Virus record (IMG/VR): IMGVR_UViG_3300047560_002412 | Coordinates: 1 to 64,000 of that record | Direction: 5' to 3' (one strand) | Source: a virus | Length of the DNA: 64,000 nt | The notes under the pieces: generated by a model | Database searches by the model: none | What the model saw: the letters and a program-made list of their open reading frames with translations, nothing else | What the model was told of the DNA's origin: nothing | Part shown: positions 1-64,000 of the stretch, piece by piece | Layout: every line of letters begins with the position of its first letter | Position numbering within the stretch: position 1 is the first letter of the stretch | Translations under genes and position numbers: made by a program

Positions 1-2127
1 GATGTTGAACAAAATCCCGATGTAGGACATACCAATTATCAATATGTAGCAGGCAAACAACGTTTGAGTATGCTACGTAAGGATGTATATGGCGAATATG
101 AGCCTCCTCACCTCTATGAAATAGTAAAAAAGAACGTTGGGGTTGGATTATACACTCCCGAACTATTAGATTGGTATAGCAAAGAAGATTGGGATAAAAT
201 GAATGACATGATAGATCATTCTAAAGACGAAGATTATTCTTATGCAGCCATTGAACAACTAATTGAAAAATATCTAGTACGCAATCGTGCTACAAAAGAA
301 ATTTATGAAACACCACAGGTCCGTTATATGATAGCGGCTGCTACGGTGTTTCATAAAGAAGAGCCAAATACGGCTCGTATGCGTTATATAAAGGAGTACT
401 ATAATGCTGCTAGTGATGGTTTGTTCACTCTTGCTACTCCTGTTCTCGCTGGCCTCGGAACCCCGACAAAGCAGTTTAGTAGTTGCGTTCTTATCCGTAG
501 CGATGATGACCTTGACAGCATTTTTGCATCAGGTGAAATGATGGCCAAATATGCCAGCAAACGTGCTGGCATCGGTTTGGAGATTGGACGTCTTCGTCCG
601 CTAGGTAGCCCCATTCGCGGTGGGGAGATCATGCACACCGGTATGATACCATTTTTAAAGAAATGGTTTGGTGATCTTCGTTCATGCTCACAAGGAGGAA
701 TCAGAAATGCGAGTGCGACGGTTTTTTATCCTATTTGGCATCATCAGTTTGATGATCTCATCGTACTTAAGAACAATCAAGGAACTGAGGAGACTAGGGT
801 AAGGCACATGGACTATGGAGTAGTCTTATCTGCTTTCTTCTGGAGAAGATTTAAAAATAAAGAAGATATTACCTTCTTTGATCCTAATGAAGTGCCTGAC
901 TTATACGAAGCATTTTATAAAAATACTTCTTTGTTTGAAGAACTATATGTTAAGTACGAAAAACGTAAAGACCTAAGAAAGAAAACAATGAGTGCCGAAG
1001 AAGTATTCAAGAGCGGCATTCTTAAGGAGCGTACAGATACAGGTCGCATCTATTTGGTGTTTATTGATAATGTTATGAACCAAGGACCATTTGATCCTGA
1101 GTATCATACAATCTATCAAAGTAACTTGTGCTGTGAGATCTTATTACCAACCCGTCCATTTAAGAGATTAGACGACGAGGAGGGACGCATAGCGTTATGT
1201 ACACTGGGATCCATCAACTGGGGTGCGTTCCGTAACCCAGAAGACATGCGCAGAGCATGTCGCATATTACAGCGTAGTCTATGTAATATTCTAGACTATC
1301 AGGATTTCTTAAGTATTCAAAGTAAATTGAGTAATGACGAAATCCAACCATTAGGCATCGGTGTTACTAACCTAGCATACTGGCATGCCAAACGTGGATT
1401 GAAGTATGGTGAAAAAGATTCTTTGGCTGAAGTTAAAAGCTGGATGGAACATCAAGCCTATTACTTAACAGAATCTACGGTTGAACTTGCCCGAGAGCGT
1501 GGCGCTTGTCTGCATAGCACACATACACGATACGGCAAGGGAGAATTTCCATGGGAACACAGAGCCAATGGTGTAAATGATCTAACAGATTTTACTCCAG
1601 AGCTTGATTGGGAATCATTGCGAACAGAGATGAAACAATACGGAGTACGAAATGCCACACTTATGGCTATCGCCCCTGTTGAAAGTTCTAGTGTTGTTAT
1701 TAACAGCACCAATGGTATTGAAATGCCTATGAGCCTTATTTCAACTAAGGAATCAAAGGCAGGTAGCTTTACACAAGTTGTTCCAGACTATCACAAATTA
1801 AAAAACAAGTATCAACTTATGTGGGAACAAAAAGATTGTCAAGGTTATTTAAAAACTGCGGCAGTTCTTGCGGCCTATGTAGATCAAAGTATCTCTACAA
1901 ATACGTTCTACAACCCAGCACACTTTCCAGACCGTAAAGTTCCAACTACATTAATTGCTAAGAATTTGATGCAAGCACACATGTGGGGCATTAAGACTTT
2001 TTACTATAGTTTGATTAACAAACAAGGTGCTAAACACGAAGACAAGACCCCCGAAGTACACTATAATGGTTTCCATAACGAAAGAGAATTAATCGAAGAA
2101 GAAGATTGTGAGGCTTGCAAGTTATGA
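1..2127 (+). CDS. nrdA: Ribonucleoside-diphosphate reductase class Ia, alpha subunit (5' end outside window)
   Basis: Catalytic subunit that reduces ribonucleoside diphosphates to deoxy forms. The frame is open to base 1 and its first residues still match NrdA, so the ATG at 64 is internal and the true start lies upstream. Visible hallmarks: FSSCVLI (first redox cysteine), QSNLCCEI (N, C, E of the radical site), IALCTLGSIN (second redox cysteine), TFYYS (the two tyrosines of radical transfer) and a C-terminal CEAC thiol pair. The tail spacing is C-x2-C rather than the C-x4-C of E. coli. The TGA stop overlaps the next start by four bases (ATGA). First gene of an operon with sod, iscU, iscA, nrdB and grx. 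Confidence 0.95.
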   Translation, partial: DVEQNPDVGHTNYQYVAGKQRLSMLRKDVYGEYEPPHLYEIVKKNVGVGLYTPELLDWYSKEDWDKMNDMIDHSKDEDYSYAAIEQLIEKYLVRNRATKEIYETPQVRYMIAAATVFHKEEPNTARMRYIKEYYNAASDGLFTLATPVLAGLGTPTKQFSSCVLIRSDDDLDSIFASGEMMAKYASKRAGIGLEIGRLRPLGSPIRGGEIMHTGMIPFLKKWFGDLRSCSQGGIRNASATVFYPIWHHQFDDLIVLKNNQGTEETRVRHMDYGVVLSAFFWRRFKNKEDITFFDPNEVPDLYEAFYKNTSLFEELYVKYEKRKDLRKKTMSAEEVFKSGILKERTDTGRIYLVFIDNVMNQGPFDPEYHTIYQSNLCCEILLPTRPFKRLDDEEGRIALCTLGSINWGAFRNPEDMRRACRILQRSLCNILDYQDFLSIQSKLSNDEIQPLGIGVTNLAYWHAKRGLKYGEKDSLAEVKSWMEHQAYYLTESTVELARERGACLHSTHTRYGKGEFPWEHRANGVNDLTDFTPELDWESLRTEMKQYGVRNATLMAIAPVESSSVVINSTNGIEMPMSLISTKESKAGSFTQVVPDYHKLKNKYQLMWEQKDCQGYLKTAAVLAAYVDQSISTNTFYNPAHFPDRKVPTTLIAKNLMQAHMWGIKTFYYSLINKQGAKHEDKTPEVHYNGFHNERELIEEEDCEACKL

Positions 2128-2681
2128 CCTTTAATTTTATTAGAAACGTATTGAAGGAAGGAAAAGCACACATACTAGAAATAGAAAAACTTCCATACGA
2201 TTCAAACGAATTAAATCCTTCAATATCAAAATCTACTATAGATTATCATTACGAAAAATTAGCCAAGACATATGCAGAAAGATATAATGCAGGCGAAGGC
2301 GATCCAAGTTTCAACGAAGCAGGTGTTTTCCTTCACAACATTTTATTTCAACAATACCATGAATATAATTCTCAAAATAAACCAACCGGTAAATCCTTAG
2401 AGTTTATCGAGAGTCGGTTTACTACCTTTGATAAATTTAAAGAAGAATTTTTAAAAATTGCTATGACCGTTCAAGGTAGTGGATGGGTTTATCTTTCAAA
2501 ATCTGGAGAGATTAAAACTATAAAAAATCATGAAATAAAAAAAGATATTTTAGTACTAGTTGACTGGTGGGAACATGCCTGGGCATTAGACTATCAATCG
2601 GATAAGAAAAAATATTTAGAAAACCAATGGAAAATCATTAACTGGGAGAAAATAAATGGCTTACTCAGACAAGGTTATTGA
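2124..2681 (+). CDS. sodB: Fe/Mn superoxide dismutase (SodB-like)
   Basis: About 185 residues, converting superoxide to peroxide and oxygen. All four metal ligands are visible: H in DYHYEK, H in FLHNILF, and D and H in VDWWEHAW. The SGWVYL and GKSLEFI blocks also fit the family. The histidine that follows the first ligand in E. coli SodB (KHHQTY) is absent here (KLAKTY), so the active-site gateway differs. I prefer ATG 2124 over the TTG at 2115 because a GAGG motif lies about ten bases upstream and it gives an ATGA overlap with nrdA. The 3' end overlaps iscU by 26 bases. Fe versus Mn preference cannot be decided. Confidence 0.88.
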   Translation: MTFNFIRNVLKEGKAHILEIEKLPYDSNELNPSISKSTIDYHYEKLAKTYAERYNAGEGDPSFNEAGVFLHNILFQQYHEYNSQNKPTGKSLEFIESRFTTFDKFKEEFLKIAMTVQGSGWVYLSKSGEIKTIKNHEIKKDILVLVDWWEHAWALDYQSDKKKYLENQWKIINWEKINGLLRQGY

Positions 2682-3036
2682 TCATTACGAAAATCCTCGT
2701 AACGTTGGCAGTTTTGATAAATCAGATCCCAACGTTGGTACAGGCATGGTAGGGGCACCTGCTTGCGGTGACGTAATGAAACTACAAATTAAGGTAAATG
2801 ATCAAGGCATAATTGAAGATGCTAAATTTAAAACTTACGGCTGCGGATCGGCAATTGCGTCTAGCTCTCTTGTCACAGAATGGCTCAAAGGTAAGACTCT
2901 TGACGAAGCAGGAAGCATTAAGAATTCTGCGATTGCAGAAGAACTCGCCCTCCCTCCGGTCAAAATACATTGTAGCATATTGGCAGAAGATGCGATTAAA
3001 GCGGCAGTAAATGATTACCGTAACCGACACAGCTAA
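2656..3036 (+). CDS. iscU: Iron-sulfur cluster scaffold IscU-like
   Basis: 126 residues, the usual IscU length. Scaffold on which [2Fe-2S] clusters are assembled before transfer. Ligands are seen as ACGD (first Cys and Asp), YGCGSA (second Cys) and IHCS (His-Cys). The LPPVK motif that binds the HscA-type Hsp70 is intact at ELALPPVKIHC. It overlaps sod at its start and iscA at its end by 26 bases each, implying coupled translation. A DnaK is encoded further downstream (21.6 kb), but no cysteine desulfurase is seen, so sulfur would have to come from the host. Confidence 0.92.
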   Translation: MAYSDKVIDHYENPRNVGSFDKSDPNVGTGMVGAPACGDVMKLQIKVNDQGIIEDAKFKTYGCGSAIASSSLVTEWLKGKTLDEAGSIKNSAIAEELALPPVKIHCSILAEDAIKAAVNDYRNRHS

Positions 3037-3337
3037 AATTAAAATTAAGCAACTTCTTAAGAATCGAGGCAAAGGAGTAGGAATTCGATTAGGAGTCAAA
3101 ACTACTGGTTGCAGTGGATTGGCATATGTGTTAGAATATGTAGATGAATATACGGCCGAAGTAGGAGTTACTAACTTTGCCACTGATGAATTTGTAGTAT
3201 TAGTTGATGCTAAAAGTTTGGTATATATGAACGGTCTTACGGTTGATTGGGTACGTAATGGACTTAATGAAGGTTTTGAATTTTTTAATCCCAACGAAAA
3301 GGATCGTTGTGGGTGCGGTGAAAGTTTTAGAGTATAA
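3011..3337 (+). CDS. iscA: A-type iron-sulfur carrier IscA-like
   Basis: 108 residues. A-type proteins carry or repair Fe-S clusters. The three conserved cysteines are present: one in TTGCSGLAY and two in the C-terminal CGCGESF. The start overlaps iscU by 26 bases and the stop is two bases before nrdB. Its place between iscU and nrdB suggests iron cofactor supply for phage enzymes, which is an inference from context. Confidence 0.9.
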   Translation: MITVTDTAKIKIKQLLKNRGKGVGIRLGVKTTGCSGLAYVLEYVDEYTAEVGVTNFATDEFVVLVDAKSLVYMNGLTVDWVRNGLNEGFEFFNPNEKDRCGCGESFRV

Positions 3338-3339
3338 TA

Positions 3340-4440
3340 ATGAGTAAACAACAATATAATTTAAACACAAAGACAGACTATTTAAATCGTAAGATGTTTT
3401 TGGACCCAGCTGGTCCAGTTACCATCCAACGCTTTGAAGAAGTTAAGTATAATAAGATTGCAGATTTTGAAAAGACTGCTCGTGGTTTCTTTTGGGTGCC
3501 GGAAGAAATTAGTTTAACTAAAGATGCTGGCGACTTTAAAGAAGCCAGTGATGCAGTTAAACATATCTTTACAAGCAACTTGTTAAGACAAACAGCATTA
3601 GATAGTTTACAAGGCCGTGGCCCTAGTCAAATTTTTACTCCTGTTGTAAGTCTACCAGAACTAGAAGCACTAGTCTATAACTGGACGTTCTTTGAAACAA
3701 ATATCCATAGTCGTAGTTACAGCCACATCATCCGTAACATCTATAATGTTCCTAAAGAAGTATTCAATACTATCCATGATACAAAAGAAATAGTTGACAT
3801 GGCTTCGAGTGTGGGCAAATATTATGACAAATTGCATGTGGCTAATTGTAATGTAGAAGCTGGATTGATGGTTGAGGAAGAGTACCACATTAAAGCAATT
3901 TGGTTAGCACTACACGCAAGTTATGCCTTAGAAGCATTCCGCTTTATGGTATCATTCGCTACTTCACTCGCAATGGTAGAGAACAAGATCTTTATTGGCA
4001 ATGGTAACATTATCAGCTTGATTCTACAAGACGAATTATTACACAAGGCATGGACAGCTTATATCATTAACCAAGTTGTTAAGGAAGATCCTCGTTTTGC
4101 TAAAGTGGCACAAGAATGCCAGGATGAAGTAATTCAAATTTACAAAGACGTTATTGCTGAAGAAAAAGCATGGGCAGATTATTTGTTCCAGAAAGGTCCA
4201 GTTATTGGACTTAACGCAAATATCTTAAAAGACTTTGTTGATTATACTGCATTAGTTTCTTTAAAAGATATTGGTATTAAGTATTGGAATACTAGTCCCA
4301 AGACCACTCCTATTCCGTGGTTCAATAAGCATAGCGATACAAGCAAAAAGCAATCGGCATTACAAGAAACAGAGTCTACAAGTTATGTTATTGGCGTCAT
4401 GTCAGATGCAATCGACTATTCAGAATTACCGACTATATAA
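3340..4440 (+). CDS. nrdB: Ribonucleoside-diphosphate reductase class Ia, beta subunit
   Basis: 366 residues, close to the family length. Holds the diiron-tyrosyl radical needed by NrdA. Visible: LDSLQ (Asp ligand), FETNIHSRSYSHI (Glu and His ligands plus the radical Tyr), further ligands in VEEEYH, ALEAFRF and LQDELLHKAW, and a C-terminal tail with the conserved Tyr in SYVIG. Starts two bases after iscA. The radical tyrosine is retained, so this is a standard class Ia enzyme and not a tyrosine-less variant. Confidence 0.95.
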   Translation: MSKQQYNLNTKTDYLNRKMFLDPAGPVTIQRFEEVKYNKIADFEKTARGFFWVPEEISLTKDAGDFKEASDAVKHIFTSNLLRQTALDSLQGRGPSQIFTPVVSLPELEALVYNWTFFETNIHSRSYSHIIRNIYNVPKEVFNTIHDTKEIVDMASSVGKYYDKLHVANCNVEAGLMVEEEYHIKAIWLALHASYALEAFRFMVSFATSLAMVENKIFIGNGNIISLILQDELLHKAWTAYIINQVVKEDPRFAKVAQECQDEVIQIYKDVIAEEKAWADYLFQKGPVIGLNANILKDFVDYTALVSLKDIGIKYWNTSPKTTPIPWFNKHSDTSKKQSALQETESTSYVIGVMSDAIDYSELPTI

Positions 4441-4442
4441 TC

Positions 4443-4610
4443 ATGTATAAAGTTTTTTATAAAAAAAGATCGCCATATGAAAATTGGCAAGCAGTTGGAA
4501 CTTATAGTTCAGAACAATCAGCCATTGCAGCCGCAATGAACAAGAAAAAACAGGGGGCTATGATGGTTCGTGTTACTGACAAGTCAGGAAGTGTAGTTTT
4601 TACAAATTAA
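4443..4610 (+). CDS. Small basic protein of unknown function
   Basis: A 55-residue ORF beginning MYKVFYKKRSPYENW, in the same direction as its neighbours and filling the gap between nrdB and grx. It starts two bases after the nrdB stop and ends eleven bases before grx, so it fits the operon. It is rich in Lys and aromatic residues, with no signal peptide or known motif. No upstream Shine-Dalgarno is clear; translation may be coupled to nrdB. Confidence 0.6.
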   Translation: MYKVFYKKRSPYENWQAVGTYSSEQSAIAAAMNKKKQGAMMVRVTDKSGSVVFTN

Positions 4611-4621
4611 AGGAAGTTTAA

Positions 4622-4852
4622 ATGAAAGCAGTTGTATGGAGCAAATATCATTGTCCTTATTGCGACCAAGCTAAGGCTCTGTTAAAGCAAAAAGGCATTC
4701 AGTTTGAAGAAAAGAAAATTGGCGACGGATACTCAAAAGAAGATTTATTAGAAGCTGTTCCTACAGCTCGTACCGTTCCACAGATTTTTTTAGATGAAGA
4801 ATTAATTGGTGGTTTTCAAGAATTAAAGAAAAGGTTAGAAAATGTTAATTGA
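4622..4852 (+). CDS. grx: Glutaredoxin
   Basis: 76 residues with the CPYC active site near residue 11, the cis-proline motif TVPQ near residue 57 and a glycine pair (IGGF), in the order seen in classical glutaredoxins. It would reduce the C-terminal thiols of NrdA or other disulfides. An AAGGAAG ribosome binding site lies just before the ATG. The 3' end overlaps the next gene by 11 bases. Its place in the nrd operon supports a role as hydrogen donor for ribonucleotide reductase. Confidence 0.9.
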   Translation: MKAVVWSKYHCPYCDQAKALLKQKGIQFEEKKIGDGYSKEDLLEAVPTARTVPQIFLDEELIGGFQELKKRLENVN

Positions 4853-5138
4853 TAAAGGTGTAGCAGAAGGTGAAGTTGTAACAATTAAGATGGCAACAGG
4901 TGAAGAACTTTTAGCAACATATGTTGAAGTTACACCAAACGGACACAAAGTTAAACGTCCTATGGTCTTAAGTGTTTCGCAAAAAGGTATTGGTATGATG
5001 CCATATATCTTTACGGTCCACCCAGATAAAGAGATTGTTCTTAATTCTGGAACTATCATGGCTATTGTGCCAACAGAAAAAGATTTTGCTAATCAGTATT
5101 TGCAAAGCACAACTGGAATAGCCTTAGCAGGAGTCTAA
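4842..5138 (+). CDS. Conserved phage-type hypothetical protein, possible Sm-like fold
   Basis: 98 residues, beta-strand rich. The opening GEVVTIKMATGEELLATYVEV resembles the strand pattern of small Sm-like or gpW-sized barrels, but this is only a shape impression. It overlaps grx by 11 bases and ends one base before the PAAR gene. Function unknown. Confidence 0.65.
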   Translation: MLIDKGVAEGEVVTIKMATGEELLATYVEVTPNGHKVKRPMVLSVSQKGIGMMPYIFTVHPDKEIVLNSGTIMAIVPTEKDFANQYLQSTTGIALAGV

Positions 5139-5139
5139 C

Positions 5140-5403
5140 ATGCCGGGAATATCAAGAGTAGGAGTAGATGCTGCAGGCGGAACTATTGTAGGTAATCTTG
5201 CACCTACGGTTAAGGTGAATGGTTCTCCAGTGGCAGTTAAAGGAGCGGCAGTTTCTGGTCATGGAAGATCTCCGCACTCTGGTCCAGTTATGTCTGGTTC
5301 GTCAGGAACGGTCAAAGCTAATGGTATTCCTATATGTCGTGCAGGCGACGCCGCTACTTGTGGTCATGCTGCCAGCGGTAGCGGAGATGTGAAAGCAGGT
5401 TAA
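5140..5403 (+). CDS. PAAR-domain tail spike tip protein
   Basis: 87 residues forming a single PAAR domain, which sharpens the tip of the phage tail spike (T4 gp5.4 type) or of type VI secretion spikes. The Gly-rich repeats with metal-binding His and Cys (SGHGRSPHSG, ICRAGDAATCGHA) are present. No fused effector is present. Tight spacing to both neighbours suggests the same transcript. The phage context favours a virion component. Confidence 0.88.
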   Translation: MPGISRVGVDAAGGTIVGNLAPTVKVNGSPVAVKGAAVSGHGRSPHSGPVMSGSSGTVKANGIPICRAGDAATCGHAASGSGDVKAG

Positions 5404-5404
5404 T

Positions 5405-5815
5405 ATGAAAAAGTTTTTTTGGAATGTTTTAGGATTTCTATCATTAGGCATGGCCTATATTGGTTTAATTACCCCAGGTATTCCATATAGTCCTTTTGTA
5501 GTTTTTGCCGCATATTGTTTTTCAAAAGGCAGCGAACGTATGCATCGCTGGATATACAATCACAAAATATTTGGACCATTCCTTACTAACTGGAATGAGA
5601 AACGTGTGTTCCCACAGAAGATGCGTTACCTAATGTTTTTTATGATGAGCCTTAGTTTAGTGCTTATGTTTACAGGAGGAGTTAAACCAATTGGAATTAT
5701 CAGTACTGCTATCTTTATGGCCCTTGTGGCTTTTTGGGCTTGTCGTTATCCTAACTCTGTTGAAGAACACGATCGTAGAAAAGCTGAAGGAAAAAAAATA
5801 GGATGGATTAAATGA
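5405..5815 (+). CDS. DUF454/YbaN-like inner-membrane protein
   Basis: 136 residues matching the YbaN family pattern: an N-terminal membrane segment ending in TPGIPYSPF, then FAAYCFSKGSERMHRW and a middle loop with FGPFLTNW. Two more hydrophobic segments follow, at about residues 72-92 and 95-112. YbaN function is unknown. The stop overlaps the next start (ATGA). Its presence in a phage is unusual and it is probably host-derived. Confidence 0.85.
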   Translation: MKKFFWNVLGFLSLGMAYIGLITPGIPYSPFVVFAAYCFSKGSERMHRWIYNHKIFGPFLTNWNEKRVFPQKMRYLMFFMMSLSLVLMFTGGVKPIGIISTAIFMALVAFWACRYPNSVEEHDRRKAEGKKIGWIK

Positions 5816-6441
5816 TAAAAGGAAGTGTTCATCATATTTGGCCTATCCCCCTTTATCAGTCTAAATTAGACCCTGTTGATCCTTTAACTTATGCATATTT
5901 GTATAATCAAGAATTTAGTAATTTTGGAGATGAAAATTTTACACATTTAGAAACTCCAAATAGATTTTTATTAAATTTACCAAAATTAAAAAAATTAAAA
6001 TCTCAAATACAAGATCATATTGATTATTTTGTCTACGATGTTATAGGTGTTTCAAAAGATCAAAAATGGGAAATTACAACCAGTTGGATTAATAAATCAT
6101 TTCCTAACGGATATCATCCAAACCACTGGCACAGCAATGCATTGATTAGTGGTGTGTGGTATATGAAAGCACCTAAAAACTGCGGAGACATAGAATTTCA
6201 TAAAGATAGAGGACATACAAATTTGTGGAGAGATACTTTTTGTATAGATTTTAATAAAACTACACAATTTCATTCTCCAGTTTCTATTGAACCTATTGAA
6301 AACGAAATACTCATGTTCCCATCTCTTTTAAATCATAATGTTGCACAGAATAAATCTAATGAAGAACGATATAGTCTAGCATTTAATGTATTCCCAAGAG
6401 GAATTATTGGCCAAGGCGGAAATAGTGAAATTTCTCTATGA
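5812..6441 (+). CDS. 2OG-Fe(II) oxygenase-like protein (TIGR02466-like), copy 1
   Basis: 209 residues. Pattern of the putative 2OG-Fe(II) oxygenase family seen in aquatic phages: WINKSFPNGYHPNHWHSNALISGVWY (metal His region), then GDIEFH, FPSLLNHNV (distal His) and an Arg in ERYSLAFNVFPRG. Substrate unknown. It is a tandem paralogue of the next gene, with shared SLAFNVFPRG and FPSLL blocks. ATGA overlaps at both ends point to translational coupling. The family call is from motif order only. Confidence 0.78.
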   Translation: MIKGSVHHIWPIPLYQSKLDPVDPLTYAYLYNQEFSNFGDENFTHLETPNRFLLNLPKLKKLKSQIQDHIDYFVYDVIGVSKDQKWEITTSWINKSFPNGYHPNHWHSNALISGVWYMKAPKNCGDIEFHKDRGHTNLWRDTFCIDFNKTTQFHSPVSIEPIENEILMFPSLLNHNVAQNKSNEERYSLAFNVFPRGIIGQGGNSEISL

Positions 6442-7067
6442 TAGATTATTCTGTTACACCATTATTCCCTGTCCCGTTATATAGAACACCACTAGGTAGT
6501 TTAGAAAAAAACATTAGGGAATTAATAGAAACTCTTGAATTTGAAGAAATGCCTTCTAAAAATGGTCATTATACCGTTAACAAATATATTCTAGATCAAG
6601 AAAAATTTACACCATTAAAAAATAGAATACAATATCATGTAAATAATTTTTTATACGAAGTATTAGGATGTGATAAAAATTTAGAATTTCAAATTCAAAA
6701 TAGCTGGATTAATAGACATTCTTTAAACGATTGGGCTGATTCTCATAGACACAATAATAGTTTAATCAGCGGAGTTTATTATATCGATGTTAACGATGAT
6801 TCGGGAACTATTACATTTTTAAAAGACAAAAGTCATTATAATCTATGGCCCGAGATGATTGATGTTGAAATTGATCAAACAAAATTAAATTTTTTTAATG
6901 CTCAAACATGGGATGTACTTCCAAAGAAAAACGATCTTATTATGTTTCCTTCTTTGTTATATCATGCTGTTAGCGAAAATAAATCAAATAAACTTAGATA
7001 TAGTCTAGCATTTAATGTATTTCCAAGAGGAACACTAGGCGGATCAATTAACACTTTAAAAATATGA
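6438..7067 (+). CDS. 2OG-Fe(II) oxygenase-like protein (TIGR02466-like), copy 2
   Basis: 209 residues, exactly the same length as its upstream paralogue and sharing its core: SWINRHSLNDWADSHRHNNSLISGVYY, then FLKD, FPSLLYHAV and RYSLAFNVFPRG. Metal-binding His residues and the distal His and Arg are kept. The pair looks like a local duplication followed by strong divergence in the first 60 residues. It overlaps both neighbours by four bases. Confidence 0.78.
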   Translation: MIDYSVTPLFPVPLYRTPLGSLEKNIRELIETLEFEEMPSKNGHYTVNKYILDQEKFTPLKNRIQYHVNNFLYEVLGCDKNLEFQIQNSWINRHSLNDWADSHRHNNSLISGVYYIDVNDDSGTITFLKDKSHYNLWPEMIDVEIDQTKLNFFNAQTWDVLPKKNDLIMFPSLLYHAVSENKSNKLRYSLAFNVFPRGTLGGSINTLKI

Positions 7068-7366
7068 AATGTGAAAAAGGTGACATTGCTAAAATTATAA
7101 TGAGCCTACGTCCGCAGAACATAGGAAAAACCGTATTGGTGGAAAACTATATTGGACATTTTAATGAGGGCGAAGAATTTGATTTTCGCGGAATTATATG
7201 CAAAGCTCAAATTACAGATCACTATTGGTGGATCTCTACTGATCACGGTCTCCAAAATATGCTAGGTGATACACCCAAAGCATACATTCCAGACACGTGG
7301 TTAGATCCGTTGCGTCCAAATAAACTTAGCCAAACTGAAGAAGAACGTCTTGACTTAACTGCTTAA
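7064..7366 (+). CDS. Hypothetical protein
   Basis: 100 residues beginning MKCEKGDIAKIIMS and ending with a typical phage-type tail AYIPDTWLDPLRP. The pattern suggests a small beta-barrel, with no catalytic motif seen. It overlaps the preceding oxygenase gene by four bases and is followed by the CUA tRNA. Function unknown. Confidence 0.65.
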   Translation: MKCEKGDIAKIIMSLRPQNIGKTVLVENYIGHFNEGEEFDFRGIICKAQITDHYWWISTDHGLQNMLGDTPKAYIPDTWLDPLRPNKLSQTEEERLDLTA

Positions 7367-7386
7367 CTATCGCATAATACACTAAT

Positions 7387-7461
7387 GCGCTAGAAGCTAA
7401 CTGGTCAAGCAAGAGCCTCTAAAACTCCGAGTAGTGGGTTCAATTCCCACCTAGCGCACCA
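7387..7461 (+). tRNA. tRNA with anticodon CUA (putative amber suppressor)
   Basis: Cloverleaf read by hand. The acceptor stem GCGCTAG pairs perfectly with CTAGCGC, with discriminator A and encoded CCA. The T arm is GTGGG-loop-CCCAC with TTCAATT, the D stem is GCT/AGC and the variable loop has 5 nt. With the standard U33, the loop CTCTAAA gives anticodon CUA (7419-7421), which reads UAG. The anticodon stem has A-C mismatches at 27-43 and 31-39. It stands alone, far from the main tRNA array. Amino-acid identity cannot be assigned. The alternative UAA (Leu) anticodon would need C33 and a worse stem. Confidence 0.7.
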
Positions 7462-7472
7462 AAGGATTTTTT

Positions 7473-7715
7473 ATGCCATTTGAAACCAAAGAAGAAGCAC
7501 AAGCGTGGATTCGTAAAATTATGGGCCCTCCTAAACGTAGGCTTGAAGGCGCAGAACACGATCGTGTTTGGCTTATGCTTCAAATGACAGAACCAGTTAG
7601 AGAGACTAATAATCAACATAGCTGGTGTGCAGAATACAACATTGGCGGAATAATGTACGATGTGCATTATTTCCCAGAAGAGGATCCATTTATTGAGGTG
7701 TATCTAAATGATTGA
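7473..7715 (+). CDS. Hypothetical protein
   Basis: 80 residues, beginning MPFETKEEAQAWIRK, acidic and aromatic. AAAGGA lies upstream of the ATG. It begins 11 bases after the CUA tRNA and overlaps the next gene by 8 bases. No family recognised. Confidence 0.6.
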   Translation: MPFETKEEAQAWIRKIMGPPKRRLEGAEHDRVWLMLQMTEPVRETNNQHSWCAEYNIGGIMYDVHYFPEEDPFIEVYLND

Positions 7716-8013
7716 TTACTTTGAAGCACTGAGAGAAATGCACACGGGTAAGGTTGTAAAGTATGTAGGCACGGTCAACGGCAATGTATGGTCGGACAAT
7801 GGTGCCAGTTTCTGTATGTGTCGCGGTTGTATCTTTCTGTTTGACAACGGAGTAATCAAATGGAACAAACTAGGATACATGGTTTACGATCCAGACTTTC
7901 GTTATGAACTTACAGGCGAAACCGTTGATCCAAGAGCCTGGAAACCAGAAAAGAACAAAAAAGAGATTAAATCTAAACTCGGATATTCACGCATTGGTCT
8001 TAACAATGTGTAA
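7708..8013 (+). CDS. Hypothetical protein
   Basis: 101 residues beginning MIDYFEALREMHTGKVVKY. The opening has the shape of small DUF2829-type phage proteins (the family that includes the anti-Thoeris protein Tad2), but conserved tryptophans of that family are not clearly present, so this is only a weak possibility. Contains a CMCRGC cysteine cluster. It overlaps its upstream neighbour. Confidence 0.6.
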   Translation: MIDYFEALREMHTGKVVKYVGTVNGNVWSDNGASFCMCRGCIFLFDNGVIKWNKLGYMVYDPDFRYELTGETVDPRAWKPEKNKKEIKSKLGYSRIGLNNV

Positions 8014-8020
8014 ATAAATT

Positions 8021-8072
8021 TGTAGCGGGTGCTACAAACCAACACTCTTTAAATGTTAGGTACTTAGAGTGT
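8021..8072 (+). promoter_or_regulatory. Two hairpins in the 5' leader of the zinc-ribbon gene
   Basis: TGTAGC/GCTACA (8021-8036, loop GGGT) and ACACTCT/AGAGTGT (8042-8072) are perfect 6- and 7-bp stems between the previous stop and the strong AAAGGAG site of the next gene. They may end the upstream transcript or act as an mRNA-stabilising leader. No U run follows, so they are not a classic terminator. Confidence 0.5.
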
Positions 8073-8093
8073 GTACCGTAAAAGGAGATGTAC

Positions 8094-8831
8094 ATGATGT
8101 ACGAATCAAAATTAGCTGCGGCTATCAAAGTAAAAGGCAAAGTCCTACGTGAATTTAAGGACACCGTCTATGTCCCATTTGGATCAGAATATTCAATACT
8201 ACTTAAGAACTTACATACGACCCGTGCTGTCGTTAATGTTTTTATTGATGGTGATGATATGGTCCCTGGCGGGATTGTTCTCAATGCAGGACAAGAAGTT
8301 GACCTTGAGCGTTCAGTCAAGAACGGCAATCTCAATGAAGGCAACAAATTCAAATTTATCGAAAGAACAGGATCCGTTGAACAACACCGCGGCACCAGAC
8401 TTGAAGACGGACTGGTAAGAGTAGAATTCCAATTTGAACAACCTGCTCGTCCTATTAGCTGGAATACTACACAGATTGGCGGCATCTACCCACAAGGTGG
8501 GATCCTTCGAGGACTTAACGATGTACACTATGGTGTAACGTGTTCTGTTGCTAGTTATGATGCAACTTCTGTGAATAGTTCACACGAATTGCTAAACGAT
8601 GTTGGCATTACCGTTCCTGGTTCTAAGAGCGATCAAAAGTTTAGTACTACTTACGTTGGTGCATTAGAAAGTGTTAAGCATTCTATGGTGTTTAAGATTT
8701 TGGGCGGAGAAGCTGTTAAAGAGGCTGTTACCGTTAAGCACAAACCAAAATGTGTTACCTGTGGCAAACAGAATAAAGCAACTGCTAAGTTCTGCGTAGA
8801 ATGTGGTACAGCATTAGAAATTTTTGCTTGA
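8094..8831 (+). CDS. Phage protein with C-terminal zinc ribbon
   Basis: 245 residues. The N-terminal about 200 residues are beta-rich with no known motif. The C-terminus has two CxxC knuckles (CVTCGKQ and CVECGTAL) typical of a zinc ribbon. Start 8094 is chosen because AAAGGAG (8081-8087) is correctly spaced for it, while the ATG at 8088 would touch the ribosome binding site. Possibly nucleic-acid or ribosome binding, but this is not shown. Confidence 0.7.
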   Translation: MMYESKLAAAIKVKGKVLREFKDTVYVPFGSEYSILLKNLHTTRAVVNVFIDGDDMVPGGIVLNAGQEVDLERSVKNGNLNEGNKFKFIERTGSVEQHRGTRLEDGLVRVEFQFEQPARPISWNTTQIGGIYPQGGILRGLNDVHYGVTCSVASYDATSVNSSHELLNDVGITVPGSKSDQKFSTTYVGALESVKHSMVFKILGGEAVKEAVTVKHKPKCVTCGKQNKATAKFCVECGTALEIFA

Positions 8832-8846
8832 TTTAACCAAAGGGTC

Positions 8847-8875
8847 TTGACTGACCCTTTGTACGGCTCTATAAT
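8847..8875 (+). promoter_or_regulatory. Sigma70-type promoter before the AAA+ gene
   Basis: TTGACT (8847-8852), 17-bp spacer, TATAAT (8870-8875). It lies just after the previous stop and upstream of ATG 8910, which is one reason to reject a start at 8847. Confidence 0.75.
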
Positions 8876-8909
8876 ATATTTGTTGTTTAAATTTTTGAAA
8901 GACATAGAC

Positions 8910-9983
8910 ATGACTTATTTCCTGAAACACGGCAATACTTTTAAGGTTTCTTCTAAGGAGGCAATGGACCTTCACGAAAAACTCCCTGCTGGAAATTATA
9001 CGGTTAAAGTTGATCCGTTCGGAAATTTTTATCTTGAAACCATTGACCAATTTGAAATTAAAGGCAAAGTATACGGCGATGCAGGTCGCAGAGCTGATCG
9101 TATTTTGAATACCTTTGCAGATCGTACTGCATCCACTGGTGTCATGCTGAACGGTGAAAAAGGTTCTGGCAAAACCATGTTGGCTAAAATGTTATCTGTA
9201 CGAGGTTATGATCGTGATATTCCAACTATTGTAATCAACAATGCGTGGCACGGTGAGGCATTCAACACACTTATCCAATCTATTGAACAACCTGTTATTG
9301 TGTTGTTTGACGAGTTTGAAAAAGTCTACGACGAAAGCGAGCAAGAAGCCATGCTTACACTCCTTGACGGTGTGTATCCTTCTAAGAAATTGTTCGTGCT
9401 TACTTGTAATGATAAGTGGCGTGTAAACGCTCATATGCGCAACCGTCCAGGTCGTATCTTTTACAACCTTGAGTACAAAGGTCTTGATGCAGATTTCATC
9501 CGTGAATACTGCCACGATAACCTTAAGGCTGTAGAACATGCAGAAAAGATTGTTGGCATTGCTGGTACGTTTGATCAGTTCAACTTTGACATGCTTAAGG
9601 CATTGGTTGAAGAAATGAACCGCTACAACGAAACTCCGCAGGAAGCAATGACCATGCTGAACGCCAAGCCAGAGTACGGTGCTACTTCACGCTATACTAT
9701 GAAGTTGGTCATCAATGGCGAAGAAGTCAAAGAAAAAGACTTTGAAGATAAAGAATGGGAAGGCAATCCACTTAATAAGAATGTTAACGTTTCTTACAAA
9801 GTGGTTGAGAATGAAGGCACAGACGATGAAGTTTGGGACTGGGAAGGCATTCGTTTTTCTCCGACTGATCTGAAGAAAATTGATGACAACGGTACTAAGT
9901 ACGTGTTCACTAATAAGGACGGTGCAAGCCTTGTCCTTACTAAGGTAAAAGAGAAAACTTATTCTTACTGGGATGCGTTCTAA
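8910..9983 (+). CDS. AAA+ ATPase
   Basis: 357 residues with Walker A GEKGSGKT at about residues 82-89, Walker B VIVLFDEFE near 129-137, a sensor-1-like TCND and NRPGR downstream, all in AAA+ order. The C-terminal about 90 residues are acidic and beta-rich and lie outside the ATPase core. Start 8910 follows the promoter. Could be a clamp-loader-like, chaperone-like or gp44-type remodelling ATPase; no specific family is claimed. Confidence 0.82.
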   Translation: MTYFLKHGNTFKVSSKEAMDLHEKLPAGNYTVKVDPFGNFYLETIDQFEIKGKVYGDAGRRADRILNTFADRTASTGVMLNGEKGSGKTMLAKMLSVRGYDRDIPTIVINNAWHGEAFNTLIQSIEQPVIVLFDEFEKVYDESEQEAMLTLLDGVYPSKKLFVLTCNDKWRVNAHMRNRPGRIFYNLEYKGLDADFIREYCHDNLKAVEHAEKIVGIAGTFDQFNFDMLKALVEEMNRYNETPQEAMTMLNAKPEYGATSRYTMKLVINGEEVKEKDFEDKEWEGNPLNKNVNVSYKVVENEGTDDEVWDWEGIRFSPTDLKKIDDNGTKYVFTNKDGASLVLTKVKEKTYSYWDAF

Positions 9984-10065
9984 TAAATAAAAAGTCCTGG
10001 ACACGCGGACTTTAAAACGAGGTGGGAGACAGGTGGAAGCCCTGCACTTTTAAAAGGAAAAGAAA

Positions 10066-10650
10066 ATGACAAAATAGATTGAATATCAATGTAAGGACCT
10101 AGTGTTCCATTTTAACAAAAAACACTTAGAAGACGCCACAATTCCTATGTGGGTCGTTAAAAGCCATGGTGTAACATTTTATGTAAATCACGTTACCGCA
10201 GAAATACCATGGACAACCAAAGAAACTCCCGACAACGAACATACCAAAGGCAGTCTTAAATTTAAGAATTGCAAGCTCTCTATTGACAGAGAGAATTGCG
10301 CTACATTAACTAAAATTGGATTTTTGGATAGAAACTTACCACATCCAAAATTAGTGGTAGCTCGTATCATTGCTAGTAACGGAGGAGAATTCCATCAGGC
10401 ATTACTGCGGGGAGAGTTTCAACACAGCAAGATTAAACATATTGTAGGTTCTTGTAGCAGCGGATTTATTGTCTGTGATCTTTTGGACAAAAACGAGTAT
10501 CTTGTAGCCGCTTTAAAACATGGCAATAAGTTTCGAGTTATGAAACCAAATGAATCTTACTATCAGGCATATGAAAACACAGCAGAATGGATTGAAGAAG
10601 CCGATTATGAAGAATATGACGATGAAGAACTTGACACAAATGATGTTTGA
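10066..10650 (+). CDS. Hypothetical protein with in-frame amber codon at position 4
   Basis: An ATG at 10066 with a purine-rich ribosome site (AAGGAAAAG) opens M-T-K, then TAG at 10075-10077, then continues in the same frame (IEYQCKDLVFHFNKK) to the TGA at 10650: 194 residues if the amber is read. The sequence between the TAG and the GTG at 10102 reads like normal coding sequence. Alternatively, translation starts at GTG 10102 with AAGGA just before it, giving 182 residues. The phage carries a CUA-anticodon tRNA at 7387. The acidic C-terminus (EEADYEEYDDEE) is notable. Function unknown. Confidence 0.6.
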
Positions 10651-10661
10651 GTGTTAAATAT

Positions 10662-10976
10662 AAGTTATTGCTGTATGAAGCAGATAGAAATGTGTTCTGG
10701 ACGGCGGTTCGATTCCGCCCAGGTCCACCAAAAGAATTCTTCATCCTGTATAGAGACAGACAAGTGCTATAGACTATACTAAAGAGTTCTTTTGAGGGGC
10801 CTGACAAGGTTTCGACAGGGCAAGGAGTAAGGAAGTGGACAGCACGGGAATGTGAAACCCGTTAGGATTGGGGTTACCCGGTCGTAGAAGCAAAACAAAG
10901 TAAACGCAAACGATACACGTTTCGCATTAGCCGCTTAAGGCTTTGGGTAGCTATACCTCGAAACAGAAAATAGCTC
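10662..10976 (+). ncRNA. ssrA: Two-piece (circularly permuted) tmRNA
   Basis: The acceptor piece comes first: a T arm (GGCGG-TTCGATT-CCGCC) and the end CAGGTCC-A-CCA at 10730. The coding piece starts at 10797 with GGGCCTG, which pairs perfectly with CAGGTCC including the G3-U70 alanine signal, followed by a tmRNA-like ACAAGGTTTCGACAGGG. The tag frame from GCA 10906 encodes ANDTRFALAA then TAA (10936-10938). The intervening 10731-10796 is closed by AAAAGAATTCTT with AAGAGTTCTTTT, as expected for an excised loop. The 5' limit of the acceptor piece is uncertain. Rescues stalled ribosomes and tags proteins for degradation. Confidence 0.88.
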
Positions 10977-11004
10977 AAAATGGCGTCTTTTGACGCCATT
11001 TTTT
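10977..11004 (+). terminator. Rho-independent terminator after tmRNA
   Basis: AATGGCGTC / GACGCCATT stem with a TTTT-type loop followed by a T run. Confidence 0.85.
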
Positions 11005-11133
11005 ATTGCATCTTTATATTCTATGCTATATACTTGCTAATGATCAGCGTTAATGCTGATTATTTTTTGTCGTGTTGTTATTGGTTTAATACAGAAAGTT
11101 TTTAACACACGATCACACATAAGAGGAAATTAT

Positions 11134-11688
11134 ATGAAGAAAATTGCATTAGCAACTCTGTTGGCTTTGGCTGTAGGTTCAGCTTCAGCTGTAGAAGTAA
11201 GATTAGAAGGTCAAGACGCAAATGGTAAGAACGGTACTGCTAGCCAGAACGTTGTTGAATTTAGCGTTAAAGAATCTATTAATAAAAACTTCGCAGGTGA
11301 TGTTACCTTTAAACAATATCGTACAGATGGTACACATGCTCTAGCAAATCGTGTTGAAGCAGGAGTTACTGCATCAAGCACTTATGGAATTTTGACACCT
11401 TACACTCGTGTAGCAGTTGGTGAAAAATATTCAAGCGGAGCAACTGGTTACGGTTATTGGTCAGCTGAGCCAGGACTTGGTGTTGCGCTAGGTAGCGGGC
11501 TTACCGCTAGTTTAGGTTGGAGATATCAGAACGCATTTAGTGATTCTCAAAACGACCTAACACGTACATGGCGTGCCAAGGTTGGATATGATGTAACTGC
11601 AAAAGACAATGTTTACGTTGGCTTTGATCAAATCCGCGGTGACAGCGAACAAAATGTTGCCAAGGTTGGTTACATTCACCGTTTCTAA
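11134..11688 (+). CDS. Outer-membrane beta-barrel protein
   Basis: 184 residues. A clear signal peptide (MKKIALATLLALAVGSASA, cleavage near 19), then alternating amphipathic strands and a C-terminal Phe (YIHRF) of the type recognised by the BAM machine. The size suits an 8-stranded barrel. Start 11134 has AAGAGGA upstream; the longer frame from 11053 has no ribosome site. Framed by terminators on both sides, so it is probably its own transcript. A phage-encoded barrel could alter receptor access (superinfection exclusion), which is an inference. Confidence 0.8.
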   Translation: MKKIALATLLALAVGSASAVEVRLEGQDANGKNGTASQNVVEFSVKESINKNFAGDVTFKQYRTDGTHALANRVEAGVTASSTYGILTPYTRVAVGEKYSSGATGYGYWSAEPGLGVALGSGLTASLGWRYQNAFSDSQNDLTRTWRAKVGYDVTAKDNVYVGFDQIRGDSEQNVAKVGYIHRF

Positions 11689-11706
11689 TCCAATTAGATT
11701 TAGCTT

Positions 11707-11727
11707 AGGCCCTTCGGGGCCTTTTTT
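11707..11727 (+). terminator. Rho-independent terminator after the barrel gene
   Basis: AGGCCC / GGGCCT stem with a short TTCG-type loop followed by six T. Confidence 0.85.
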
Positions 11728-11890
11728 AACCTCTTGATTTTAAACGTTATTGAAAAATCCTATTATCGTTATTAAAATATTTTTAGAAAAAACCTATTAT
11801 TTTGCTTGATTAATAGGATAATTAAATGTATAGTAAGTGCATAGGACAAATGTCTTACATAGTTTTCAAACACACACAAAAGGAGACAAA

Positions 11891-12424
11891 ATGAAAACGG
11901 TTGGTGATAAAATTGAAAAATTTGCCGTAACAGGCGTTAACCCAGGTAGTGATCAATTCTTTGACATTACAGATGAATCTTTCGCAGGCAAGTGGAAAGT
12001 CATCGTTTACTATCCAAAGGATTTTACATTTGTATGTCCAACAGAAATTGTTGCTTATGACAAACTCACAGGCGACTTCAAGGATCGTGACGCAGTATTG
12101 CTAACAGGTTCAACAGACAATGAGTTCTGTAAACTAGCATGGCAAAAGGCACACCCAGACCTTGCTAAAATCACACACGTTCAATTCGCCGACACACAGC
12201 GTGGCGAACTAAGTCTAATTAATCAACTTGGTGTATTTTTTGCACCAGCAGGTGCTGCACTTCGTGCCACATTCATTGTTGACCCAGACAACGTTATCCA
12301 ACACGTTACCGTTAACAACTTGAACGTTGGTCGTAGCCCAGAAGAATCACTTCGTGTATTAGATGCGCTACAAACTGGCGAACTATGTGCTTGTAATCGT
12401 GCAGTAGGCGGCGAAACTCTTTGA
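11891..12424 (+). CDS. ahpC: Peroxiredoxin, AhpC/TSA family
   Basis: 177 residues. Reduces peroxides. The peroxidatic Cys lies in FTFVCPTE near residue 47; a C-terminal ELCAC offers the resolving Cys, and ALRATFIVDP is the conserved arginine region. Start 11891 has AGGAGA. The ATG at 11837 upstream lacks a ribosome site. A disulfide reductase partner is probably AhpD, encoded two genes downstream. Confidence 0.9.
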   Translation: MKTVGDKIEKFAVTGVNPGSDQFFDITDESFAGKWKVIVYYPKDFTFVCPTEIVAYDKLTGDFKDRDAVLLTGSTDNEFCKLAWQKAHPDLAKITHVQFADTQRGELSLINQLGVFFAPAGAALRATFIVDPDNVIQHVTVNNLNVGRSPEESLRVLDALQTGELCACNRAVGGETL

Positions 12425-12435
12425 TAGGACCATTT

Positions 12436-12858
12436 ATGTTAGATTGTTTGATTCTAGGCGATAGCCTGGCAGTAGGAGTAGGACAAATTCGTACAGAATG
12501 TATCACTCGTGCCAAAAGTGGAATTAATAGTTATGATTATGTTAATCGTCATGTATTACACACCAAAGGCAATACCCAGGCAAAAAATGTAATTATTAGC
12601 CTAGGATCAAACGATACAGCAAAAATAAACACAACAGAGGAACTAGATAACCTAAGGCAACTAGTAAATGCTGATCGTGTTTATTGGATTGTTCCTAACA
12701 TCAAAGAAGATAAGAGACGGGCAGTTCTTGCAGTAGCAGAAAAATACAACGACTTTGTAATAGATGCTAGAAAGCATGATACTAGCCCCGATCATGTACA
12801 TCCAACATATCGTGGCTATAAAACTATAGCCAAAGCAACTAAAGGAGACACACAATGA
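12436..12858 (+). CDS. SGNH-type hydrolase
   Basis: 140 residues with the four SGNH blocks in order: GDSLAVG (nucleophile Ser), a Gly region, LGSND (Asn), and D-x-x-HP (DHVHP) for the catalytic Asp and His. Probably an esterase acting on an acyl or sugar ester; substrate unknown. ATG 12436 is chosen over the TTG at 12421. It overlaps the next gene by four bases, inside an ahpC-ahpD pair. Confidence 0.78.
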   Translation: MLDCLILGDSLAVGVGQIRTECITRAKSGINSYDYVNRHVLHTKGNTQAKNVIISLGSNDTAKINTTEELDNLRQLVNADRVYWIVPNIKEDKRRAVLAVAEKYNDFVIDARKHDTSPDHVHPTYRGYKTIAKATKGDTQ

Positions 12859-13361
12859 GTTTTAGTGAAACAATTAAAGGTGCGCTCCCAGACTATGCAA
12901 AGGACACAAAATTAAACCTTGATGCTGTCTTGGATCGTAGCACTTTGGATAAAGATGTAGCATATGGTTGTGCTGTGGCGGCTTTGGCTGCAACAGGCAA
13001 CGGCAAAGTATTAAGCATCCTGTTAGCAGATGCACCAGTACACGCAGAGTCAGCAATGACTGCCGCAAGTATTATGGCACAAAACAACGTTTGGTATCCT
13101 TACGTTGAAATGGCAGATGACGAGCAACTCAAAGGCTTGCCAGCACAGCTACGCATGAATGCTATCGCAAGTCATGGCGGAACTACCAAGGCAAACTTTG
13201 AAGCGTTCAGTCTTGCCGCAAGTATTGTTGGCAAGTGTCATTTCTGTGTTAAGGCACACTACGACACACTCAAGAAGGAAGGCTACACCGTAGAACAACT
13301 TCGTGACATTGGCCGCATTGCCGCAGTAATGAACAGCGTAGCTAAGGTGTTAAATTCGTGA
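12855..13361 (+). CDS. ahpD: Alkylhydroperoxidase AhpD-like
   Basis: 168 residues with the family's active site CHFCVKAH (C-x-x-C and nearby His) near residue 116. AhpD reduces AhpC in some bacteria or breaks peroxides down itself. Same direction as ahpC and in the same gene group, with a terminator after it. The C-x-x-C/His arrangement is complete. Confidence 0.87.
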   Translation: MSFSETIKGALPDYAKDTKLNLDAVLDRSTLDKDVAYGCAVAALAATGNGKVLSILLADAPVHAESAMTAASIMAQNNVWYPYVEMADDEQLKGLPAQLRMNAIASHGGTTKANFEAFSLAASIVGKCHFCVKAHYDTLKKEGYTVEQLRDIGRIAAVMNSVAKVLNS

Positions 13362-13384
13362 TGAATCGATAATACAAAAATTAA

Positions 13385-13412
13385 AAATCTCGTCCTAGAC
13401 GAGATTTTTTTT
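13385..13412 (+). terminator. Rho-independent terminator after ahpD
   Basis: AAATCTCGTC / GACGAGATTT stem with a 3-nt loop and a run of eight T. Confidence 0.9.
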
Positions 13413-13441
13413 GGCTGTAACAAACATACATTAAATATGGT

Positions 13442-14932
13442 ATGAGAAAAACTTTTGATGTAATAATGGTAACTGATACAGCCACCCATCCTAACTGGTC
13501 ACGCGGTTACGGAGCTCACAGGCTAGCTAGCCATTTAAGAAGTCATGGATTTTCTGTTCTTGTAATTGATTTTTCATCAGCATTAAATTTTGAAACCTGG
13601 AACGAAATTTGTAATCTTGCCATCGGAGAAAATACTCAGTTGGTAGGGTTTTCAACAACTTGGTGGCCTTATCGTAATCCGTTTGATACATCAAATGAAC
13701 CAAATTTTAGAAGATGTAATGTAGAATGGCAAACCGAAACAGGTGAAAATGATGACATCGATCCTACTTCTCTTACCTATCATGCAGCCACTGGAAAAGC
13801 AAAAGATTGGATTGATATTATAAAAGAAAAAAACAAAAAAATTAAAATAGTTATTGGCGGACCAAAGATAGATTACTATAAAGATTTCCCGGCAGATTAT
13901 TTTATAAACGGCCTAGGCGAAAATCAAATAATTGATTTGCTTACACAACCAAAAAGAATTTGGCCAAAAGTTTTAGAACACGATATAAATTCAAATGCTA
14001 GAGAATGGGGTTGGAGAGAAAGTACAACAACCTACACAGAATACGATCAAATAAAACCAAACGAAATTCTTACAATTGAAATAGCACGAGGATGCAAATT
14101 TAAATGTAGTTTTTGCTCATTCCCATTAATTGGACAAAAAGATATTGCCAGCTATCTTAAAACTGAAGAAACAATTTATCAAGAAATGTTAGACAATTAT
14201 AATAATTGGGGAGTGACAAGATATTTTATTGCAGATGATACATTTAACGATTCTATAGAAAAATTAAAAATGGTAGCAAGAATTAAATCAAAGTTACCAT
14301 TTGATTTAAAAATTAAAGCCTATATACGAATCGATGTAATTGCAACGCAAAGAGAACAATTAAAACTTTTACCAAAAACAGGACTTGCTTCTTGTTTTAT
14401 AGGTATTGAGTCTTTCCATCCAGAGGCAAGTAAGTTTGCTGGAAAAGGGATGAGTTCTGAAAAAAGGAAAAAAGTTTTATATGATATAAGAGATGAATGG
14501 GGCGACAGCGTTTCTTTAAATGCAGGATATATTATAGGACTTCCTGGAGAAGACGAAGCATTCGTTCGTGAACAGGCAGAATGGTTCATGCAAGAAGATT
14601 GCCCAATAAATTATGCTGCATCTTTCATTGGGTTAGTAATAAATCCTTATAGACCCGGATCTTACATTGCTGGCAGTGAAATTGATAGGAACCCAGAAGC
14701 GTTTGGATATACTATTCCAGATATGTCTAAACCAAATCATTGGATTAAAAATGATGGCACTGATATAACTTCTTATATGCAGGCTCAAAATTTGGCCAAC
14801 GAACTTAATAAACAAGTTTGGTCTGTGAATCGCGGCGAAGAAGACAATGTAGATTATAAAATTGCAGGAAGTATTCAGGATCCGCTAACCGAGTATTTCT
14901 ATCCATTAATTAACATGCTCAAAAGTTCTTGA
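13442..14932 (+). CDS. B12-binding/radical SAM family protein
   Basis: 496 residues. The N-terminal third (about 1-190) has the layout of a cobalamin-binding Rossmann domain (VTDTATHPNWSRGYG, VIGGPK). The radical SAM core carries CKFKCSFC (C-x3-C-x2-C) near residue 219, with later GLPGE. The usual DxHxxG cobalamin motif is not evident, so cobalamin binding is uncertain. Substrate unknown; such proteins methylate or rearrange carbon skeletons. It stands alone between a terminator and a promoter. Confidence 0.82.
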   Translation: MRKTFDVIMVTDTATHPNWSRGYGAHRLASHLRSHGFSVLVIDFSSALNFETWNEICNLAIGENTQLVGFSTTWWPYRNPFDTSNEPNFRRCNVEWQTETGENDDIDPTSLTYHAATGKAKDWIDIIKEKNKKIKIVIGGPKIDYYKDFPADYFINGLGENQIIDLLTQPKRIWPKVLEHDINSNAREWGWRESTTTYTEYDQIKPNEILTIEIARGCKFKCSFCSFPLIGQKDIASYLKTEETIYQEMLDNYNNWGVTRYFIADDTFNDSIEKLKMVARIKSKLPFDLKIKAYIRIDVIATQREQLKLLPKTGLASCFIGIESFHPEASKFAGKGMSSEKRKKVLYDIRDEWGDSVSLNAGYIIGLPGEDEAFVREQAEWFMQEDCPINYAASFIGLVINPYRPGSYIAGSEIDRNPEAFGYTIPDMSKPNHWIKNDGTDITSYMQAQNLANELNKQVWSVNRGEEDNVDYKIAGSIQDPLTEYFYPLINMLKSS

Positions 14933-14957
14933 CATTATTCAAAATTGAAGTTATACT
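14929..14957 (+). promoter_or_regulatory. Sigma70-type promoter
   Basis: TTGACA (14929-14934), 17-bp spacer, TATACT (14952-14957). Placed 30 bases before the gene at 14988, overlapping the preceding stop codon. Confidence 0.78.
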
Positions 14958-14987
14958 ATATTCTGTATTAAACAATTTTGGTGACAT

Positions 14988-15377
14988 ATGAGTATGCATT
15001 TGGAAGGCCCGTGGCTTAGTACCACAGGCAAAAAGAAAGGCAAACAAAAGTTTCGTAATGCCGAACAGGCAAGAAAGGCTCGTGAATTGGACGAATCTTG
15101 GAAAGAGCTCCAAAAGAAATGGGGTATTGAAGCAGAGGAACGCAAACGAAAACGTGGCCTTGAGGCTCCTGTTATGTCTCCAGTGGTTACTCAGCCATAT
15201 CGCAGAGAAACTCCCAAAATTAATAGTTTGCCTTTCACAGCCGGACCATGTCTCAAGGCACCGGATAAGGTTTATACTGGTACAGCTATTAAAGGCATTG
15301 GTACTATGCATAAAAGTAATGCCGTGCCAATCTTCAGCGACAAAGAAGCCGAAGATATTGCCAAAATGCGTCGATAA
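14988..15377 (+). CDS. Conserved phage-type hypothetical protein
   Basis: 129 residues, very basic N-terminal half (KKKGKQKFRNAEQARKAREL) predicted helical, and a C-terminus IFSDKEAEDIAKMRR that I recognise as a recurring ending in T4-like aquatic phage proteins of unknown role. Directly downstream of a strong promoter, so probably early expressed. Confidence 0.7.
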   Translation: MSMHLEGPWLSTTGKKKGKQKFRNAEQARKARELDESWKELQKKWGIEAEERKRKRGLEAPVMSPVVTQPYRRETPKINSLPFTAGPCLKAPDKVYTGTAIKGIGTMHKSNAVPIFSDKEAEDIAKMRR

Positions 15378-15689
15378 TTACCTATTTTAACCGATGATTT
15401 TGGATAAGATGGTATATATTACTACGTTTCGCAAAGAAACTAAGATAGTTGGATCATTAATAATGCACGTAAGTGAAATGATCCGGCGGGTCTTGGCTAA
15501 TGAGAAACCCGTATTTTCGGGATGCCAAGGGTCGCCAAAGGCACAATATGTTATGAGCATGTTGCGTCCGATGGAGACAACTACACGAAAGTAGGGTTCT
15601 TTCAGAGCCTCGTGAAGTTAAACTCCCTTAATGTAATGTTATTGCGGTGCAGTAATGCGCTAACATAACACCAAGTCAAAGGAGGACTT
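15378..15689 (+). other. 312-base stretch without a confident gene; folded RNA likely
   Basis: Contains GGATCATT/AATGATCC (from 15451), CGGGT/ACCCG (about 15486-15512), CTAC/GTAG and TTATTGC/GCAGTAA stems. A 66-codon frame (15394-15594, TAG stop) exists but has no ribosome site and overlaps these stems, so I do not call it. It could be the 5' leader of the lysin gene or a small RNA. AGGAGG before 15690 is the lysin ribosome site. Confidence 0.4.
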
Positions 15690-16250
15690 ATGGAAAAAGT
15701 AGTTAAATTTACAACCTGTTTGATTGGGTTGATTTTAGTGTCATTGTTGGTACAGAATGTTACACAAGCCAAAATGACTAAACTTCGTACAACAACATTA
15801 GCTGATTCGTCAGCAGTTGTATCAATTAAAACCGTTGAACGCAATCTTGATTGCATGGCAATGAACATTTATCGTGAAGCTGGCTATGAGCCATTTGAAG
15901 GTAAAGTTGCGGTAGCACAAGTAACTATGAATCGTGTTAAATCTGGAAGATTTGGACATGATGTGTGCGGTGTTGTATATCAAAAAAATATTATTATGGA
16001 AAAAGTTGTTTGCCAATTCTCGTGGGCATGTGACTCAGCCGCTAAAGCAAGACCAGTTAATAATGCCGCTTACCAAGAAAGTTATGAAGTAGCCAAAAAA
16101 GTGTTATTGGAAGGTTTTACGTTAAGTGTATTAAAAGATGCACTTTACTATCATGCAGCCTATGTTAATCCAAGATGGCCTTTAGAAAAGATTGGACAAA
16201 TTGGACAACATATTTTTTATAAACCAAAAACTAATAGCAAGGACATTTAA
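15690..16250 (+). CDS. Cell-wall hydrolase, SleB/CwlJ family (endolysin candidate)
   Basis: 186 residues. An N-terminal hydrophobic segment (about 8-25) could be a signal-arrest-release anchor or signal peptide. The catalytic domain shows the family pattern: MNIYREAGYEPFEGKVAVAQVTMNRVKSGRFG with the catalytic Glu, then CQFSW and YYHAAYVNPRW. Strong AGGAGG ribosome site. It is followed immediately by a small membrane protein, a usual lysin-holin arrangement. Confidence 0.85.
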   Translation: MEKVVKFTTCLIGLILVSLLVQNVTQAKMTKLRTTTLADSSAVVSIKTVERNLDCMAMNIYREAGYEPFEGKVAVAQVTMNRVKSGRFGHDVCGVVYQKNIIMEKVVCQFSWACDSAAKARPVNNAAYQESYEVAKKVLLEGFTLSVLKDALYYHAAYVNPRWPLEKIGQIGQHIFYKPKTNSKDI

Positions 16251-16571
16251 ATGAACATCCCTACTATGCCAAAGTTTGACCTTAATCAAATTAAAGAATT
16301 TTTTGTTAATAAATTTAGCCATATCAGCGCAGAAACATTTGGTTGGTTAGCAGTTATTGTATTACATGCTTCAACCGTTCCAAGTTTGTTAGCAGTAATG
16401 AGCGGGCTCACTGATCGTTTGCCTGGTGTGGATCTTGTATTGTTAGTTTGGACAGGCCTTACGTTACTTTTTGTTAAAGCCGCTGTTCAAAAAGACATGC
16501 TTAATTTAGTCACTATTGGGTTTGGATTCATTTTACAAGCCGCAATGATGGCATTGATCTTTTTTAAATAA
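16251..16571 (+). CDS. Small multi-span membrane protein, holin candidate
   Basis: 106 residues with three hydrophobic segments (about 30-52, 58-76, 84-104) and a charged N-terminus. Starts right after the lysin stop codon. Holins vary too much for a motif call, so the role rests on size, topology and position. Confidence 0.6.
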   Translation: MNIPTMPKFDLNQIKEFFVNKFSHISAETFGWLAVIVLHASTVPSLLAVMSGLTDRLPGVDLVLLVWTGLTLLFVKAAVQKDMLNLVTIGFGFILQAAMMALIFFK

Positions 16572-16588
16572 TTTGGTAAACATTGCCG

Positions 16589-16617
16589 TTGACTTTGGTT
16601 GGCGGCGATGCTATACT
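16589..16617 (+). promoter_or_regulatory. Sigma70-type promoter before lipoprotein genes
   Basis: TTGACT (16589-16594), 17-bp spacer, TATACT (16612-16617), 35 bases before the lipoprotein start codon. Confidence 0.75.
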
Positions 16618-16652
16618 AATAATGTCGTAATTCACACACAGAAAGGCACACA

Positions 16653-17138
16653 ATGAAAAAGGCACTATTAATTGCTCCGCTAATCGCGACCTTAGTTGGT
16701 TGCGCTGGCATGAAGGACATTGAAGAACGCAAAACTTATGCTCAACCTAGTTGGTATCAAGATTGCGCTCAAGCAGGATCAGAAGGTTGGTTCTGGAATA
16801 CTAAAGAATATGCATATGCTTGCGGTGCAGGTGAGTCAATTCACGCACAAGCCGCAGAAGAACAAATGTATGCAATTGCTATGAATAACTTTGCAAAACG
16901 TATCAATAGCGAAGTTAACAGCAATACTGATATTGTTTTTGATAACGATAAAAAAACTACTTACACAAAAATCTCTTATGTTGTAAAGAACACAACAATT
17001 CGAGAACATCTTCAACGTGAAGTAGGCCATTTTACAATGAGTGGTCGTCATTATACCTTTGTTCGATTGAAAATGCCTAAGGCTGTTTTTGATCAATTGA
17101 TCCAAGAGGCGAAAGAACAGAAAGTTGCGGGACGATAA
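16653..17138 (+). CDS. Lipoprotein, LPP20-like
   Basis: 161 residues. Lipobox LVGC (Cys 17) after a short basic signal. The mature part, with AYACGAGES, AMNNFAKRINSEV and later YTFVRLKMP, resembles LPP20-type lipoproteins. First of three envelope-protein genes behind their own promoter. Role in infection unknown. Confidence 0.72.
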   Translation: MKKALLIAPLIATLVGCAGMKDIEERKTYAQPSWYQDCAQAGSEGWFWNTKEYAYACGAGESIHAQAAEEQMYAIAMNNFAKRINSEVNSNTDIVFDNDKKTTYTKISYVVKNTTIREHLQREVGHFTMSGRHYTFVRLKMPKAVFDQLIQEAKEQKVAGR

Positions 17139-17494
17139 TGCATCCCTATACCGTAAAGAATTATCTTTGGATGGCAATCATTATAATGTTTATTTTGATT
17201 GCCTGCCTATCAGGATGTTCTTCAACTCCTAAGGTTCAAGCACAGAAACCTCAATATTGCCATACTGAACAAACTATTCAGACTAAAAATGGTGAGAAGG
17301 TTACTAGCACAACAACCGTCGAGTGTACTGATGATCAAATTAAACGACTGACCGCAAAAAGAATGGGACTAGCACCTAATTGCGGTGAGTTTACTTATTG
17401 GATGCAAATTGGAGGCAAGAATGTTCAACGAACTGGTATCAGTTGTCAAAAACTGGACGGTAGTTGGGAGATTGTTAATACTCCTGGCGTTTAG
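17138..17494 (+). CDS. Lipoprotein of unknown function
   Basis: 118 residues with a hydrophobic segment (about 11-26) and lipobox CLSGC. The mature part has five Cys residues, suggesting disulfides in the periplasm or at the surface. The stop is TAG followed directly by TAA TAA, so read-through of the amber would still end at once. It overlaps the preceding stop by one base. Confidence 0.7.
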   Translation: MHPYTVKNYLWMAIIIMFILIACLSGCSSTPKVQAQKPQYCHTEQTIQTKNGEKVTSTTTVECTDDQIKRLTAKRMGLAPNCGEFTYWMQIGGKNVQRTGISCQKLDGSWEIVNTPGV

Positions 17495-17852
17495 TAATAA
17501 TGCTATAAGTGGCGAAATTAATAATCCTAAATTTTTTAACTATCGCGGTGGTTCTTGGGCTAACCAATTAATTGAAATGTCTTTTGGCTGGTTTAAAACT
17601 CTTGACAAAGAACAATCTGCAATTTATAATCAAAGTGTAACTCATGCAGTAATGTATGCAGAAAATGGTCAAGCAGTTACATGGTATCAAAATGATGCTA
17701 GTGGGATTACCGTTCCTGTAATGACTTGGCCGGTATCTGATGGGTATTGCAGACGTATGCATATTCAGGTAATTGCATACAATGTAGAGAAAACAATGGC
17801 AGCAACAGCCTGTTTCTCAAATAGTAGCAATTATTGGAGATGGTTTAACTAA
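17472..17852 (+). CDS. Secreted RT0821/Lpp0805-like surface protein
   Basis: A frame open from 17385 to 17852. I place the start at TTG 17472, giving a signal peptide (LLILLAFSNNAISG) and a mature part with the pattern W-N-D-A-S-G, CRRMHIQVIAYN and ATACFSNSSNYWRWF seen in RT0821/Lpp0805-type surface proteins. It overlaps the preceding lipoprotein in another frame. The start is uncertain; an upstream TTG or GTG is possible. Confidence 0.55.
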   Translation: MLILLAFSNNAISGEINNPKFFNYRGGSWANQLIEMSFGWFKTLDKEQSAIYNQSVTHAVMYAENGQAVTWYQNDASGITVPVMTWPVSDGYCRRMHIQVIAYNVEKTMAATACFSNSSNYWRWFN

Positions 17853-17865
17853 TAAATATTATTTC

Positions 17866-19254
17866 ATGAAAATAACTTTTAGCGATAAACTAATAGCTTG
17901 GCTAACATTATTCAGCGGATTATCAATTTCCGCTGTCGCCGTTTATTATAGCGTAGCAGGTTTGGTTTCCATATTTGCTGCCGCGGCTATACCTATTATG
18001 ATTATGGGTGTGGCATTAGAGGTAAGCAAATTAGTCGCTACCGTATGGATAAAATGGAATTGGACTCGAGCGCCGAGACTGATTAAAATTTATCTCATGA
18101 TAGCAATTACTATACTGATGATGATTACATCTATGGGTATATTTGGCTATCTTTCAAAAGCACACCTTGACCAAGCGGTTCCAACAGGTGATGTTGCAGA
18201 TAAGGTTTCACTTATCGATGAAAAAATAAAAACACAAAAGGAGAACATCGATGCTGCTCGAAAGGCTCTTAAACAAATGGACGAATCTGTTGATCAAGTT
18301 ATGGCAAGATCAACAGACGAAAAAGGTGCAGATAAAGCCGCTGCCTTGCGAAGAGGTCAAGCAAGAGAAAGGTCTCAATTACAAAATGATATCTCAAAGG
18401 CCCAGAAAGAGATTTCAATTCTCAACGATGAACGTGCTCCAATCGCCAAGGAACTCCGTAAGGTTGAGGCTGAAGTTGGGCCAATCAAATACATCGCCGC
18501 ATTAATATATGGCGATAACCCTGATCAAAATCTTTTAGAAGCTGCGGTAAGATGGGTCATTATAATTATTGTTATAGTATTTGATCCCCTAGCAGTCATT
18601 CTGCTTTTAGCAAGCCAGTATTCCTTTCAATGGTTCCGAGAAGAAGACGAACCCGAAAAAGTTATTTCAGATATTGACGAAGCAATCGCAGAAGATTTTG
18701 CGTTCAATGAACCAACAGAAGAAATTAATGAAGCAATTACAGAAGAGCCTGTATTAAAACAAGATCCTCATCCGGTAGGTTGGGCGTTTCCGAGACATGC
18801 TAATATTCAAGATTATCAAGTTGCTGAAGATGCCGACGACGAAGTTGATGTAGACGATGACATTGATGAAAACGAACCTGATGCCATTAAAGATGCAAAA
18901 GCAAAATGGAAACACGACCATCCTGGAAGTTCGTTAAAACAGCAAAGACGACTTTTTGAAAACGGTGTTATTGATCATTTACCTTGGGAAGATTATATTC
19001 AACCAAACGATGAAGCCGCAATTGAAGCTAAGAAGTGGGCAATTGAAAACCCAGAAGCAGAAGAAGGTCAAGAAGCTGTTGAATGGGCTAACGAAAGACT
19101 TGACGAACGCCCAGGCGATTATATTCCAGCAAAAGAAACTTATATGGAAAACGTAGACGGAAACCAAGTGACAAAAACAATCGAAGGTTACCATCAAAAC
19201 GAAGAACAAACATCAAATACCCTTTGGAATAAAATTCAACAGGCGAAGAAATGA
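17866..19254 (+). CDS. Membrane protein with central coiled coil and acidic tail
   Basis: 462 residues. Three N-terminal hydrophobic segments (about 12-55 and 75-98), a helical, charged middle (about 110-205, likely coiled coil), one more membrane span near 225-250 (RWVIIIIVIVFDPLAVILLL), then a strongly acidic, low-complexity tail of about 200 residues. ATAAATA at 17852-17858 lies seven bases before the ATG. Such proteins recur in marine T4-like phages with unknown function. Confidence 0.75.
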   Translation: MKITFSDKLIAWLTLFSGLSISAVAVYYSVAGLVSIFAAAAIPIMIMGVALEVSKLVATVWIKWNWTRAPRLIKIYLMIAITILMMITSMGIFGYLSKAHLDQAVPTGDVADKVSLIDEKIKTQKENIDAARKALKQMDESVDQVMARSTDEKGADKAAALRRGQARERSQLQNDISKAQKEISILNDERAPIAKELRKVEAEVGPIKYIAALIYGDNPDQNLLEAAVRWVIIIIVIVFDPLAVILLLASQYSFQWFREEDEPEKVISDIDEAIAEDFAFNEPTEEINEAITEEPVLKQDPHPVGWAFPRHANIQDYQVAEDADDEVDVDDDIDENEPDAIKDAKAKWKHDHPGSSLKQQRRLFENGVIDHLPWEDYIQPNDEAAIEAKKWAIENPEAEEGQEAVEWANERLDERPGDYIPAKETYMENVDGNQVTKTIEGYHQNEEQTSNTLWNKIQQAKK

Positions 19255-19649
19255 ATAATTCCGTAATTATTGTTACTCCTCCAGACGATACGTTACTGGA
19301 CGGAATTAGGATTGTATTAGTAGATCTTTCTCCCGAACAAACTCAAATAGTATCAGATTCTCTTAAAGAAATTGATAATAAAAATAGAGTTATTTTATAT
19401 TATTGGAAAATGGGAAATCCAGTAGATTGGTTACTCACCATGAAGCCTAAAGCAAACTTGATTATTTTTAATGCCGATGCTAGTGCAAACGGTGCTATTG
19501 AACTAATCATAGGATATATGGCCGCACAATCCAATTCATACTACTTTGGTACTTTAAGAGATCTAAATAAAGTCAATGATTCTATCATTTATGCAAAGGA
19601 AGATTTAAAAAAATTATTTTTAAACACATTGGAAAATTATGAAACATAA
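19251..19649 (+). CDS. Conserved hypothetical protein
   Basis: 132 residues, alternating hydrophobic strands and helices (IRIVLVDLS, ANLIIFNAD), suggesting a small Rossmann-like fold. No motif for catalysis. Overlaps the membrane protein by four bases and the bS21 gene by 11, so translationally coupled to both. Confidence 0.65.
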   Translation: MNNSVIIVTPPDDTLLDGIRIVLVDLSPEQTQIVSDSLKEIDNKNRVILYYWKMGNPVDWLLTMKPKANLIIFNADASANGAIELIIGYMAAQSNSYYFGTLRDLNKVNDSIIYAKEDLKKLFLNTLENYET

Positions 19650-19872
19650 CACTCTCACAGGTAATAAGGTTTTTGTAAAAGAAGGAGAACCGTTTGAAAA
19701 AGCTCTAAGACGTTTTAAGAAAAAAGTCGAAGATAGCGGACTTATGGAAGATCTAAGAAAAAAGGAATGTTATTTAAAACCTAGCGTTCTTAGAAAAACA
19801 CAAAAATCTGCCGCCAGAGCTAGATGGCTCAAAAAAATCAGAGACAATCAACTACCTAAAAAAATGTATTGA
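19639..19872 (+). CDS. rpsU: Ribosomal protein bS21-like
   Basis: 77 residues, very basic. The family core EGEPFEKALRRFKKKVEDSG, then KECYLKPSVLRK and a basic tail, aligns directly with bS21, the small-subunit protein near the anti-Shine-Dalgarno region. A phage copy could replace the host protein and bias initiation, which is inference. Phage bS21 genes are known from aquatic phages. It ends at the -35 box of the next promoter. Confidence 0.88.
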   Translation: MKHNTLTGNKVFVKEGEPFEKALRRFKKKVEDSGLMEDLRKKECYLKPSVLRKTQKSAARARWLKKIRDNQLPKKMY

Positions 19873-19897
19873 CCTTTAAAAAGAAAGGAGTTATAAT
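19869..19897 (+). promoter_or_regulatory. Sigma70-type promoter, likely leaderless start
   Basis: TTGACC (19869-19874), 17-bp spacer, TATAAT (19892-19897). The ATG of the exonuclease follows six bases after the -10 box, so a transcript from here would be leaderless. AAAGGAG sits inside the spacer and can only serve upstream transcripts. Confidence 0.7.
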
Positions 19898-19903
19898 ATT
19901 AGT

Positions 19904-20485
19904 ATGAACACTGATATTATGATCGATCTAGAGACGTTAGACGTCCTTCCAACCGCAACTATATTAACAATCGGAGCAGTTAAATTTGATCCGTTTGGCA
20001 TGGAACTACAAGAACCAGCAATGGAAAAGTTTTATGTACGTGTAGACGTTGATAGTTGTGATAAATTAAATTGTACCGTTAGCCAGGCTACTTTAGATTG
20101 GTGGGCCCAGCAAGAGAAAGCGGCACAAGATGAAGCATTTGATCCCAATGGTCGAATTGATATTGTTGATGCAATGAATCAACTTTATAAATTTTGTTGG
20201 GGAGCAAAGCGTGTATGGAGTCACGGTGCAGGCTTTGATATTATCATATGCGAACATTTATTTCGAAAAATAGGAAAAGCAATTCCTTGGCAATTCTGGG
20301 AAGTTCGAGATACCAGAACTTTATTTGATATTGGGATTGACCCCAACCGTCCACCTGTATTAAAACATCATGCGTTAGAAGATGCTTGGAATCAAGCAGT
20401 TGGAGTACAAAATGTATTTCAAAAGTTGCGTAGTTCTACTATGTATGATGGAAAAATGATTACCCCCTTTTCTAATCAAAGATAA
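19904..20485 (+). CDS. DEDDh-type 3'-5' exonuclease
   Basis: 193 residues. Exo I DxE in MIDLET, Exo II in WSHGAGFDI, Exo III in [10 protein letters not shown] (His and Asp), as in T4 DexA and exonuclease VIII. Would degrade DNA or RNA from 3' ends, for host DNA recycling or repair. Promoter immediately upstream; two bases separate it from guaC. Confidence 0.85.
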
Positions 20486-20487
20486 TT

Positions 20488-21507
20488 ATGAGAATTGAAG
20501 ACGAAGTCAAACTTGACTTTCGTGATGTGCTAATTCGTCCTAAGCGTAGTACATTATCGAGTCGAAAAGAAGTTAATTTAAATCGAACATATACATTTAA
20601 ACATAGCAAACAAGAGTGGTCTGGTGTTCCTATCATGGCATCCAATATGGATGGTGTTGGAACATTTGAAATGTCTAAAGCACTACAAAACCATGGCATG
20701 TTTACTTGTATTGTTAAGTCAACGGACATATCACAATGGTCAAAAAATTTAACTGGGCTAAATGTTGAACATCTTGCTGTAAGTACAGGAACCAGCGATA
20801 AAGATTATGAAAGATTAAGTAATATTTTAGATGCTATTAACACCATTAGATTTATCTGCATTGATGTAGCAAATGGGTATTCAGAACATTTTGGTGATTT
20901 TATCGCTAAGGTTCGTGCAGACAGACCTTATCATACAATCATTGCAGGTAATGTTGTTACAGCAGATATGACCCAGGAACTTATTTTACGAGGAGCAGAC
21001 ATTGTCAAAGTTGGAATCGGACCAGGATCGGTATGTACGACTAGGATACAAACTGGGGTTGGCTACCCGCAACTTTCTGCGATTATTGAGTGCGCTGATG
21101 CGGCACATGGCCTCGGTGCCCATATTATTGCTGATGGCGGTTGCACTTGCCCAGGCGATGTGGCTAAGGCATTTGGAGCAGGTGCAGACTTTGTCATGCT
21201 CGGTGGAATGTTGGCAGGACACGACGAAGGCGGCGGCGAAGTAAAAGATGGAAAAGTTACATTCTACGGAATGAGCTCAGATACTGCTATGAATAAACAT
21301 CATGGCGGTATTGCTGGTTATCGTAGTTCTGAAGGCAGGACCGTAGATATCAAATATAGAGGTCCTGTAGAACATACAATTTTAGATTTATTAGGCGGAT
21401 TGCGCAGTTCTTGTACATATGTGGGCGCCCCTAGTCTTAAGCAATTAAGCAAATGCACCACATTTATCAGGGTTGGCCGTCAAATAAATGATGTTTTTAT
21501 TGCCTAA
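20488..21507 (+). CDS. guaC: GMP reductase (IMPDH/GMPR family)
   Basis: 339 residues, beginning [21 protein letters not shown] as in bacterial GuaC. Active-site Cys in GPGSVCTTR, nucleotide-binding [20 protein letters not shown] and the GMSS loop are all present. Converts GMP to IMP with NADPH, feeding guanine from degraded nucleic acid to adenine nucleotides. It lacks the CBS pair of IMP dehydrogenase and matches GuaC better. Placed after an exonuclease, which suits nucleotide salvage. Confidence 0.92.
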
Positions 21508-21529
21508 ATTTAAATATTTTAAATTTTAA

Positions 21530-21612
21530 GTGATAAATATTTTTGTTAGCGTACCAGGTGGGCGTTAACAAGGGCAAAGAGCCCAACTAGATCTTACTTT
21601 AAAAGGAGATGA
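21530..21612 (+). promoter_or_regulatory. Structured dnaK leader shared with hsp20
   Basis: ATAAATA at 21533, then GTTAGCG/CGTTAAC and GGGC/GCCC stems, then TCTTACTTTAAAAGGAG over the ribosome site. The same order and several identical blocks occur before hsp20 (23530-23610). CTT can pair with AAG of the ribosome site, so a thermosensor-like occlusion is conceivable. Confidence 0.55.
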
Positions 21613-21614
21613 AT

Positions 21615-23513
21615 ATGTCTAAGATCATCGGTATCGACTTAGGTACCACAAATAGTTGCGTAGCCGTAATCGAAAACGGTAATTCAAAAGTTATTGAAAA
21701 CTCTGAAGGCGCAAGAACAACACCCTCAATCGTTGCTTACACACAGGATGAAATCCTAGTAGGTGCTACAGCAAAACGACAAGCAGTAACAAATCCCAAG
21801 AACACAATTTATGCAGCCAAGCGTTTAATTGGACGTAAGTTCAAAGAACAGGCTGTGCAAAAAGACATTGACCTAATGCCATATGAAATTATGGAAAGTA
21901 AAAATGGTGATGCATGGGTACGTGCTCAAGACAAAGAATTGGCACCCCCACAAATTTCAGCAGAAGTTCTTCGCAAGATGAAGAAAACCGCCGAAGACTA
22001 CCTCGGCGAAGAAGTTACCAAAGCTGTTATTACCGTTCCTGCTTATTTTAACGATCAACAAAGACAAGCGACCAAGGATGCTGGACAAATTGCTGGCCTA
22101 GAAGTTCTACGTATTATCAACGAACCAACAGCAGCCGCACTGGCCTACGGTGTAGATAAACAAGACAAAGCTGATCGAAAGATTGCAGTTTATGACTTAG
22201 GTGGCGGAACATTTGACGTTTCCATTATTGAAATTGCAAACGTAGATGGCGATAAACAAATTGAAGTATTGTCAACCAATGGTGACACATTCCTAGGTGG
22301 TGAAGATTTTGACCAACGCATTATGGATTACCTATGCGACGAGTTTAAGAAAGAACAAGGAATTGATCTTAAGAAAGATATGCTTGCCCTACAGCGTCTC
22401 AAAGAAAGTGCTGAAAAAGCTAAGATTGAACTTTCAAGCTCTGCATCAACAGATGTTAACTTGCCATATATTACAGCAGACGCAGGTGGCCCAAAACATA
22501 TGAACATTAAAATCACTCGTGCTAAACTAGAAGCATTAGTAGACGACCTTGTTCAGCGTTCATTAGAGCCGTGCCGAGTTGCTATGAAGGACGCAGGTGT
22601 AACTGCTTCAGAAATTGACGAAGTTATCTTAGTTGGTGGTCAAACACGTATGCCTAAGGTACAAGAAGAAGTTGAAAAACTATTTGGTAAATCACCACGT
22701 AAAGATGTTAATCCTGATGAAGCAGTAGCAGTTGGCGCAGCTATTCAAGGTGCTGTGTTAGGTGGTGATCGTAAAGACGTTCTACTACTTGACGTTACTC
22801 CATTGTCACTAGGTATTGAAACACTAGGCGGTGTAATGGCCAAGATTATTCAAAAGAACACAACCATTCCAACCAAAGGACAGCAAACATTCTCTACCGC
22901 AGAAGATAATCAACCTGCTGTGGACATTAAAGTGTTCCAAGGTGAGCGTGAGCTTGTTCAATACAACAAACTATTAGGCGAGTTTAAACTTGATGGAATT
23001 GCTCCTGCACCGAGAGGCATGCCACAAGTTGAAGTTACCTTTGATATTGATGCTAACGGTATTATGCATATTAGTGCCAAAGACAAAAATACAGGTAAAG
23101 AAAACAAGATCACTATTAAATCCGATAGCGGTCTAAGCAAAGAACAAATCGATGAAATGATTCGAGATGCTGAAGCTAATGCAGAGTCAGATAAAAAAGT
23201 TCGAGAATTAATCGATGTTAAAAATTCTGCAGAATCTCAATTACATCAAGTTAAAAAAGATCTTGAAGAATTCCGTTCTGATCTAACAGAAACAGAAATT
23301 TCTGATATTGAGAAAGTAATAGCAGATGTTGAATCTGCCGCTAAAGGTGATAGTATTGATGCTATCAAAACAGAATTAGAAAAAGTTGTACCTGCAATGT
23401 CAGTATTGCTACAAAAACGTCAGTTAAAAGAGCAAGGACAAACTCCAGATGCCCAACCAACTCAAGACGATAATGTAGTAGATGCTACATTTACTGAAAC
23501 TAAAAAAGATTGA
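21615..23513 (+). CDS. dnaK: Chaperone DnaK (Hsp70)
   Basis: 632 residues, full length. ATPase domain with [38 protein letters not shown] and VGGQTRMP; substrate domain with [12 protein letters not shown] and the helical lid; the tail is charged without the EEVKD-type end of E. coli. Start 21615 is chosen because AAAGGAG is seven bases before it; 21609 would be too close. No dnaJ or grpE is seen, so it would use host cochaperones. May also serve the phage IscU via its LPPVK motif. Confidence 0.96.
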
Positions 23514-23529
23514 CACACAGACAGAAAGA

Positions 23530-23610
23530 TGTTTAAATATTATTAGCGGTACCTAAAAGGGCCGCTAATGAGCATAGAGCTCAATTGTTCTTACTTTATA
23601 AGGAGACTAT
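23530..23610 (+). promoter_or_regulatory. Structured hsp20 leader shared with dnaK
   Basis: TTAGCGG/CCGCTAA stem enclosing TACC, then GAGC/GCTC, then TTCTTACTTTATAAGGAG over the ribosome site, where CTTA pairs with TAAG. Matches the dnaK leader in order and in the TTACTTTAAAAGGAG-type block. Could be a heat-responsive element or a common transcription signal. Confidence 0.55.
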
Positions 23611-23611
23611 T

Positions 23612-24046
23612 ATGAACAATCAATTAGCACGTTTTGATGCTCTCAACAGAGCACTTGTAGGTTTTGATCAAATGTTTGATCAGATGGAAAGACGATTCGC
23701 CAACAGCGTTTCTAACAATTATCCTCCACATAATATTTTAAAAATGGGGGAGAATGAATATTCGATTCAACTAGCGGTAACAGGTTTTGATAAAAACGAA
23801 ATTAACGTTACCGTAGAAAACAATATTCTTATTGTTAAGGGTGAAAGCATGACAACAGATTATGCACCTGAACAATACTTACATCGAGGACTTGCAACTC
23901 GAGACTTTGTTAAAGAATTTCCTCTGGCAGAGCATATTGAAGTCGTTGGAGCAGAAACAAAAAATGGTATGCTTACTATTAAATTAATTCGTAACATTCC
24001 AGAGTCTGCAAAACCAAAGATTATTGATATTGTAGAGGTTAAGTAA
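23612..24046 (+). CDS. Small heat-shock protein, Hsp20/IbpA type
   Basis: 144 residues. The alpha-crystallin core spans about 40-130 with YSIQLAVTGFDKNEINVTVENNILIVKGE and a GLATRDFVKEFPLAEHIEVVGA block typical of IbpA. N-terminus rich in Phe and Met. Holds unfolding proteins for DnaK. Ribosome site AAGGAG lies in a leader shared with dnaK. Confidence 0.9.
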   Translation: MNNQLARFDALNRALVGFDQMFDQMERRFANSVSNNYPPHNILKMGENEYSIQLAVTGFDKNEINVTVENNILIVKGESMTTDYAPEQYLHRGLATRDFVKEFPLAEHIEVVGAETKNGMLTIKLIRNIPESAKPKIIDIVEVK

Positions 24047-24050
24047 TACT

Positions 24051-24072
24051 ATGTGGGGGGAAACCCCCACAT
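24051..24072 (+). terminator. Perfect GC-rich hairpin with GAAA tetraloop
   Basis: ATGTGGGGG / CCCCCACAT, nine perfect pairs around GAAA, between hsp20 and clpS. No U run follows, so it may be an RNA-stability or attenuation element rather than a full terminator. Confidence 0.6.
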
Positions 24073-24087
24073 ACAAACGGAGAAACT

Positions 24088-24393
24088 ATGGGAACACTAA
24101 CTGACATCGAAATTGATGAGAAAATAAAAACTACAATTCAACCTCCAAAATTATGGAAAGTTATATTTTTTAACGACGACCAAACTCCTATGGATTTTGT
24201 TGTAGAATTGTTAGTTAATATTTTTAAACATAATGAAAATAAAGCACGAGATCTTACTTTAGAAATTCATAATACAGGAAGTGCGATTGCTGGAATTTAC
24301 CCTCATGAAATTGCCGAACATAGAGGATTAATAGCAACTCAAGTCTCTCGAACAAACGGTTTTCCATTACAAATACAGGTAGTAGAAGAATGA
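24088..24393 (+). CDS. clpS: ClpS adaptor protein
   Basis: 101 residues. Core WKVIFFNDDQTPMDFVVELL, with the Asp residues that bind N-degron amino termini, followed by GIYPHEIAEHRG and NGFPLQIQV. Delivers N-end-rule proteins to ClpA(P). It overlaps the heme oxygenase gene by four bases. A ClpP-like subunit is encoded at 43.6 kb. Confidence 0.92.
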   Translation: MGTLTDIEIDEKIKTTIQPPKLWKVIFFNDDQTPMDFVVELLVNIFKHNENKARDLTLEIHNTGSAIAGIYPHEIAEHRGLIATQVSRTNGFPLQIQVVEE

Positions 24394-24935
24394 GTTTAAA
24401 AGAAATCACAAAAGATTTACACCACGAAGCAGAAACAACAACATTTGCTAAGATGCTTCTTAGCGGAAAAATTGAAAAACAAGATTACAAAAATTATCTA
24501 TACAATCTATTAGCAATCTACGATCCAATCGAATGGTATTGTCAGCGTCAGGGCTTCCTTGTTACAATGCCAGACTTGCCTCGTCTACGTGCTATCCACG
24601 CAGACTTCCAAGAATTAGATGATGGCAGCTATTGCTATCTTACTCCTGCTACATTAGAGTACCAGGCATACTTACACAAACTAGGCAATGATGAACAACG
24701 CAAACATCTTGTTAAGGCGCATTTATATTGCCGCCATATGGGCGACCTATTCGGTGGTCAAATCATTAAGAAACAAGTGGCACACATCAGCAGTGGTAAG
24801 TTCTACGACTTCGAAAACGCCGATGCTATGAAAACTGCTATTCGCGTAACACTTACTGACGACCTCGGAGATGAAGCTCGTGTAGCGTTTGAATACGCTA
24901 TTAAAATGATGCGAGATCTCTATCGTGGAGAGTAA
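24390..24935 (+). CDS. ho1: Heme oxygenase
   Basis: 181 residues. Opens heme to biliverdin, releasing iron and CO. Proximal His region DLHHEAE at the start, distal-helix glycine motif GDLFGGQ near residue 119, both in HO-1 order. ATGA overlap with clpS, and it overlaps the bilin reductase by 11 bases, so the two enzymes are coupled. Phage heme oxygenases are known in cyanophages and marine metagenomes. Confidence 0.88.
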   Translation: MSLKEITKDLHHEAETTTFAKMLLSGKIEKQDYKNYLYNLLAIYDPIEWYCQRQGFLVTMPDLPRLRAIHADFQELDDGSYCYLTPATLEYQAYLHKLGNDEQRKHLVKAHLYCRHMGDLFGGQIIKKQVAHISSGKFYDFENADAMKTAIRVTLTDDLGDEARVAFEYAIKMMRDLYRGE

Positions 24936-25608
24936 GGTTTGGGACACCCTAATTGGGATACAACACCTCCTTGAAGAATCGTTCAACAAAACAGGTACTG
25001 AAATTTCCGAACCTGGAATGGATCGTTTTAATCAGCCTGGGTGGGTTAATCGCGTTTGGCGGTCCGATTCTTATCGTCGTGCTCATGTTGACGTCGTAGA
25101 TGCTCGCAACACCAAAGGACTCTGGATGATGCATTGTTGCATTTTTCCACACTTACATAATCCTGCACCAATTTATGGTTTTGACGTAGTAGCCGGTAAG
25201 AATAAAATTACCGGCTGCTTTCATGATTACTCAGCGGCAGGAGACAAGCAACATCCTATGATGGATTGGTTTGCTGATTACGTTGATAATTTAGAATGGC
25301 GTAAAGTGCGTGAATTACCAGAATGGGCCACTAACATTTTCAGCAAAAGTATGGTAGCTGCCAGCAACGTACAAGATGAAGCAGAATTAGAGCAAATCAT
25401 TGCTATGGCTAAAGATACATTAGAGCATTATCTTAGCACCGTAGCAGAAACAAACAATACAGCCAATGATACCACAGAAGCGCAGAATTATTACGCTTTT
25501 AACCAGAAACAAAACCCGCATACACCGCGTGTTATGGCTAGTTTAGGATTAAACGAAGACGATGTTCGTGTGTTTATTCAAGAATGCCTGTTCCCAGAAA
25601 TTCGATAA
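24925..25608 (+). CDS. Ferredoxin-dependent bilin reductase (PebS/PcyX-like)
   Basis: 227 residues, GTG start. Blocks HNPAPIYGFDVVAG and GCFHDYS with candidate catalytic Asp, and the C-terminal QKQNPHTPRVMASLG...FIQECLFPEI, follow the bilin reductase family. Would reduce biliverdin from the adjacent heme oxygenase to a phytobilin using ferredoxin. Phage-type PebS and PcyX are the closest analogues by context. Which bilin it makes cannot be told from sequence. Confidence 0.82.
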   Translation: MESKVWDTLIGIQHLLEESFNKTGTEISEPGMDRFNQPGWVNRVWRSDSYRRAHVDVVDARNTKGLWMMHCCIFPHLHNPAPIYGFDVVAGKNKITGCFHDYSAAGDKQHPMMDWFADYVDNLEWRKVRELPEWATNIFSKSMVAASNVQDEAELEQIIAMAKDTLEHYLSTVAETNNTANDTTEAQNYYAFNQKQNPHTPRVMASLGLNEDDVRVFIQECLFPEIR

Positions 25609-25618
25609 ATACAGAACT

Positions 25619-26914
25619 ATGAGATTTTTTGAATTTGCAGCTCCAAATCAGGATCAAAATACGGTGTCTCAACTAGTGGATATTGTGAAAAATCCTAACA
25701 CTGATCCTAAATTAAAGAACGAAATTCTAGCTATTTTAAAACAGCTGGAAGTTAAGGGTACGAAACAAGATAAGCAACTTAATGCTATCCCCCCATCAGA
25801 GGAAATTACCAAAGAAGCAGTTGGTGATGATACATTAAGTACAATAGAATCAGATGAAGATTATTATCAACGAATTCTTAACAGCGATCCGAGGTTGAAA
25901 GCCATAGCAGAAAAAAAACTTAAAGATGCAGAATCTGCAGGGTTTAATGTTGGTTCTTCGCTATCGGCAGGTGATGCATTTAAACGATTTAATGATCAAG
26001 TATTATCGTTAGTTCAACATCTAAAACAATTACCCCCTGATTTTTCTAAAGAAGTTACAAAGACTTTTAGCCATTTAGCAACTCAAGGAATAGATCAGCA
26101 AGATTTAATTTCATTTTTACAAGATTGTGCTAAGCCAGAAAGATTGATAGACTTACCAGAGTTAATAGCAAATTCAGGAACAGGAATTAAGTTAAACATT
26201 CCAACAAAATATCAAGAAATTGTTAAACACCTTGTAGCAGTTACTCCCGGAAGCAAAAATGCAGCCGCTGGTAAGGGAGAATTAATGTTGGCAGTTATTG
26301 GAAAAGATACCGTTAAACCTGCGGTTGGTGATATTATTGTTGGAAATAAACGTGTAGAAGTTAAAGCATCTGATGCTACGGGAAAATCTTTATCGGATTT
26401 TGCTCTAGGTAAACAACCAGTTGAAAAAGCTAGAACAATTATGGTTAATACCATCAATTCTAAACTTGGTAGAGAAGTGTTTTTAGACGCCACTGCTGAT
26501 ACATCTAATGACCAAGGAGTTACTGGTATATCTTCAATCAGCACTAGAAATATTGCTCAACTTAATAAAATTTTTAGTGAGATGGGTGCAAAAACCACTC
26601 AAAAAATGTTCCGTGAAATGTTCACAGCAGTAGTTGGATCTAAATTTTCAGAAGATATTGATAAAATTGTTGCTGCTATAGATAACAACGGAATTCAAAT
26701 AGAACCAATGAGAAAGGCTATTGTTGGTCTATTATTTGATTACTATAAGTCAGTTAATCAACACACTGGGTTATTGACTATAAATGTTCCTACATTAACC
26801 ATTAATTATGTAGAAGATGCTGAAGCATTTTCATCTATACCTAATTTAACTATTGGTACATTGTTTGATTTTAGATCAAATCCAGGATCTATTACTTCTT
26901 TTAAACAAAAATAA
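25619..26914 (+). CDS. PD-(D/E)XK nuclease-like phage protein
   Basis: 431 residues starting MRFFEFA. Helical N-terminal half; then Gly-Lys-Gly-Glu (E221), Asp in VGDIIV (D238) and EVK (E247-x-K249), the order of the PD-(D/E)XK fold. The start at 25619 follows ATAAATA (25605-25611); the longer frame from 25562 overlaps the bilin reductase. Nuclease activity is predicted from the motif only. Confidence 0.65.
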   Translation: MRFFEFAAPNQDQNTVSQLVDIVKNPNTDPKLKNEILAILKQLEVKGTKQDKQLNAIPPSEEITKEAVGDDTLSTIESDEDYYQRILNSDPRLKAIAEKKLKDAESAGFNVGSSLSAGDAFKRFNDQVLSLVQHLKQLPPDFSKEVTKTFSHLATQGIDQQDLISFLQDCAKPERLIDLPELIANSGTGIKLNIPTKYQEIVKHLVAVTPGSKNAAAGKGELMLAVIGKDTVKPAVGDIIVGNKRVEVKASDATGKSLSDFALGKQPVEKARTIMVNTINSKLGREVFLDATADTSNDQGVTGISSISTRNIAQLNKIFSEMGAKTTQKMFREMFTAVVGSKFSEDIDKIVAAIDNNGIQIEPMRKAIVGLLFDYYKSVNQHTGLLTINVPTLTINYVEDAEAFSSIPNLTIGTLFDFRSNPGSITSFKQK

Positions 26915-26920
26915 CATTTC

Positions 26921-27003
26921 TTGTTCTAGAACAAATTAATAACGCCATATAATTTCGATCCTCTCTCCTTTAAATACTATACGGTATAATCCGGGAGCGA
27001 ATC
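26921..27003 (+). promoter_or_regulatory. Curli operon upstream region with 14-bp palindrome
   Basis: TTGTTCTAGAACAA (26921-26934) is a perfect palindrome, fitting a dimeric regulator site. TATAAT-like boxes follow (26947-26954, 26986-26991) but no convincing -35. GGGAG at 26993 is the ribosome site of csgF. Confidence 0.45.
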
Positions 27004-27004
27004 G

Positions 27005-27493
27005 ATGTCTAAAACAAAAATAATATTATTGACACTGATGTTGCCTTCAGTTGTATTGGCAGCTCAATTAGATCATAGTTTTAATAGTCCAGCGTTTAGT
27101 GGTGTTGGATATAGTTCTCACGTATTGACTATTAAACAATTAGAAGATCAGCAAAAAGAAAAGAATAGAGCAGCAGCTGAAACAATACAAGCAAAAGCAG
27201 AAGCAGCAGCAGCAAATACCCCACAAGCACAATTTATTGCTAATTTACAGAGTAGGATTTATAGCCAATTAGCAAAACAAGTAACTGATAGTTTGTTTGG
27301 AGCCACAGGCGCACCAACATGTACTACAGCAGGTGACTGGTGTGGACAAATTGAAAATCTAGCAGGTAACACCGTTCAATGGAAATTAGGATCAGGTGCC
27401 GATGCTGGATTAATTGTTATACAAATTAATAACATTTCAAATCCTAGCCAACAAGCTGAAATTAAAGTTCCTGCCGGAACATTTGCATTTTAA
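27005..27493 (+). CDS. csgF: Curli assembly factor CsgF-like
   Basis: 162 residues. Signal peptide (about 1-20), then the CsgF opening pattern SFNSPAFSGVGYSS that inserts in the CsgG pore mouth, a variable Ala/Gln-rich stretch, and a C-terminal beta tail ending AEIKVPAGTFAF. CsgF couples secretion to nucleation at the cell surface. Lies 10 bases before csgG. Longer than E. coli CsgF by about 25 residues. Confidence 0.85.
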   Translation: MSKTKIILLTLMLPSVVLAAQLDHSFNSPAFSGVGYSSHVLTIKQLEDQQKEKNRAAAETIQAKAEAAAANTPQAQFIANLQSRIYSQLAKQVTDSLFGATGAPTCTTAGDWCGQIENLAGNTVQWKLGSGADAGLIVIQINNISNPSQQAEIKVPAGTFAF

Positions 27494-27503
27494 GGAGTAA
27501 GAC

Positions 27504-28442
27504 ATGAAAAAGACACTTATATCCTTAGCAATTGTAACCATACTAACAGGCTGCGCAACAAGTTCTGCTGTTCGTGAAAAGATCACCGGCGAACAATTTG
27601 ATGCACCAAAAGTAGAAGAAAGTAAATTCCTTAAAAAGAAAGAGAATCAAGTTCGCCCACCACAGGGCGGTCCTATACCTGTTGCTGTTTATAGTTTTAG
27701 AGACCTAACAGGACAAAGAAAATACCAAGCCAATATTGCTTCTTTAAGTTCTGCAGTTACACAGGGCGGTGAGGCATATTTGATTAAAGCATTACAAGAA
27801 GTTGGAAATCAACGCTGGTTCGTTCCATTAGAACGTGTTGGTTTAGAAAACTTAATTAAAGAACGTCAAATGATTCGTCAAATGAGAGAACAATATCAAG
27901 GAAAAGATGCTAAATCTTTACCACCGATGTTGTTTGCCGGAATCATTATGGAAGGCGGCATTGTAGGTTATGATAGCAATACATTAACTGGCGGAAGTGG
28001 AGCAAGAATATTTGGTATTGGTGCAAGCACACAATATCAATCAGACACCGTTACGGTTAATTTAAGAACGGTTAGTGTTAGTTCGGGTGAAATTTTAACT
28101 AATACAACCGTAACTAAAACCGTTTTAAGTTATATGGACAAAGTCACCGTATTAAGATTTGTCGGTGACGGCACGAGCTTGGGAGCAAATGCTACTGCCT
28201 TAGAAGGTGAAATAGGCGGTAGTATAAATGAGAGTATTAACAGAGCTATTGATGTAGCAGTTCAAGCAGCAGTTGTTACTACTATCAACGAAGGTGTTCG
28301 TAAAGGGCACTGGGCATTTAAGGAGGAAGAAAAGAATGAGTTGGTTCAACCACAAACCAAGGAAGAACAAAAAGTCGAATCCAAATCCGCAACCAAGGCA
28401 GACGAGAAAACTGCAAAAGATATGAAAGGAAGTGAAAAATAA
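27504..28442 (+). CDS. csgG: Curli secretion channel CsgG
   Basis: 312 residues. Lipoprotein signal with ILTGC (Cys 17), then the whole CsgG core: VAVYSFRDLTGQRK, WFVPLERVGLENLIKERQMIR, GGIVGYDSNTLTGGSGARIFGIGASTQYQ, VSSGEILTN and TKTVLSY. In the E. coli protein the pore constriction follows TGQ...; here Tyr is kept but the Asn-Phe pair appears changed. The C-terminus carries an extra charged tail of about 40 residues. Forms a nonameric outer-membrane pore for curli subunits. Confidence 0.93.
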   Translation: MKKTLISLAIVTILTGCATSSAVREKITGEQFDAPKVEESKFLKKKENQVRPPQGGPIPVAVYSFRDLTGQRKYQANIASLSSAVTQGGEAYLIKALQEVGNQRWFVPLERVGLENLIKERQMIRQMREQYQGKDAKSLPPMLFAGIIMEGGIVGYDSNTLTGGSGARIFGIGASTQYQSDTVTVNLRTVSVSSGEILTNTTVTKTVLSYMDKVTVLRFVGDGTSLGANATALEGEIGGSINESINRAIDVAVQAAVVTTINEGVRKGHWAFKEEEKNELVQPQTKEEQKVESKSATKADEKTAKDMKGSEK

Positions 28443-28520
28443 AAATAATTTATGGGTAGTTACCCAAGGAGCGAGTCGGGGAATATAATAAAAACAAACA
28501 ACCTGACTATGTAAAATATA

Positions 28521-29366
28521 ATGAAAAAAAGTAGAACAGGCGCTGGTAAGTTGTCGAGTAAATTACTTACCGTATTGCTAGCCGGTCTTGCCAGTGCAGC
28601 ATGGGCAACCGATGCTACAGGACCTAATAAGGTTTACATTGAACAAGTTGGCAGTAGCAATACAATTACGATTGAACAATTAGGCGGAACTAACAATGTT
28701 GGTGGCGTAACTAATGGTTCAGCAACTTCTGTCGACAATACAGGACTTACAACATTAAGTCCAGCTTCTCCAAGTAGTTCTAATTATGGAACTATTACAG
28801 GAGGAACTAACATTGTTGATATTAAACAGCAAGGCAATGCTAATAGCAGCCAGTACAATATCCAAGGATCTCTGAATACATTTACAAGTAGATTAATTGG
28901 AAACAACAACCAAAGTAGATTAACCGTTGGTGTTCCTACTTCTGGTGGTGCTGCTGCGACGAATTCAAGTTCAAATAGCATTACCGAAACGGTGTATGGA
29001 AACAACAATATGTTGTTAACAAATATAACCGGCAATAGTATTACTAGTTTAGTCAATATTGGTTCTTCTAGCTCAAATAGCAGTTATAACCAAGTTACAC
29101 AAAATCTAAGCGGTGGTGCTACATCATCTACTAATATTACTATTGATGGTAATTATAACTTTCTTAATGCTCAACAAACAGATTCTGGAGTACACACTCT
29201 TGCTTTAGCAACGCAGCAAGGTGACTACAACTCTTTTGTTATTCAGCAACAAGGAACTAACAATACAACGGTAAACATCCAAAATACTGGAAGTAACAAT
29301 ACCGTTACGGTTAGAACAACAGGATCTAGCAGTATTATAAGTCCTGCAACAGCAATAGCGAGGTAA
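28521..29366 (+). CDS. Curlin-repeat protein (CsgA/CsgB-like amyloid subunit)
   Basis: 281 residues. Signal peptide ending near SAAWA, then repeats of the Q-x-G-x-x-N-x-x-x-I/V type: EQVGSSNTITIEQLGGTNN, IKQQGNANSSQYNI, TQQGDYNSFVIQQQGTNNT. Rich in Asn, Ser, Thr and Gln. Larger and less regular than CsgA. Presumed cargo of the adjacent CsgG pore. No CsgE is recognised nearby. Confidence 0.8.
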   Translation: MKKSRTGAGKLSSKLLTVLLAGLASAAWATDATGPNKVYIEQVGSSNTITIEQLGGTNNVGGVTNGSATSVDNTGLTTLSPASPSSSNYGTITGGTNIVDIKQQGNANSSQYNIQGSLNTFTSRLIGNNNQSRLTVGVPTSGGAAATNSSSNSITETVYGNNNMLLTNITGNSITSLVNIGSSSSNSSYNQVTQNLSGGATSSTNITIDGNYNFLNAQQTDSGVHTLALATQQGDYNSFVIQQQGTNNTTVNIQNTGSNNTVTVRTTGSSSIISPATAIAR

Positions 29367-29369
29367 GAT

Positions 29370-30470
29370 ATGCGAGCCTTGCTGTTAGCTGCATTTTCGC
29401 TAACACTTTGCGTCCAGTGCTGGGCAGGTATTGGTACGGTCTCTGATACAAAAGGAGTCTCATGCGCAATCGAAAGAGCAAAACAAAAATTATCTGGAGA
29501 AAAGGGTGCTAGTATTGAAAGTATGGATACTTACGTGACCGGCGGTTGCGTAAGTAACATTACCTTTAAAGATGATACAAAAGTCAAAGTCACAGAAAAT
29601 AGTAGACTACTCATAGATGACTTTGTTTTTGACCCCAAAGCTAGTGATGCTGGAAAATTAGCCCTTAAAGTAGGAGCTGGTACGGTACGATATGCAAGCG
29701 GTCAAATTGCTAAAAATAATCCCCAACAAGTAAACATTAAAACACCAACAGCATCTGTTGCTGTTCGAGGTACTGATTTCACTATGACCGTCGACGAAGC
29801 AGGAGGAAGCCTTGTTGTTTTGTTGCCTAGTTGTAAAGATGAAGCTGAACAGAAAAAATATGAATTAGAAGAAAACAAATGTAAAGTTGGAAAAATTAGT
29901 GTTAGTACAATGGCTGGGACCGTAGAATTAGACAAAGCGTTTGAAGCAACCTTTGTTAATAGTTCTAGCATGCCGCCAACACCGCCAGTTGTTGTAAACA
30001 CTATTGAATCAAAAATTAATAATAATTTAATTTTAGCCAGACCTACAGAAATTCAAAATGCAATTAAAGAACAACTAAAAACAGCAAAAGATAGAGAGCT
30101 AGAAGACCTTGAACAAGAAGCAACTAGACGAATGGCACAAATGGTTAAGCAATCTGCGGAAGCATTAGAAAATGCAAGAATTTTAGCAATGCAATCAATG
30201 GCAGCAGGCAGTGGTTGTAATTTTAGTTCTAACATATGTGTAATATGGGATAAACCAGATGCAGCTGATATCTATAGTCGAGGAAAAGGCATAGCCTTTA
30301 GATCAAACCAAGACAACTATGCAGAAATTAAAACAACAGGTGCTGATTCAAATACCTCTATAACAATACAACACAATGATAGTATAGCTTTTACAACAAT
30401 TGGAAATGCTGATCCAGGCGGAAACATTGTCAATATTAAACAAGTAAGTGGCGTGGCTAAAATAAGATGA
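29370..30470 (+). CDS. FecR-domain secreted protein with curlin-like C-terminus
   Basis: 366 residues. Signal peptide (about 1-19), then a FecR domain: LLIDDFVFDP, VGAGTVRYASG and KTPTASVAVRGTDFTM. A helical stretch (about 235-280) is followed by two curlin-like repeats (SITIQHND, GGNIVNIKQ). It sits between two curlin-repeat genes; its stop overlaps the next start (ATGA). Possibly a linker of amyloid to the cell surface; role inferred. Confidence 0.75.
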   Translation: MRALLLAAFSLTLCVQCWAGIGTVSDTKGVSCAIERAKQKLSGEKGASIESMDTYVTGGCVSNITFKDDTKVKVTENSRLLIDDFVFDPKASDAGKLALKVGAGTVRYASGQIAKNNPQQVNIKTPTASVAVRGTDFTMTVDEAGGSLVVLLPSCKDEAEQKKYELEENKCKVGKISVSTMAGTVELDKAFEATFVNSSSMPPTPPVVVNTIESKINNNLILARPTEIQNAIKEQLKTAKDRELEDLEQEATRRMAQMVKQSAEALENARILAMQSMAAGSGCNFSSNICVIWDKPDAADIYSRGKGIAFRSNQDNYAEIKTTGADSNTSITIQHNDSIAFTTIGNADPGGNIVNIKQVSGVAKIR

Positions 30471-32125
30471 AACGATTTTTAATTCTTTTTTCTTTTATTT
30501 GGAGTTTTTGTATCAGTGCCCATAGTCAGGCAACAGGTCTTGCAGATTTAAAATTTGGACGATATCAAATAGCAGATAGCCAATGGAACGTATCTGCCTG
30601 TATGTATACCACTACTTGTCAAATCTATAGTAAGAATCCTGGAACCGCATACAAAATTCCCTGGACCAACGGCCAATTAAGTTGGGCGTCTGGCGATTAT
30701 GTAGCCTTTGCGGCAACAGGCAATGCAACCAACCCATGGAACGCTGTTCAATACAATTCTGCAGGAACACAAAAGGCTGTAATGGGTACTGGACACATTA
30801 TTAACATGGGAACTGATTATTTCTTCTTTGTAGGAAACGATAATAATACCGGGCAGTTGTTTAGTATGACTTCTGGATTTGCTAATACGTCTGGTCTTAC
30901 CTGGACTGGAACTTTAAATCCGACGGTGGCACAAGTAAACACTTACGCCACCAACGGTTCAACTACTCCGTTGGCTGCTGGTCAAACTGCTGCTCCTGCC
31001 GGCCCTGTCTGGACCAGTGTAAGACCGTTAATAACATCTGTAACACCAACTAGTAATAACAGCCCAACAGCTGAACGTGCTCCTAATGCTGTTGACGGTG
31101 ACGTTAATACAAAATATCTAAACTTTGACAAAGCTAATGCAGGTTTTACTATTAAATTAAGTCAAGGTAAAGTACTTGCTCAAATCAAATTCACTACTGC
31201 AAATGACTTTGAACCAAGAGATCCTGCTTCGTATTCTTTATACGGAAGTAATGACGGAACAACGTGGACTAAAATTGTAGATAGTCAAGCTATCAGTTTA
31301 CCATCTGCTCGATATAGTGATTCGCCAACATATTCTATTACCAATACAAATGCTTATGTGTATTACTATATTCAATTTAATACTACAAAAGACATGAGCA
31401 ATTGTGGGTTAGCCTGCGATTCAGTTCAAATTGGTGAAGTTACATTATATTACGATTCAAATAATACAACCACAAGTACTGCTACAGGATCAACTATTGT
31501 TGACCCAGTAACTGCAGGGTCTTTGTGCTGCGGTGGCACTAGTGCTCCTTTTAATGCCGATACAACAAATAACTCAAAGATAACAACTTTTGTTAATAGA
31601 ACAACAGCAGACAGCCAAGTACACATTGAACAGATTGGAACATCAAATACTATTGTTGTAAATCAAACAGGAACAAAAAATAATTACACAAAAATTTACA
31701 ATAACGGATACAGCAACGATATAACCGTTAATCAATCCGGAACTGCCAATACTGCGGTCAACTATGTAGATCTAACCATAGGTAACGGAGCAAGTTCTAG
31801 TTATAACGATGTGTCTATAACACAGCAAAGCACAGGCGGAGCCAAAGGTGCATTTGTTAATATTTCTGGAAATTCAAACACACTTGTTTTACAACAAAAA
31901 GACAACGGAAGCCACTATTCAGAGGTTACATTAAGTGGCGGCAATAAAAATGTAGATATATTACAACAAGGTTCAGCTAGCCATATGAGTAGAGTTACGT
32001 TAACTGGTCTACCTGTTGATTTAAGTCTATCTCAAAGTGGTTCTACTCAACAATTTTATTCTATTAACTTTAATTGCGCAACATCAGGGGGCTGTGCAAA
32101 AATCAGTGTAACGCAAGGGCAATAA
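30467..32125 (+). CDS. Secreted discoidin-like plus curlin-repeat protein
   Basis: 552 residues. Signal peptide (1-20), then an N-terminal region of unknown fold. At about 180-330 comes a region shaped like an F5/8 type C (discoidin) carbohydrate-binding domain: AVDGDVNTKYLNF, DPASYSLYGSNDGTTWTKI and IGEVTLY. Curlin repeats from about 385 onward (VHIEQIGTSNTIVVNQ, DITVNQSGTANT, VDILQQGS). Suggests an adhesive subunit on an amyloid fibre. An ATGA overlap with the FecR gene indicates one operon. Confidence 0.72.
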   Translation: MKRFLILFSFIWSFCISAHSQATGLADLKFGRYQIADSQWNVSACMYTTTCQIYSKNPGTAYKIPWTNGQLSWASGDYVAFAATGNATNPWNAVQYNSAGTQKAVMGTGHIINMGTDYFFFVGNDNNTGQLFSMTSGFANTSGLTWTGTLNPTVAQVNTYATNGSTTPLAAGQTAAPAGPVWTSVRPLITSVTPTSNNSPTAERAPNAVDGDVNTKYLNFDKANAGFTIKLSQGKVLAQIKFTTANDFEPRDPASYSLYGSNDGTTWTKIVDSQAISLPSARYSDSPTYSITNTNAYVYYYIQFNTTKDMSNCGLACDSVQIGEVTLYYDSNNTTTSTATGSTIVDPVTAGSLCCGGTSAPFNADTTNNSKITTFVNRTTADSQVHIEQIGTSNTIVVNQTGTKNNYTKIYNNGYSNDITVNQSGTANTAVNYVDLTIGNGASSSYNDVSITQQSTGGAKGAFVNISGNSNTLVLQQKDNGSHYSEVTLSGGNKNVDILQQGSASHMSRVTLTGLPVDLSLSQSGSTQQFYSINFNCATSGGCAKISVTQGQ

Positions 32126-32132
32126 ATAATAG

Positions 32133-32336
32133 ATGCGTAAATTAACGTTGTTAATTTCATTTATTATTTCAGGATGTGCCACAAGCCCAACCCCTGTCTA
32201 TTCACCGCCGCCTAATTGTATTAATGTTCCTGGAGAAGGATGTAAACAATTTAATGCTGGAAATAAAGGCGGAACAACATTAGGACACCACAATGATGAA
32301 GATCTCCCTGCCAAAGCTGCCGCAGTTCCACGCTAA
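32133..32336 (+). CDS. Small lipoprotein
   Basis: 67 residues, lipobox ISGC (Cys 15), Pro-rich and Gly-rich mature part with two further Cys. ATAAATA (32122-32128) precedes the ATG by four bases. The 3' end overlaps the cyclase gene by 44 bases. Function unknown; co-located with curli genes. Confidence 0.65.
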   Translation: MRKLTLLISFIISGCATSPTPVYSPPPNCINVPGEGCKQFNAGNKGGTTLGHHNDEDLPAKAAAVPR

Positions 32337-34371
32337 AAAAATCTTAGTAAGTCCGTGGACAGCTTTACTGACATTGGCACTTATTTTAAGTATAAGAATA
32401 GCTGATCCTGTCTTTATAGAAAGCGTAAGATTACGTTATTTTGATACTTTAATTACTAATCAATCTCCTACAAAAAATAATATCATCACCGTTAACATAG
32501 ATGAAAATGCTCTAGACAAATATGGTCAATGGCCGTTTAAACGAGATGTTTATGCTCAGCTAATCGACGAGTTGTACAAAAGAAATGCAGGACTGGTGAT
32601 ATTCAACGTATTAATGACTGAAAAAGATCGTCAAGGCGGTGATGCAAAATTAGCATCTATCCTTGAAAAATTTCCAGTGGTATTACCTAACATGCCAGCT
32701 GATAGAATGAAAAACTCTCCTCGTCAGCCTGGTACTGCAATCATCGGCTCTGATTTTCAAGATATGATTATTCAATATCCTGGTATTATTGCAAATATTC
32801 CTGAATTAGAAAGTCGTGCTGCTGGTGTTGGTATTGTTAATACACTTCCAGAGGTAGACGGAGTAAATCGACGAATGCCACTAGTAGTAAGTGTTGATGG
32901 CAAAGTATATCCAAGTTTAGCAATGGAGGCGTTAAGAGTTGCCGCAGGTGATTCTACCACGCAAATTAAATTATTCGATGGTGGTGTTGAAAAAATGCGT
33001 ATTCCTAAATTTGGTCCTATTACTACAGACCAGTTAGGTCGTGTTTGGATTGATTGGAGCCAACAATCTACTGCATATTCTATGACAGAATTACCAAAAG
33101 ATTTTGGTGGCGCTGTTGTTATTGTTGGAGTTGCTGCTGCGGGTTTGGGTAATCCTGTACCAACTGCTGTTGGTAGTGTTTGGCCACACGAAGTACAGGC
33201 CGCAGTCTTAGGAACAATGTTTAATAACGTTGTTATTAAAAGACCTGACTATGCTGATGGGGTAGAGATTTTGACATTAGCATTGGCAGGAATATTATTA
33301 ATATTTTTAACAAGGTATGTATATGTCGGTCTGGCAACAACGATTATTCTTGTCGGCGGTAGTGCTGTTGGCAGTTGGATTGTGTTCAATAATTTTTTAT
33401 GGTTATTTGACGCTACTGCCCCTGGAGTTGGCCTACTTGTGGTCGCTCTGCATGCCTATGGTGTCAAGTTTGTAAGTGAGTTCTTACAGAAGCAGGCAAT
33501 TAAGAAACAATTTGCAGGCTACTGCTCTAAGGAAGTAGTAGAGATGCTACAAAAAGATCCAGACTTAATCAAGCGTGGTGTACGTAAAGACGTATCAGTT
33601 ATGTTTAGCGACTTACGTGGCTTTACTCCTATCGGTGAACACTATGGTGATGATGTTGCTGGACTTGGCAAGTACATGAACGGCTACATGGATGCTATCA
33701 GTCGTCCTATCATGGACAACAAGGGTATGGTTATTAAGTATGTAGGTGATGCAAGTATGCACATACATGGCGCACCCATTGAAGATCCTAACCATGCTCG
33801 CACTATTGTTGCTGTTGGCCTACAGATGTTAGACGCAGTAGATGCTTACACAAAAGAAATGGAAGCACAAGGCTTACCGCCAGCCGCAATGGGTTGGGGT
33901 TGTAACACGGGCATTGGCTTTATTGGTGAGATGGGGTCAACTGATAGACACAGCTATGACATTTTAGGCGACATGGTTAGTACCGCAGCACGTCTAGAAG
34001 CACGTTGTAAAGCCTATGGCGTGTTATGTATTATCGGTGCTGAAACATACAACAGAACTAAAGACGATTTCTTCTACTTGTGTATTGACAACCTACAACC
34101 TAAGGGCAAGTCAGTAGCAGACCTAATCTATACAGCACTACGTCCAAACGGTGCCGATTGGACGAAAGACTTAGTGCGCTATAACAATATGCAAGAGTTA
34201 TACAAACAGAAGAAGTTTGATGCCGCCGCAATTATTTGTGGTGAATTAAAAGGCACATTTGGCGGACAAATGGACAAGTATTACAAGATTTGGATTGAAC
34301 GTTGTGAGTTTATGAAACAACAAGACCTACCAGACAACTGGAATGGTGAGTTTATTGCCCACGAAAAATAA
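32293..34371 (+). CDS. CHASE2-domain class III adenylate/guanylate cyclase
   Basis: 692 residues. N-terminal membrane segment (about 20-36), extracytoplasmic CHASE2 domain (about 45-300), three membrane segments (about 320-400), then a class III cyclase domain (about 430-620). First metal Asp in MFSDLRGF and second in KYVGDASM are kept; AARLEARC keeps the Arg, but the usual Asn before it is Ser (GDMVSTAAR). Product and signal unknown. Start could be ATG 32296. Third-position use in the last half looks host-like. Confidence 0.85.
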   Translation: MMKISLPKLPQFHAKKILVSPWTALLTLALILSIRIADPVFIESVRLRYFDTLITNQSPTKNNIITVNIDENALDKYGQWPFKRDVYAQLIDELYKRNAGLVIFNVLMTEKDRQGGDAKLASILEKFPVVLPNMPADRMKNSPRQPGTAIIGSDFQDMIIQYPGIIANIPELESRAAGVGIVNTLPEVDGVNRRMPLVVSVDGKVYPSLAMEALRVAAGDSTTQIKLFDGGVEKMRIPKFGPITTDQLGRVWIDWSQQSTAYSMTELPKDFGGAVVIVGVAAAGLGNPVPTAVGSVWPHEVQAAVLGTMFNNVVIKRPDYADGVEILTLALAGILLIFLTRYVYVGLATTIILVGGSAVGSWIVFNNFLWLFDATAPGVGLLVVALHAYGVKFVSEFLQKQAIKKQFAGYCSKEVVEMLQKDPDLIKRGVRKDVSVMFSDLRGFTPIGEHYGDDVAGLGKYMNGYMDAISRPIMDNKGMVIKYVGDASMHIHGAPIEDPNHARTIVAVGLQMLDAVDAYTKEMEAQGLPPAAMGWGCNTGIGFIGEMGSTDRHSYDILGDMVSTAARLEARCKAYGVLCIIGAETYNRTKDDFFYLCIDNLQPKGKSVADLIYTALRPNGADWTKDLVRYNNMQELYKQKKFDAAAIICGELKGTFGGQMDKYYKIWIERCEFMKQQDLPDNWNGEFIAHEK

Positions 34372-34529
34372 TGAACCCGTTTTATATACAAGAACAAATT
34401 ATGTGTTGGTGGTTTGACCAGATAGTGTTAGTTGGTGTTAAACTATACTATTGGCCTGCGTTTATGGCAGGCTCCGCCGATACAATATCAGACTTATTTA
34501 AACCTCAAACCTACAGCCTTTGCAGATAA
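34371..34529 (+). CDS. Small aromatic-rich protein
   Basis: 52 residues opening MNPFYIQEQIMCWWF, with a weakly hydrophobic centre (VLVGVKLYYWPAFMAG) that could span a membrane. Its start overlaps the cyclase stop by one base. Resembles small phasin-like or membrane peptides only in composition. Unknown. Confidence 0.45.
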   Translation: MNPFYIQEQIMCWWFDQIVLVGVKLYYWPAFMAGSADTISDLFKPQTYSLCR

Positions 34530-34637
34530 TTAAGAAGCAGGTGTATCTAGCGGAGTTGCTGGCTGTGGTGCTGGTTGTGTTGGTAGCTTTGGATCTGCTG
34601 ATTTAGTTGGGGCTACTGGAATTGTTGTTCTACTCAT
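34530..34637 (-). CDS. Pro-rich 35-residue peptide
   Basis: Reads MSRTTIPVAPTKSADPKLP and ends PLDTPAS; about one quarter is proline. An AGGAG site lies nine bases upstream on the minus strand and it follows the membrane protein gene by two bases, so it looks translated. Function unknown. Confidence 0.5.
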   Translation of the reverse strand: MSRTTIPVAPTKSADPKLPTQPAPQPATPLDTPAS

Positions 34638-34639
34638 TT

Positions 34640-34993
34640 TTAACTTTCTCCTGCTGCGGCTGTTTTCTTTTCGTCATTGTCTAATTTAGTAGCTTGATCA
34701 AACTTTTGATTAGCTTCTTTTTCGACTTTCATCTGTTCCATAACACGATCTGACTCAATGATCTTGCCTCGCAAATGTAATACGGTATTTACCTTTTGAT
34801 TTAACCTAATTAAATCGTTGTCTAACATACGAATACGATCGATAAGGGCGATAAGAACGGTGTTAGCTTCACTAATAACCGGTTTAACTTCTTTAGTTGA
34901 CCATTCCCATACATACTTAATAATATAGCCCATGCCAACTGCCATAACAATTGGGAAACCATACTTATTGACTAATTCACCTAATTCACCCAT
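34640..34993 (-). CDS. Small membrane protein, holin-like (BhlA/UviB type), copy 1
   Basis: 117 residues. The N-terminal span GFPIVMAVGMGYIIKYVWEW is followed by a helical, charged region with heptads (about 40-100). Same architecture as the gene at 35415. Such one-span proteins with amphipathic tails recur in phages and are sometimes annotated as holin-like. Role not shown. Confidence 0.6.
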   Translation of the reverse strand: MGELGELVNKYGFPIVMAVGMGYIIKYVWEWSTKEVKPVISEANTVLIALIDRIRMLDNDLIRLNQKVNTVLHLRGKIIESDRVMEQMKVEKEANQKFDQATKLDNDEKKTAAAGES

Positions 34994-35002
34994 AATATCT
35001 CC

Positions 35003-35197
35003 TTAATCCCAATGACCCTTAGGCCTATTAACTTTAGTTGGGGTTTTGATTTCCCAATTATTAATTTTTGGTTTTTTATTTTTTGTTTTATAATAATCTT
35101 CTAGTTCTTTCAGGGTCCATAGAGCATAGACACTAACTCCTAATGATATAGTGGAAAACGCATATATTAAAAGAAGAAAGTCAAGTTCAATATACAC
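35003..35197 (-). CDS. Single-span membrane protein
   Basis: 64 residues, GTG start overlapping the previous TAG stop. N-terminal membrane span (LLLIYAFSTISLGVSVYALW), basic C-terminus. Part of a four-gene minus-strand set of small proteins. Confidence 0.55.
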   Translation of the reverse strand: MYIELDFLLLIYAFSTISLGVSVYALWTLKELEDYYKTKNKKPKINNWEIKTPTKVNRPKGHWD

Positions 35198-35397
35198 TAT
35201 TTGGTATCCCCAAAATTAACACGATATCCTTTTACAAAAGCAACCATAGGTTCTACTTTTACCAACATAGCTTTTCCGTTTCTATTGGTAATCATAAAAT
35301 GATCTCCGTGTTTCCAACCTAGCTTATCTATATTCAATTCTTCGTCGAATATAATACCATTAGGACTTAAATCCCAATTATAATCTAGATAGAACAT
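35197..35397 (-). CDS. Hypothetical protein
   Basis: 66 residues opening MFYLDYNWDLSPNG. The start at 35397 has AAGGA at the right distance; the longer frame does not. Stop is TAG (35197-35199). Possible small barrel (HGDHFMITNRNGKAMLVKVEPM). Unknown. Confidence 0.6.
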   Translation of the reverse strand: MFYLDYNWDLSPNGIIFDEELNIDKLGWKHGDHFMITNRNGKAMLVKVEPMVAFVKGYRVNFGDTK

Positions 35398-35414
35398 TTT
35401 AAAATTCCTTTTCA

Positions 35415-35696
35415 TTAATCTCGTCTAGCATCGTTCTTGCCATCTGCTCTAGCAATGCGATCTACGTCAGGACGTAGTCCTAGTGCGTTTGATACAATGG
35501 TATCAATACGTACAACATCGTGGTTCATAGTTTTAACTCGATTATCAAGAGCAACAATGATACCTGCCATTCCTTTTATGCTACCCAAAACGCCCTGTAG
35601 CAAAAGTTTAATGGTTAAGTATACAAAATACCCGCCTGCAAATGCCACAGCAATAGGGAAGCCCAAATCGCCTATAATTTTGAAAATTTCATTCAT
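35415..35696 (-). CDS. Small membrane protein, holin-like (BhlA/UviB type), copy 2
   Basis: 93 residues from ATG 35696 (GGAG upstream; the TTG at 35708 is rejected). Span GFPIAVAFAGGYFVYLTIKLLL then a helix with repeated D-x-x-V. Related in layout to the gene at 34640, suggesting duplication. Confidence 0.6.
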   Translation of the reverse strand: MNEIFKIIGDLGFPIAVAFAGGYFVYLTIKLLLQGVLGSIKGMAGIIVALDNRVKTMNHDVVRIDTIVSNALGLRPDVDRIARADGKNDARRD

Positions 35697-35743
35697 TGAT
35701 CGCTCCAATGTTTAGTGTTATTGTTATATGTGTATTTAACCCG

Positions 35744-35772
35744 TTGACATAACTTTTAAGTGATGCTATAAT
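35744..35772 (+). promoter_or_regulatory. Sigma70-type promoter
   Basis: TTGACA (35744-35749), 17-bp spacer, TATAAT (35767-35772): a full consensus promoter directed at the long plus-strand run of small genes. Confidence 0.82.
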
Positions 35773-35801
35773 ATGCACATATTTCTAATAAAGTGATTAA
35801 A

Positions 35802-36608
35802 ATGCGTATCCAAATTGTATCCGATTTGCACCTAGAGTTTTCAGATATTAATGTTCAAAATACCAACGATGCTGATGTGTTGATTTTGGGCGGAGATATC
35901 ATGGTGGCTTCGAAAGTTCATAAGCCCGAGAGCGAATACGGAGTTCGTTTTCGCAATTTCCTGAAGCGTGTTAGCTTCCAATTTCCTCACGTTGTTTACG
36001 TTATGGGTAATCACGAATTTTACAGCGATGGACGCTTCTTTGATTCTATTGATGACATGAGAGCTGCCTGTGGGGTACACGATAACGTGTATCTGCTAGA
36101 ACGAGATACTAAAATTATCAATGATGTTTTATTTGTTGGTGGAACTTTGTGGACTGACATGAACAAATTTGATCCGTTGACTCTTCATGCTGTTACTGAC
36201 ATGATGATGGACTATAGGGCCATTAACAATGACAAAGCTGGTTTCCGCAGACTTAAACCTGCAGATACCGTTGAACGTCATCGTGCTACTCGAGATTATA
36301 TTGTTCAAGTTGTTCAAGAAAATAAAGATAAGAAAATTGTTGTAGTGGGTCACCACTCTCCATCTTTTCAAAGTTGTCATGAACAATACAAACATGACTA
36401 TTTAATGAATGGTGCTTATCATAGTAGTCTAGAAAATATTATGTTGGATAATCCTCATATTAAATTGTGGACACATGGACATACACACCATCCATTTGAC
36501 TACGTCATTGGTGAAACTCGTGTTGTATGTAATCCTCGTGGTTACGAACAACCTTATGGTTATAGTGAATTTACTGGATGGGATCCAGAGAAAGTTGTTG
36601 AAATATAA
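35802..36608 (+). CDS. Calcineurin-like metallophosphoesterase
   Basis: 268 residues. Motifs in order: SDLHLEF (D-x-H), GGDI, MGNHEF, GHHSPS and HGHTHHPF, the full metal set. Start ATG 35802 follows the promoter; the GTG at 35793 is less likely. Substrate unknown; phages use such enzymes on nucleotides or nucleic-acid ends. Confidence 0.85.
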   Translation: MRIQIVSDLHLEFSDINVQNTNDADVLILGGDIMVASKVHKPESEYGVRFRNFLKRVSFQFPHVVYVMGNHEFYSDGRFFDSIDDMRAACGVHDNVYLLERDTKIINDVLFVGGTLWTDMNKFDPLTLHAVTDMMMDYRAINNDKAGFRRLKPADTVERHRATRDYIVQVVQENKDKKIVVVGHHSPSFQSCHEQYKHDYLMNGAYHSSLENIMLDNPHIKLWTHGHTHHPFDYVIGETRVVCNPRGYEQPYGYSEFTGWDPEKVVEI

Positions 36609-36932
36609 ATGGATAAGCAAAAGTTTTTAGAAGATTTAAAAACAGGTGTTCGCCATGTTGTGATCAATACCTGCTACGGTGGCTTTGGTCTAAGTATTCG
36701 CGCTCGTAGTGAATACTGCAAGTTAGCAGGTATCCAAGAAAATGATTTTTATGATCGCAATGTTGCTCGTGATGATCCTTACTTAGTTAAGATTGTTAAA
36801 GAGTTAGGATCAGAAGCAAATGGATCTCATGCCAATCTCAAGATTGTTGAAATTCCCGGAGATGTTTCTTGGCACATCGGAGAATATGATGGCAACGAAT
36901 GGGTTGCCGAAGATCACCGGTCCTGGTCATGA
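36609..36932 (+). CDS. Conserved phage hypothetical protein
   Basis: 107 residues with the pattern VINTCYGGFGLS, ARDDPYLVKIVKELG, IVEIPGDVSWHIGEYDGNEWVAE and HRSW, which I recognise as a widespread phage protein of unknown function. Starts at the stop of the phosphoesterase; overlaps the next gene by four bases. Confidence 0.75.
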   Translation: MDKQKFLEDLKTGVRHVVINTCYGGFGLSIRARSEYCKLAGIQENDFYDRNVARDDPYLVKIVKELGSEANGSHANLKIVEIPGDVSWHIGEYDGNEWVAEDHRSWS

Positions 36933-37201
36933 AAACAAAAATACATCATTGGCAATTTCACGATGGGGTTACTCCCATTAATCCTGGTAGCCCATTTGGA
37001 GAAATGGTTCCTCCACGTGGCTGGACCTGTTGGGTATATCCAGAAAATGATTATGAGTTTGAAGACTGGATGTCTAAGAACTGCCCTACTACAGATTGCA
37101 CTCATCGTTTTAACTCCGGTGATCCTATGTACACCGTTAATATTAGCGACGACAAAGAAGCAACTCTTTTTCATTTAAAGTATGGTGATGGGACTTGGTA
37201 A
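36929..37201 (+). CDS. Small DA-x-F-x-L-R-W family protein, member 1
   Basis: 90 residues. C-terminus DDKEATLFHLKYGDG fits a shared ending found in at least seven other genes here (acidic-E/D-A-x-x-F-x-L-R/K-W). Starts at ATG 36929 overlapping the previous TGA. Middle contains WVYPENDYEFEDWMSKNC. Confidence 0.65.
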   Translation: MKTKIHHWQFHDGVTPINPGSPFGEMVPPRGWTCWVYPENDYEFEDWMSKNCPTTDCTHRFNSGDPMYTVNISDDKEATLFHLKYGDGTW

Positions 37202-37451
37202 AGGTTTAAAGGTAGCAAGTGTGAACGAGATCTTAGCAACAAGAGCTCGTGCTACCTTTTCTTATCGTATAAACTTTGATAATATTAAAATAGGCAATGT
37301 TAAGCCTATGAATGAATGGTGTGAATCTAATTGTCGAGGACTATGGAGATCTGAGACATACCACGCCCTTTATTGGCAGTTTGAAGACGAACAAGATGCT
37401 ACAATGTTTATGCTTCGGTGGGCACAGGCGGAAGGAAACAAGATAAAATGA
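37182..37451 (+). CDS. Small DA-x-F-x-L-R-W family protein, member 2
   Basis: 89 residues, or 87 from ATG 37188. Shares W-C-E-S-N-C and the ending FEDEQDATMFMLRWA with its neighbours. Overlaps member 1 and member 3. Confidence 0.65.
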   Translation: MVMGLGKGLKVASVNEILATRARATFSYRINFDNIKIGNVKPMNEWCESNCRGLWRSETYHALYWQFEDEQDATMFMLRWAQAEGNKIK

Positions 37452-37648
37452 GAGTGCTAAACAAAAGTATTTGGCCTTTTCAAACTCGAGTAAAAGGCGA
37501 CCGCGATGACATTTATATTTGGTGTCAGCAAAAGTTGTATCACGGCGGCCATTATGAACCTAATTGGTACTACAATTCTGAAACCAATACTTGGTGCTTC
37601 AAAGACGGCAAAGAATTTACTATGTTTTGTTTAAAGTGGGCATCGTGA
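37448..37648 (+). CDS. Small DA-x-F-x-L-R-W family protein, member 3
   Basis: 66 residues. IWCQQKLYHGG then TWCFKDGKEFTMFCLKWAS. ATGA overlap with the preceding gene. Function unknown. Confidence 0.65.
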   Translation: MRVLNKSIWPFQTRVKGDRDDIYIWCQQKLYHGGHYEPNWYYNSETNTWCFKDGKEFTMFCLKWAS

Positions 37649-38040
37649 ACTTACAACCTTGGCAATCGGAATTATTAAAGAAAATGGCACAATATAAAGG
37701 ACGCGGTCTAATACAGATCACAGGACGGAATACAGGCAAGAGTGCCATTTCTGCCGCTGCTCTTCAGCGAATGATGAATGATATTCATAGTCGTCCTATA
37801 GAAGATATCATGCTGTCAGAAGGCAAAGTCTACGGTGCTCGTTATTATACAGCAGAGCCCATTGGAGGTAATTGGATAGAGATGGAAGCGTGGTGTTATC
37901 AAACATTTGGTGACGACACAAGTCCTATCTGGGGAGAAGATCGGGCCCCAGAACCTGCACAGCGTTGGTATAAAAACAATCGTAAGTTTTGGTTTAGAAG
38001 TGAGGCAGACAGAACTATGTTTGTATTAAAATGGCGGTAA
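37645..38040 (+). CDS. Terminase-like P-loop segment fused to the DA-x-F-x-L-R-W module
   Basis: 131 residues, GTG start overlapping the previous stop. The first half, NLQPWQSELLKKM then LIQITGRNTGKSAISAAAL, resembles the N-terminus and deviant Walker A of large terminases (T4 gp17 has SRQLGKT). The second half ends FWFRSEADRTMFVLKWR, the small-family ending. Too short to be a terminase. Possible regulator or domain relic. Confidence 0.6.
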   Translation: MNLQPWQSELLKKMAQYKGRGLIQITGRNTGKSAISAAALQRMMNDIHSRPIEDIMLSEGKVYGARYYTAEPIGGNWIEMEAWCYQTFGDDTSPIWGEDRAPEPAQRWYKNNRKFWFRSEADRTMFVLKWR

Positions 38041-38420
38041 GAACTCTTAGACGTAAAGTCATTATACGCGAGTACGATTTCGAAAGAGTAAAGAGAGAAG
38101 CATTCGCTCCTACAGGTATACATACTCTTTACGATCGTGTCAGTTTCATGCCGCTAAATCAAGAAGCTATTGAAAAATTAAAAGTTGTAGACATTCTTAA
38201 GGGAAAAAATCATACTCCTATTCTAGAAACAAAATGGAATACAAAGATACCTGGGTTATTGTTACGAGATTTAAAAGATTATCTATACGATGAACGATAT
38301 GCTATGTGGAGAGTAACTATAGATCTTGATGGTTACTTATGTGTGCAGGCAAGAAAAAATACACCCCTAAGTAGAATAGGTTGGGGTGTGTTTGAAAAAG
38401 ACTTAATAAGTAGACTATGA
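38031..38420 (+). CDS. Hypothetical protein
   Basis: 129 residues, basic N-terminus (MAVRTLRRKVIIREYDFERVKREAF). A middle region repeats the theme PGLLLRDLKDYLYDERYAMWRV. No motif recognised. Overlaps both neighbours. Confidence 0.6.
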   Translation: MAVRTLRRKVIIREYDFERVKREAFAPTGIHTLYDRVSFMPLNQEAIEKLKVVDILKGKNHTPILETKWNTKIPGLLLRDLKDYLYDERYAMWRVTIDLDGYLCVQARKNTPLSRIGWGVFEKDLISRL

Positions 38421-38674
38421 AGTTAGAAGACCAAATTATCGAAGAACTTGGGACACAGATGCAGAGTGAAATAGACTTTCACATCTTATCAGACATGTTA
38501 GTAGAATTAGGCTGGACTAGAGTGATTATATCTAGGTTTCAAGACAATCATCATGCGATAGATATAAGGATTTGGTGTGAAGAGCATATCAAGAATCCTT
38601 ACGAAAATCGTGGAACTAATTTTGTATTTGAAGACCAAGGCGATGCAGTTAACTTTACATTAAGGTGGATATAA
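38417..38674 (+). CDS. Small DA-x-F-x-L-R-W family protein, member 4
   Basis: 85 residues. IRIWCEEHIKNPYENRG and the ending FEDQGDAVNFTLRWI match the family. Overlaps neighbours at ATGA and TAATG junctions. Confidence 0.65.
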   Translation: MKLEDQIIEELGTQMQSEIDFHILSDMLVELGWTRVIISRFQDNHHAIDIRIWCEEHIKNPYENRGTNFVFEDQGDAVNFTLRWI

Positions 38675-38961
38675 TGGAATACTTTTGGAGTGATGGTGGA
38701 AATAATCGCCCAGACTTTACCTATCGTTATACTATGAAAGAAGTAACCAGCGAAATGTATCGATGGTGTCAAAATTATCCTGCAAACGGTCCATTTGATC
38801 GATTCCATGTTATCCGTAACTATGGACAGCCTACAGATGCTGACAAGAAAGAAATTCCACTCATTCAATTTGAAAATAAAAAAGCTGCCTTTATGTTTAG
38901 TATTGCATTTAGCGAATATGTTTTAGAAGATAAAACTTATAGGTTTGCTCGTGAACCATGA
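38674..38961 (+). CDS. Hypothetical protein, distant member of the small family
   Basis: 95 residues. MYRWCQNYPANGPF and FENKKAAFMFSIAF suggest a diverged family member with an extended tail. Start ATG 38674 overlaps the previous TAA by one base. Confidence 0.6.
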   Translation: MEYFWSDGGNNRPDFTYRYTMKEVTSEMYRWCQNYPANGPFDRFHVIRNYGQPTDADKKEIPLIQFENKKAAFMFSIAFSEYVLEDKTYRFAREP

Positions 38962-39173
38962 TGATAACACAACGTATATTCAACGGACCAGACTGCTATC
39001 CTTGGATGCAGGTATTTGCGTTTTTGCCTGTTAAAACTATCAGTGGCAAATATGTGTGGCTTCGTAAAATTTACAAACAGCGTTGCTGGGTAGTGTGGGG
39101 CACAGGATTTCATATGGAGCCTCACGTAGAATACGCTGAACTTTTTGATATATTAAATTATGGGCAAAGTTAA
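38958..39173 (+). CDS. Conserved phage-type hypothetical protein
   Basis: 71 residues, aromatic (QVFAFLPVKTISGKYVWLRKIYKQ). Recurring type in T4-like phages without known role. Overlaps both neighbours. Confidence 0.6.
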   Translation: MMITQRIFNGPDCYPWMQVFAFLPVKTISGKYVWLRKIYKQRCWVVWGTGFHMEPHVEYAELFDILNYGQS

Positions 39174-39561
39174 AAATTCTATAATATGGCCAGATGCGCC
39201 AGACCGATCATCAGCAGCAAACCAAGCATTAGCTGACGCATACTTTAAATATCATTCTCCCTACACTCACCGGCCGCCTAAACATAAGTACAACGTAATA
39301 GGAGATCGCGTGGAAGAATGTAAAGAAATTATTGTTCATCAATTCATGATGGGTGATGTAGAAGATCCCGACTTATATGCTGCCGAACCATTAATTAAAT
39401 GGCAAGAAAGTGAATCAGGAAAATGGATAATGAAAAATGCCGCAGACACCCCGACATGGTACAGAATGGCAGATCCAACAACCTACGGATACAAATATCA
39501 AATCCGAGCAAAACTAATGGGCCCTGCCCTAACAGAATGGTTTTTAAGGTACGGGAAATAA
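39160..39561 (+). CDS. Conserved hypothetical protein
   Basis: 133 residues. VEECKEIIVHQFMMGDVEDPDLYAAEPLIKWQ and a C-terminal WFLRYGK, similar in flavour to the family ending but without its acidic-Ala motif. Unknown role. Confidence 0.6.
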   Translation: MGKVKNSIIWPDAPDRSSAANQALADAYFKYHSPYTHRPPKHKYNVIGDRVEECKEIIVHQFMMGDVEDPDLYAAEPLIKWQESESGKWIMKNAADTPTWYRMADPTTYGYKYQIRAKLMGPALTEWFLRYGK

Positions 39562-39818
39562 TGGGCGCACCTGTAGCTAAAATAATGCCCAAACCAAAAG
39601 TGGTGGATAGCCACTTAACTCGAGATGAAAAATTAATGGGGTTGCTATCAACCTACTTTCCTGTTATAATTAAAAATGAAAATGATTATTCAGAAAAGTT
39701 AACTTGGTGTCTTGAACATTGCCAAAGTAAGTTTCGTGATATTAAAATGAGCGATGGACGAGTTTGGTATTTTCAAAACGATAAAGACGCTTCAATGTTT
39801 GCATTAAAATGGGCTTAA
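39561..39818 (+). CDS. Small DA-x-F-x-L-R-W family protein, member 5
   Basis: 85 residues. LTWCLEHCQSKF and VWYFQNDKDASMFALKWA. The start overlaps the previous stop by one base. Confidence 0.65.
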   Translation: MGAPVAKIMPKPKVVDSHLTRDEKLMGLLSTYFPVIIKNENDYSEKLTWCLEHCQSKFRDIKMSDGRVWYFQNDKDASMFALKWA

Positions 39819-40087
39819 CTCCAGTAACTGGTGGATGGGTGTACAACGTGGTTGGTACAAAACAACTATATTGGATTAATACAAAAAGACGATGCTCGTT
39901 GTCTGCGCGAGTTAAAGTAATCTCTGAAGACGGCGATAAATCTTTTACCACAGGGTTAACAGAAGAAGATATGGACCAAATACATCAATGGTGCCAATCT
40001 CATAATTGTGGTATTAGAACAAGTTTTGATACTTTCAAATTTAAAACCAAAAAAGAAATGACTATGTTTTTAATGAGGTGGGGATGA
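39809..40087 (+). CDS. Small DA-x-F-x-L-R-W family protein, member 6
   Basis: 92 residues. IHQWCQSHNCGI and FKTKKEMTMFLMRWG follow the family layout. Overlaps both neighbours. Confidence 0.65.
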   Translation: MGLTPVTGGWVYNVVGTKQLYWINTKRRCSLSARVKVISEDGDKSFTTGLTEEDMDQIHQWCQSHNCGIRTSFDTFKFKTKKEMTMFLMRWG

Positions 40088-40299
40088 AAGTAGTTTATCT
40101 CACCGATGAAAAAATTCCGTATGAACATGCCGATTCATATTTTAAAGAAGCTGCTGATTGGGCAAGAAAACAATGCTCTAGTTTTGTAAATTATCATGTT
40201 CAGGATGTGTCAGATGTTTCTTACACCTGCGACCATGTTGCCCAATATCGATTTAACGATCCAAAAGACGCAGTATTATTCAATCTACGATGGAGTTAA
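40084..40299 (+). CDS. Small DA-x-F-x-L-R-W family protein, member 7
   Basis: 71 residues from ATG 40084 (ATGA overlap). AADWARKQCSSF and YRFNDPKDAVLFNLRWS. Last of the tandem run, just before a promoter. Confidence 0.65.
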   Translation: MKVVYLTDEKIPYEHADSYFKEAADWARKQCSSFVNYHVQDVSDVSYTCDHVAQYRFNDPKDAVLFNLRWS

Positions 40300-40300
40300 C

Positions 40301-40329
40301 TTGACTTTCTATCCTATCGATGTTATAAT
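40301..40329 (+). promoter_or_regulatory. Sigma70-type promoter
   Basis: TTGACT (40301-40306), 17-bp spacer, TATAAT (40324-40329), beginning right after the preceding stop codon. Confidence 0.78.
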
Positions 40330-40361
40330 TAGATATCGTAAGAGATTATAGAAAGATTCAA

Positions 40362-40817
40362 ATGGCACGTAGTAGAGCAAAACTTACCGACAAGCAAGAA
40401 CGTATTCTAGTTCAAGCCCAGTTAATGGGTTTGACTCCTCGCGATATGCAACAGATTTCAAACCGATTGATTGCACTTCAAAAGGAAGCCGAGGAAATCA
40501 AAAAAATTGGCGAGACTATTCACGGTTATAGTTGGACCAAGACTGATAAAGGTACTTGGAATATTACTACTCCAGATGGATATCTTTGTGAGTTTTCAAA
40601 AGGCCTAAGAAGCAAACGTGATTATTGGAGACGTAGCTTAGAATACAATGTTAAAGTTACCAAACCCGGTACTGCCTTTAAAACTAGATACCTTAACAAA
40701 AAAAGTGTCAGTATACGTGACGATTGGACAGCTAGAATCTGTCCGGAAGGTAATAAAGAACTCTACGGTCTTATTTGCTGGACCCAGGGTTTAAAATGGG
40801 AAATTAAAAATCAATGA
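40362..40817 (+). CDS. Hypothetical protein
   Basis: 151 residues. Helical N-terminus (TDKQERILVQAQLMGLTPRDMQQISNRLIAL) that could be a helix-turn-helix or coiled coil, then a basic, aromatic C-terminus. First gene behind a promoter. Unknown. Confidence 0.6.
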   Translation: MARSRAKLTDKQERILVQAQLMGLTPRDMQQISNRLIALQKEAEEIKKIGETIHGYSWTKTDKGTWNITTPDGYLCEFSKGLRSKRDYWRRSLEYNVKVTKPGTAFKTRYLNKKSVSIRDDWTARICPEGNKELYGLICWTQGLKWEIKNQ

Positions 40818-41071
40818 AAATTGAACAAGCAACTATTGTAGAATTTCTGCCTACTGAGATTTGGTACGAGAAGGATTTCTTTGGAACGGTACATGTCAAG
40901 ATGCAACATCAAGGCATGGACCCGTTCACTTTTATTCAAATGCATTATGACTATGCCTATACCAGCAACGGTCATCAACACGATATGGTTAAACGTATTG
41001 GGCAGTTATTAGGTGTAGAAGATATTCAACAACGCGAATGGGTTATGCCCGATGAATGGAAACAAAAATGA
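40814..41071 (+). CDS. Hypothetical protein
   Basis: 85 residues, beta-rich, with several His and aromatic residues (FIQMHYDYAYTSNGHQH). ATGA overlaps at both ends. Unknown. Confidence 0.6.
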   Translation: MKIEQATIVEFLPTEIWYEKDFFGTVHVKMQHQGMDPFTFIQMHYDYAYTSNGHQHDMVKRIGQLLGVEDIQQREWVMPDEWKQK

Positions 41072-41280
41072 ATGAACTCATTAGAAAGTTTGAAAGAGAA
41101 TCTCATATCGATGTGTATGGTCTTGGTAAAGATCGTATAAAATGGGAAGAAACTTTAGAAAAATTTGCCAAAATGATTATTTGCGAATGTGCAGATTTAT
41201 TTCCTATGACATTCACCGACGAGCAATATCAACGCAGAATTGATAAAACGATTAGAAAACACTTTGGAGTTGATCAATGA
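41068..41280 (+). CDS. Hypothetical protein
   Basis: 70 residues from ATG 41068. Helical and charged, with pattern ECADLFPMTFTDEQYQRRIDKTIRKHFG. This resembles a phage protein type often near the next gene. Unknown. Confidence 0.6.
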   Translation: MNELIRKFERESHIDVYGLGKDRIKWEETLEKFAKMIICECADLFPMTFTDEQYQRRIDKTIRKHFGVDQ

Positions 41281-41729
41281 ACGAGAATCAATACGAAGAA
41301 TTTGCTAAGAAGATGGAAACCGAGTATCCACGTATGTTTAGTGGACGCTACGGTGGGTTTGCTGTAGGCAAAGGTTGGTGGCCACTGCTTGAAAAACTAT
41401 GTGCTACAATTCAACGTCACACTGACTGGGCCAATGATACTCGTACTGCTTTGCTAATTGCAAATCCGTACAATCATAAAATTCCAGACGAGTGTCCCCA
41501 GGTTGTTGTAGAACAGGTTAAAGAAAAGTTTGGTACACTACGCTTCTACTATCAAGGTGGCGATGATTATATCAGAGGTGCTGTAAGTCTTGCAGAAAGT
41601 CTAACAGGGCATTTGTGCGAGGATTGTGGCGGATTCGGTGAAGTTAGACATGGCGGATGGATACGTGTACTCTGCGATGTACACGAAGCCGAACATCAAG
41701 CAAAAATGAAAGAAAGGTCTAGCACATGA
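41277..41729 (+). CDS. Conserved phage hypothetical protein with metal-binding tail
   Basis: 150 residues. Recognised pattern of a widespread phage family: RMFSGRYGGFAVGKGWWPLL, QVKEKFGTLRFYYQGGDD and a C-terminal CEDCGGFG ... GWIRVLCDVHE with Cys and His that could bind zinc. Function unknown. Confidence 0.75.
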   Translation: MNENQYEEFAKKMETEYPRMFSGRYGGFAVGKGWWPLLEKLCATIQRHTDWANDTRTALLIANPYNHKIPDECPQVVVEQVKEKFGTLRFYYQGGDDYIRGAVSLAESLTGHLCEDCGGFGEVRHGGWIRVLCDVHEAEHQAKMKERSST

Positions 41730-42019
41730 ATTCTCGTGAACAGGTTATTACATCGATGTGCTATACATTTAGACACGACTACGGTCTTGAGAAAGACATC
41801 GGCAATGGATTCATCTCTGAGCTTACAGCAGGAATGACCAAAGATGAACGTGAATTTTTGTTTCGACAAATGGCACAAATCTATGACAACGATATTGCTC
41901 CCGTTCTAGAAGACTATCGTAGATTAGTAGACGGTGAAGCTGTTGTAGTACCTAAGGATCGAGACCATGCAGAAGCATTGGTTCGTGTTGGCATGTTCTA
42001 CTTGGAGAATAATAAGTGA
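41726..42019 (+). CDS. Hypothetical protein
   Basis: 97 residues, helical and acidic, with MCYTFRHDYGLEK and KDEREFLFRQMAQIYDNDIAPV. ATGA overlaps on both sides. Unknown. Confidence 0.6.
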   Translation: MNSREQVITSMCYTFRHDYGLEKDIGNGFISELTAGMTKDEREFLFRQMAQIYDNDIAPVLEDYRRLVDGEAVVVPKDRDHAEALVRVGMFYLENNK

Positions 42020-42417
42020 AAATTGGATTCAGTCTAGGTCGTTGTATTCGTGATATTGTTATGGGTAAGATCAGCGAAGACGAAGTTGCCTTTATTATCA
42101 CAGCAACCTGTATCCGTGAGCCAGCTCAGTTAGCCCCAGTTATAGCTGAGTACTCATTTCGAAGTGACTATCTTGCAGGACTAGATGAAGTAGAATGTCT
42201 TCGTGTTGCAAAGAGTCTTTGGGATAGCAACAAACTGATTCAGCCACGTCGCGAAGGCATCCATCGCCATAAGCAACCTGAGAATAGTGTTTGGGTTGAT
42301 ATATTTCCTACCGAACTATCAGAGAATGAATCAGTTAAGAAAGCCTGGGATGGTTACCGATTTATGCTACATATGACTGAGAACGTCGATACTGAAGCGT
42401 TGGAAACTTTTAAATGA
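42016..42417 (+). CDS. Conserved phage hypothetical protein
   Basis: 133 residues, GTG start. SLGRCIRDIVMGKISEDEVAFIITAT is a phage-type opening; later VWVDIFPTE. No catalytic motif. Coupled by overlap to both neighbours. Confidence 0.6.
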   Translation: MKIGFSLGRCIRDIVMGKISEDEVAFIITATCIREPAQLAPVIAEYSFRSDYLAGLDEVECLRVAKSLWDSNKLIQPRREGIHRHKQPENSVWVDIFPTELSENESVKKAWDGYRFMLHMTENVDTEALETFK

Positions 42418-42710
42418 TTTACTTTAACATCAATATCCGCAACCCTAAGTGGTGGGATCGTTTTCAAAATATCAAATGTTGGATGGGCGAAACTCCTATC
42501 CCGCATAAGTTTTGGGAAGCTCAGATCACAAAAGGTCCTGAGCTATTCCGTATCGAGTTTGAAGTAACGACACAGCAAGACCACGCAGGCTTTAATGTTG
42601 AGTTTGGACTGCTAGGTTATTGCCTACACTTTACCGTCTACGACAATCGTCACTGGAATCATGAGGAACATCGTTGGATGTTCTATACAGAAGAACACGG
42701 AATGCACTAA
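42414..42710 (+). CDS. Conserved phage hypothetical protein
   Basis: 98 residues, strongly aromatic with many Trp and His (FEVTTQQDHAGFNVEFGLLGY then FTVYDNRHWNHEEHRW). Recurring phage type; role unknown. Confidence 0.62.
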   Translation: MIYFNINIRNPKWWDRFQNIKCWMGETPIPHKFWEAQITKGPELFRIEFEVTTQQDHAGFNVEFGLLGYCLHFTVYDNRHWNHEEHRWMFYTEEHGMH

Positions 42711-43183
42711 TGAAAAAAATTTATTACGAAAAGAAAGGACGTAGATATGTCCCTGTCGCGGAATATGATAACGACTTTATGGATAGTTTTCCTCGCGGTA
42801 ATCATTTGGTTATGTGCTACCCAGGGGGTTCAAGTCGTCGGTTCAATATTGATCCGAACTATGCGGCTCTTATAGCCGCTGGCCGTGTTGCCGAAGATGC
42901 TATTAGCAAACATATTATGAATGTCAGTGCCCTTCGTGTTCCAGAAAAAAATAAACCGTTAACTGAAGAGCAAAATAAAGCATGGCAAGCATTTAATGAA
43001 GCAATGGGCAATAAGATGTACGCACTTGAATGGTGTAGTTATCGCGAAGCCGCAGAAGCAGGCGTAAAAGCAATGATGGCTGAGGCAGAAACTTTAATGT
43101 TAAACCCTGCTGTTCAAAAGGCATTTAATCATTTTATTTTGGTATGTGAATTAACTAAGGAGCATAGTTATGACTCAAATTGA
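42710..43183 (+). CDS. Hypothetical protein
   Basis: 157 residues from ATG 42710. YGNHLVMCYPGGSSRRFN-like middle (actual GNHLVMCYPGGSSRRFNID), then helical Ala-rich C-terminus. Resembles a recurring T4-like phage protein of unknown function. Overlaps its neighbours. Confidence 0.62.
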   Translation: MKKIYYEKKGRRYVPVAEYDNDFMDSFPRGNHLVMCYPGGSSRRFNIDPNYAALIAAGRVAEDAISKHIMNVSALRVPEKNKPLTEEQNKAWQAFNEAMGNKMYALEWCSYREAAEAGVKAMMAEAETLMLNPAVQKAFNHFILVCELTKEHSYDSN

Positions 43184-43550
43184 AATTATTATTTTATTGT
43201 TGGCATTATTTGGAGTAAAACATTTTATCGTTGATTTTTTACTTCAAAGAAAATATCAATATTCAAATAAAGGAATCTACGGACATCCCGGTGGACTTCT
43301 ACATGCAGGATTGCATTCTATAGGAACCTTTTTTTGCTTGGCATTTTTCAACCCGTTTTTTGCTCTAATTTCAGCAATTTTTGACGGGGTAGTTCATTAT
43401 CATATTGATTGGGCTAAAACTAACATAAATGCTCGATTTGGCTGGGGACCAAACACCCACGAAGAATTTTGGTGGCTTTTAGGGCTAGATCAGTTCCTCC
43501 ATTACCTGACCTATATAGCTATTATTGGCTGGGCTGTAGGGGCTTTCTAA
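43170..43550 (+). CDS. DUF3307-like membrane protein
   Basis: 126 residues with four hydrophobic stretches. Family hallmarks: FGVKHFIVDFLLQ with H-x3-D, HAGLHSIGTF, HYHIDWAKTN and the late DQFLHYLTY. Membrane-embedded, role unknown. AAGGAG ribosome site. Confidence 0.8.
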   Translation: MTQIEIIILLLALFGVKHFIVDFLLQRKYQYSNKGIYGHPGGLLHAGLHSIGTFFCLAFFNPFFALISAIFDGVVHYHIDWAKTNINARFGWGPNTHEEFWWLLGLDQFLHYLTYIAIIGWAVGAF

Positions 43551-43593
43551 ATAAACAGATGCTATAATCATTACTGAGATAAGTAAGTTAAAG

Positions 43594-44169
43594 ATGGAGC
43601 ATCGTGTGAAAAAAATTGAGGATTTCAATGCTGAAGATCGGATTGACCTAAGATTACTTGAAAAAGGTACCTTTTACCTAAACGGTGAAATTAATGAAGA
43701 TTCCGTGGGGGAATGCATTAAATGGTTAATTTACGAAAATTTAGATTCGGCTAAAGATAAACTTTTAACTCTTTACATCAATAGCACAGGTGGGGATTTA
43801 TATCAAGCATTTGGCTTAATTGATGTAATGAAAGCTAGTCCGCATACAATTCGAATTATTGGGCTTGGTGCTGTTATGAGTGCCGCTTTTTTAATTTTTG
43901 CCAGCGGAACAAAAGGACACAGATATGCTGCCAAACATACAAGTTTCATGTGTCATCAATTTAGTGAAACTACAGAAGGCAAATATCACGATATCAAAGC
44001 ATCTATGAAAGAAAATGAAATCTGCAATGAAAGAATGATTGCCATTTTGAAAGAAGCAACTGGTCTCGCTCCGTCCAAAATTAAATCCAAACTACTACCT
44101 GCCAGTGATGTGTACTTGACAGCCGAAGAGGTTTTGCAGTATAATATAGCTGATAGCATATTAGTCTGA
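43594..44169 (+). CDS. clpP: ClpP-like serine protease
   Basis: 191 residues. Catalytic Ser in GLGAVMSAAFLIFASG, His in SFMCHQFS and Asp in ASDVYLTAEEVLQYNIAD; YINSTGGDLYQAFGLIDVM is the ClpP handle region. GTG 43606 is an alternative start with better ribosome spacing. Forms the proteolytic chamber used by Clp ATPases; with ClpS it suggests phage control of host proteolysis. Could also be a prohead-type ClpP. Confidence 0.88.
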   Translation: MEHRVKKIEDFNAEDRIDLRLLEKGTFYLNGEINEDSVGECIKWLIYENLDSAKDKLLTLYINSTGGDLYQAFGLIDVMKASPHTIRIIGLGAVMSAAFLIFASGTKGHRYAAKHTSFMCHQFSETTEGKYHDIKASMKENEICNERMIAILKEATGLAPSKIKSKLLPASDVYLTAEEVLQYNIADSILV

Positions 44170-44176
44170 AAGGAAA

Positions 44177-44410
44177 ATGATGGAAGTCGTTAGCATTAAT
44201 GTAAAGCAAGACGATCGCAGAAAAGAAGATATGTTAGAAGTACTTGACGTTCTTCGAGACAAAGTTGAATCTGGAGAAATCAAAGAGTTCGTTGCAGCCA
44301 GCATAGATCCAGATGGCGTTGCTAGGATACACGTAGCGGCTTTAGATCTTCCAGGCGGTATTGGATTGTTTGAAATTGGTAAGCACTTACTAATTCAACA
44401 ATCAGATTAA
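44177..44410 (+). CDS. Conserved small phage protein
   Basis: 77 residues. DMLEVLDVLRDKVESGEIKEFVAASIDPDGVARIHV is typical of a recurring phage protein of unknown function. AAGGAAAA upstream; ATG 44180 is an equal choice. Seven bases after clpP. Confidence 0.65.
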   Translation: MMEVVSINVKQDDRRKEDMLEVLDVLRDKVESGEIKEFVAASIDPDGVARIHVAALDLPGGIGLFEIGKHLLIQQSD

Positions 44411-44449
44411 AATGTTGCAAAAAAGCCACATTATAACCCGCTTTTTCTC

Positions 44450-44478
44450 TTGACATATAAATAAAAAGACAATATAAT
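44450..44478 (+). promoter_or_regulatory. Consensus sigma70 promoter
   Basis: TTGACA (44450-44455), 17-bp spacer, TATAAT (44473-44478). The spacer also contains TATAAATA, a late-promoter-like box. Confidence 0.82.
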
Positions 44479-44533
44479 AAGTTTATTGATTGTGCAGTTC
44501 TCTACTTAATTTTTCCAGGTTTACCAAAAGAGG

Positions 44534-44562
44534 TTGACAAGAAGGCTAAGTAGTTGTACAAT
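44534..44562 (+). promoter_or_regulatory. Sigma70-type promoter
   Basis: TTGACA (44534-44539), 17-bp spacer, TACAAT (44557-44562), 84 bp after the previous promoter and just upstream of a short ORF. Confidence 0.78.
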
Positions 44563-44608
44563 TGATACATGCGTTAGAGATAATGCAAAAAAGGAAAAAC
44601 TGAAACAA

Positions 44609-44749
44609 ATGAAAACTACATCGTTACAAAGACAATTTAAACATATAGCCCAGATGGGAGGCTTTGCGCCCTCATATTGGTCAGTATGTGAGATTAGTCT
44701 ATCTAATGATCGTACACCAGGAACGGGGTCCGGGAGGACGCTAGTGTAA
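44609..44749 (+). CDS. Short ORF, possible small protein or leader peptide
   Basis: 46 residues (MKTTSLQRQFKHIAQMGGF ... GRTLV) within a transcript bounded by the promoter at 44534 and a terminator at 44777. AAAGGAAAAA upstream is a weak ribosome site. It contains GGFAPSYWSVCE, which reads like real protein. Could be attenuation for the tRNA array downstream; unproven. Confidence 0.45.
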   Translation: MKTTSLQRQFKHIAQMGGFAPSYWSVCEISLSNDRTPGTGSGRTLV

Positions 44750-44776
44750 ACAAAATACACAGGCAAACTTCAAAGG

Positions 44777-44805
44777 ACCCCAGGATTAAAAACCCTGGGG
44801 TTTTT
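44777..44805 (+). terminator. Rho-independent terminator
   Basis: ACCCCAGG / CCTGGGGT stem, 9-nt loop, then TTTTTGTTTT. Confidence 0.9.
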
Positions 44806-44824
44806 GTTTTGTAGGATTTTAAAA

Positions 44825-44986
44825 ATGGAATTTGAAGATTTTAGAAAACAAAGAAATGCCAAGTTTTTAGCCGAACACGAACTTGACGATGATCAACTTG
44901 AAAAGTTGATAGAAGAAAAGTTTAATCGTGCTCGTGCTTATCACCAGGCATTAAACAAGCAAGAAGACGAAGTAACACTCGACTAA
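44825..44986 (+). CDS. Small acidic helical protein
   Basis: 53 residues (MEFEDFRKQRNAKFLAEHELDDD...). Helix-forming, highly charged. A weak ribosome site. Last coding gene before the RNA region. Confidence 0.5.
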   Translation: MEFEDFRKQRNAKFLAEHELDDDQLEKLIEEKFNRARAYHQALNKQEDEVTLD

Positions 44987-44990
44987 TTGC

Positions 44991-45170
44991 AAAGTGTTAA
45001 TAGGGAACGCGACCCTGCAGGGCACTCTAAACATCCTGCTACTAATGTGGGCGGCCTACCGGATGGTAAGTCTAGGGCGATAACCTAGATGCGTAAAAAG
45101 GTAGCGTAGTAAAGCAGATTGGCTCCTTCGGGAGGTCTGCCAGACGTCAGTCTGTTTTACTACACACTTT
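44991..45170 (+). ncRNA. Structured RNA element A at the head of the tRNA array
   Basis: Closing stem AAAGTGT (44991) with ACACTTT (45164). Inside are TCTAGG/CCTAGA and a 16-bp hairpin (45106-45121 with 45148-45163, two G-U pairs) capped by CTCCTTCGGGAG. No open frame fits. Its family is unknown. Confidence 0.6.
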
Positions 45171-45225
45171 CTATTCGCTCCCTTGACGAGCGTCTAAAAT
45201 CATAGAGGAGAGTGTTACACATTTT

Positions 45226-45314
45226 GGATCGTATTCCCTACGGCGGTCTGTAAAACCGTTGCCATTAATATGTAGGGTGGCGGCAGTTAGGTTCGATTCC
45301 TTTACGGTCCACCA
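45226..45314 (+). tRNA. tRNA-Tyr (GTA)
   Basis: Class II tRNA with long variable arm. Loop CTGTAAA gives anticodon GTA. Acceptor GGATCGT/ACGGTCC, discriminator A, CCA encoded. Confidence 0.88.
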
Positions 45315-45321
45315 AAAATGT

Positions 45322-45350
45322 TTGACAAATTTATCTGTAGATGATATAAT
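45322..45350 (+). promoter_or_regulatory. Consensus sigma70 promoter inside tRNA array
   Basis: TTGACA (45322-45327), 17-bp spacer, TATAAT (45345-45350), 20 bases before tRNA-Leu(TAA). Confidence 0.85.
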
Positions 45351-45370
45351 AAGTTTGTTGAATAAGATTT

Positions 45371-45454
45371 GCCCGAGTGGAGAAATGGTATACTCAGGAG
45401 ACTTAAAATCTCCCGTCGAAAGGCATGCCGGTTCGAGTCCGGCCTCGGGTACCA
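45371..45454 (+). tRNA. tRNA-Leu (TAA)
   Basis: Anticodon stem GGAGA/TCTCC around CTTAAAA, anticodon TAA. Long variable arm (CGTCGAAAGGCATG) and TTCGAGT T loop. CCA encoded. Confidence 0.9.
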
Positions 45455-45459
45455 AATTT

Positions 45460-45534
45460 GGTTTCAAGGTGTTCATGGACGCACACTGGCTTGTCACGCC
45501 AGAGGACGGGGATCGTTACCCCGTGAGACCGCCA
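45460..45534 (+). tRNA. tRNA-Asp (GTC)
   Basis: CTGGC/GCCAG around TTGTCAC, anticodon GTC. Acceptor GGTTTCA/TGAGACC, discriminator G as usual for Asp. Confidence 0.88.
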
Positions 45535-45608
45535 AGTTGTGTTGCAACTAATCTTAGGGATTGAATGTTAGCCTAAGTTAAAATAACAAAAATCATTCAC
45601 AGAATTAT

Positions 45609-45683
45609 TCCAGGGTAGCACAGCGGTAGTGCAGTTGGCTGTTAACCAATTGGTCATAGGTTCGATCCCTATCCCTGGAGCCA
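45609..45683 (+). tRNA. tRNA-Asn (GTT)
   Basis: GTTGG/CCAAT around CTGTTAA, anticodon GTT. Acceptor TCCAGGG/CCCTGGA; CCA encoded. Confidence 0.9.
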
Positions 45684-45693
45684 ATTATAAATT

Positions 45694-46257
45694 ATGGATA
45701 CATTTAGAACACTTCGCATATACGGATTTAAGCAACCAGGTACAGAATACATCGTTAAAGTAAATGGTGTTGTAACTGAATTAGGGTCTGATGATCTTTT
45801 TTCTTTTATTACTAATACTAAATTACATGGTAGCAATAACATTGTAATAAATGTATTAGCTGGAAAACTTACAATTACACATTGTTATGCCACATATCCT
45901 GCATTGTTTAATAACATTGAAGGAACAGCAACAATGGTGCAACCAATTGCAGATCCAATTGCTGTAATAGAAAATGGACAGATTTTTTCAGTACCATTTC
46001 CTATTGTAGTATCAGAAGGTGAAACATTTGATTATGAACATTTAATGTTTAATGGTCCTTCAAGATTTAAAATTGCCGTACAAGGATTAGGAATTAATCC
46101 AGGTATAAACGTGTTTATTGGCAATGCTATGAAAAATGAATTTACTCAAGGAATCACTGATATTCAAGTTGAATACGACTATGAACGATTCCCCAATGAA
46201 ATAAATTCTGAAGAAGATTTAAACAATTTAAAATTAAAAGTTTTAATGGCTCGGTAG
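45694..46257 (+). CDS. Hypothetical protein overlapping tRNA-Trp
   Basis: 187 residues, beta-rich with many Ile and Asn (NNIVINVLAGKLTITHC). It could be a small structural or decoration protein. The last three codons and the TAG stop lie within tRNA-Trp (46248 onward), so the mature mRNA and tRNA cannot both be made from one transcript. Confidence 0.65.
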   Translation: MDTFRTLRIYGFKQPGTEYIVKVNGVVTELGSDDLFSFITNTKLHGSNNIVINVLAGKLTITHCYATYPALFNNIEGTATMVQPIADPIAVIENGQIFSVPFPIVVSEGETFDYEHLMFNGPSRFKIAVQGLGINPGINVFIGNAMKNEFTQGITDIQVEYDYERFPNEINSEEDLNNLKLKVLMAR

Positions 46258-46324
46258 TTCAGTCTGGCAGAACGTTGGTCTCCAAAACCAAATGTCGGTG
46301 GTTCAAATCCATCCCGGGTCGCCA
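46248..46324 (+). tRNA. tRNA-Trp (CCA) with A at position 24
   Basis: TTGGT/ACCAA around CTCCAAA, anticodon CCA. D stem GTTC/GAAC gives U11-A24, the same base as the E. coli Hirsh UGA-suppressor tRNA-Trp (where wild type has G24). A24 is also natural in some bacteria, so this is suggestive only. Discriminator G, CCA encoded. Confidence 0.9.
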
Positions 46325-46330
46325 ATCAAT

Positions 46331-46406
46331 GCTCGGTTCGTCTATCGGTCTAGGACACCGCCCTTTCACGGCGGGAAGAGGGGTTCGATTCCCCTACCGA
46401 GTACCA
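46331..46406 (+). tRNA. tRNA-Glu (TTC), copy 1
   Basis: CCGCC/GGCGG around CTTTCAC, anticodon TTC. Acceptor GCTCGGT with ACCGAGT (one G-U pair), discriminator A. Confidence 0.88.
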
Positions 46407-46415
46407 AAGTTCTAT

Positions 46416-46490
46416 GCACGAGTGGCGGAACGGTGACGCAACGGATTGCAAATCCGCACCATGCAGGTTCGAATCCTGTCTCGTGCTCCA
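46416..46490 (+). tRNA. tRNA-Cys (GCA), copy 1
   Basis: CGGA/TCCG around TTGCAAA, anticodon GCA. Acceptor GCACGAG/CTCGTGC, discriminator T typical of Cys, CCA encoded. Confidence 0.9.
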
Positions 46491-46492
46491 AT

Positions 46493-46572
46493 GCCCCTGT
46501 GGCCAAATAGGTAAAGGCGGCTCTCTCAAAAGGAGTGACTATCTCTCGGTTCGAGTCCGAGCAGGGGTACCA
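46493..46572 (+). tRNA. tRNA-Leu (CAA)
   Basis: Loop CTCAAAA, anticodon CAA; stem has G-U pairs. Variable arm of moderate length. Acceptor GCCCCTG/CAGGGGT, discriminator A. Confidence 0.8.
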
Positions 46573-46673
46573 TCAAACGTAGATGTTAATGAACATGCCT
46601 TTTGGATATCTTTGACGAGAGTTCCAGGCATGCTGAAGATATGAATATTTCATATTGTATTTAAAAAAATTAT
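46573..46673 (+). other. 101-base spacer with a weak closed stem
   Basis: CATGCC (46594) can pair with GGCATG (46627), followed by GATATGAATATTTCATATTG. I see no gene. Possibly another small structured element or a processing spacer between tRNAs. Confidence 0.3.
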
Positions 46674-46763
46674 GGAAGTGTGGCAGAGTCCGGTTTATTG
46701 CACCTGTCTTGAAAACAGACGATCAGAAATGGTCCGTGAGTTCGAATCTCACCGCTTCCGCCA
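46674..46763 (+). tRNA. tRNA-Ser (TGA)
   Basis: CCTGT/ACAGA around CTTGAAA, anticodon TGA. Long variable arm. Acceptor GGAAGTG/CGCTTCC, discriminator G. Confidence 0.88.
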
Positions 46764-46768
46764 AGTTA

Positions 46769-46845
46769 TGCAGTAATGGAGGGGTAGGCGCCCTGTGCGC
46801 CGCATTCTAGATTCCCGCAAAGGTTCGAGTCCTTTGGCTGCACCA
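46769..46845 (+). tRNA. Degenerate tRNA-like gene, isotype unassigned
   Basis: 5' TGCAGTA and 3' GGCTGCA pair, the T arm AAAGG/CCTTT and CCA are intact, but the middle (GGCGCCCTGTGCGCC...) does not give a standard anticodon arm with U33. May be decayed, or may contain a rearranged arm. Confidence 0.4.
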
Positions 46846-46849
46846 ATTT

Positions 46850-46925
46850 GCCTCTCTAGCTCAATCGGGAGAGCACCGTCTTGATAAGGCGGGGGTACCT
46901 GGATCGAAACCAGGGAGAGGCACCA
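46850..46925 (+). tRNA. tRNA-Ile (GAT)
   Basis: CCGTC/GGCGG around TTGATAA, anticodon GAT. Acceptor GCCTCTC/GAGAGGC, discriminator A. Confidence 0.9.
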
Positions 46926-46940
46926 AACAAGGAGAACATT

Positions 46941-47003
46941 ATGGCAATACTTGTTGTGTTAGTTATAATGTTCGTTTTGTATCAAGTGTTAAAAAAATAT
47001 TAA
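46941..47003 (+). CDS. 20-residue membrane peptide
   Basis: MAILVVLVIMFVLYQVLKKY after a good AAGGAGAACATT ribosome site, within the tRNA array. One hydrophobic helix with a basic tail. After it, a second AAGGAG-ATG (47014) opens only six codons (MKRGKR). Small toxin-like or membrane peptide; function unknown. Confidence 0.5.
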   Translation: MAILVVLVIMFVLYQVLKKY

Positions 47004-47038
47004 GGAGAATGACATGAAACGTGGTAAACGTTAGTGTC

Positions 47039-47065
47039 ACCCTAGATCCCGTATTGGTCTAGGGT
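47039..47065 (+). terminator. Hairpin between small peptide and tRNA-Lys
   Basis: ACCCTAGA / TCTAGGGT, eight perfect pairs with an 11-nt loop. No strong U run follows, so its role in termination is uncertain. Confidence 0.45.
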
Positions 47066-47096
47066 TGGCACATTAAATCAATTTAATTACGACTAA

Positions 47097-47172
47097 CCCT
47101 ATCTAGCGTTAATGGTAGCGCACTTGACTCTTAATCAATGAGGTGTCAGTTCGAATCTGACGGTAGGGACCA
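47097..47172 (+). tRNA. tRNA-Lys (CTT)
   Basis: TTGA/TCAA around CTCTTAA, anticodon CTT. Acceptor CCCTATC with GGTAGGG, discriminator A. Confidence 0.82.
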
Positions 47173-47176
47173 ATAT

Positions 47177-47253
47177 GGGAGTATAGCTCAACTGGCTAGA
47201 GCAACCGGCTTTTAACCGGTAGGTTCAGGGTTCAAGTCCCTGTGCTCCTACCA
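47177..47253 (+). tRNA. tRNA-Lys (TTT)
   Basis: ACCGG/CCGGT around CTTTTAA, anticodon TTT. Regular D and T arms; CCA encoded. Confidence 0.9.
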
Positions 47254-47259
47254 TTACTA

Positions 47260-47336
47260 TAAGAGAGAACATTACAATGTTGGGTTCGATTCCCCGCCAC
47301 TGATCAGGTTGGATGGTGTCCTAATGTTCTCCCTTA
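47260..47336 (+). ncRNA. Structured RNA element B
   Basis: GAGAACATTA (47265-47274) pairs perfectly with TAATGTTCTC (47322-47331), extended outward to 47260/47336 with one mismatch. The interior contains a T-arm-like GGGTTCGATTCCCC. It abuts tRNA-Met. Could be a decayed tRNA or a small RNA. Confidence 0.55.
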
Positions 47337-47337
47337 T

Positions 47338-47412
47338 GGTAATGTAGCATAACGGTAGTGCAGCACCTTCATACGGTGTCCAGTGAAAGTTCGACTCTTT
47401 CCATTACCACCA
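47338..47412 (+). tRNA. tRNA-Met (CAT), elongator-type
   Basis: GCACC/GGTGT around TTCATAC, anticodon CAT. Acceptor GGTAATG/CATTACC fully paired, so not an initiator. Could be tRNA-Ile with a modified C34. Confidence 0.85.
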
Positions 47413-47413
47413 A

Positions 47414-47569
47414 GTTTCTGAGATAGACGTAGAGTTTGAGTCCTGCCTAACCTAGCGCAGTTTTGGTCGGCTGCGTGACACCACAGACGGTTATTGGTGG
47501 TCCTAAGACTTGCTCTATCGAGACAATCCAGTGAGTCCTCCCAGGAGGATAGTTGGGCTCTCAGAAAAC
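47414..47569 (+). ncRNA. Structured RNA element C
   Basis: TTTCTGAGA (47415-47423) pairs with TCTCAGAAA (47559-47567). Interior stems include CGCAG/CTGCG and TCCTCCCAGGAGGA. It lies between tRNA-Met and tRNA-Ala with no convincing ORF. Confidence 0.55.
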
Positions 47570-47577
47570 CTATATTT

Positions 47578-47652
47578 GGGGGCAGCAGAGGGCTGCGGGG
47601 AATCCTTGCAAGATTCTTGACTAGAACGGTTCGATACCGTCGGCCTCCACCA
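47578..47652 (+). tRNA. tRNA-Ala (TGC), copy 1
   Basis: GAATC/GATTC around CTTGCAA, anticodon TGC. Acceptor has the G3-U70 alanine signal. Discriminator A. Confidence 0.88.
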
Positions 47653-47658
47653 AATTTC

Positions 47659-47733
47659 GCCCTTGTATCCTTAGTGGTAGAGGTCCTGTTTTGTAAGCAG
47701 GGTGTGGTGGTTCGATTCCATCCTGGGGCACCA
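47659..47733 (+). tRNA. tRNA-Thr (TGT), copy 1
   Basis: CCTGT/GCAGG around TTTGTAA, anticodon TGT. CCA encoded; acceptor has one mismatch. Confidence 0.82.
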
Positions 47734-47736
47734 AGT

Positions 47737-47936
47737 TTTGTTGTAGTGTTAGTAAGTGAAAGTCACTTTTGTTAGTAGCTGGCCAGCCAAAGCAAAAGTA
47801 AACAGAGGGGGGCGCAATACCCTAGCAAAAAATACGTAACTCTGGGCAAGTAACTGCAATAGCGTACCGAGTCCTTCCAGCTGGCTTGATTAGAGGTGAA
47901 TGGTTCCTATAACGATGGTGGAACTACTACAACAAA
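47737..47936 (+). ncRNA. Structured RNA element D
   Basis: TTTGTTGTAGT (47737-47747) pairs perfectly with ACTACAACAAA (47926-47936), 11 bp. Interior has AAGTGAAAGTCACTT and a long-range AGCTGG/CCAGCT. About 200 nt between tRNA-Thr and tRNA-Gln, no coding sign. Confidence 0.6.
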
Positions 47937-47947
47937 TTTATTTCTGT

Positions 47948-48021
47948 TGGCGTGTGGTGTAATGGTAACACAACGGACTTTGACTCCGTCGTTCCAGGTT
48001 CGAGCCCTGGCATGCCTGCCA
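47948..48021 (+). tRNA. tRNA-Gln (TTG)
   Basis: ACGGA/TCCGT around CTTTGAC, anticodon TTG. Weak first pair (T-T), as tRNA-Gln often has. Discriminator G. Confidence 0.85.
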
Positions 48022-48027
48022 AGTTTT

Positions 48028-48126
48028 GCCTCTGTAGCTTAATGGTAAAGAAGCGAGCTTATACCTCGCCAAAGCACAGGCCAGATAAGCCTGAGTGTGC
48101 AGGTTCGAGTCCTGCCAGAGGCACCA
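48028..48126 (+). tRNA. tRNA-Ile (TAT) with long variable arm
   Basis: GCGAG/CTCGC around CTTATAC, anticodon TAT. Acceptor GCCTCTG/CAGAGGC. The variable region forms GCACAGGC/GCCTGAGTGTGC, a class II arm not normal for Ile. Either an unusual AUA decoder or a tRNA rebuilt from a Leu/Ser type. Confidence 0.75.
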
Positions 48127-48133
48127 TTATTAT

Positions 48134-48210
48134 CGGTCCTTAACTCAGTTGGACAGAGTGCCTGTCTTCGAAACAGGAAGTCGTGGGTTCGAATCCTGCA
48201 GGGCCGGCCA
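48134..48210 (+). tRNA. tRNA-Arg (TCG)
   Basis: CCTGT/ACAGG around CTTCGAA, anticodon TCG. Acceptor CGGTCCT/AGGGCCG, discriminator G. Confidence 0.87.
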
Positions 48211-48231
48211 AATTTTTTTATGGAGATTGTT

Positions 48232-48438
48232 ATGAAAGCAACTATGCTAAAAAATCGTTTTAATAATGAGCATTTTGTCTGTGACGATATCCGTGTGACT
48301 GAAACAATCGAAGGTGTCGAGTACATTATTGTACATCGACCCAATGAGCATCGCCCGTTTAAAATGCGTCGCGATGCATTAGAGAAAATTAATATCCCGG
48401 TAGCTCATTTGGAACAGAGTATCACGCTACGAACGTGA
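48232..48438 (+). CDS. Hypothetical protein overlapping tRNA-Arg(ACG)
   Basis: 68 residues (MKATMLKNRFNNEHFVCDD...). TGGAG upstream. The last 15 codons, including the stop, lie in tRNA-Arg(ACG), so the protein end is made of tRNA sequence. It could be a real gene whose original 3' end was replaced by tRNA insertion. Function unknown. Confidence 0.5.
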   Translation: MKATMLKNRFNNEHFVCDDIRVTETIEGVEYIIVHRPNEHRPFKMRRDALEKINIPVAHLEQSITLRT

Positions 48439-48471
48439 GGGTAGTAGGTTCGAATCCTACCCGGGATGCCA
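48394..48471 (+). tRNA. tRNA-Arg (ACG)
   Basis: TCACG/CGTGA around CTACGAA, anticodon ACG. Acceptor ATCCCGG/CCGGGAT, discriminator G. Overlaps the 3' end of the ORF 48232-48438. Confidence 0.87.
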
Positions 48472-48482
48472 AACAAAACATT

Positions 48483-48556
48483 CTGGGTGTAGGATAATGG
48501 TAGTCGACGAAGCTTGGATCTTCGAGGCGCTGGTTCGATTCCAGCCACCCAGACCA
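48483..48556 (+). tRNA. tRNA-Pro (TGG), copy 1
   Basis: CGAAG/CTTCG around CTTGGAT, anticodon TGG. Acceptor CTGGGTG/CACCCAG, discriminator A. Confidence 0.88.
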
Positions 48557-48562
48557 GATTAC

Positions 48563-48637
48563 ATAGCGTTCGACTTTTGGTGAGGTCAGTAGGCTTTCAA
48601 CCTACGTAGGCGGGTTCGATCCCCGTACGCTATACCA
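48563..48637 (+). tRNA. tRNA-Glu (TTC), copy 2
   Basis: GTAGG/CCTAC around CTTTCAA, anticodon TTC. Irregular D arm. Acceptor ATAGCGT/ACGCTAT. Confidence 0.8.
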
Positions 48638-48642
48638 ACTAT

Positions 48643-48718
48643 GGTGAGGATAGTGTACCGGTGCGCACACCTGTCTGTGAAACAGGTAGATAGGGTTCAA
48701 CTCCCGTCCATCACCCCA
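48643..48718 (+). tRNA. tRNA-His (GTG)
   Basis: CCTGT/ACAGG around CTGTGAA, anticodon GTG. An extra G at -1 faces C73, the His identity feature. CCA encoded. Confidence 0.87.
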
Positions 48719-48719
48719 A

Positions 48720-48794
48720 GGATCTTTAGCTCAGTGGTAGAGTAGCAGCTCGACACGCTGTTGGTCGTAGGTTCAAGTCCTGCAAGATCCACCA
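48720..48794 (+). tRNA. tRNA-Val (GAC)
   Basis: GCAGC/GCTGT around TCGACAC, anticodon GAC; C instead of U at position 33. Acceptor GGATCTT/AAGATCC. Confidence 0.75.
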
Positions 48795-48799
48795 AATAT

Positions 48800-48875
48800 G
48801 CCGCTTTAGCTGATGTGGTCATAGCACCGGTTTGAAGCACCGAGGAATGAGGTTCGATCCCTCAAGGCGGCACCA
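48800..48875 (+). tRNA. tRNA-Phe (GAA)
   Basis: CCGGT/ACCGA around TTGAAGC, anticodon GAA. Acceptor GCCGCTT/AGGCGGC, discriminator A. Confidence 0.83.
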
Positions 48876-48879
48876 GTTT

Positions 48880-48983
48880 AAGCATCAACCGAAAGGTCGG
48901 CGATAAGAACAAGGTGTGAACATAGTTGCATCTTTGTTGGTCGGTAGATTGGAACGACTCACTCTTTTTACTGATGCTTTTTT
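48880..48983 (+). ncRNA. Structured RNA element E ending in a T run
   Basis: AAGCATCA (48880-48887) pairs with TGATGCTT (48972-48979), then TTTT. Inside is CCGA/TCGG. About 100 nt with its own terminator-like end, directly after tRNA-Phe. Confidence 0.6.
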
Positions 48984-49003
48984 AGTTTGTTAACCAAAAT
49001 ATG

Positions 49004-49033
49004 TTGACAAAGCATACAGATAGAATATATAAT
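49004..49033 (+). promoter_or_regulatory. Sigma70-type promoter for tRNA-Leu(TAG) and following RNAs
   Basis: TTGACA (49004-49009), 18-bp spacer, TATAAT (49028-49033). It would transcribe tRNA-Leu and RNA elements F, G and H. Confidence 0.8.
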
Positions 49034-49089
49034 AGTCACATATGCTTGTTAATAGCATTTAGTTCATTAAAAATTAAATTTAAGATTTT

Positions 49090-49173
49090 GCCCTGGTGGT
49101 GGAATGGTAGACACGCTGGTCTTAGAAGCCAGTGTCGCGAGGCGTGAGAGTTCGAGTCTCTCCTGGGGCACCA
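49090..49173 (+). tRNA. tRNA-Leu (TAG)
   Basis: CTGGT/GCCAG around CTTAGAA, anticodon TAG (reads CUA). Long variable arm; acceptor closed by CTGGGGC; CCA encoded. Confidence 0.9.
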
Positions 49174-49334
49174 TTAAAAAATAGCATTAGCGGGTATCGC
49201 TTGTGGACGCACAGGCTCATGAGGAATAGGGCCATCTTACTCCTCTGAAAAAACCGTGAACAATGGCTTATGAGGAGAATCGAACTCCACTCAGAAATAC
49301 GTTTCATCCCATAGGGTGTAATGTTATTTTTTAA
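49174..49334 (+). ncRNA. Structured RNA element F with 16-bp closing stem
   Basis: Bases 49174-49189 pair with 49319-49334 (one G-U, otherwise perfect), and the CA of the preceding tRNA CCA could extend it. Inside: GCG/CGC, GAGGA/TCCTC and GGAG/CTCC hairpins. No ORF of note. Confidence 0.65.
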
Positions 49335-49344
49335 TGGTAAAAAT

Positions 49345-50230
49345 TTAAGGGCAGTTTATTGTCCTGTAGGCGGCTTGCCGTCTACAAAGAATAAGTGAGG
49401 TGACTCACCCAAAGCTAGAATGCCTACATACTAGCGCCAGCAATGGTTCATGTAAACAAGCCTGCTCACTACCGCGAGGTAGCGTTCACTGATAAGACCG
49501 GTGGATGTAACAGCAAAGCTGATGTAGTGGAAAGAACGTTTGCTTACAAGCCCGTAAGGGGAACTTGAGTGAATGGAAAGTAACAGGTGGTGCTGACTTC
49601 ACTACAAAACCAATCAGTCAACTGGTATGAGAAAGGGTAGTGTATTGGTCCGAAGGGTCGCTCCTAAGGGCTCGTATGCAATGTTAATGGAAGGTGGAAC
49701 ACGTTGCGAAACGTTGTTACATCGGTCGTGAAACATCACTGAGTAGCTCGCGAGGCAAAAGGTATGTGGTGAGTTGTATTTTGTATTCCAAAAGAGTATG
49801 AAGCAACTGAGGCAGCTCATCGCGGTAGGTTCAATGTAGATCAATGGTAGATCGTCTGTCTTTTAAACAGAATGCTGTGGGTTCAAATCCCATCATTAAC
49901 AAAAATGCAAAGACTGCCTCGGTTATGTGTGAAAAGTATCTAACGCTCGGGGCGCAAGCCAACTGAGTCTGATAAAGCTCGCAAGGTGATATCAGTTTAT
50001 ACTGGAAGTTTCGTAGTTCGCAAGACTTAATGGCTCGCAAGGTCAACGGAATAGATGGTGTAGAGTAGCATATAACGACAAGCCTAATGCCTGGCTTTAA
50101 AAACGGCGATACTGCAAGTAGACTAGGTTACATGGTAACATGAACTTAGTGGATGTCTAGAGAACGTATACTCGCAAGGTGTACGGTAATGCTAGAGGTA
50201 CTTGTGGGAGAGATGTAATCTCAGTCCTCC
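49345..50230 (+). ncRNA. Large ornate structured RNA (GOLLD/ROOL-like candidate)
   Basis: About 890 nt without a credible ORF and with higher GC than the genes. Many perfect hairpins with GNRA tetraloops: GTGAG-GTGA-CTCAC, CTACC-GCGA-GGTAG, CCC-GTAA-GGG, ACGTT-GCGA-AACGT, and repeated CTCGCAAGG-type loops. A tRNA-Lys-like cloverleaf lies inside (49830-49900). Position in a phage tRNA array, size and embedded tRNA fit what I recall of GOLLD RNAs. Ends are approximate. A group II intron is less likely: no domain V or reverse transcriptase is seen. Confidence 0.6.
49830..49900 (+). tRNA. tRNA-Lys(TTT)-like domain inside the large RNA
   Basis: D stem GATC/GATC, anticodon stem TCTGT/ACAGA around CTTTTAA (TTT), T arm GTGGG/CCCAT with TTCAAAT. 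The acceptor has only five of seven pairs and no CCA follows, so it is probably a structural mimic rather than a free tRNA. Confidence 0.6.
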
Positions 50231-50324
50231 ACTATTCTAAAACACATTAACTTAAAACATAGTTTCGAGTATGGGAAATGCCGCCCAATGAGATGATGGT
50301 ATAGTGTGTTTCAGAATAGTTTTT
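50231..50324 (+). ncRNA. Structured RNA element H, terminator-like
   Basis: 50231-50246 pairs with 50305-50320 (16 positions, one mismatch), followed by TTTT, immediately before tRNA-Val. Probably marks the 3' end of the large RNA transcript or a separate small RNA. Confidence 0.6.
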
Positions 50325-50400
50325 GCATCCTTAGCTCAGCGGTAGCAGCGGCGTCTTTACACGGCGTAGGTCGTAGGTTCAATCCCTACAGGATGCACCA
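50325..50400 (+). tRNA. tRNA-Val (TAC)
   Basis: GCGTC/GGCGT around TTTACAC, anticodon TAC. Acceptor GCATCCT/AGGATGC. A UAA-reading alternative was rejected because its stem does not pair. Confidence 0.85.
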
Positions 50401-50405
50401 ATTAT

Positions 50406-50500
50406 GGAGTGTTGGCCGAGTTGGTCGAAGGCACCTTCCTGCTAAGAAGGCATTCGGGCAAAAACCTGGATCATTGGTTCGAATCCAATACACTCCGCCA
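50406..50500 (+). tRNA. tRNA-Ser (GCT)
   Basis: CCTTC/GAAGG around CTGCTAA, anticodon GCT. Very long variable arm; discriminator G. Confidence 0.9.
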
Positions 50501-50523
50501 AATTTATTAAAAAGGAAAAAATA

Positions 50524-50712
50524 ATGCTAAAACCAGGTCCGAGTTACAAAATGAGTAAGCAGGGTAAAAGAACATTAGCGCAATATCTTGATTCACATAA
50601 GCGTGGCGAAGTTAAGCGTAGTATTATCCAAGCAGAACTTGCTGCATTGATTCAACCAAAACGTGAAAGAAATCGCAGAGAAGGACAAAACGACAATGGT
50701 AGCAAGGAATGA
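50524..50712 (+). CDS. Small basic protein
   Basis: 62 residues (MLKPGPSYKMSKQGKRTLAQ...), rich in Lys and Arg. AAAAGGAAAAA precedes the ATG. Overlaps the next gene in another frame. Could bind nucleic acid. Unknown. Confidence 0.55.
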   Translation: MLKPGPSYKMSKQGKRTLAQYLDSHKRGEVKRSIIQAELAALIQPKRERNRREGQNDNGSKE

Positions 50713-50980
50713 TATTACAGGTGATGCTATCCAAACTAGGACATCATCTAAAGCATATAACGATAATTACGACGCAATTTTTAGGAAAAATAAAGTGACT
50801 CCAAAAGTAGAAGATATGAAGAAAGGAACTTGTGGTTGCGGACGTTCGCCCACAGGTGATTGCATTGGATGGCATGGATTGTCAGAAGATGCATATAAAA
50901 AAGCACTTGAAGATTATCGTATTGCTGAAGTATCAAAGTTAGTTGCTGAAGAAACACTTCAAGCAACAGACAATAAGTAA
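50696..50980 (+). CDS. Protein with CDGSH-like cysteine motif
   Basis: 94 residues from ATG 50696 (AAGGA upstream). TCGCGRSPTGDCIGWHGL has the C-x-C-x2-S ... C-x-G-x-H arrangement, one residue shorter between Ser and Cys than the CDGSH iron-sulfur motif. Might bind an Fe-S cluster or zinc. The rest is helical and charged. Confidence 0.6.
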   Translation: MVARNDITGDAIQTRTSSKAYNDNYDAIFRKNKVTPKVEDMKKGTCGCGRSPTGDCIGWHGLSEDAYKKALEDYRIAEVSKLVAEETLQATDNK

Positions 50981-50985
50981 TATTT

Positions 50986-51061
50986 GGGGGTTTAGCTCAT
51001 CTGGGAGAGCATTAGCTTTGCAAGCTAAGGGTGATCGGTTCGAGTCCGATAACCTCCACCA
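50986..51061 (+). tRNA. tRNA-Ala (TGC), copy 2
   Basis: TTAGC/GCTAA around TTTGCAA, anticodon TGC. G3-U70 present; discriminator A. Second gene with this anticodon. Confidence 0.9.
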
Positions 51062-51079
51062 AGAGATATATAGTAGTAC

Positions 51080-51155
<76 letters not shown>

Positions 51156-51160
51156 ATTAT

Positions 51161-51236
51161 GGCCAGGTGGCAGAGCGACTTATGCGCTAGATTGCAAATC
51201 TGGATTAGGTAGGTGGAAATCCTACCCTGGCCTCCA
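51161..51236 (+). tRNA. tRNA-Cys (GCA), copy 2, divergent T loop
   Basis: CTAGA/TCTGG around TTGCAAA, anticodon GCA. T stem GTAGG/CCTAC is intact but its loop is TGGAAAT instead of TTCGANT. Acceptor perfect, CCA encoded. Confidence 0.78.
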
Positions 51237-51244
51237 GTTTTACC

Positions 51245-51274
51245 AAAAAGACTTGACCTTAGGTCTTTTTTGTT
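51245..51274 (+). terminator. Terminator overlapping a promoter
   Basis: AAAAAGAC / GTCTTTTTT stem closes the tRNA run. The same bases contain the -35 box of the next promoter. Confidence 0.75.
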
Positions 51275-51281
51275 TTATACT
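51253..51281 (+). promoter_or_regulatory. Sigma70-type promoter
   Basis: TTGACC (51253-51258), 17-bp spacer, TATACT (51276-51281), built into the terminator hairpin. Confidence 0.72.
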
Positions 51282-51286
51282 AGTTT

Positions 51287-51578
51287 TGTTGTGTAGCAAT
51301 ACACAACCGGCGAGGTAGAAGGTAGATGAGGATAGACATTTCATTGGCTTACAACGCTAATGAATCTTATCAATGGCAAAACGTCTTGAAAACGTTTCGT
51401 GCTTGAGTGAACCGATATCCACATACCTGTCATTTGCTGATCGGAAATATTCAGGCCTCTGTAGCCTGTTTATTGAATGTTGTCAAGGAGATGCTTTATA
51501 GCTATCCGTTTGCATATTGTCCGGTCTATTACTTGACCTTTTACTGACCCGTTATTTTAAATTAAAAGAGAGACACAA
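51287..51578 (+). ncRNA. Structured 290-nt leader or RNA
   Basis: Starts at the promoter and contains TTGTGTA-GCAA-TACACAA and AAACGT/ACGTTT hairpins and several smaller ones, then a coding gene after AAAAGAGAGACACAA. No ORF inside. Could be a cis-regulator or an independent RNA. Confidence 0.5.
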
Positions 51579-52151
51579 ATGAACATTACACTACGCAAAG
51601 CAAACACAATTCAGAACAGCATCAATGATGCAATCAAGGGTATTAAGATTGAGACATCTATTAATATCAACGAATTTCAGGATGTTGAAGTAGAAATCAA
51701 AAAAGCCAATGAAGGATTGTTTTTTGCTGACACTCGTCGTCAAAAGTTAACTTTGGCTCTCTACAACATTCGAGGTCTTGTTGCACAGGCAAACGCAAGT
51801 GCCGGCATTGACCTGGCGCTAACAAAAGCTGCCTTCATTGACAAAAGAATTGCACAGCTAGAAACATTAGCTCAACTTGAAGAACATACTTCCGTTGAAG
51901 TTTTAAAAGGCAAACTTCGTAAAATTGCCGAAGACAAGGGCGAAAGCCGTAGCCGTATTTACGGTTACAATGATTATGTTACTACTACCGTAGTATCTAA
52001 AGAACAGGTTAATCAGGCTAAGAGTGAAATTCAAACTCTTAAAAAACAAAAACAGAAACTCAATGATGAGGTTCTTGAATTAAACATCAAAACAGAAATT
52101 CCTTTAACTGACGATGTTGTTGAAACATTAAAGGCAGAAGGTATTATCTAA
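51579..52151 (+). CDS. Conserved phage hypothetical, helical
   Basis: 190 residues. Predicted long helices with a heptad-rich segment near 145-175 (QAKSEIQTLKKQKQKLNDEVLELN). Phage-type; possibly structural. Downstream of its own promoter and a structured leader. Confidence 0.68.
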   Translation: MNITLRKANTIQNSINDAIKGIKIETSININEFQDVEVEIKKANEGLFFADTRRQKLTLALYNIRGLVAQANASAGIDLALTKAAFIDKRIAQLETLAQLEEHTSVEVLKGKLRKIAEDKGESRSRIYGYNDYVTTTVVSKEQVNQAKSEIQTLKKQKQKLNDEVLELNIKTEIPLTDDVVETLKAEGII

Positions 52152-52158
52152 GACCTAT

Positions 52159-52233
52159 CGCGGGTTGGAGAAGTGGTATCTCGGGAGTCTCATAAGCTCC
52201 AGATCCCTGGTTCAATTCCAGGACCCGCAACCA
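52159..52233 (+). tRNA. tRNA-fMet (CAT), initiator-type
   Basis: GGAGT/GCTCC around CTCATAA, anticodon CAT. C1 faces A72 without pairing, the hallmark of bacterial initiator tRNA. The three G-C pairs of E. coli initiator in the anticodon stem are not all present. Confidence 0.75.
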
Positions 52234-52238
52234 ATTTT

Positions 52239-52315
52239 CGGTGTGTAGCTCAGCCTGGTAGAGCTCCTGGTTTGGGACCAGGTGGTCGCATGTTCGAATC
52301 GTGTCACACCGACCA
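52239..52315 (+). tRNA. tRNA-Pro (TGG), copy 2
   Basis: CCTGG/CCAGG around TTTGGGA, anticodon TGG. Acceptor CGGTGTG/CACACCG. Confidence 0.9.
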
Positions 52316-52347
52316 AGTACGATAAGATACGTTCAATAAATAGAAAT

Positions 52348-53505
52348 ATGAATATTGGCGGACTTGATCAATTTAAAGATAATTCTATTAACGGTATTAT
52401 CGACGAAATAAAAAAGATAAATGGTTTATTATTAGATGCAACAATAAGCCTTTGTCAACATTGTCATTACCATGTTCCAGCATATAGATACGAATTAAAC
52501 AATAAAGTCTATATTTGCAAACATTGTATAACACATGGTTTTAGTCATCATCTAATTGAAAATGATGCTGAATTTTATCACGGGTTGATAAAGAACATGG
52601 ATACCATGTGGAATTTTGATAACTATATTCTTACTGAAGTTACAGATAGATGTAATTTAGAATGTCCGCATTGTTATCATTTACCTGATAATAAAATTAA
52701 AGATGTTCCGTTAGAAGATCTTATAACTCGATTTAAAGAATATCCAGACAGCATTTATCATATAATCTTGGCTGGTGCCGAATCGAGTTTAAGGAAAGAC
52801 ATAAAAGATTTAGTTATCGAAGTTAGTAAATTAGGAAAACTTCCTCAAATTTTAACTAATGGTGTTAAATTTTCCGATATTGATTTTGTAAAAAATCTTG
52901 CTTCAGCAAATGTTGATATGACGGTTACCATAGGTTTAAATCATCCTAGCTATATTGGAAATTCTAAGGTACGTGAAAAACAAATTCAAGGAATCCTAAA
53001 TGTAAACGAATACATCAATGGATTATCGTATGTTGGTTACACTATGGTTGGAATGGATGAATTAGATTTTATTCTAACTGAAATTACTAGCACTAATTGG
53101 TGTCAACATTCAAGGATTAGAGCAGGTAGTGAAATAGGTAGAAATGCCACAGACGAACAAATTTTTGTCAGTGACATTTTTAAAGCAACAAAATTGTGGG
53201 CAGAAAGAAACGGAAAATCTTTTGAAGTTGTAGATGCTGATAATAACATATATCATGTTGTTGTAAAAATAGACAACAAGTATATAAGAATTATTCAATG
53301 GTGTGACGAAACAAATATTGATTTAGAAGAATTAAGAACTGGTCCTTGGTGTGATTTTGTCTACGACGGAATAACAAATTTTTTACATCAAGTTATAAGA
53401 AGAGATGTTTGGAAAAATAAAGGTTTAATTTTACCGGATACTCCTCCAATAAGATACCAGGTTGGGCATCATAAAGATATAGATCCAGTTTTTCTCAAGC
53501 ACTAA
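52348..53505 (+). CDS. Radical SAM protein with N-terminal cysteine knuckles
   Basis: 385 residues. CQHCHYH and CKHC near the start suggest zinc binding; CNLECPHCYH (C-x3-C-x2-C) near residue 110 binds the radical SAM cluster. Start 52348 follows ATAAATA (52336-52342). Could be a peptide- or nucleoside-modifying enzyme; substrate unknown. The C-terminus has WCDETN and GPWCDF. Confidence 0.8.
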   Translation: MNIGGLDQFKDNSINGIIDEIKKINGLLLDATISLCQHCHYHVPAYRYELNNKVYICKHCITHGFSHHLIENDAEFYHGLIKNMDTMWNFDNYILTEVTDRCNLECPHCYHLPDNKIKDVPLEDLITRFKEYPDSIYHIILAGAESSLRKDIKDLVIEVSKLGKLPQILTNGVKFSDIDFVKNLASANVDMTVTIGLNHPSYIGNSKVREKQIQGILNVNEYINGLSYVGYTMVGMDELDFILTEITSTNWCQHSRIRAGSEIGRNATDEQIFVSDIFKATKLWAERNGKSFEVVDADNNIYHVVVKIDNKYIRIIQWCDETNIDLEELRTGPWCDFVYDGITNFLHQVIRRDVWKNKGLILPDTPPIRYQVGHHKDIDPVFLKH

Positions 53506-53532
53506 AGAAGTTGCTGTAAATATAGTTTTAAT

Positions 53533-53606
53533 GCGGGGTTCGTATAGTGGTAATACCTCAGCCTTCCAAGCTGATGCGGAGAGTTCGATTCTCTTACCCC
53601 GCTCCA
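53533..53606 (+). tRNA. tRNA-Gly (TCC)
   Basis: TCAGC/GCTGA around CTTCCAA, anticodon TCC. Acceptor GCGGGGT/ACCCCGC. Confidence 0.9.
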
Positions 53607-53610
53607 TAAT

Positions 53611-54183
53611 ATGCAAATAGTAGACCAAAACGATCTAGTTAAAAAATTTAATTTTAGTTCTATAATAAATCAGAAGGATAATGATACCGCCATAGGCATT
53701 ATTACTGATATTATCGCTTCTGGTAATTACTTTACTAATTCACCAAAGTATCAAACTAAAGAAAACATATTTTCACGTCCAGAAGAAGTATGGTTAAAAT
53801 ACCGTATGAGCTTCTTAATGAGCGTGTTTATGTATTTAGGTCGAGAAGTTAGAGTCGGTAACATGATGGCATGGAGTTTTATGACAAATCTTGAGGGTGC
53901 CGAAGATCGCGAAAAACTTTGGCACCATCATTGGCATCCAACTAAACCCGATGCCAAAATGTTAAGCGGAATATTTTATCTACATATTCCCGATGATGTC
54001 AAGGACCGAGATACATGCGGTACTGAAATGGCTCCGAGTGGAATTCATAGTGATGAAAAATATTTTATCACTCCAACAGAGTTTAGTTGGATAGTATATC
54101 CTAGTCAAGTATATCATAGGCCAGGAATCGTACAAAGTAATCAATATAGATATATTCTAGCAGTAGACGTAGAATATTATTAA
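53611..54183 (+). CDS. 2OG-Fe(II) oxygenase-like protein
   Basis: 190 residues. HHHWHPTK, LSGIFYLHIP, GTEMAPSGIH, VYPSQVYHRPG and RYILAVDVEY follow the order of the aquatic-phage 2OG family (metal His, distal His, Arg). Begins four bases after tRNA-Gly with no ribosome site visible, so the start is uncertain. Confidence 0.7.
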   Translation: MQIVDQNDLVKKFNFSSIINQKDNDTAIGIITDIIASGNYFTNSPKYQTKENIFSRPEEVWLKYRMSFLMSVFMYLGREVRVGNMMAWSFMTNLEGAEDREKLWHHHWHPTKPDAKMLSGIFYLHIPDDVKDRDTCGTEMAPSGIHSDEKYFITPTEFSWIVYPSQVYHRPGIVQSNQYRYILAVDVEYY

Positions 54184-54184
54184 T

Positions 54185-54260
<76 letters not shown>

Positions 54261-54264
54261 AATT

Positions 54265-54339
54265 CTGGCTATAGTATAATGGAGAATACAACTCTCTTCT
54301 AAAGAGTGAATGTGGGTTCGATTCCTGCTAGCCGGGCCA
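54265..54339 (+). tRNA. tRNA-Arg (TCT)
   Basis: ACTCT/AGAGT around CTTCTAA, anticodon TCT. Acceptor CTGGCTA/TAGCCGG. Confidence 0.87.
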
Positions 54340-54343
54340 AATC

Positions 54344-54417
54344 GCTCCTATAGTTAAATGGCAGAACACATCCTTGGTAAGGATGCGATACAAGTTCGAT
54401 TCTTGTTAGGAGCACCA
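54344..54417 (+). tRNA. tRNA-Thr (GGT)
   Basis: CATCC/GGATG around TTGGTAA, anticodon GGT. Acceptor GCTCCTA/TAGGAGC. Confidence 0.9.
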
Positions 54418-54418
54418 C

Positions 54419-54447
54419 TTGACACAGACACAAAAAGGCTATATAAT
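54419..54447 (+). promoter_or_regulatory. Consensus sigma70 promoter before the IF-1/RF genes
   Basis: TTGACA (54419-54424), 17-bp spacer, TATAAT (54442-54447). The next ATG (54454) is at the expected transcription start, so the first mRNA would be leaderless. Confidence 0.85.
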
Positions 54448-54453
54448 ATAATA

Positions 54454-54678
54454 ATGTATAAAGTAGAATGGAAGGACACAGCGGGTAGAGGCTGTGAGGA
54501 AGCAGTAAAAGATCTATCGGAAGCATTGGCTTTCGCAACAGAATTAGGAATACCAGTTACCATAAATGGTGGCGGTATAGTGTTAGTAGGAACATTTGGT
54601 TCTGCTGGCATTGAAAATGGACTATTACCAAACGGAGAAAAGTACAGCTGGTACAAACGCAGATATGTCAAAGAATGA
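54454..54678 (+). CDS. Small protein, probable leaderless mRNA
   Basis: 74 residues (MYKVEWKDTAGRGCEEA...). Mixed helix-strand, with LPNGEKYSWYKRRYVKE at the end. Starts seven bases after the -10 box. Overlaps infA by 14 bases. Unknown function. Confidence 0.65.
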   Translation: MYKVEWKDTAGRGCEEAVKDLSEALAFATELGIPVTINGGGIVLVGTFGSAGIENGLLPNGEKYSWYKRRYVKE

Positions 54679-54883
54679 TTTAATTGAATTAACGGGCAAA
54701 ATTGAAGAAGTTCTTCCCGGAAGTATGTTTAGGGTAAAACTTGATAATATGCCAAATATTATTACCTGCTATACCGGCGGAAAACTTAAACAGCACAAGA
54801 TTAAAATTATTCTAGGCGACAAGGTTAAAGTTGAAGTCAGTGCATATGACCTAACCAAAGGTCGTGTAACTTATCGTTTATAA
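54665..54883 (+). CDS. infA: Translation initiation factor IF-1
   Basis: 72 residues, exactly the bacterial length. Aligns from end to end with IF-1: IELTGKIEEVLPGSMFRVKL, GGKLKQHKIKIILGDKVKVE and YDLTKGRVTYRL. OB-fold protein that blocks the A site during initiation. Start ATG 54665. A phage IF-1 next to a release factor is unusual and suggests control of translation. Confidence 0.9.
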   Translation: MSKNDLIELTGKIEEVLPGSMFRVKLDNMPNIITCYTGGKLKQHKIKIILGDKVKVEVSAYDLTKGRVTYRL

Positions 54884-54893
54884 GGAGAATATT

Positions 54894-55607
54894 ATGAAAC
54901 GAGTTATTGAAATCCGTGCCGCAGAAGGTGGCGAAGACAGCAAGTTATTTGTCAGTGATCTTGCGTCTGCATATTCCAAATTAGGAAACAAACTGGGTTG
55001 AACTACCCGCCTGATAGATGTTCGTCCTGGCGAGTGTAGTTTACTAGTTGAGGGCAAAGATCTATCCGGCTTATACAATGAGCCCGGAGGTCATCGAATC
55101 CAGCGAGTTCCGCCAACGGAACGCAAGGGCCGAGTTCATACCAGCACCGTTACCGTCGCGGTCATAGACAGCGAGGATGCCTGGACAGCACCAACTATTG
55201 CTCAATCTGATTTAAAAATTGATTGGTATAGTGGTACTGGTGCTGGCGGACAATATCGGAACAAGCATCAAAATAGCTGCCGTATCACACACCTTCCTAC
55301 AGGTATCACAGCCAAAGCAGAATGTCGTAGCCGCCAAAATAGTTTGGATCAAGCCATGACTGCTATTCAAAATCAACTTGACAAAACCGCTAAAAGATCA
55401 TATAATAATAACATAGCGAACGATAGAAAGCGTCAAGTAGGATCAGGGATGCGAGGAGACAAAATTCGCACTTACAGATTCCAAGACGATTCTGTACAAG
55501 ATCACGTAACGGGCAAACGAGCAACCTGCTCACAGATTTTGAAAGGCAATTTAGATCTGTTATGGCAAAAGAAATTCCAGAACATCGAGACCAACTTGGC
55601 CGAGTAA
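54894..55607 (+). CDS. RF1-like peptide chain release factor with in-frame UGA
   Basis: AAGGAG then ATG 54894. Codons 1-35 (EIRAAEGGEDSKLF) are followed by TGA (54999-55001) in the same frame, then 201 more codons to TAA: GGHRIQRVPPTERKGRVHTS with a P-x-T tripeptide (PPT) as in RF1, and the catalytic GGQ in GAGGQYRNKH. The UGA aligns exactly with a Trp of E. coli RF1 (RRWR). There is no frameshift of the RF2 kind. It lacks the N-terminal domain of cellular RF1. Full product would need UGA read-through. Confidence 0.8.
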
Positions 55608-55816
55608 TCAATATGGGCGACTGCGTTGCCTATCCACAGAGCAATAGTTTGGTTATAGGTGTTGTTCGTAAGATTAATCCAAAGATGATCGGTGTTCGCA
55701 GAATTGGTAAAAATGGTTGGGGCTCAGAGAAAAACAAATATCCTGTGGATTGCGTTAAACTCGACGGTCCCGAAGTTACTATGTTCATTATCAAGAATGC
55801 AGGTGAAGTAAAATGA
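55562..55816 (+). CDS. Hypothetical protein
   Basis: 84 residues, overlapping the release-factor 3' end by 46 bases. MGDCVAYPQSNSLVIGVVRKINPKMIGVRR suggests a small beta-barrel (SH3-like). Unknown. Confidence 0.6.
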   Translation: MAKEIPEHRDQLGRVINMGDCVAYPQSNSLVIGVVRKINPKMIGVRRIGKNGWGSEKNKYPVDCVKLDGPEVTMFIIKNAGEVK

Positions 55817-55917
55817 GCGACGATAAAGTATTCTTTGGAACCATCCTAGCGATGTTTGCCTTAATGACTGGCAATCCGTTCATTGCTCTTTGTATTTTCA
55901 TTCTAGCGATAATGTAA
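55813..55917 (+). CDS. 34-residue membrane peptide
   Basis: MSDDKVFFGTILAMFALMTG... with one hydrophobic helix. ATGA overlap on its left and TAATG on its right, fitting a coupled operon. Unknown. Confidence 0.55.
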   Translation: MSDDKVFFGTILAMFALMTGNPFIALCIFILAIM

Positions 55918-56126
55918 TGAACGAACCATTATATTTGCCCTGTGGCGGAACAGCATACTTTGATCATTCTAGCGGTATTAGTTATCGCTGTGAGTGCGGT
56001 GCAGTTGTAGGCAGTATTGGTCAACCGCGTGAATGTGTTGAAGAAGCAAAAAAATATGAAGTCTGGCAACAGCTAGGTGGTAAAGGTTGGAACTATCAGA
56101 AAGGAGAACCCTATGCCCTGTCGTGA
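55917..56126 (+). CDS. Hypothetical protein with zinc-type Cys
   Basis: 69 residues from ATG 55917. CGG and CECG with further Cys at PRECVEE could bind zinc. Overlaps the next gene by 14 bases. Unknown. Confidence 0.6.
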   Translation: MNEPLYLPCGGTAYFDHSSGISYRCECGAVVGSIGQPRECVEEAKKYEVWQQLGGKGWNYQKGEPYALS

Positions 56127-56568
56127 TTATGAAAGTGATAATGGTTATAGTCGTGCTGAAGAATATAAAAAGCAATGTGATAAACTTGCTCGTATCGCTT
56201 GTGCGGCCATGGAAGAACTTGTTCGACAAGGCAAAGAGGATTTCCTTGTTCTTAAAAATCCAGAAGTTGCAGAATGGTGGGTAGCTCACGTTAAAGCCGA
56301 TCGTGCCGAAAAGGCCCGTGTTGCCGAAAAGGAACGTCAAGAACGTGTAAAAGCAGAAGCTCTTTCTCGTCTAACAGATGAAGAAAAGGAATTGCTGGGC
56401 TTGAAAAAATCGGCGGCCAAGAAGCACAAGAAGTTTCCATTGAGCAAAGAACTTGTTGAAATAGATTATGACATTGAATCTTTTAAAGAAGAATTAGACG
56501 AGTACCAAAAAATTTCTGAAGCCGATATTGAAAACTTGCACAACCTATTAAGGAAGCATAATATATGA
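56113..56568 (+). CDS. Conserved phage hypothetical, helical
   Basis: 151 residues from ATG 56113 with AAGGAG. Opening MPCRDYESD is typical of T4-like phages. Mostly charged helices (KADRAEKARVAEKERQERV). Unknown. Confidence 0.68.
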   Translation: MPCRDYESDNGYSRAEEYKKQCDKLARIACAAMEELVRQGKEDFLVLKNPEVAEWWVAHVKADRAEKARVAEKERQERVKAEALSRLTDEEKELLGLKKSAAKKHKKFPLSKELVEIDYDIESFKEELDEYQKISEADIENLHNLLRKHNI

Positions 56569-57131
56569 ATCCCTGGATCCAAAATGTAGCACTTAGCGAC
56601 ATCCGCAAGGGGTTTCACATTGATGCGGGTCCAAATTCTATGTTGATCCAAATCTGTGATCCTCCTGGAGATTTTCCTACTCCGCTACACCAGTTCAAAG
56701 AAGTTCATCAATTCCAGTTTTTGGACGTTGAAGAAAAGGACGAAGTGATGGACGAGGAAATGCGTTGCTCACAAGAGCAGGCCAACGAGCTTGTTCGCCT
56801 GTTGCAACACGCATTGGAAAATCGTATGAACGTTGTTGTTCACTGCCACGCAGGCGTTTGCCGTAGCGGTGCTGTTTGCGAAGTTGGTGTTATGTTGGGC
56901 TTCCGTGATACTGAAGCATTTCGTAGCCCCAACCTGCTGGTCAAGCATCGTATGATGAAGGCCCTGGGTTGGACCTATGATGAGAATGAGCCGCACACTA
57001 TTAACGGTGTAACTCTACCTTCGGGCATCGTAGTTCCACCTAAGGCCATAGATTGGACCAACGACAACGAAAAGGTTTTTACATTGGCAGCTGAACGTCG
57101 ATTGCGTAGAGAACAAGGAGATGAGATATGA
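56565..57131 (+). CDS. Dual-specificity protein phosphatase-like
   Basis: 188 residues. HCHAGVCRSGAV is the C-x5-R-S active-site loop of protein-tyrosine and dual-specificity phosphatases, with a general-acid Asp plausible in VEEKDEVMDEEM. Would dephosphorylate host or phage proteins, or RNA. ATGA overlap on both sides. Confidence 0.8.
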   Translation: MNPWIQNVALSDIRKGFHIDAGPNSMLIQICDPPGDFPTPLHQFKEVHQFQFLDVEEKDEVMDEEMRCSQEQANELVRLLQHALENRMNVVVHCHAGVCRSGAVCEVGVMLGFRDTEAFRSPNLLVKHRMMKALGWTYDENEPHTINGVTLPSGIVVPPKAIDWTNDNEKVFTLAAERRLRREQGDEI

Positions 57132-57319
57132 TTTTGCTTCGTAAAGATATTGAAAAGATTTTAGGAATTTTAGATAAATTTCCTGAGGTCCAAGGTTTTG
57201 AATTAAATCAAGAACGATCGAGCGGAATTGGTAGTATTACCACAATGTCCTTCGCACACGAACACAACGGTGTAAAGGGCTGTCTTGAAGTAGAAATTTC
57301 CGGTGTGGAGGATTGGTAA
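57128..57319 (+). CDS. Hypothetical protein
   Basis: 63 residues. Alternating helix-strand (KILGILDKFPEVQGFELNQ). No motif seen. Overlaps both neighbours. Confidence 0.58.
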   Translation: MILLRKDIEKILGILDKFPEVQGFELNQERSSGIGSITTMSFAHEHNGVKGCLEVEISGVEDW

Positions 57320-57618
57320 TGGGTGATTATTCAGATGTTCCTACACACACTAAAGAAGCTCTAGAAAATTATTGGACTCATGGTTATGCTCCTGGCGGTT
57401 TCTTAAGCAGTCTACTTTGTGGGGATGTTTATTATGCTATCCGAAGAGCAGATCCTTGGAACAAAGCCGCACTAGGGCATGTTGTAGAATACATTATACA
57501 CAAGTCACCGCCAGGCAGTTATGGTAGTGAAGATCTATACCAAGATTGGATTAATCGAGGTGTGGCTTTTAAACAACACGAAAAAAATCGTGTACTTGAC
57601 TATTTGAGCAGAGAATAG
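57319..57618 (+). CDS. Conserved phage hypothetical protein
   Basis: 99 residues. ALENYWTHGYAPGGFLSSLLCGD and HVVEYIIHKSPPGSYGS are a recognised recurring phage pattern of unknown role. Stop is TAG, one of the few amber stops here; the stop lies in the spacer of the next promoter. Confidence 0.7.
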   Translation: MGDYSDVPTHTKEALENYWTHGYAPGGFLSSLLCGDVYYAIRRADPWNKAALGHVVEYIIHKSPPGSYGSEDLYQDWINRGVAFKQHEKNRVLDYLSRE

Positions 57619-57624
57619 TATAAT
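57596..57624 (+). promoter_or_regulatory. Sigma70-type promoter
   Basis: TTGACT (57596-57601), 17-bp spacer, TATAAT (57619-57624). Confidence 0.75.
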
Positions 57625-57649
57625 ATGACTTCAATGAAAGGAGGGCAAA

Positions 57650-57883
57650 GTGAAGCTAATAAAATTAGATCGCAGACACAATCTGTATCACAAAGGCTAT
57701 CGCTATGCCTTTCTTGTGAACCGTTGGGACAGAGATTCTCATAAGGTTGAGCAGGCTGTGAAATCGTTAGAAGGCTGGCGTTGGGATTCTACCTTTTGGG
57801 GTAAACCTAAAGATGGCTCTAGACCTTACTACGTTGGAATGAAAAATGAATCAACAGCCACAATGGTTATGTTGAAACTTTAA
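57650..57883 (+). CDS. Hypothetical protein, distant DA-x-F-x-L-R-W relative
   Basis: 77 residues, GTG start with AAAGGAGGG upstream. KNESTATMVMLKL at the end is a degenerate form of the small-family ending found at 37-40 kb. Basic and aromatic. Unknown. Confidence 0.6.
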   Translation: MKLIKLDRRHNLYHKGYRYAFLVNRWDRDSHKVEQAVKSLEGWRWDSTFWGKPKDGSRPYYVGMKNESTATMVMLKL

Positions 57884-57897
57884 GAAAGGAGGGCACA

Positions 57898-58503
57898 ATG
57901 CCTAGTGTATTTTTAGTCAGCGACACGCACTTTGGTCACGCAGGTGTGTGCCGTTTTATGAGAGCCGATGGTGTAACAAAATTACGCCCTTGGGATGATC
58001 CGGAAGAAATGGATGAAGCTATGGTCAAGGCTTGGAACGAACGTGTCAGGCCTACTGACAAAGTTTATCACTTAGGAGATGCTGTTATTAATCGAAAGGC
58101 GTTAGGAACATTAAGGCGCTTAAACGGTGATAAAGTATTAATACGTGGAAACCACGATATCTTTAGAGACGACGAATATCGTATGTACTTTAGAGAATTA
58201 CGTGCATATCACGTTATGAACGGAATGATCTTGAGTCACATTCCAGTCCATCCAGAAAGTTTGGGCAGGTTTGGTGTTAACATTCACGGACACTTACACG
58301 CAAATCGTGTTAAGAAAATGCGTGGATTTGATGTGCGTACAGGAGAAATCTTGTACAGCGATGAAATTGATCCGCGGTATCATAACGTCTGCGTAGAAAC
58401 ATTGCCTGATTTTGCTCCAATGTTGTTTGAAGATGTTATCAAGCGCATTGAAGCAGAAGGCGGAAGTGTTGGATTTAGGAACGGAAACGGCCCGACAATG
58501 TGA
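57898..58503 (+). CDS. Metallophosphoesterase
   Basis: 201 residues. SDTHFGH, HLGDAV, RGNHDIF, LSHIPVHP and NIHGHLHAN give the full calcineurin-like set. AGGAGGG ribosome site. The second phosphoesterase in the window; not closely similar to the one at 35.8 kb. Confidence 0.87.
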   Translation: MPSVFLVSDTHFGHAGVCRFMRADGVTKLRPWDDPEEMDEAMVKAWNERVRPTDKVYHLGDAVINRKALGTLRRLNGDKVLIRGNHDIFRDDEYRMYFRELRAYHVMNGMILSHIPVHPESLGRFGVNIHGHLHANRVKKMRGFDVRTGEILYSDEIDPRYHNVCVETLPDFAPMLFEDVIKRIEAEGGSVGFRNGNGPTM

Positions 58504-58520
58504 CATTAACTACGTAGTTA

Positions 58521-58548
58521 ATAGGACTCTTCGGAGTCCTATTTTTTT
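58521..58548 (+). terminator. Rho-independent terminator
   Basis: ATAGGACTC-TTCG-GAGTCCTAT then TTTTTTT. A 12-bp palindrome AACTACGTAGTT lies just before it. Confidence 0.9.
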
Positions 58549-58555
58549 GACTGGC

Positions 58556-58562
58556 ATAAATA
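58556..58562 (+). promoter_or_regulatory. T4-type late promoter box
   Basis: ATAAATA 38 bases before the tail-fibre ATG, directly after a terminator. T4 late promoters read TATAAATA; here the first base is C. Confidence 0.55.
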
Positions 58563-58593
58563 TATGAGCTACTAAAATCCAGGAGTTTTTATA

Positions 58594-60108
58594 ATGCCTT
58601 TACAGATTAGAAGAGGGAATACCGCACAACGCCAGAATATTGTTCCCCAGGCTGGAGAGCTAGTTTACGATACCGATTTAGGTACAATTTATGTCGGAGA
58701 CGGTGAAACAGCTGGTGGTATTGCATCAGTTAATATCACACCTCGCGACGTAAGAGACCAAGCCGCAGGAATTTTTACAAGTGGGTCACATACAGGAATC
58801 TCGTTTACATATAACGGATCAGAAGGAACAATTGATGCAGTCGTAGACCCAGACTTATCTAATTATCAAGGTGTAATTAGAGCATCAGCATTCAATGGAA
58901 GTTTAGTTGCTGACGATAGCTCTTTACTAGTTGATGCACTACACGGATATATCAATTTAAATGGAACCGTTAAAAGTAACGTTGTTCCAGATTCCGATTC
59001 AGCATATGATATCGGTACATCAGGTTTAAGATTTAAAGACCTATATCTTTCAGGGTCTAGTTTACATTTAGGTAGTGCTACAATTACATCTGTTGGAAGT
59101 GCCGTTAATCTTCCAGCTGGATCAACCGTCGGCGGAGTTTCTATAGGATCGGGCGGAACAGGTGACGGTGTTGTATCTGGAATGAATTACAATATTAATA
59201 TTGTAGGTGATGATAGCACTTTAATTGTTAATGCAACAACAAAATCTGTATCAGCAGCAGGTGGTTTTACAGGAAATTTAACTGGTAATGTAACTGGAGA
59301 TCATACTGGATATGTTTACGGTGACGTTGAAGGAAATTTAACCGGTAATGTAACAGGTAATGTTCTTGGTGATACAACAGGCGACCATAAAGGAAACATT
59401 TTAGCTAATGATCTTACATCGGCTTATGATGCAGATACAAAAGCCTTTACAGGAAGTTTAACTGGTAATGTAACAGGTAATATCAACGGTGATGTAAGAA
59501 CAGCTACTATTAATGTAGCTGGAGCATATCTGACAATTGAAAATTCTACTAATACCTCTATTTCAACAATAAGAAGAAATATTCCAGAACCAGGAAATCA
59601 TACAGATGTTAACGCTATTACTGATGGTGTATATTCAACGGGTACGTCTTATTATATTTCTAGAGGAACACTAGGAACTCCAGCAGCAGTACACACCGCT
59701 GACAGACTTGTAGCAGACATTTATTTTGCACACGACGGCACAACGTATGTTCCGTCTTGTATTATGGGTATGGGTGTTGATCCATTTGCTTCTGTCACAA
59801 CAGGTGCTGTACCGGGTGGTATTAGCTTTACAGCTATTAGTGACGGAAACATTACACATTTAACCAAGACATTCTTAATGGATTCTAGAGGTTATATTGG
59901 AATCAATAACGGATTTAATCAACCGGGGGCAACATTAGATATTAATGGATTTGCTAAACTTGCTGTGCTGACCGCTGCACCAGCATCGCCTGCAGAAGGC
60001 ATGATTGCTATTGCAGACGGAACTACATGGGATCCTATGTCAACAGGTAAGAAAGTTGTGGTTGCATATCTAGGTGGTGGTTGGAGACAAATGGCTACTG
60101 CGCCTTAA
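58594..60108 (+). CDS. Tail-fibre-like structural protein
   Basis: 504 residues. The N-terminus MPLQIRRGNTAQRQ...GELVYDTDLGTIYVGDG is a recurring phage fibre/baseplate module. Residues about 220-310 hold repeats of G-N-L/V-T-G-N-V-T-G type that suit a trimeric beta-helix. The C-terminus (VAYLGGGWRQMATAP) resembles fibre knobs. Receptor binding is inferred. Late-promoter box and terminator frame the gene. Confidence 0.82.
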   Translation: MPLQIRRGNTAQRQNIVPQAGELVYDTDLGTIYVGDGETAGGIASVNITPRDVRDQAAGIFTSGSHTGISFTYNGSEGTIDAVVDPDLSNYQGVIRASAFNGSLVADDSSLLVDALHGYINLNGTVKSNVVPDSDSAYDIGTSGLRFKDLYLSGSSLHLGSATITSVGSAVNLPAGSTVGGVSIGSGGTGDGVVSGMNYNINIVGDDSTLIVNATTKSVSAAGGFTGNLTGNVTGDHTGYVYGDVEGNLTGNVTGNVLGDTTGDHKGNILANDLTSAYDADTKAFTGSLTGNVTGNINGDVRTATINVAGAYLTIENSTNTSISTIRRNIPEPGNHTDVNAITDGVYSTGTSYYISRGTLGTPAAVHTADRLVADIYFAHDGTTYVPSCIMGMGVDPFASVTTGAVPGGISFTAISDGNITHLTKTFLMDSRGYIGINNGFNQPGATLDINGFAKLAVLTAAPASPAEGMIAIADGTTWDPMSTGKKVVVAYLGGGWRQMATAP

Positions 60109-60123
60109 TTATTTTTACAATAA

Positions 60124-60151
60124 TAAAAAAGGAGCTTTGGGCTCCTTTTTT
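60124..60151. terminator. Bidirectional terminator between convergent genes
   Basis: AAAAAAGGAGC-TTTG-GGCTCCTTTTTT. Has A run and T run on both sides, between the plus-strand fibre gene and the minus-strand oxygenase gene. Confidence 0.88.
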
Positions 60152-60746
60152 ATTCTACATAACTAAATTCTAAAACAAAAACTATTCTTGGATTTTCACT
60201 ATGGTGTTCTGAAACGGTGTGCCAGGCCCTAGTTTCATGAAACAAAAGATCTCCTTCTTTGACATTTTGCCAGGAAATATTTTCTGGTTTTATTTCGTGA
60301 TTTCTAGCATGTGCCCAACCATCTTTAACTAATCCAAAATCTGCACTCCCAGGAGGAGCAAGTGGATAGAATACTGCCATTGCATGTGAATCAGGGTCAT
60401 GGTCGTGTACATTGCCAGAGCACCCTTTAAAAATTTTATTAGTCCATGCTCTATAATAAACAACGCCTGTGGCATTAGGATGACCAAAATAATCTGCAAC
60501 CTGCAGGGCCTGTTTTTCAAACCATTCTTTAAATAATTCTATTCCACTAACATCTTTAAATAAAAAATAATCTTTAAGTCTGAACGTACTAATGCCTACA
60601 CCATTTTGATCTTCTAAACAAGGGCATAGATTTGGATCTGAAAATAATTTATCAAGGCCTGATGTTATTGCATCCCCTTTATAAATGTTTTCATCATCGC
60701 AATGCGTTCTTGCTATTTTGTAATCAAATACTTGATATTTTTCCAT
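60150..60746 (-). CDS. 2OG-Fe(II) oxygenase/cupin-like protein
   Basis: 198 residues from ATG 60746 (TAATG overlap; the GTG at 60755 is rejected). HDHDPDSHAMAVFYPLAPP then GDLLFHETRAWHTV and RIVFVLEF show metal His/Asp, distal His and Arg of the double-stranded beta-helix fold. Substrate unknown. Confidence 0.72.
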   Translation of the reverse strand: MEKYQVFDYKIARTHCDDENIYKGDAITSGLDKLFSDPNLCPCLEDQNGVGISTFRLKDYFLFKDVSGIELFKEWFEKQALQVADYFGHPNATGVVYYRAWTNKIFKGCSGNVHDHDPDSHAMAVFYPLAPPGSADFGLVKDGWAHARNHEIKPENISWQNVKEGDLLFHETRAWHTVSEHHSENPRIVFVLEFSYVE

Positions 60747-61309
60747 TATTGCCACCTAGGGTATTTGTTTATTTCTTCATAAAATTTATTAGGATATAGT
60801 TCCCATACCGTTTGATCTGTTCCACGATAGTGTAATTCTTTAGAACGTTTCATAACACCCTGGTGTTCTAATGCAGGGCCAAATATATTGTGTACTCTAC
60901 GCTGTGTACCTACTTTACTTTCATTAGAAGTAATGTATAAATTTGCCCAAGGTGGGCACCAGTTTATACAGGCGGGAATTAAAAATTGTGCCGTGGGGTT
61001 TTGATGTTTTGTAATAACTGAAATAGTACGTAAAGCATTTCCATATGCACCATCTAACTCATCTGTAAACACACAAGTACGAACAGCAATGCGATATGCG
61101 TCCTCTCCCATCTCAGGAAAAGAATGTGCGCCTACAGAGCCTACGGCCTTATTGTTGTAGTAAAGAATCCACACGCACCATTCTTTCTCTTTTGCTAAAC
61201 TATCTACCAACATCTTTTGGCTAGCATTATTTTCAAATCCTTTTGCAGCCGCAGTAGCATAAAATTCTGACAAGTCTAATTCAGGCGACCATGGTACTAC
61301 TTTATACAT
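60746..61309 (-). CDS. GNAT-like acetyltransferase candidate
   Basis: 187 residues. CVWILYYNNKAVGSVGAHSF has the strand pattern that precedes the acetyl-CoA loop of GNAT proteins, with later PACINWCPPWANLYITSN. Motif A (Q/R-x-x-G-x-G/A) is not clear, so the call is tentative. Overlaps neighbours on both sides. Confidence 0.5.
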   Translation of the reverse strand: MYKVVPWSPELDLSEFYATAAAKGFENNASQKMLVDSLAKEKEWCVWILYYNNKAVGSVGAHSFPEMGEDAYRIAVRTCVFTDELDGAYGNALRTISVITKHQNPTAQFLIPACINWCPPWANLYITSNESKVGTQRRVHNIFGPALEHQGVMKRSKELHYRGTDQTVWELYPNKFYEEINKYPRWQ

Positions 61310-61983
61310 TTTGCTTTCTCAATAAAATCACTAGGATAATTAGTTCTAAAACTTTCCCAACATAGTTCAGTCATAGTATCAAAACTTTGAGGAGTGTTCC
61401 AGTCAATACCTAAATTTGTTATATGCTTACGCATTTCATCCTGGCGTGTAGAATATATGTGACTTTCTACATCTGCAATACTAAAATTAGGTTCAAACTC
61501 TTTATAAGCAAAAAAATAATTAATGCTTTTTAATTTTCCATTAACTATAAAATAGCTGCTAGGATGCATACTATATTTGTAGATCCCCAGTTTCCTGTGC
61601 GCTGAAATAATATTAAGCATTTGGTCTTGCCAGTCAGGCAAAACTTTATCAAAATTTTCTTGATTACAACCAGCTTGTTCCCAAAAGTCTGGGCCGTCAA
61701 TTTCTAAATATAGTTTACGTTTTTCTAAATCAATATTAATAATTTTAGGAACTAGGTCTGGATAGGAATTGCGCATCTGAGTTAGAAAATTTACTTCTCG
61801 TAACCATTTTTGTTCCATAAGAGAAGGATCAACAATTTGATTTTGACCTTTATGATATCCTGTATCATTGTAATACCACTGGACAAAAACTTTTTTGTCC
61901 TTTGATATAAGGCTAGTGTATATAAGATTATTCCTACAAAGGCCGTGCCCAGGAACATTGTTATAATAATATTCGTAGTTCAT
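61297..61983 (-). CDS. Kinase-fold-like protein
   Basis: 228 residues. LVPKIINIDLEKRKLYLEIDGPDFW and GIYKYSMHPSSYFIVNGKLKSINYFFAY resemble the hinge and catalytic-loop region of protein-kinase-like folds, but the usual H-x-D and DFG are changed. Perhaps a lipid or sugar kinase relative. Stop is TAG. Confidence 0.5.
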   Translation of the reverse strand: MNYEYYYNNVPGHGLCRNNLIYTSLISKDKKVFVQWYYNDTGYHKGQNQIVDPSLMEQKWLREVNFLTQMRNSYPDLVPKIINIDLEKRKLYLEIDGPDFWEQAGCNQENFDKVLPDWQDQMLNIISAHRKLGIYKYSMHPSSYFIVNGKLKSINYFFAYKEFEPNFSIADVESHIYSTRQDEMRKHITNLGIDWNTPQSFDTMTELCWESFRTNYPSDFIEKAKCIK

Positions 61984-62483
61984 TAATCAAAAAATTCAGT
62001 GACCTGTAATACTAATCTCGGAGTGTATCCGATGTTGGATGATCCGTGATATGCTGCTTGGTCAACATATGCAAATACATCACCTGCTTTATAATCGGTA
62101 ATTAACTCGTTATTAACGATAAACACATGTCCAGGTTCATAGTCCGTCCAGGGCATCCAATACCGTACTACATTCTTTTCAACGTCAGGATCTTGGTGCA
62201 TATTCATATACTGAGACGGCAACATTTTTACCATCCACCAATAATATTCTTTACTTGTTAACCACGGTGGCACAATATCAAAAGGAACATCTGTATGTTT
62301 GAAGTACCAAAAATGCACAGCATTCATATCATATCCACATTCTGCAGCTCTTTTATAAACTCGTGTATGATATTCATCTACCGGACATGATGGGGGGCGA
62401 GCTTGACCTTGATTATTTTTAAAATATTCTAGCCATTCTGGTTGTATCCAATCTTTAAAATTACCAACAAATCTCAAATTCAT
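61983..62483 (-). CDS. 2OG-Fe(II) oxygenase-like protein
   Basis: 166 residues. NMHQDP (H-x-D), GDVFAYVDQAAYHGSSNIG (distal His) and RLVLQVTEF (Arg) in the right order. Starts next to a divergent gene at 62541, sharing a promoter region. Confidence 0.68.
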   Translation of the reverse strand: MNLRFVGNFKDWIQPEWLEYFKNNQGQARPPSCPVDEYHTRVYKRAAECGYDMNAVHFWYFKHTDVPFDIVPPWLTSKEYYWWMVKMLPSQYMNMHQDPDVEKNVVRYWMPWTDYEPGHVFIVNNELITDYKAGDVFAYVDQAAYHGSSNIGYTPRLVLQVTEFFD

Positions 62484-62540
62484 ATAATATCCCCTGCTTC
62501 AGATATTTAGTTGGTGGTTAGTTGGTACAATAAATATTTC

Positions 62541-63344
62541 ATGATCAAAGGCATTAACAATCAACCTTATTTTAATCTAGAACAATATCTAGACATGGAT
62601 ACGTTTGATCAACTTCAACCAGAAATTTTAAGAGGCTTTGCTGAGGCAAGAGAATATGCTAAAGAAGGAACCTGGATGGCTCCCGGATTTACCTTTGAGA
62701 ATATGAGTTATCCTATTCACTGGAAGCCGGTATATCAGGCCATTCAAGAATTTTTAGCCCTGCCGGACAATGATCCTATCAAGCTAGGAGGCATTGACCT
62801 TTATCGAGATTTTGAAAATTTTGAAATACGAAATAAATTTACACGTTATGTTAAAATGGCTATGGGTGCTTATGATCCATACATTTATTATTTCCTGTGG
62901 GCACAAGGCGATTGGAACGACCGTACCGCTCCAAGAGCAATGACTCCCGAATCAAAATATTTTCCTAATGTAGTTAAGTGGGTTGAAAAAACTATAGAGG
63001 ATGGAATTTTTGAATATATCGGTCGTGTTATATTCTTTCATTGCGAAGCAGATGGAATTCCGTTTGAGCATCGAGACTTAGATGCTAAGAACGGTGTTAA
63101 TGTTGTTAAGCCACATCGCAACGAATTTATACACATTCGCCCTAATACAAAGAAAGCGTTCTACATCTGGGACCCAGAGAAGAAAAACAAAGTGTACCTA
63201 AACACTCGTGCTGCTTGGTGGAATGATGTAGACTGGCACGGCGGTGAACGTATTATGGAACAAAGCTACAGCCTACGTATTGATGGTAAGTTTACAGAAG
63301 ACTTCCGTAAGAAGTTAGGTATTGATCATTTAGACACATACTAA
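62541..63344 (+). CDS. 2OG-Fe(II) oxygenase-like protein
   Basis: 267 residues from ATG 62541, four bases after ATAAATA (62530-62536). FEHRDLDA (H-x-D), NEFIHIRPNTKKAFYIWDPEKK, WHGGERIMEQSYSLRIDGKF (distal His and Arg). Convergent with the SDR gene; their stops overlap by four bases. Confidence 0.7.
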   Translation: MIKGINNQPYFNLEQYLDMDTFDQLQPEILRGFAEAREYAKEGTWMAPGFTFENMSYPIHWKPVYQAIQEFLALPDNDPIKLGGIDLYRDFENFEIRNKFTRYVKMAMGAYDPYIYYFLWAQGDWNDRTAPRAMTPESKYFPNVVKWVEKTIEDGIFEYIGRVIFFHCEADGIPFEHRDLDAKNGVNVVKPHRNEFIHIRPNTKKAFYIWDPEKKNKVYLNTRAAWWNDVDWHGGERIMEQSYSLRIDGKFTEDFRKKLGIDHLDTY

Positions 63345-63901
63345 TTGTGCGGATTCATTTTTCTAGCATAATCCATAATTTCTGGTGTTTTCTTTAAAAT
63401 AAATTCAACGCTAAAAATCTTTGGTATTGCTAACCAAGTATCGATAATCTGTAGTATTTCTGAAAAGGATGCTTTATATTTGTCATCAACAAATATAGGC
63501 CAAGAAGAATTTTCACAAAACGCTAATTTAAGATAGAAAATATTTGCAAATAACGGATTGTCTTCTAAGGCAATTTCTTTACAACGCTCTTGAAGATTAT
63601 GTTTATTTGTTCCGTAGTCTTTCCATATCTTTGCCCAATCGGCTGCAACAGATCCTATAACAATCATTGTTTTTACTTTATCATGTAAAGCATTAAGAAG
63701 ATCTAATTGAGCAGTTCCATCGTAGGCACAATTTACAAATATATCGCAACCAATAGAATCATTAATTACACGCTCTTGATCCGATACAATATTGTAACCG
63801 TTTGACCTTGACATTCCTGTAACTTCCCATCCTTTAGACAGGAAATGTTCATATATAATTTTTCCAATCCCACTAGTGTGACCAGTTACTATACATTTCA
63901 T
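63341..63901 (-). CDS. Short-chain dehydrogenase/reductase-like protein
   Basis: 186 residues from ATG 63901. TGHTSGIGKIIYEHF is the SDR nucleotide-binding loop (T-G-x3-G-I-G) and NCAYDG replaces the NNAG motif. The Y-x3-K pair is present in YGTNK. Substrate probably a sugar or lipid; unknown. Stop is TAG. Confidence 0.78.
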   Translation of the reverse strand: MKCIVTGHTSGIGKIIYEHFLSKGWEVTGMSRSNGYNIVSDQERVINDSIGCDIFVNCAYDGTAQLDLLNALHDKVKTMIVIGSVAADWAKIWKDYGTNKHNLQERCKEIALEDNPLFANIFYLKLAFCENSSWPIFVDDKYKASFSEILQIIDTWLAIPKIFSVEFILKKTPEIMDYARKMNPHN

Positions 63902-64000
63902 CTTGCAGGTCCAAAAAAATGAAACATATATTTTTCTGTCATTCCGCAGTTTAATCCACCGTGCCACATTGTTCTACTTGGCCACTGATATACTGAACCT
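63898..64000 (-). CDS. Partial CDS at right edge, unidentified
   Basis: 33 codons open to the window end, reading YQWPSRTMWHGGLN and FHFFGPAR before a TGA that overlaps the SDR start (ATGA). The overlap indicates a real upstream gene in the same operon. WHGGLN and the C-terminal FF could be the end of another oxygenase, but too little is visible. Confidence 0.5.
   Translation of the reverse strand, partial: GSVYQWPSRTMWHGGLNCGMTEKYMFHFFGPAR

Follow-up and report, generated by a model that had tools for sequence, protein, structure and literature searches.

A phage GOLLD RNA whose linker probably carries a tRNA look-alike with a four-pair acceptor stem and an exchangeable anticodon

The GOLLD RNA env-38 was solved by cryo-EM as a closed D7 14-mer cage, with a disordered linker pointing inwards and the 5' domain capping the half-shell (Kretsch et al. 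2025, PMC12286853). According to the same authors, tRNAs sometimes occur in the GOLLD linker, and GOLLD pull-downs were said to bring down ribosomes (PMC12286853). For a mycobacterial GOLLD, an internal pseudo-tRNA was predicted and its expression was not detectable (PMC6582537). Given these two reports, a tRNA in the GOLLD linker is an arrangement already known; as to the contents of the cage, it has been suggested in print that phage tRNAs coming from the linker are held there. Phage tRNAs have an established or proposed role against anticodon nucleases (PMC10264068, PMC11555353), and Cas13a has a preference for uridine-rich anticodons (PMC11042736).

The DNA analysed here, called the window, is a stretch of 64,000 nucleotides from a 128,727-base viral contig (IMG/VR virus record IMGVR_UViG_3300047560_002412). 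The whole GOLLD gene was located at 49345-50230 on the plus strand (~886 nt, ~0.88 kb, ends approximate) on the basis of Rfam for the 3' domain, covariation for the 5' domain and the fold of the strand; it was the single GOLLD copy found in the whole viral record. It is situated inside an array of ~34 tRNAs (ARAGORN, Rfam), the setting that had been read from the letters in a preliminary description, and is flanked directly upstream by tRNA-Leu(tag) (49090-49173, +) and directly downstream by tRNA-Val(tac) (50325-50400, +), both called by ARAGORN and both with an encoded CCA. A promoter-like site (TTGACA-18-TATAAT, 12/12 match, 49004-49033, +), which a consensus scan returned on sequence likeness only, lies upstream of tRNA-Leu and GOLLD. 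Model RF02032 matched 49766-50227 (+) with 221.5 bits (E 2e-61, cut-off 150) over all 416 model positions (1-416), and the surroundings were those of GOLLD: a virus record, neighbouring tRNA genes and a variable linker between flanking 3'-domain stems. The RNA in the window belongs to GOLLD (RF02032) as a new member. Resemblance to GOLLD and, to a lesser degree, to ROOL had been proposed, with a divergent member or a new class as the choice; the GOLLD half of this and the membership stood, and the new class fell. ROOL identity was rejected after its model gave no match at the window RNA even at E ≤ 1, and no Rfam family other than GOLLD and tRNA was found at the locus at E ≤ 1.

Convincing ORFs were absent from the region, as had been claimed, the longest frames being 71-76 aa, antisense and started by TTG; no intron or coding match was obtained, and a group II intron or a decayed gene, which had been named as outcomes that would speak against a structured RNA, was rejected. 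The 886-nt strand folded to -280 kcal/mol (z = -5.3), a value reached by 0 of 20 dinucleotide shuffles, and apical loops of the CGCAAG/GCAA type recurred, in line with the GNRA hairpins noted beforehand. Covariation among homologues, on which the preliminary description had let its case stand or fall, was extensive. Its coordinates proved good, with the correction that the Rfam match is carried by the 3' half alone (conserved 3' domain, 49766-50227). The less conserved 5' domain (49345-49765, +) is without an Rfam model; it was recognised by homology in close relatives, and an alignment of 22 of these gave 102 consensus pairs, of which 65 were compensated (both sides changed, pair kept), so that the 5' domain can be regarded as real and as starting near the position first given.

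Other elements were recorded in the window. A second structured RNA of ~320 nt (51237-51560) lies in the tRNA array and has homologues in 31 loci, with 25/40 consensus pairs compensated and no Rfam match; a third structured element of the array (47734-47947) was found in 21 loci, with 27/47 pairs compensated and likewise no Rfam match. Between tRNA-Leu and GOLLD there is a 169-nt element with a long A/T-rich closing stem (49172-49340; 9 distinct sequences, 16/58 pairs compensated, no Rfam match). A phage tmRNA, apparently permuted, was detected at 10617-11029 (ARAGORN tmRNA*, tag ANDTRFALAA; beta_tmRNA and tmRNA_permuted matches), and an isolated tRNA with a CTA anticodon at 7387-7461 (called tRNA-Pyl) is a possible amber suppressor. 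Protein genes of note were a DnaK-like phage protein of 634 aa (21609-23513), ~65% identical to dnaK genes of other records, a protein with CHASE2 and adenylate/guanylate cyclase domains on this phage contig (32293-34371), and, in the tRNA array, a radical SAM protein (HMPTM-type zinc ribbon) with a 2OG-Fe(II) oxygenase-like protein (52282-54183), which possibly serve nucleotide or tRNA modification.

The variable linker of the window copy (GTAGG ... AAAAATGCAAAG; 49825-49911, +) was delimited by alignment to the Rfam model and from the literature. It holds a tRNA-like domain at 49829-49901 (+), identified by ARAGORN (tRNA-Lys(ttt), 49830-49901), by the Rfam tRNA model (62.4 bits) and by covariation in relatives, with UUU at the anticodon position (49862-49864) and without CCA at its end (sequence CATTAACAAAAATG). 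In RF02032 this position corresponds to an unpaired, A-rich part between two conserved stems, and the cloverleaf was also formed in the minimum-energy fold of the whole RNA. The tRNA-Lys-like cloverleaf without CCA that had been picked out by eye is real, and the comparative data agree with its reading as tRNA-like; what had to be amended is the acceptor stem, which is unusual, with 5/7 pairs in strict register (ARAGORN) and a C bulge or mismatch, and so falls short of a 7-bp acceptor. The conserved part is a 4-bp stem, the 5' strand AATG at 49833-49836 (+) pairing with CATT at 49894-49897, as supported by covariation. A GTT...AAC closing helix with a bulge, as it can be drawn in the window copy, was considered as the general end of the acceptor and dropped: it showed no compensation and was no better than with shuffled partners. 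For decoding the domain would be redundant, since a tRNA-Lys(ttt) of the array (47177-47253, +; ARAGORN) has the same anticodon.

Relatives were collected by pattern scans of viral contigs followed by HMM searches, which yielded, for the subclade to which the window RNA belongs, 102 distinct 3' domains on contigs of up to 518 kb. A loose linker-flank pattern gave mostly chance matches and served only in combination with subsequent HMM filtering; one scan of genome contigs gave 3 loci and 0 GOLLD. Apparent 3' domains of more than 1 kb in four loci were merged HMM hits, and one of these loci (L316) was left out of the tRNA comparison, the other three entering by their linker only. Linkers in the subclade were mostly 76-89 nt long, a few being 37-69 nt and without a tRNA. 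ARAGORN called a linker tRNA in 79 members, including one artefact (L316), with the anticodons Asn gtt (25), Lys ttt (15) and ctt (12), Arg tct (8), and further Ile, Thr, Gly, Pro, Trp, Gln and others, stop-reading cta, tta and tca among them. In two loci (L294, 988-1427, and L314) the 5' domain carries a large deletion, and the 3' domain and tRNA-like domain are intact.

For comparison with working tRNAs, the yardstick for 68 distinct embedded domains was a set of 1273 distinct tRNAs from the arrays of these phages. CCA was encoded in 1/68 embedded domains vs 1216/1271 array tRNAs (96%), and a full 7-bp acceptor was present in 9/68 vs 1092/1273; acceptor positions 2 and 3 were paired in 46-49% of the embedded domains and in 99-100% of the array tRNAs, whereas the body outside the acceptor was better paired in the embedded domains than in the array. 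In 32 distinct linkers, 95.1% of the cloverleaf cells were paired and 175 cells had both bases changed, compared with 50 in shuffles, giving a covariation score of 0.755 vs 0.237 for shuffled linkers and at most 0.155 when the structure was slid. Anticodon and T stems were 100% and the D stem 97.7% paired, with compensation, and the 4-bp acceptor stub was paired in 99.2% of cells with compensation at 4/4 pairs. The outer three acceptor positions of the same linkers were 69.8% paired without compensation, and this outer pairing was at the level of shuffled partners (1.02 vs 1.03 extra bp); all three outer pairs were present in 509/549 array tRNAs. Because outer pairing was at the shuffled level and the 4-bp stub was supported, the selected object is taken to be a cloverleaf with a four-pair stub. 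As judged by this covariation, selection maintains the shape of the D, anticodon and T arms and of the 4-bp acceptor stub, and by the same comparison the aminoacylation end (distal acceptor pairs, CCA) has been lost in the linker domain of the subclade.

Anticodon substitutions between near neighbours were counted on spanning trees, so that the counts are not fully independent, and amounted to 11/116 substitutions in embedded domains vs 15/2106 in array tRNAs (Fisher p 2e-8); the embedded figure is about the share expected by length, and in the array 110 would be expected. Anticodon change in excess of the rest of the domain was not significant for whole linkers (p 0.36) and borderline for tRNA bodies (p 0.03-0.09), for which reason positive selection on the anticodon in the metagenomic clade is regarded as unsupported and loss of constraint, not diversifying selection, is claimed. 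The linker anticodon, by these counts, lacks a decoding-type constraint. It also occurred in the array at 21/30 loci having at least 15 array tRNAs, the window among them. The anticodon loop is nevertheless neither structureless nor drifting freely everywhere, because U33, U36 and A37 were each at least 90% conserved in the aligned metagenomic clade and most linker anticodons were of the NNU type (Asn, Lys, Arg, Ile, Thr); some anticodon-dependent recognition, conceivably even decoding, may persist. The scaffold tree carried some anticodon signal (38 changes vs 41-48 in shuffles). A UUAA palindrome in Asn/Lys-type anticodon loops, seen by eye and considered as an inter-chain kissing loop, was discarded as it is absent from Arg(tct) loops.

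Linkers and scaffolds were found in different combinations. The scaffolds of L335 and L337 are 100% identical and their linkers 57% identical (Asn vs Lys type), and the window copy and L247 have identical linkers on scaffolds that are 84% alike. Among the 68 embedded domains, 61 were nearer one another than to any array tRNA, which disfavours the idea that the linker captured array tRNAs repeatedly; their best array match carried the same anticodon in just 6/68. From these distances, the linker domains appear as one family moving between GOLLDs and not as products of repeated tRNA-gene capture.

A blastn search of the window copy against a phage collection gave no match, and cultured phages were reached via more distant GOLLD members. 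Caulobacter phages of the phiCbK group matched RF02032 with 165-171 bits, the element being annotated as tRNA-Lys or tRNA-Gly. In Karma, Swift, RBC57, phiCbK and BL57 almost the only difference within the 3' domain is a block of five neighbouring bases in the anticodon loop, which reads CTCTTAA, CGTCCTA or CATCCTA; the last two are without U33, which has been lost in phiCbK and BL57. No compensation for this loop change was seen elsewhere in GOLLD in the alignment. In the roseophages DSS3_MAL1 and MD18 the domain is of the Arg(tct) type and shows the 2 + 4 acceptor pattern again, and in Mesorhizobium phage Cp1R7A-A1 it is of the Leu(cag) type and its acceptor is reduced. In Caulobacter phages and roseophages, permuted-tmRNA matches were noted no more than ~1 kb away from GOLLD. 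The 3' domains of phiCbK, Karma and Swift, differing almost only in the anticodon loop, amount to a natural experiment in cultured phages.

Three other explanations were weighed. A structural spacer, by which the tRNA-like fold would fill or stiffen the linker or fix the spacing of chains so that any compact fold would serve, is rather unlikely. It accommodates the conserved place and length of the element (most linkers 76-89 nt) and the strong covariation of its shape, and it sits well with relatives that have 37-55 nt linkers without a tRNA and with Acinetobacter-type GOLLD, in which no tRNA was seen; it leaves unexplained why a tRNA T loop and U33, U36 and A37 should be kept, and why the anticodon loop was replaced as a block in the Caulobacter phages. 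It is improbable that the linker holds an ordinary phage tRNA, released by RNase P and RNase Z, completed by CCA addition and supplementing host-rare codons, with GOLLD partly acting as its precursor. The cloverleaf is canonical, with a TTC loop, U33 and R37, the location is a tRNA array, the common anticodons (Asn, Lys, Arg tct, Ile, Thr) read A-starting codons useful to an AT-rich phage, and nine domains retain the full acceptor stem; against this stand an acceptor with only four supported pairs and random-level distal pairing, the missing CCA among neighbours that encode it, anticodons that differ between near-identical copies and are mostly present in the array already, the existence of stop anticodons and U33-less loops, and the mycobacterial pseudo-tRNA, whose expression could not be detected (PMC6582537). 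A new ornate RNA class merely resembling GOLLD, to which the 5' half without an Rfam model and the absence of a blastn match might point, is already refuted by the full-length RF02032 match well over the cut-off and by the hundreds of homologous bases shared with other RF02032-positive phage RNAs.

As the charging end has gone and the anticodon varies, the linker domain is unlikely to be made for decoding and is probably a built-in tRNA look-alike, not a working tRNA. The window RNA is a GOLLD RNA of phage origin, ~0.88 kb long, whose gene shares its location, and perhaps its transcription, with a tRNA array; by homology, its 5' domain would form a cap and its 3' domain a ring. By analogy with the solved env-38 structure it may assemble into a closed RNA cage with its linkers turned inwards, so that the lumen could carry up to 14 tethered tRNA mimics, whose most likely partner is a factor able to recognise the body or the anticodon arm of a tRNA. 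The full reading, a GOLLD cage with shape-selected, non-decoding tRNA-like linker domains that bind a tRNA-recognising factor, is given a probability of roughly 0.7. As to the factor, the leading guess, a tentative one, is that the mimic is a decoy or bait for a host tRNA-targeting factor, e.g. an anticodon nuclease; such nucleases are a natural candidate because phage tRNAs counter them or are proposed to do so, and because Cas13a prefers uridine-rich anticodons. An alternative to the decoy is a docking site of tRNA shape, for ribosomes or for other cargo that binds tRNA, considered because GOLLD is said to pull down ribosomes (PMC12286853). The more elaborate version of the decoy, an anti-defence trap in which an exchangeable domain loads the cage with up to 14 uncharged mimics and the anticodon loop is altered to keep pace with the host defence, is unlikely. 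For this subclass, shape-kept tRNA-like domains would put tRNA mimicry in the place of tRNA storage as the thing to be explained. Provisionally, the description of the linker element as tRNA-like, with four acceptor pairs and an anticodon open to exchange, is new, no earlier report having been found in the papers searched.

Compared with known systems, the window GOLLD and the Caulobacter phages, roseophages and Cp1R7A-A1 share an RF02032 match, a tRNA-like domain in the same place and a similarly reduced acceptor, the element of these phages being annotated as tRNA-Lys, -Gly, -Arg or -Leu; they differ from the window in being distant in sequence, cultured and from alphaproteobacterial hosts. 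ROOL is likewise an ornate phage RNA near tRNA islands and forms, according to the literature, a cage with an inward linker, whereas the window RNA has no ROOL match at E ≤ 1. Anti-nuclease phage tRNAs (PMC10264068, PMC11555353) resemble the linker domain in phage tRNA shape and variable anticodon loops, but are working replacements, whereas the linker domain is apparently unchargeable and part of a larger RNA. With env-38 (PMC12286853) the window GOLLD has in common the 3' domain model, a less conserved 5' domain, the phage tRNA island and a variable linker, which in env-38 is short and disordered (nt 497-538) and in the window contains a tRNA-like domain with a 4-bp acceptor. The mycobacterial GOLLD (PMC6582537) also lies in a tRNA cluster of likely phage origin and has a predicted tRNA inside; it is a single case of a pseudo-tRNA, whereas here, on the evidence of covariation, a whole subclade keeps the shape.
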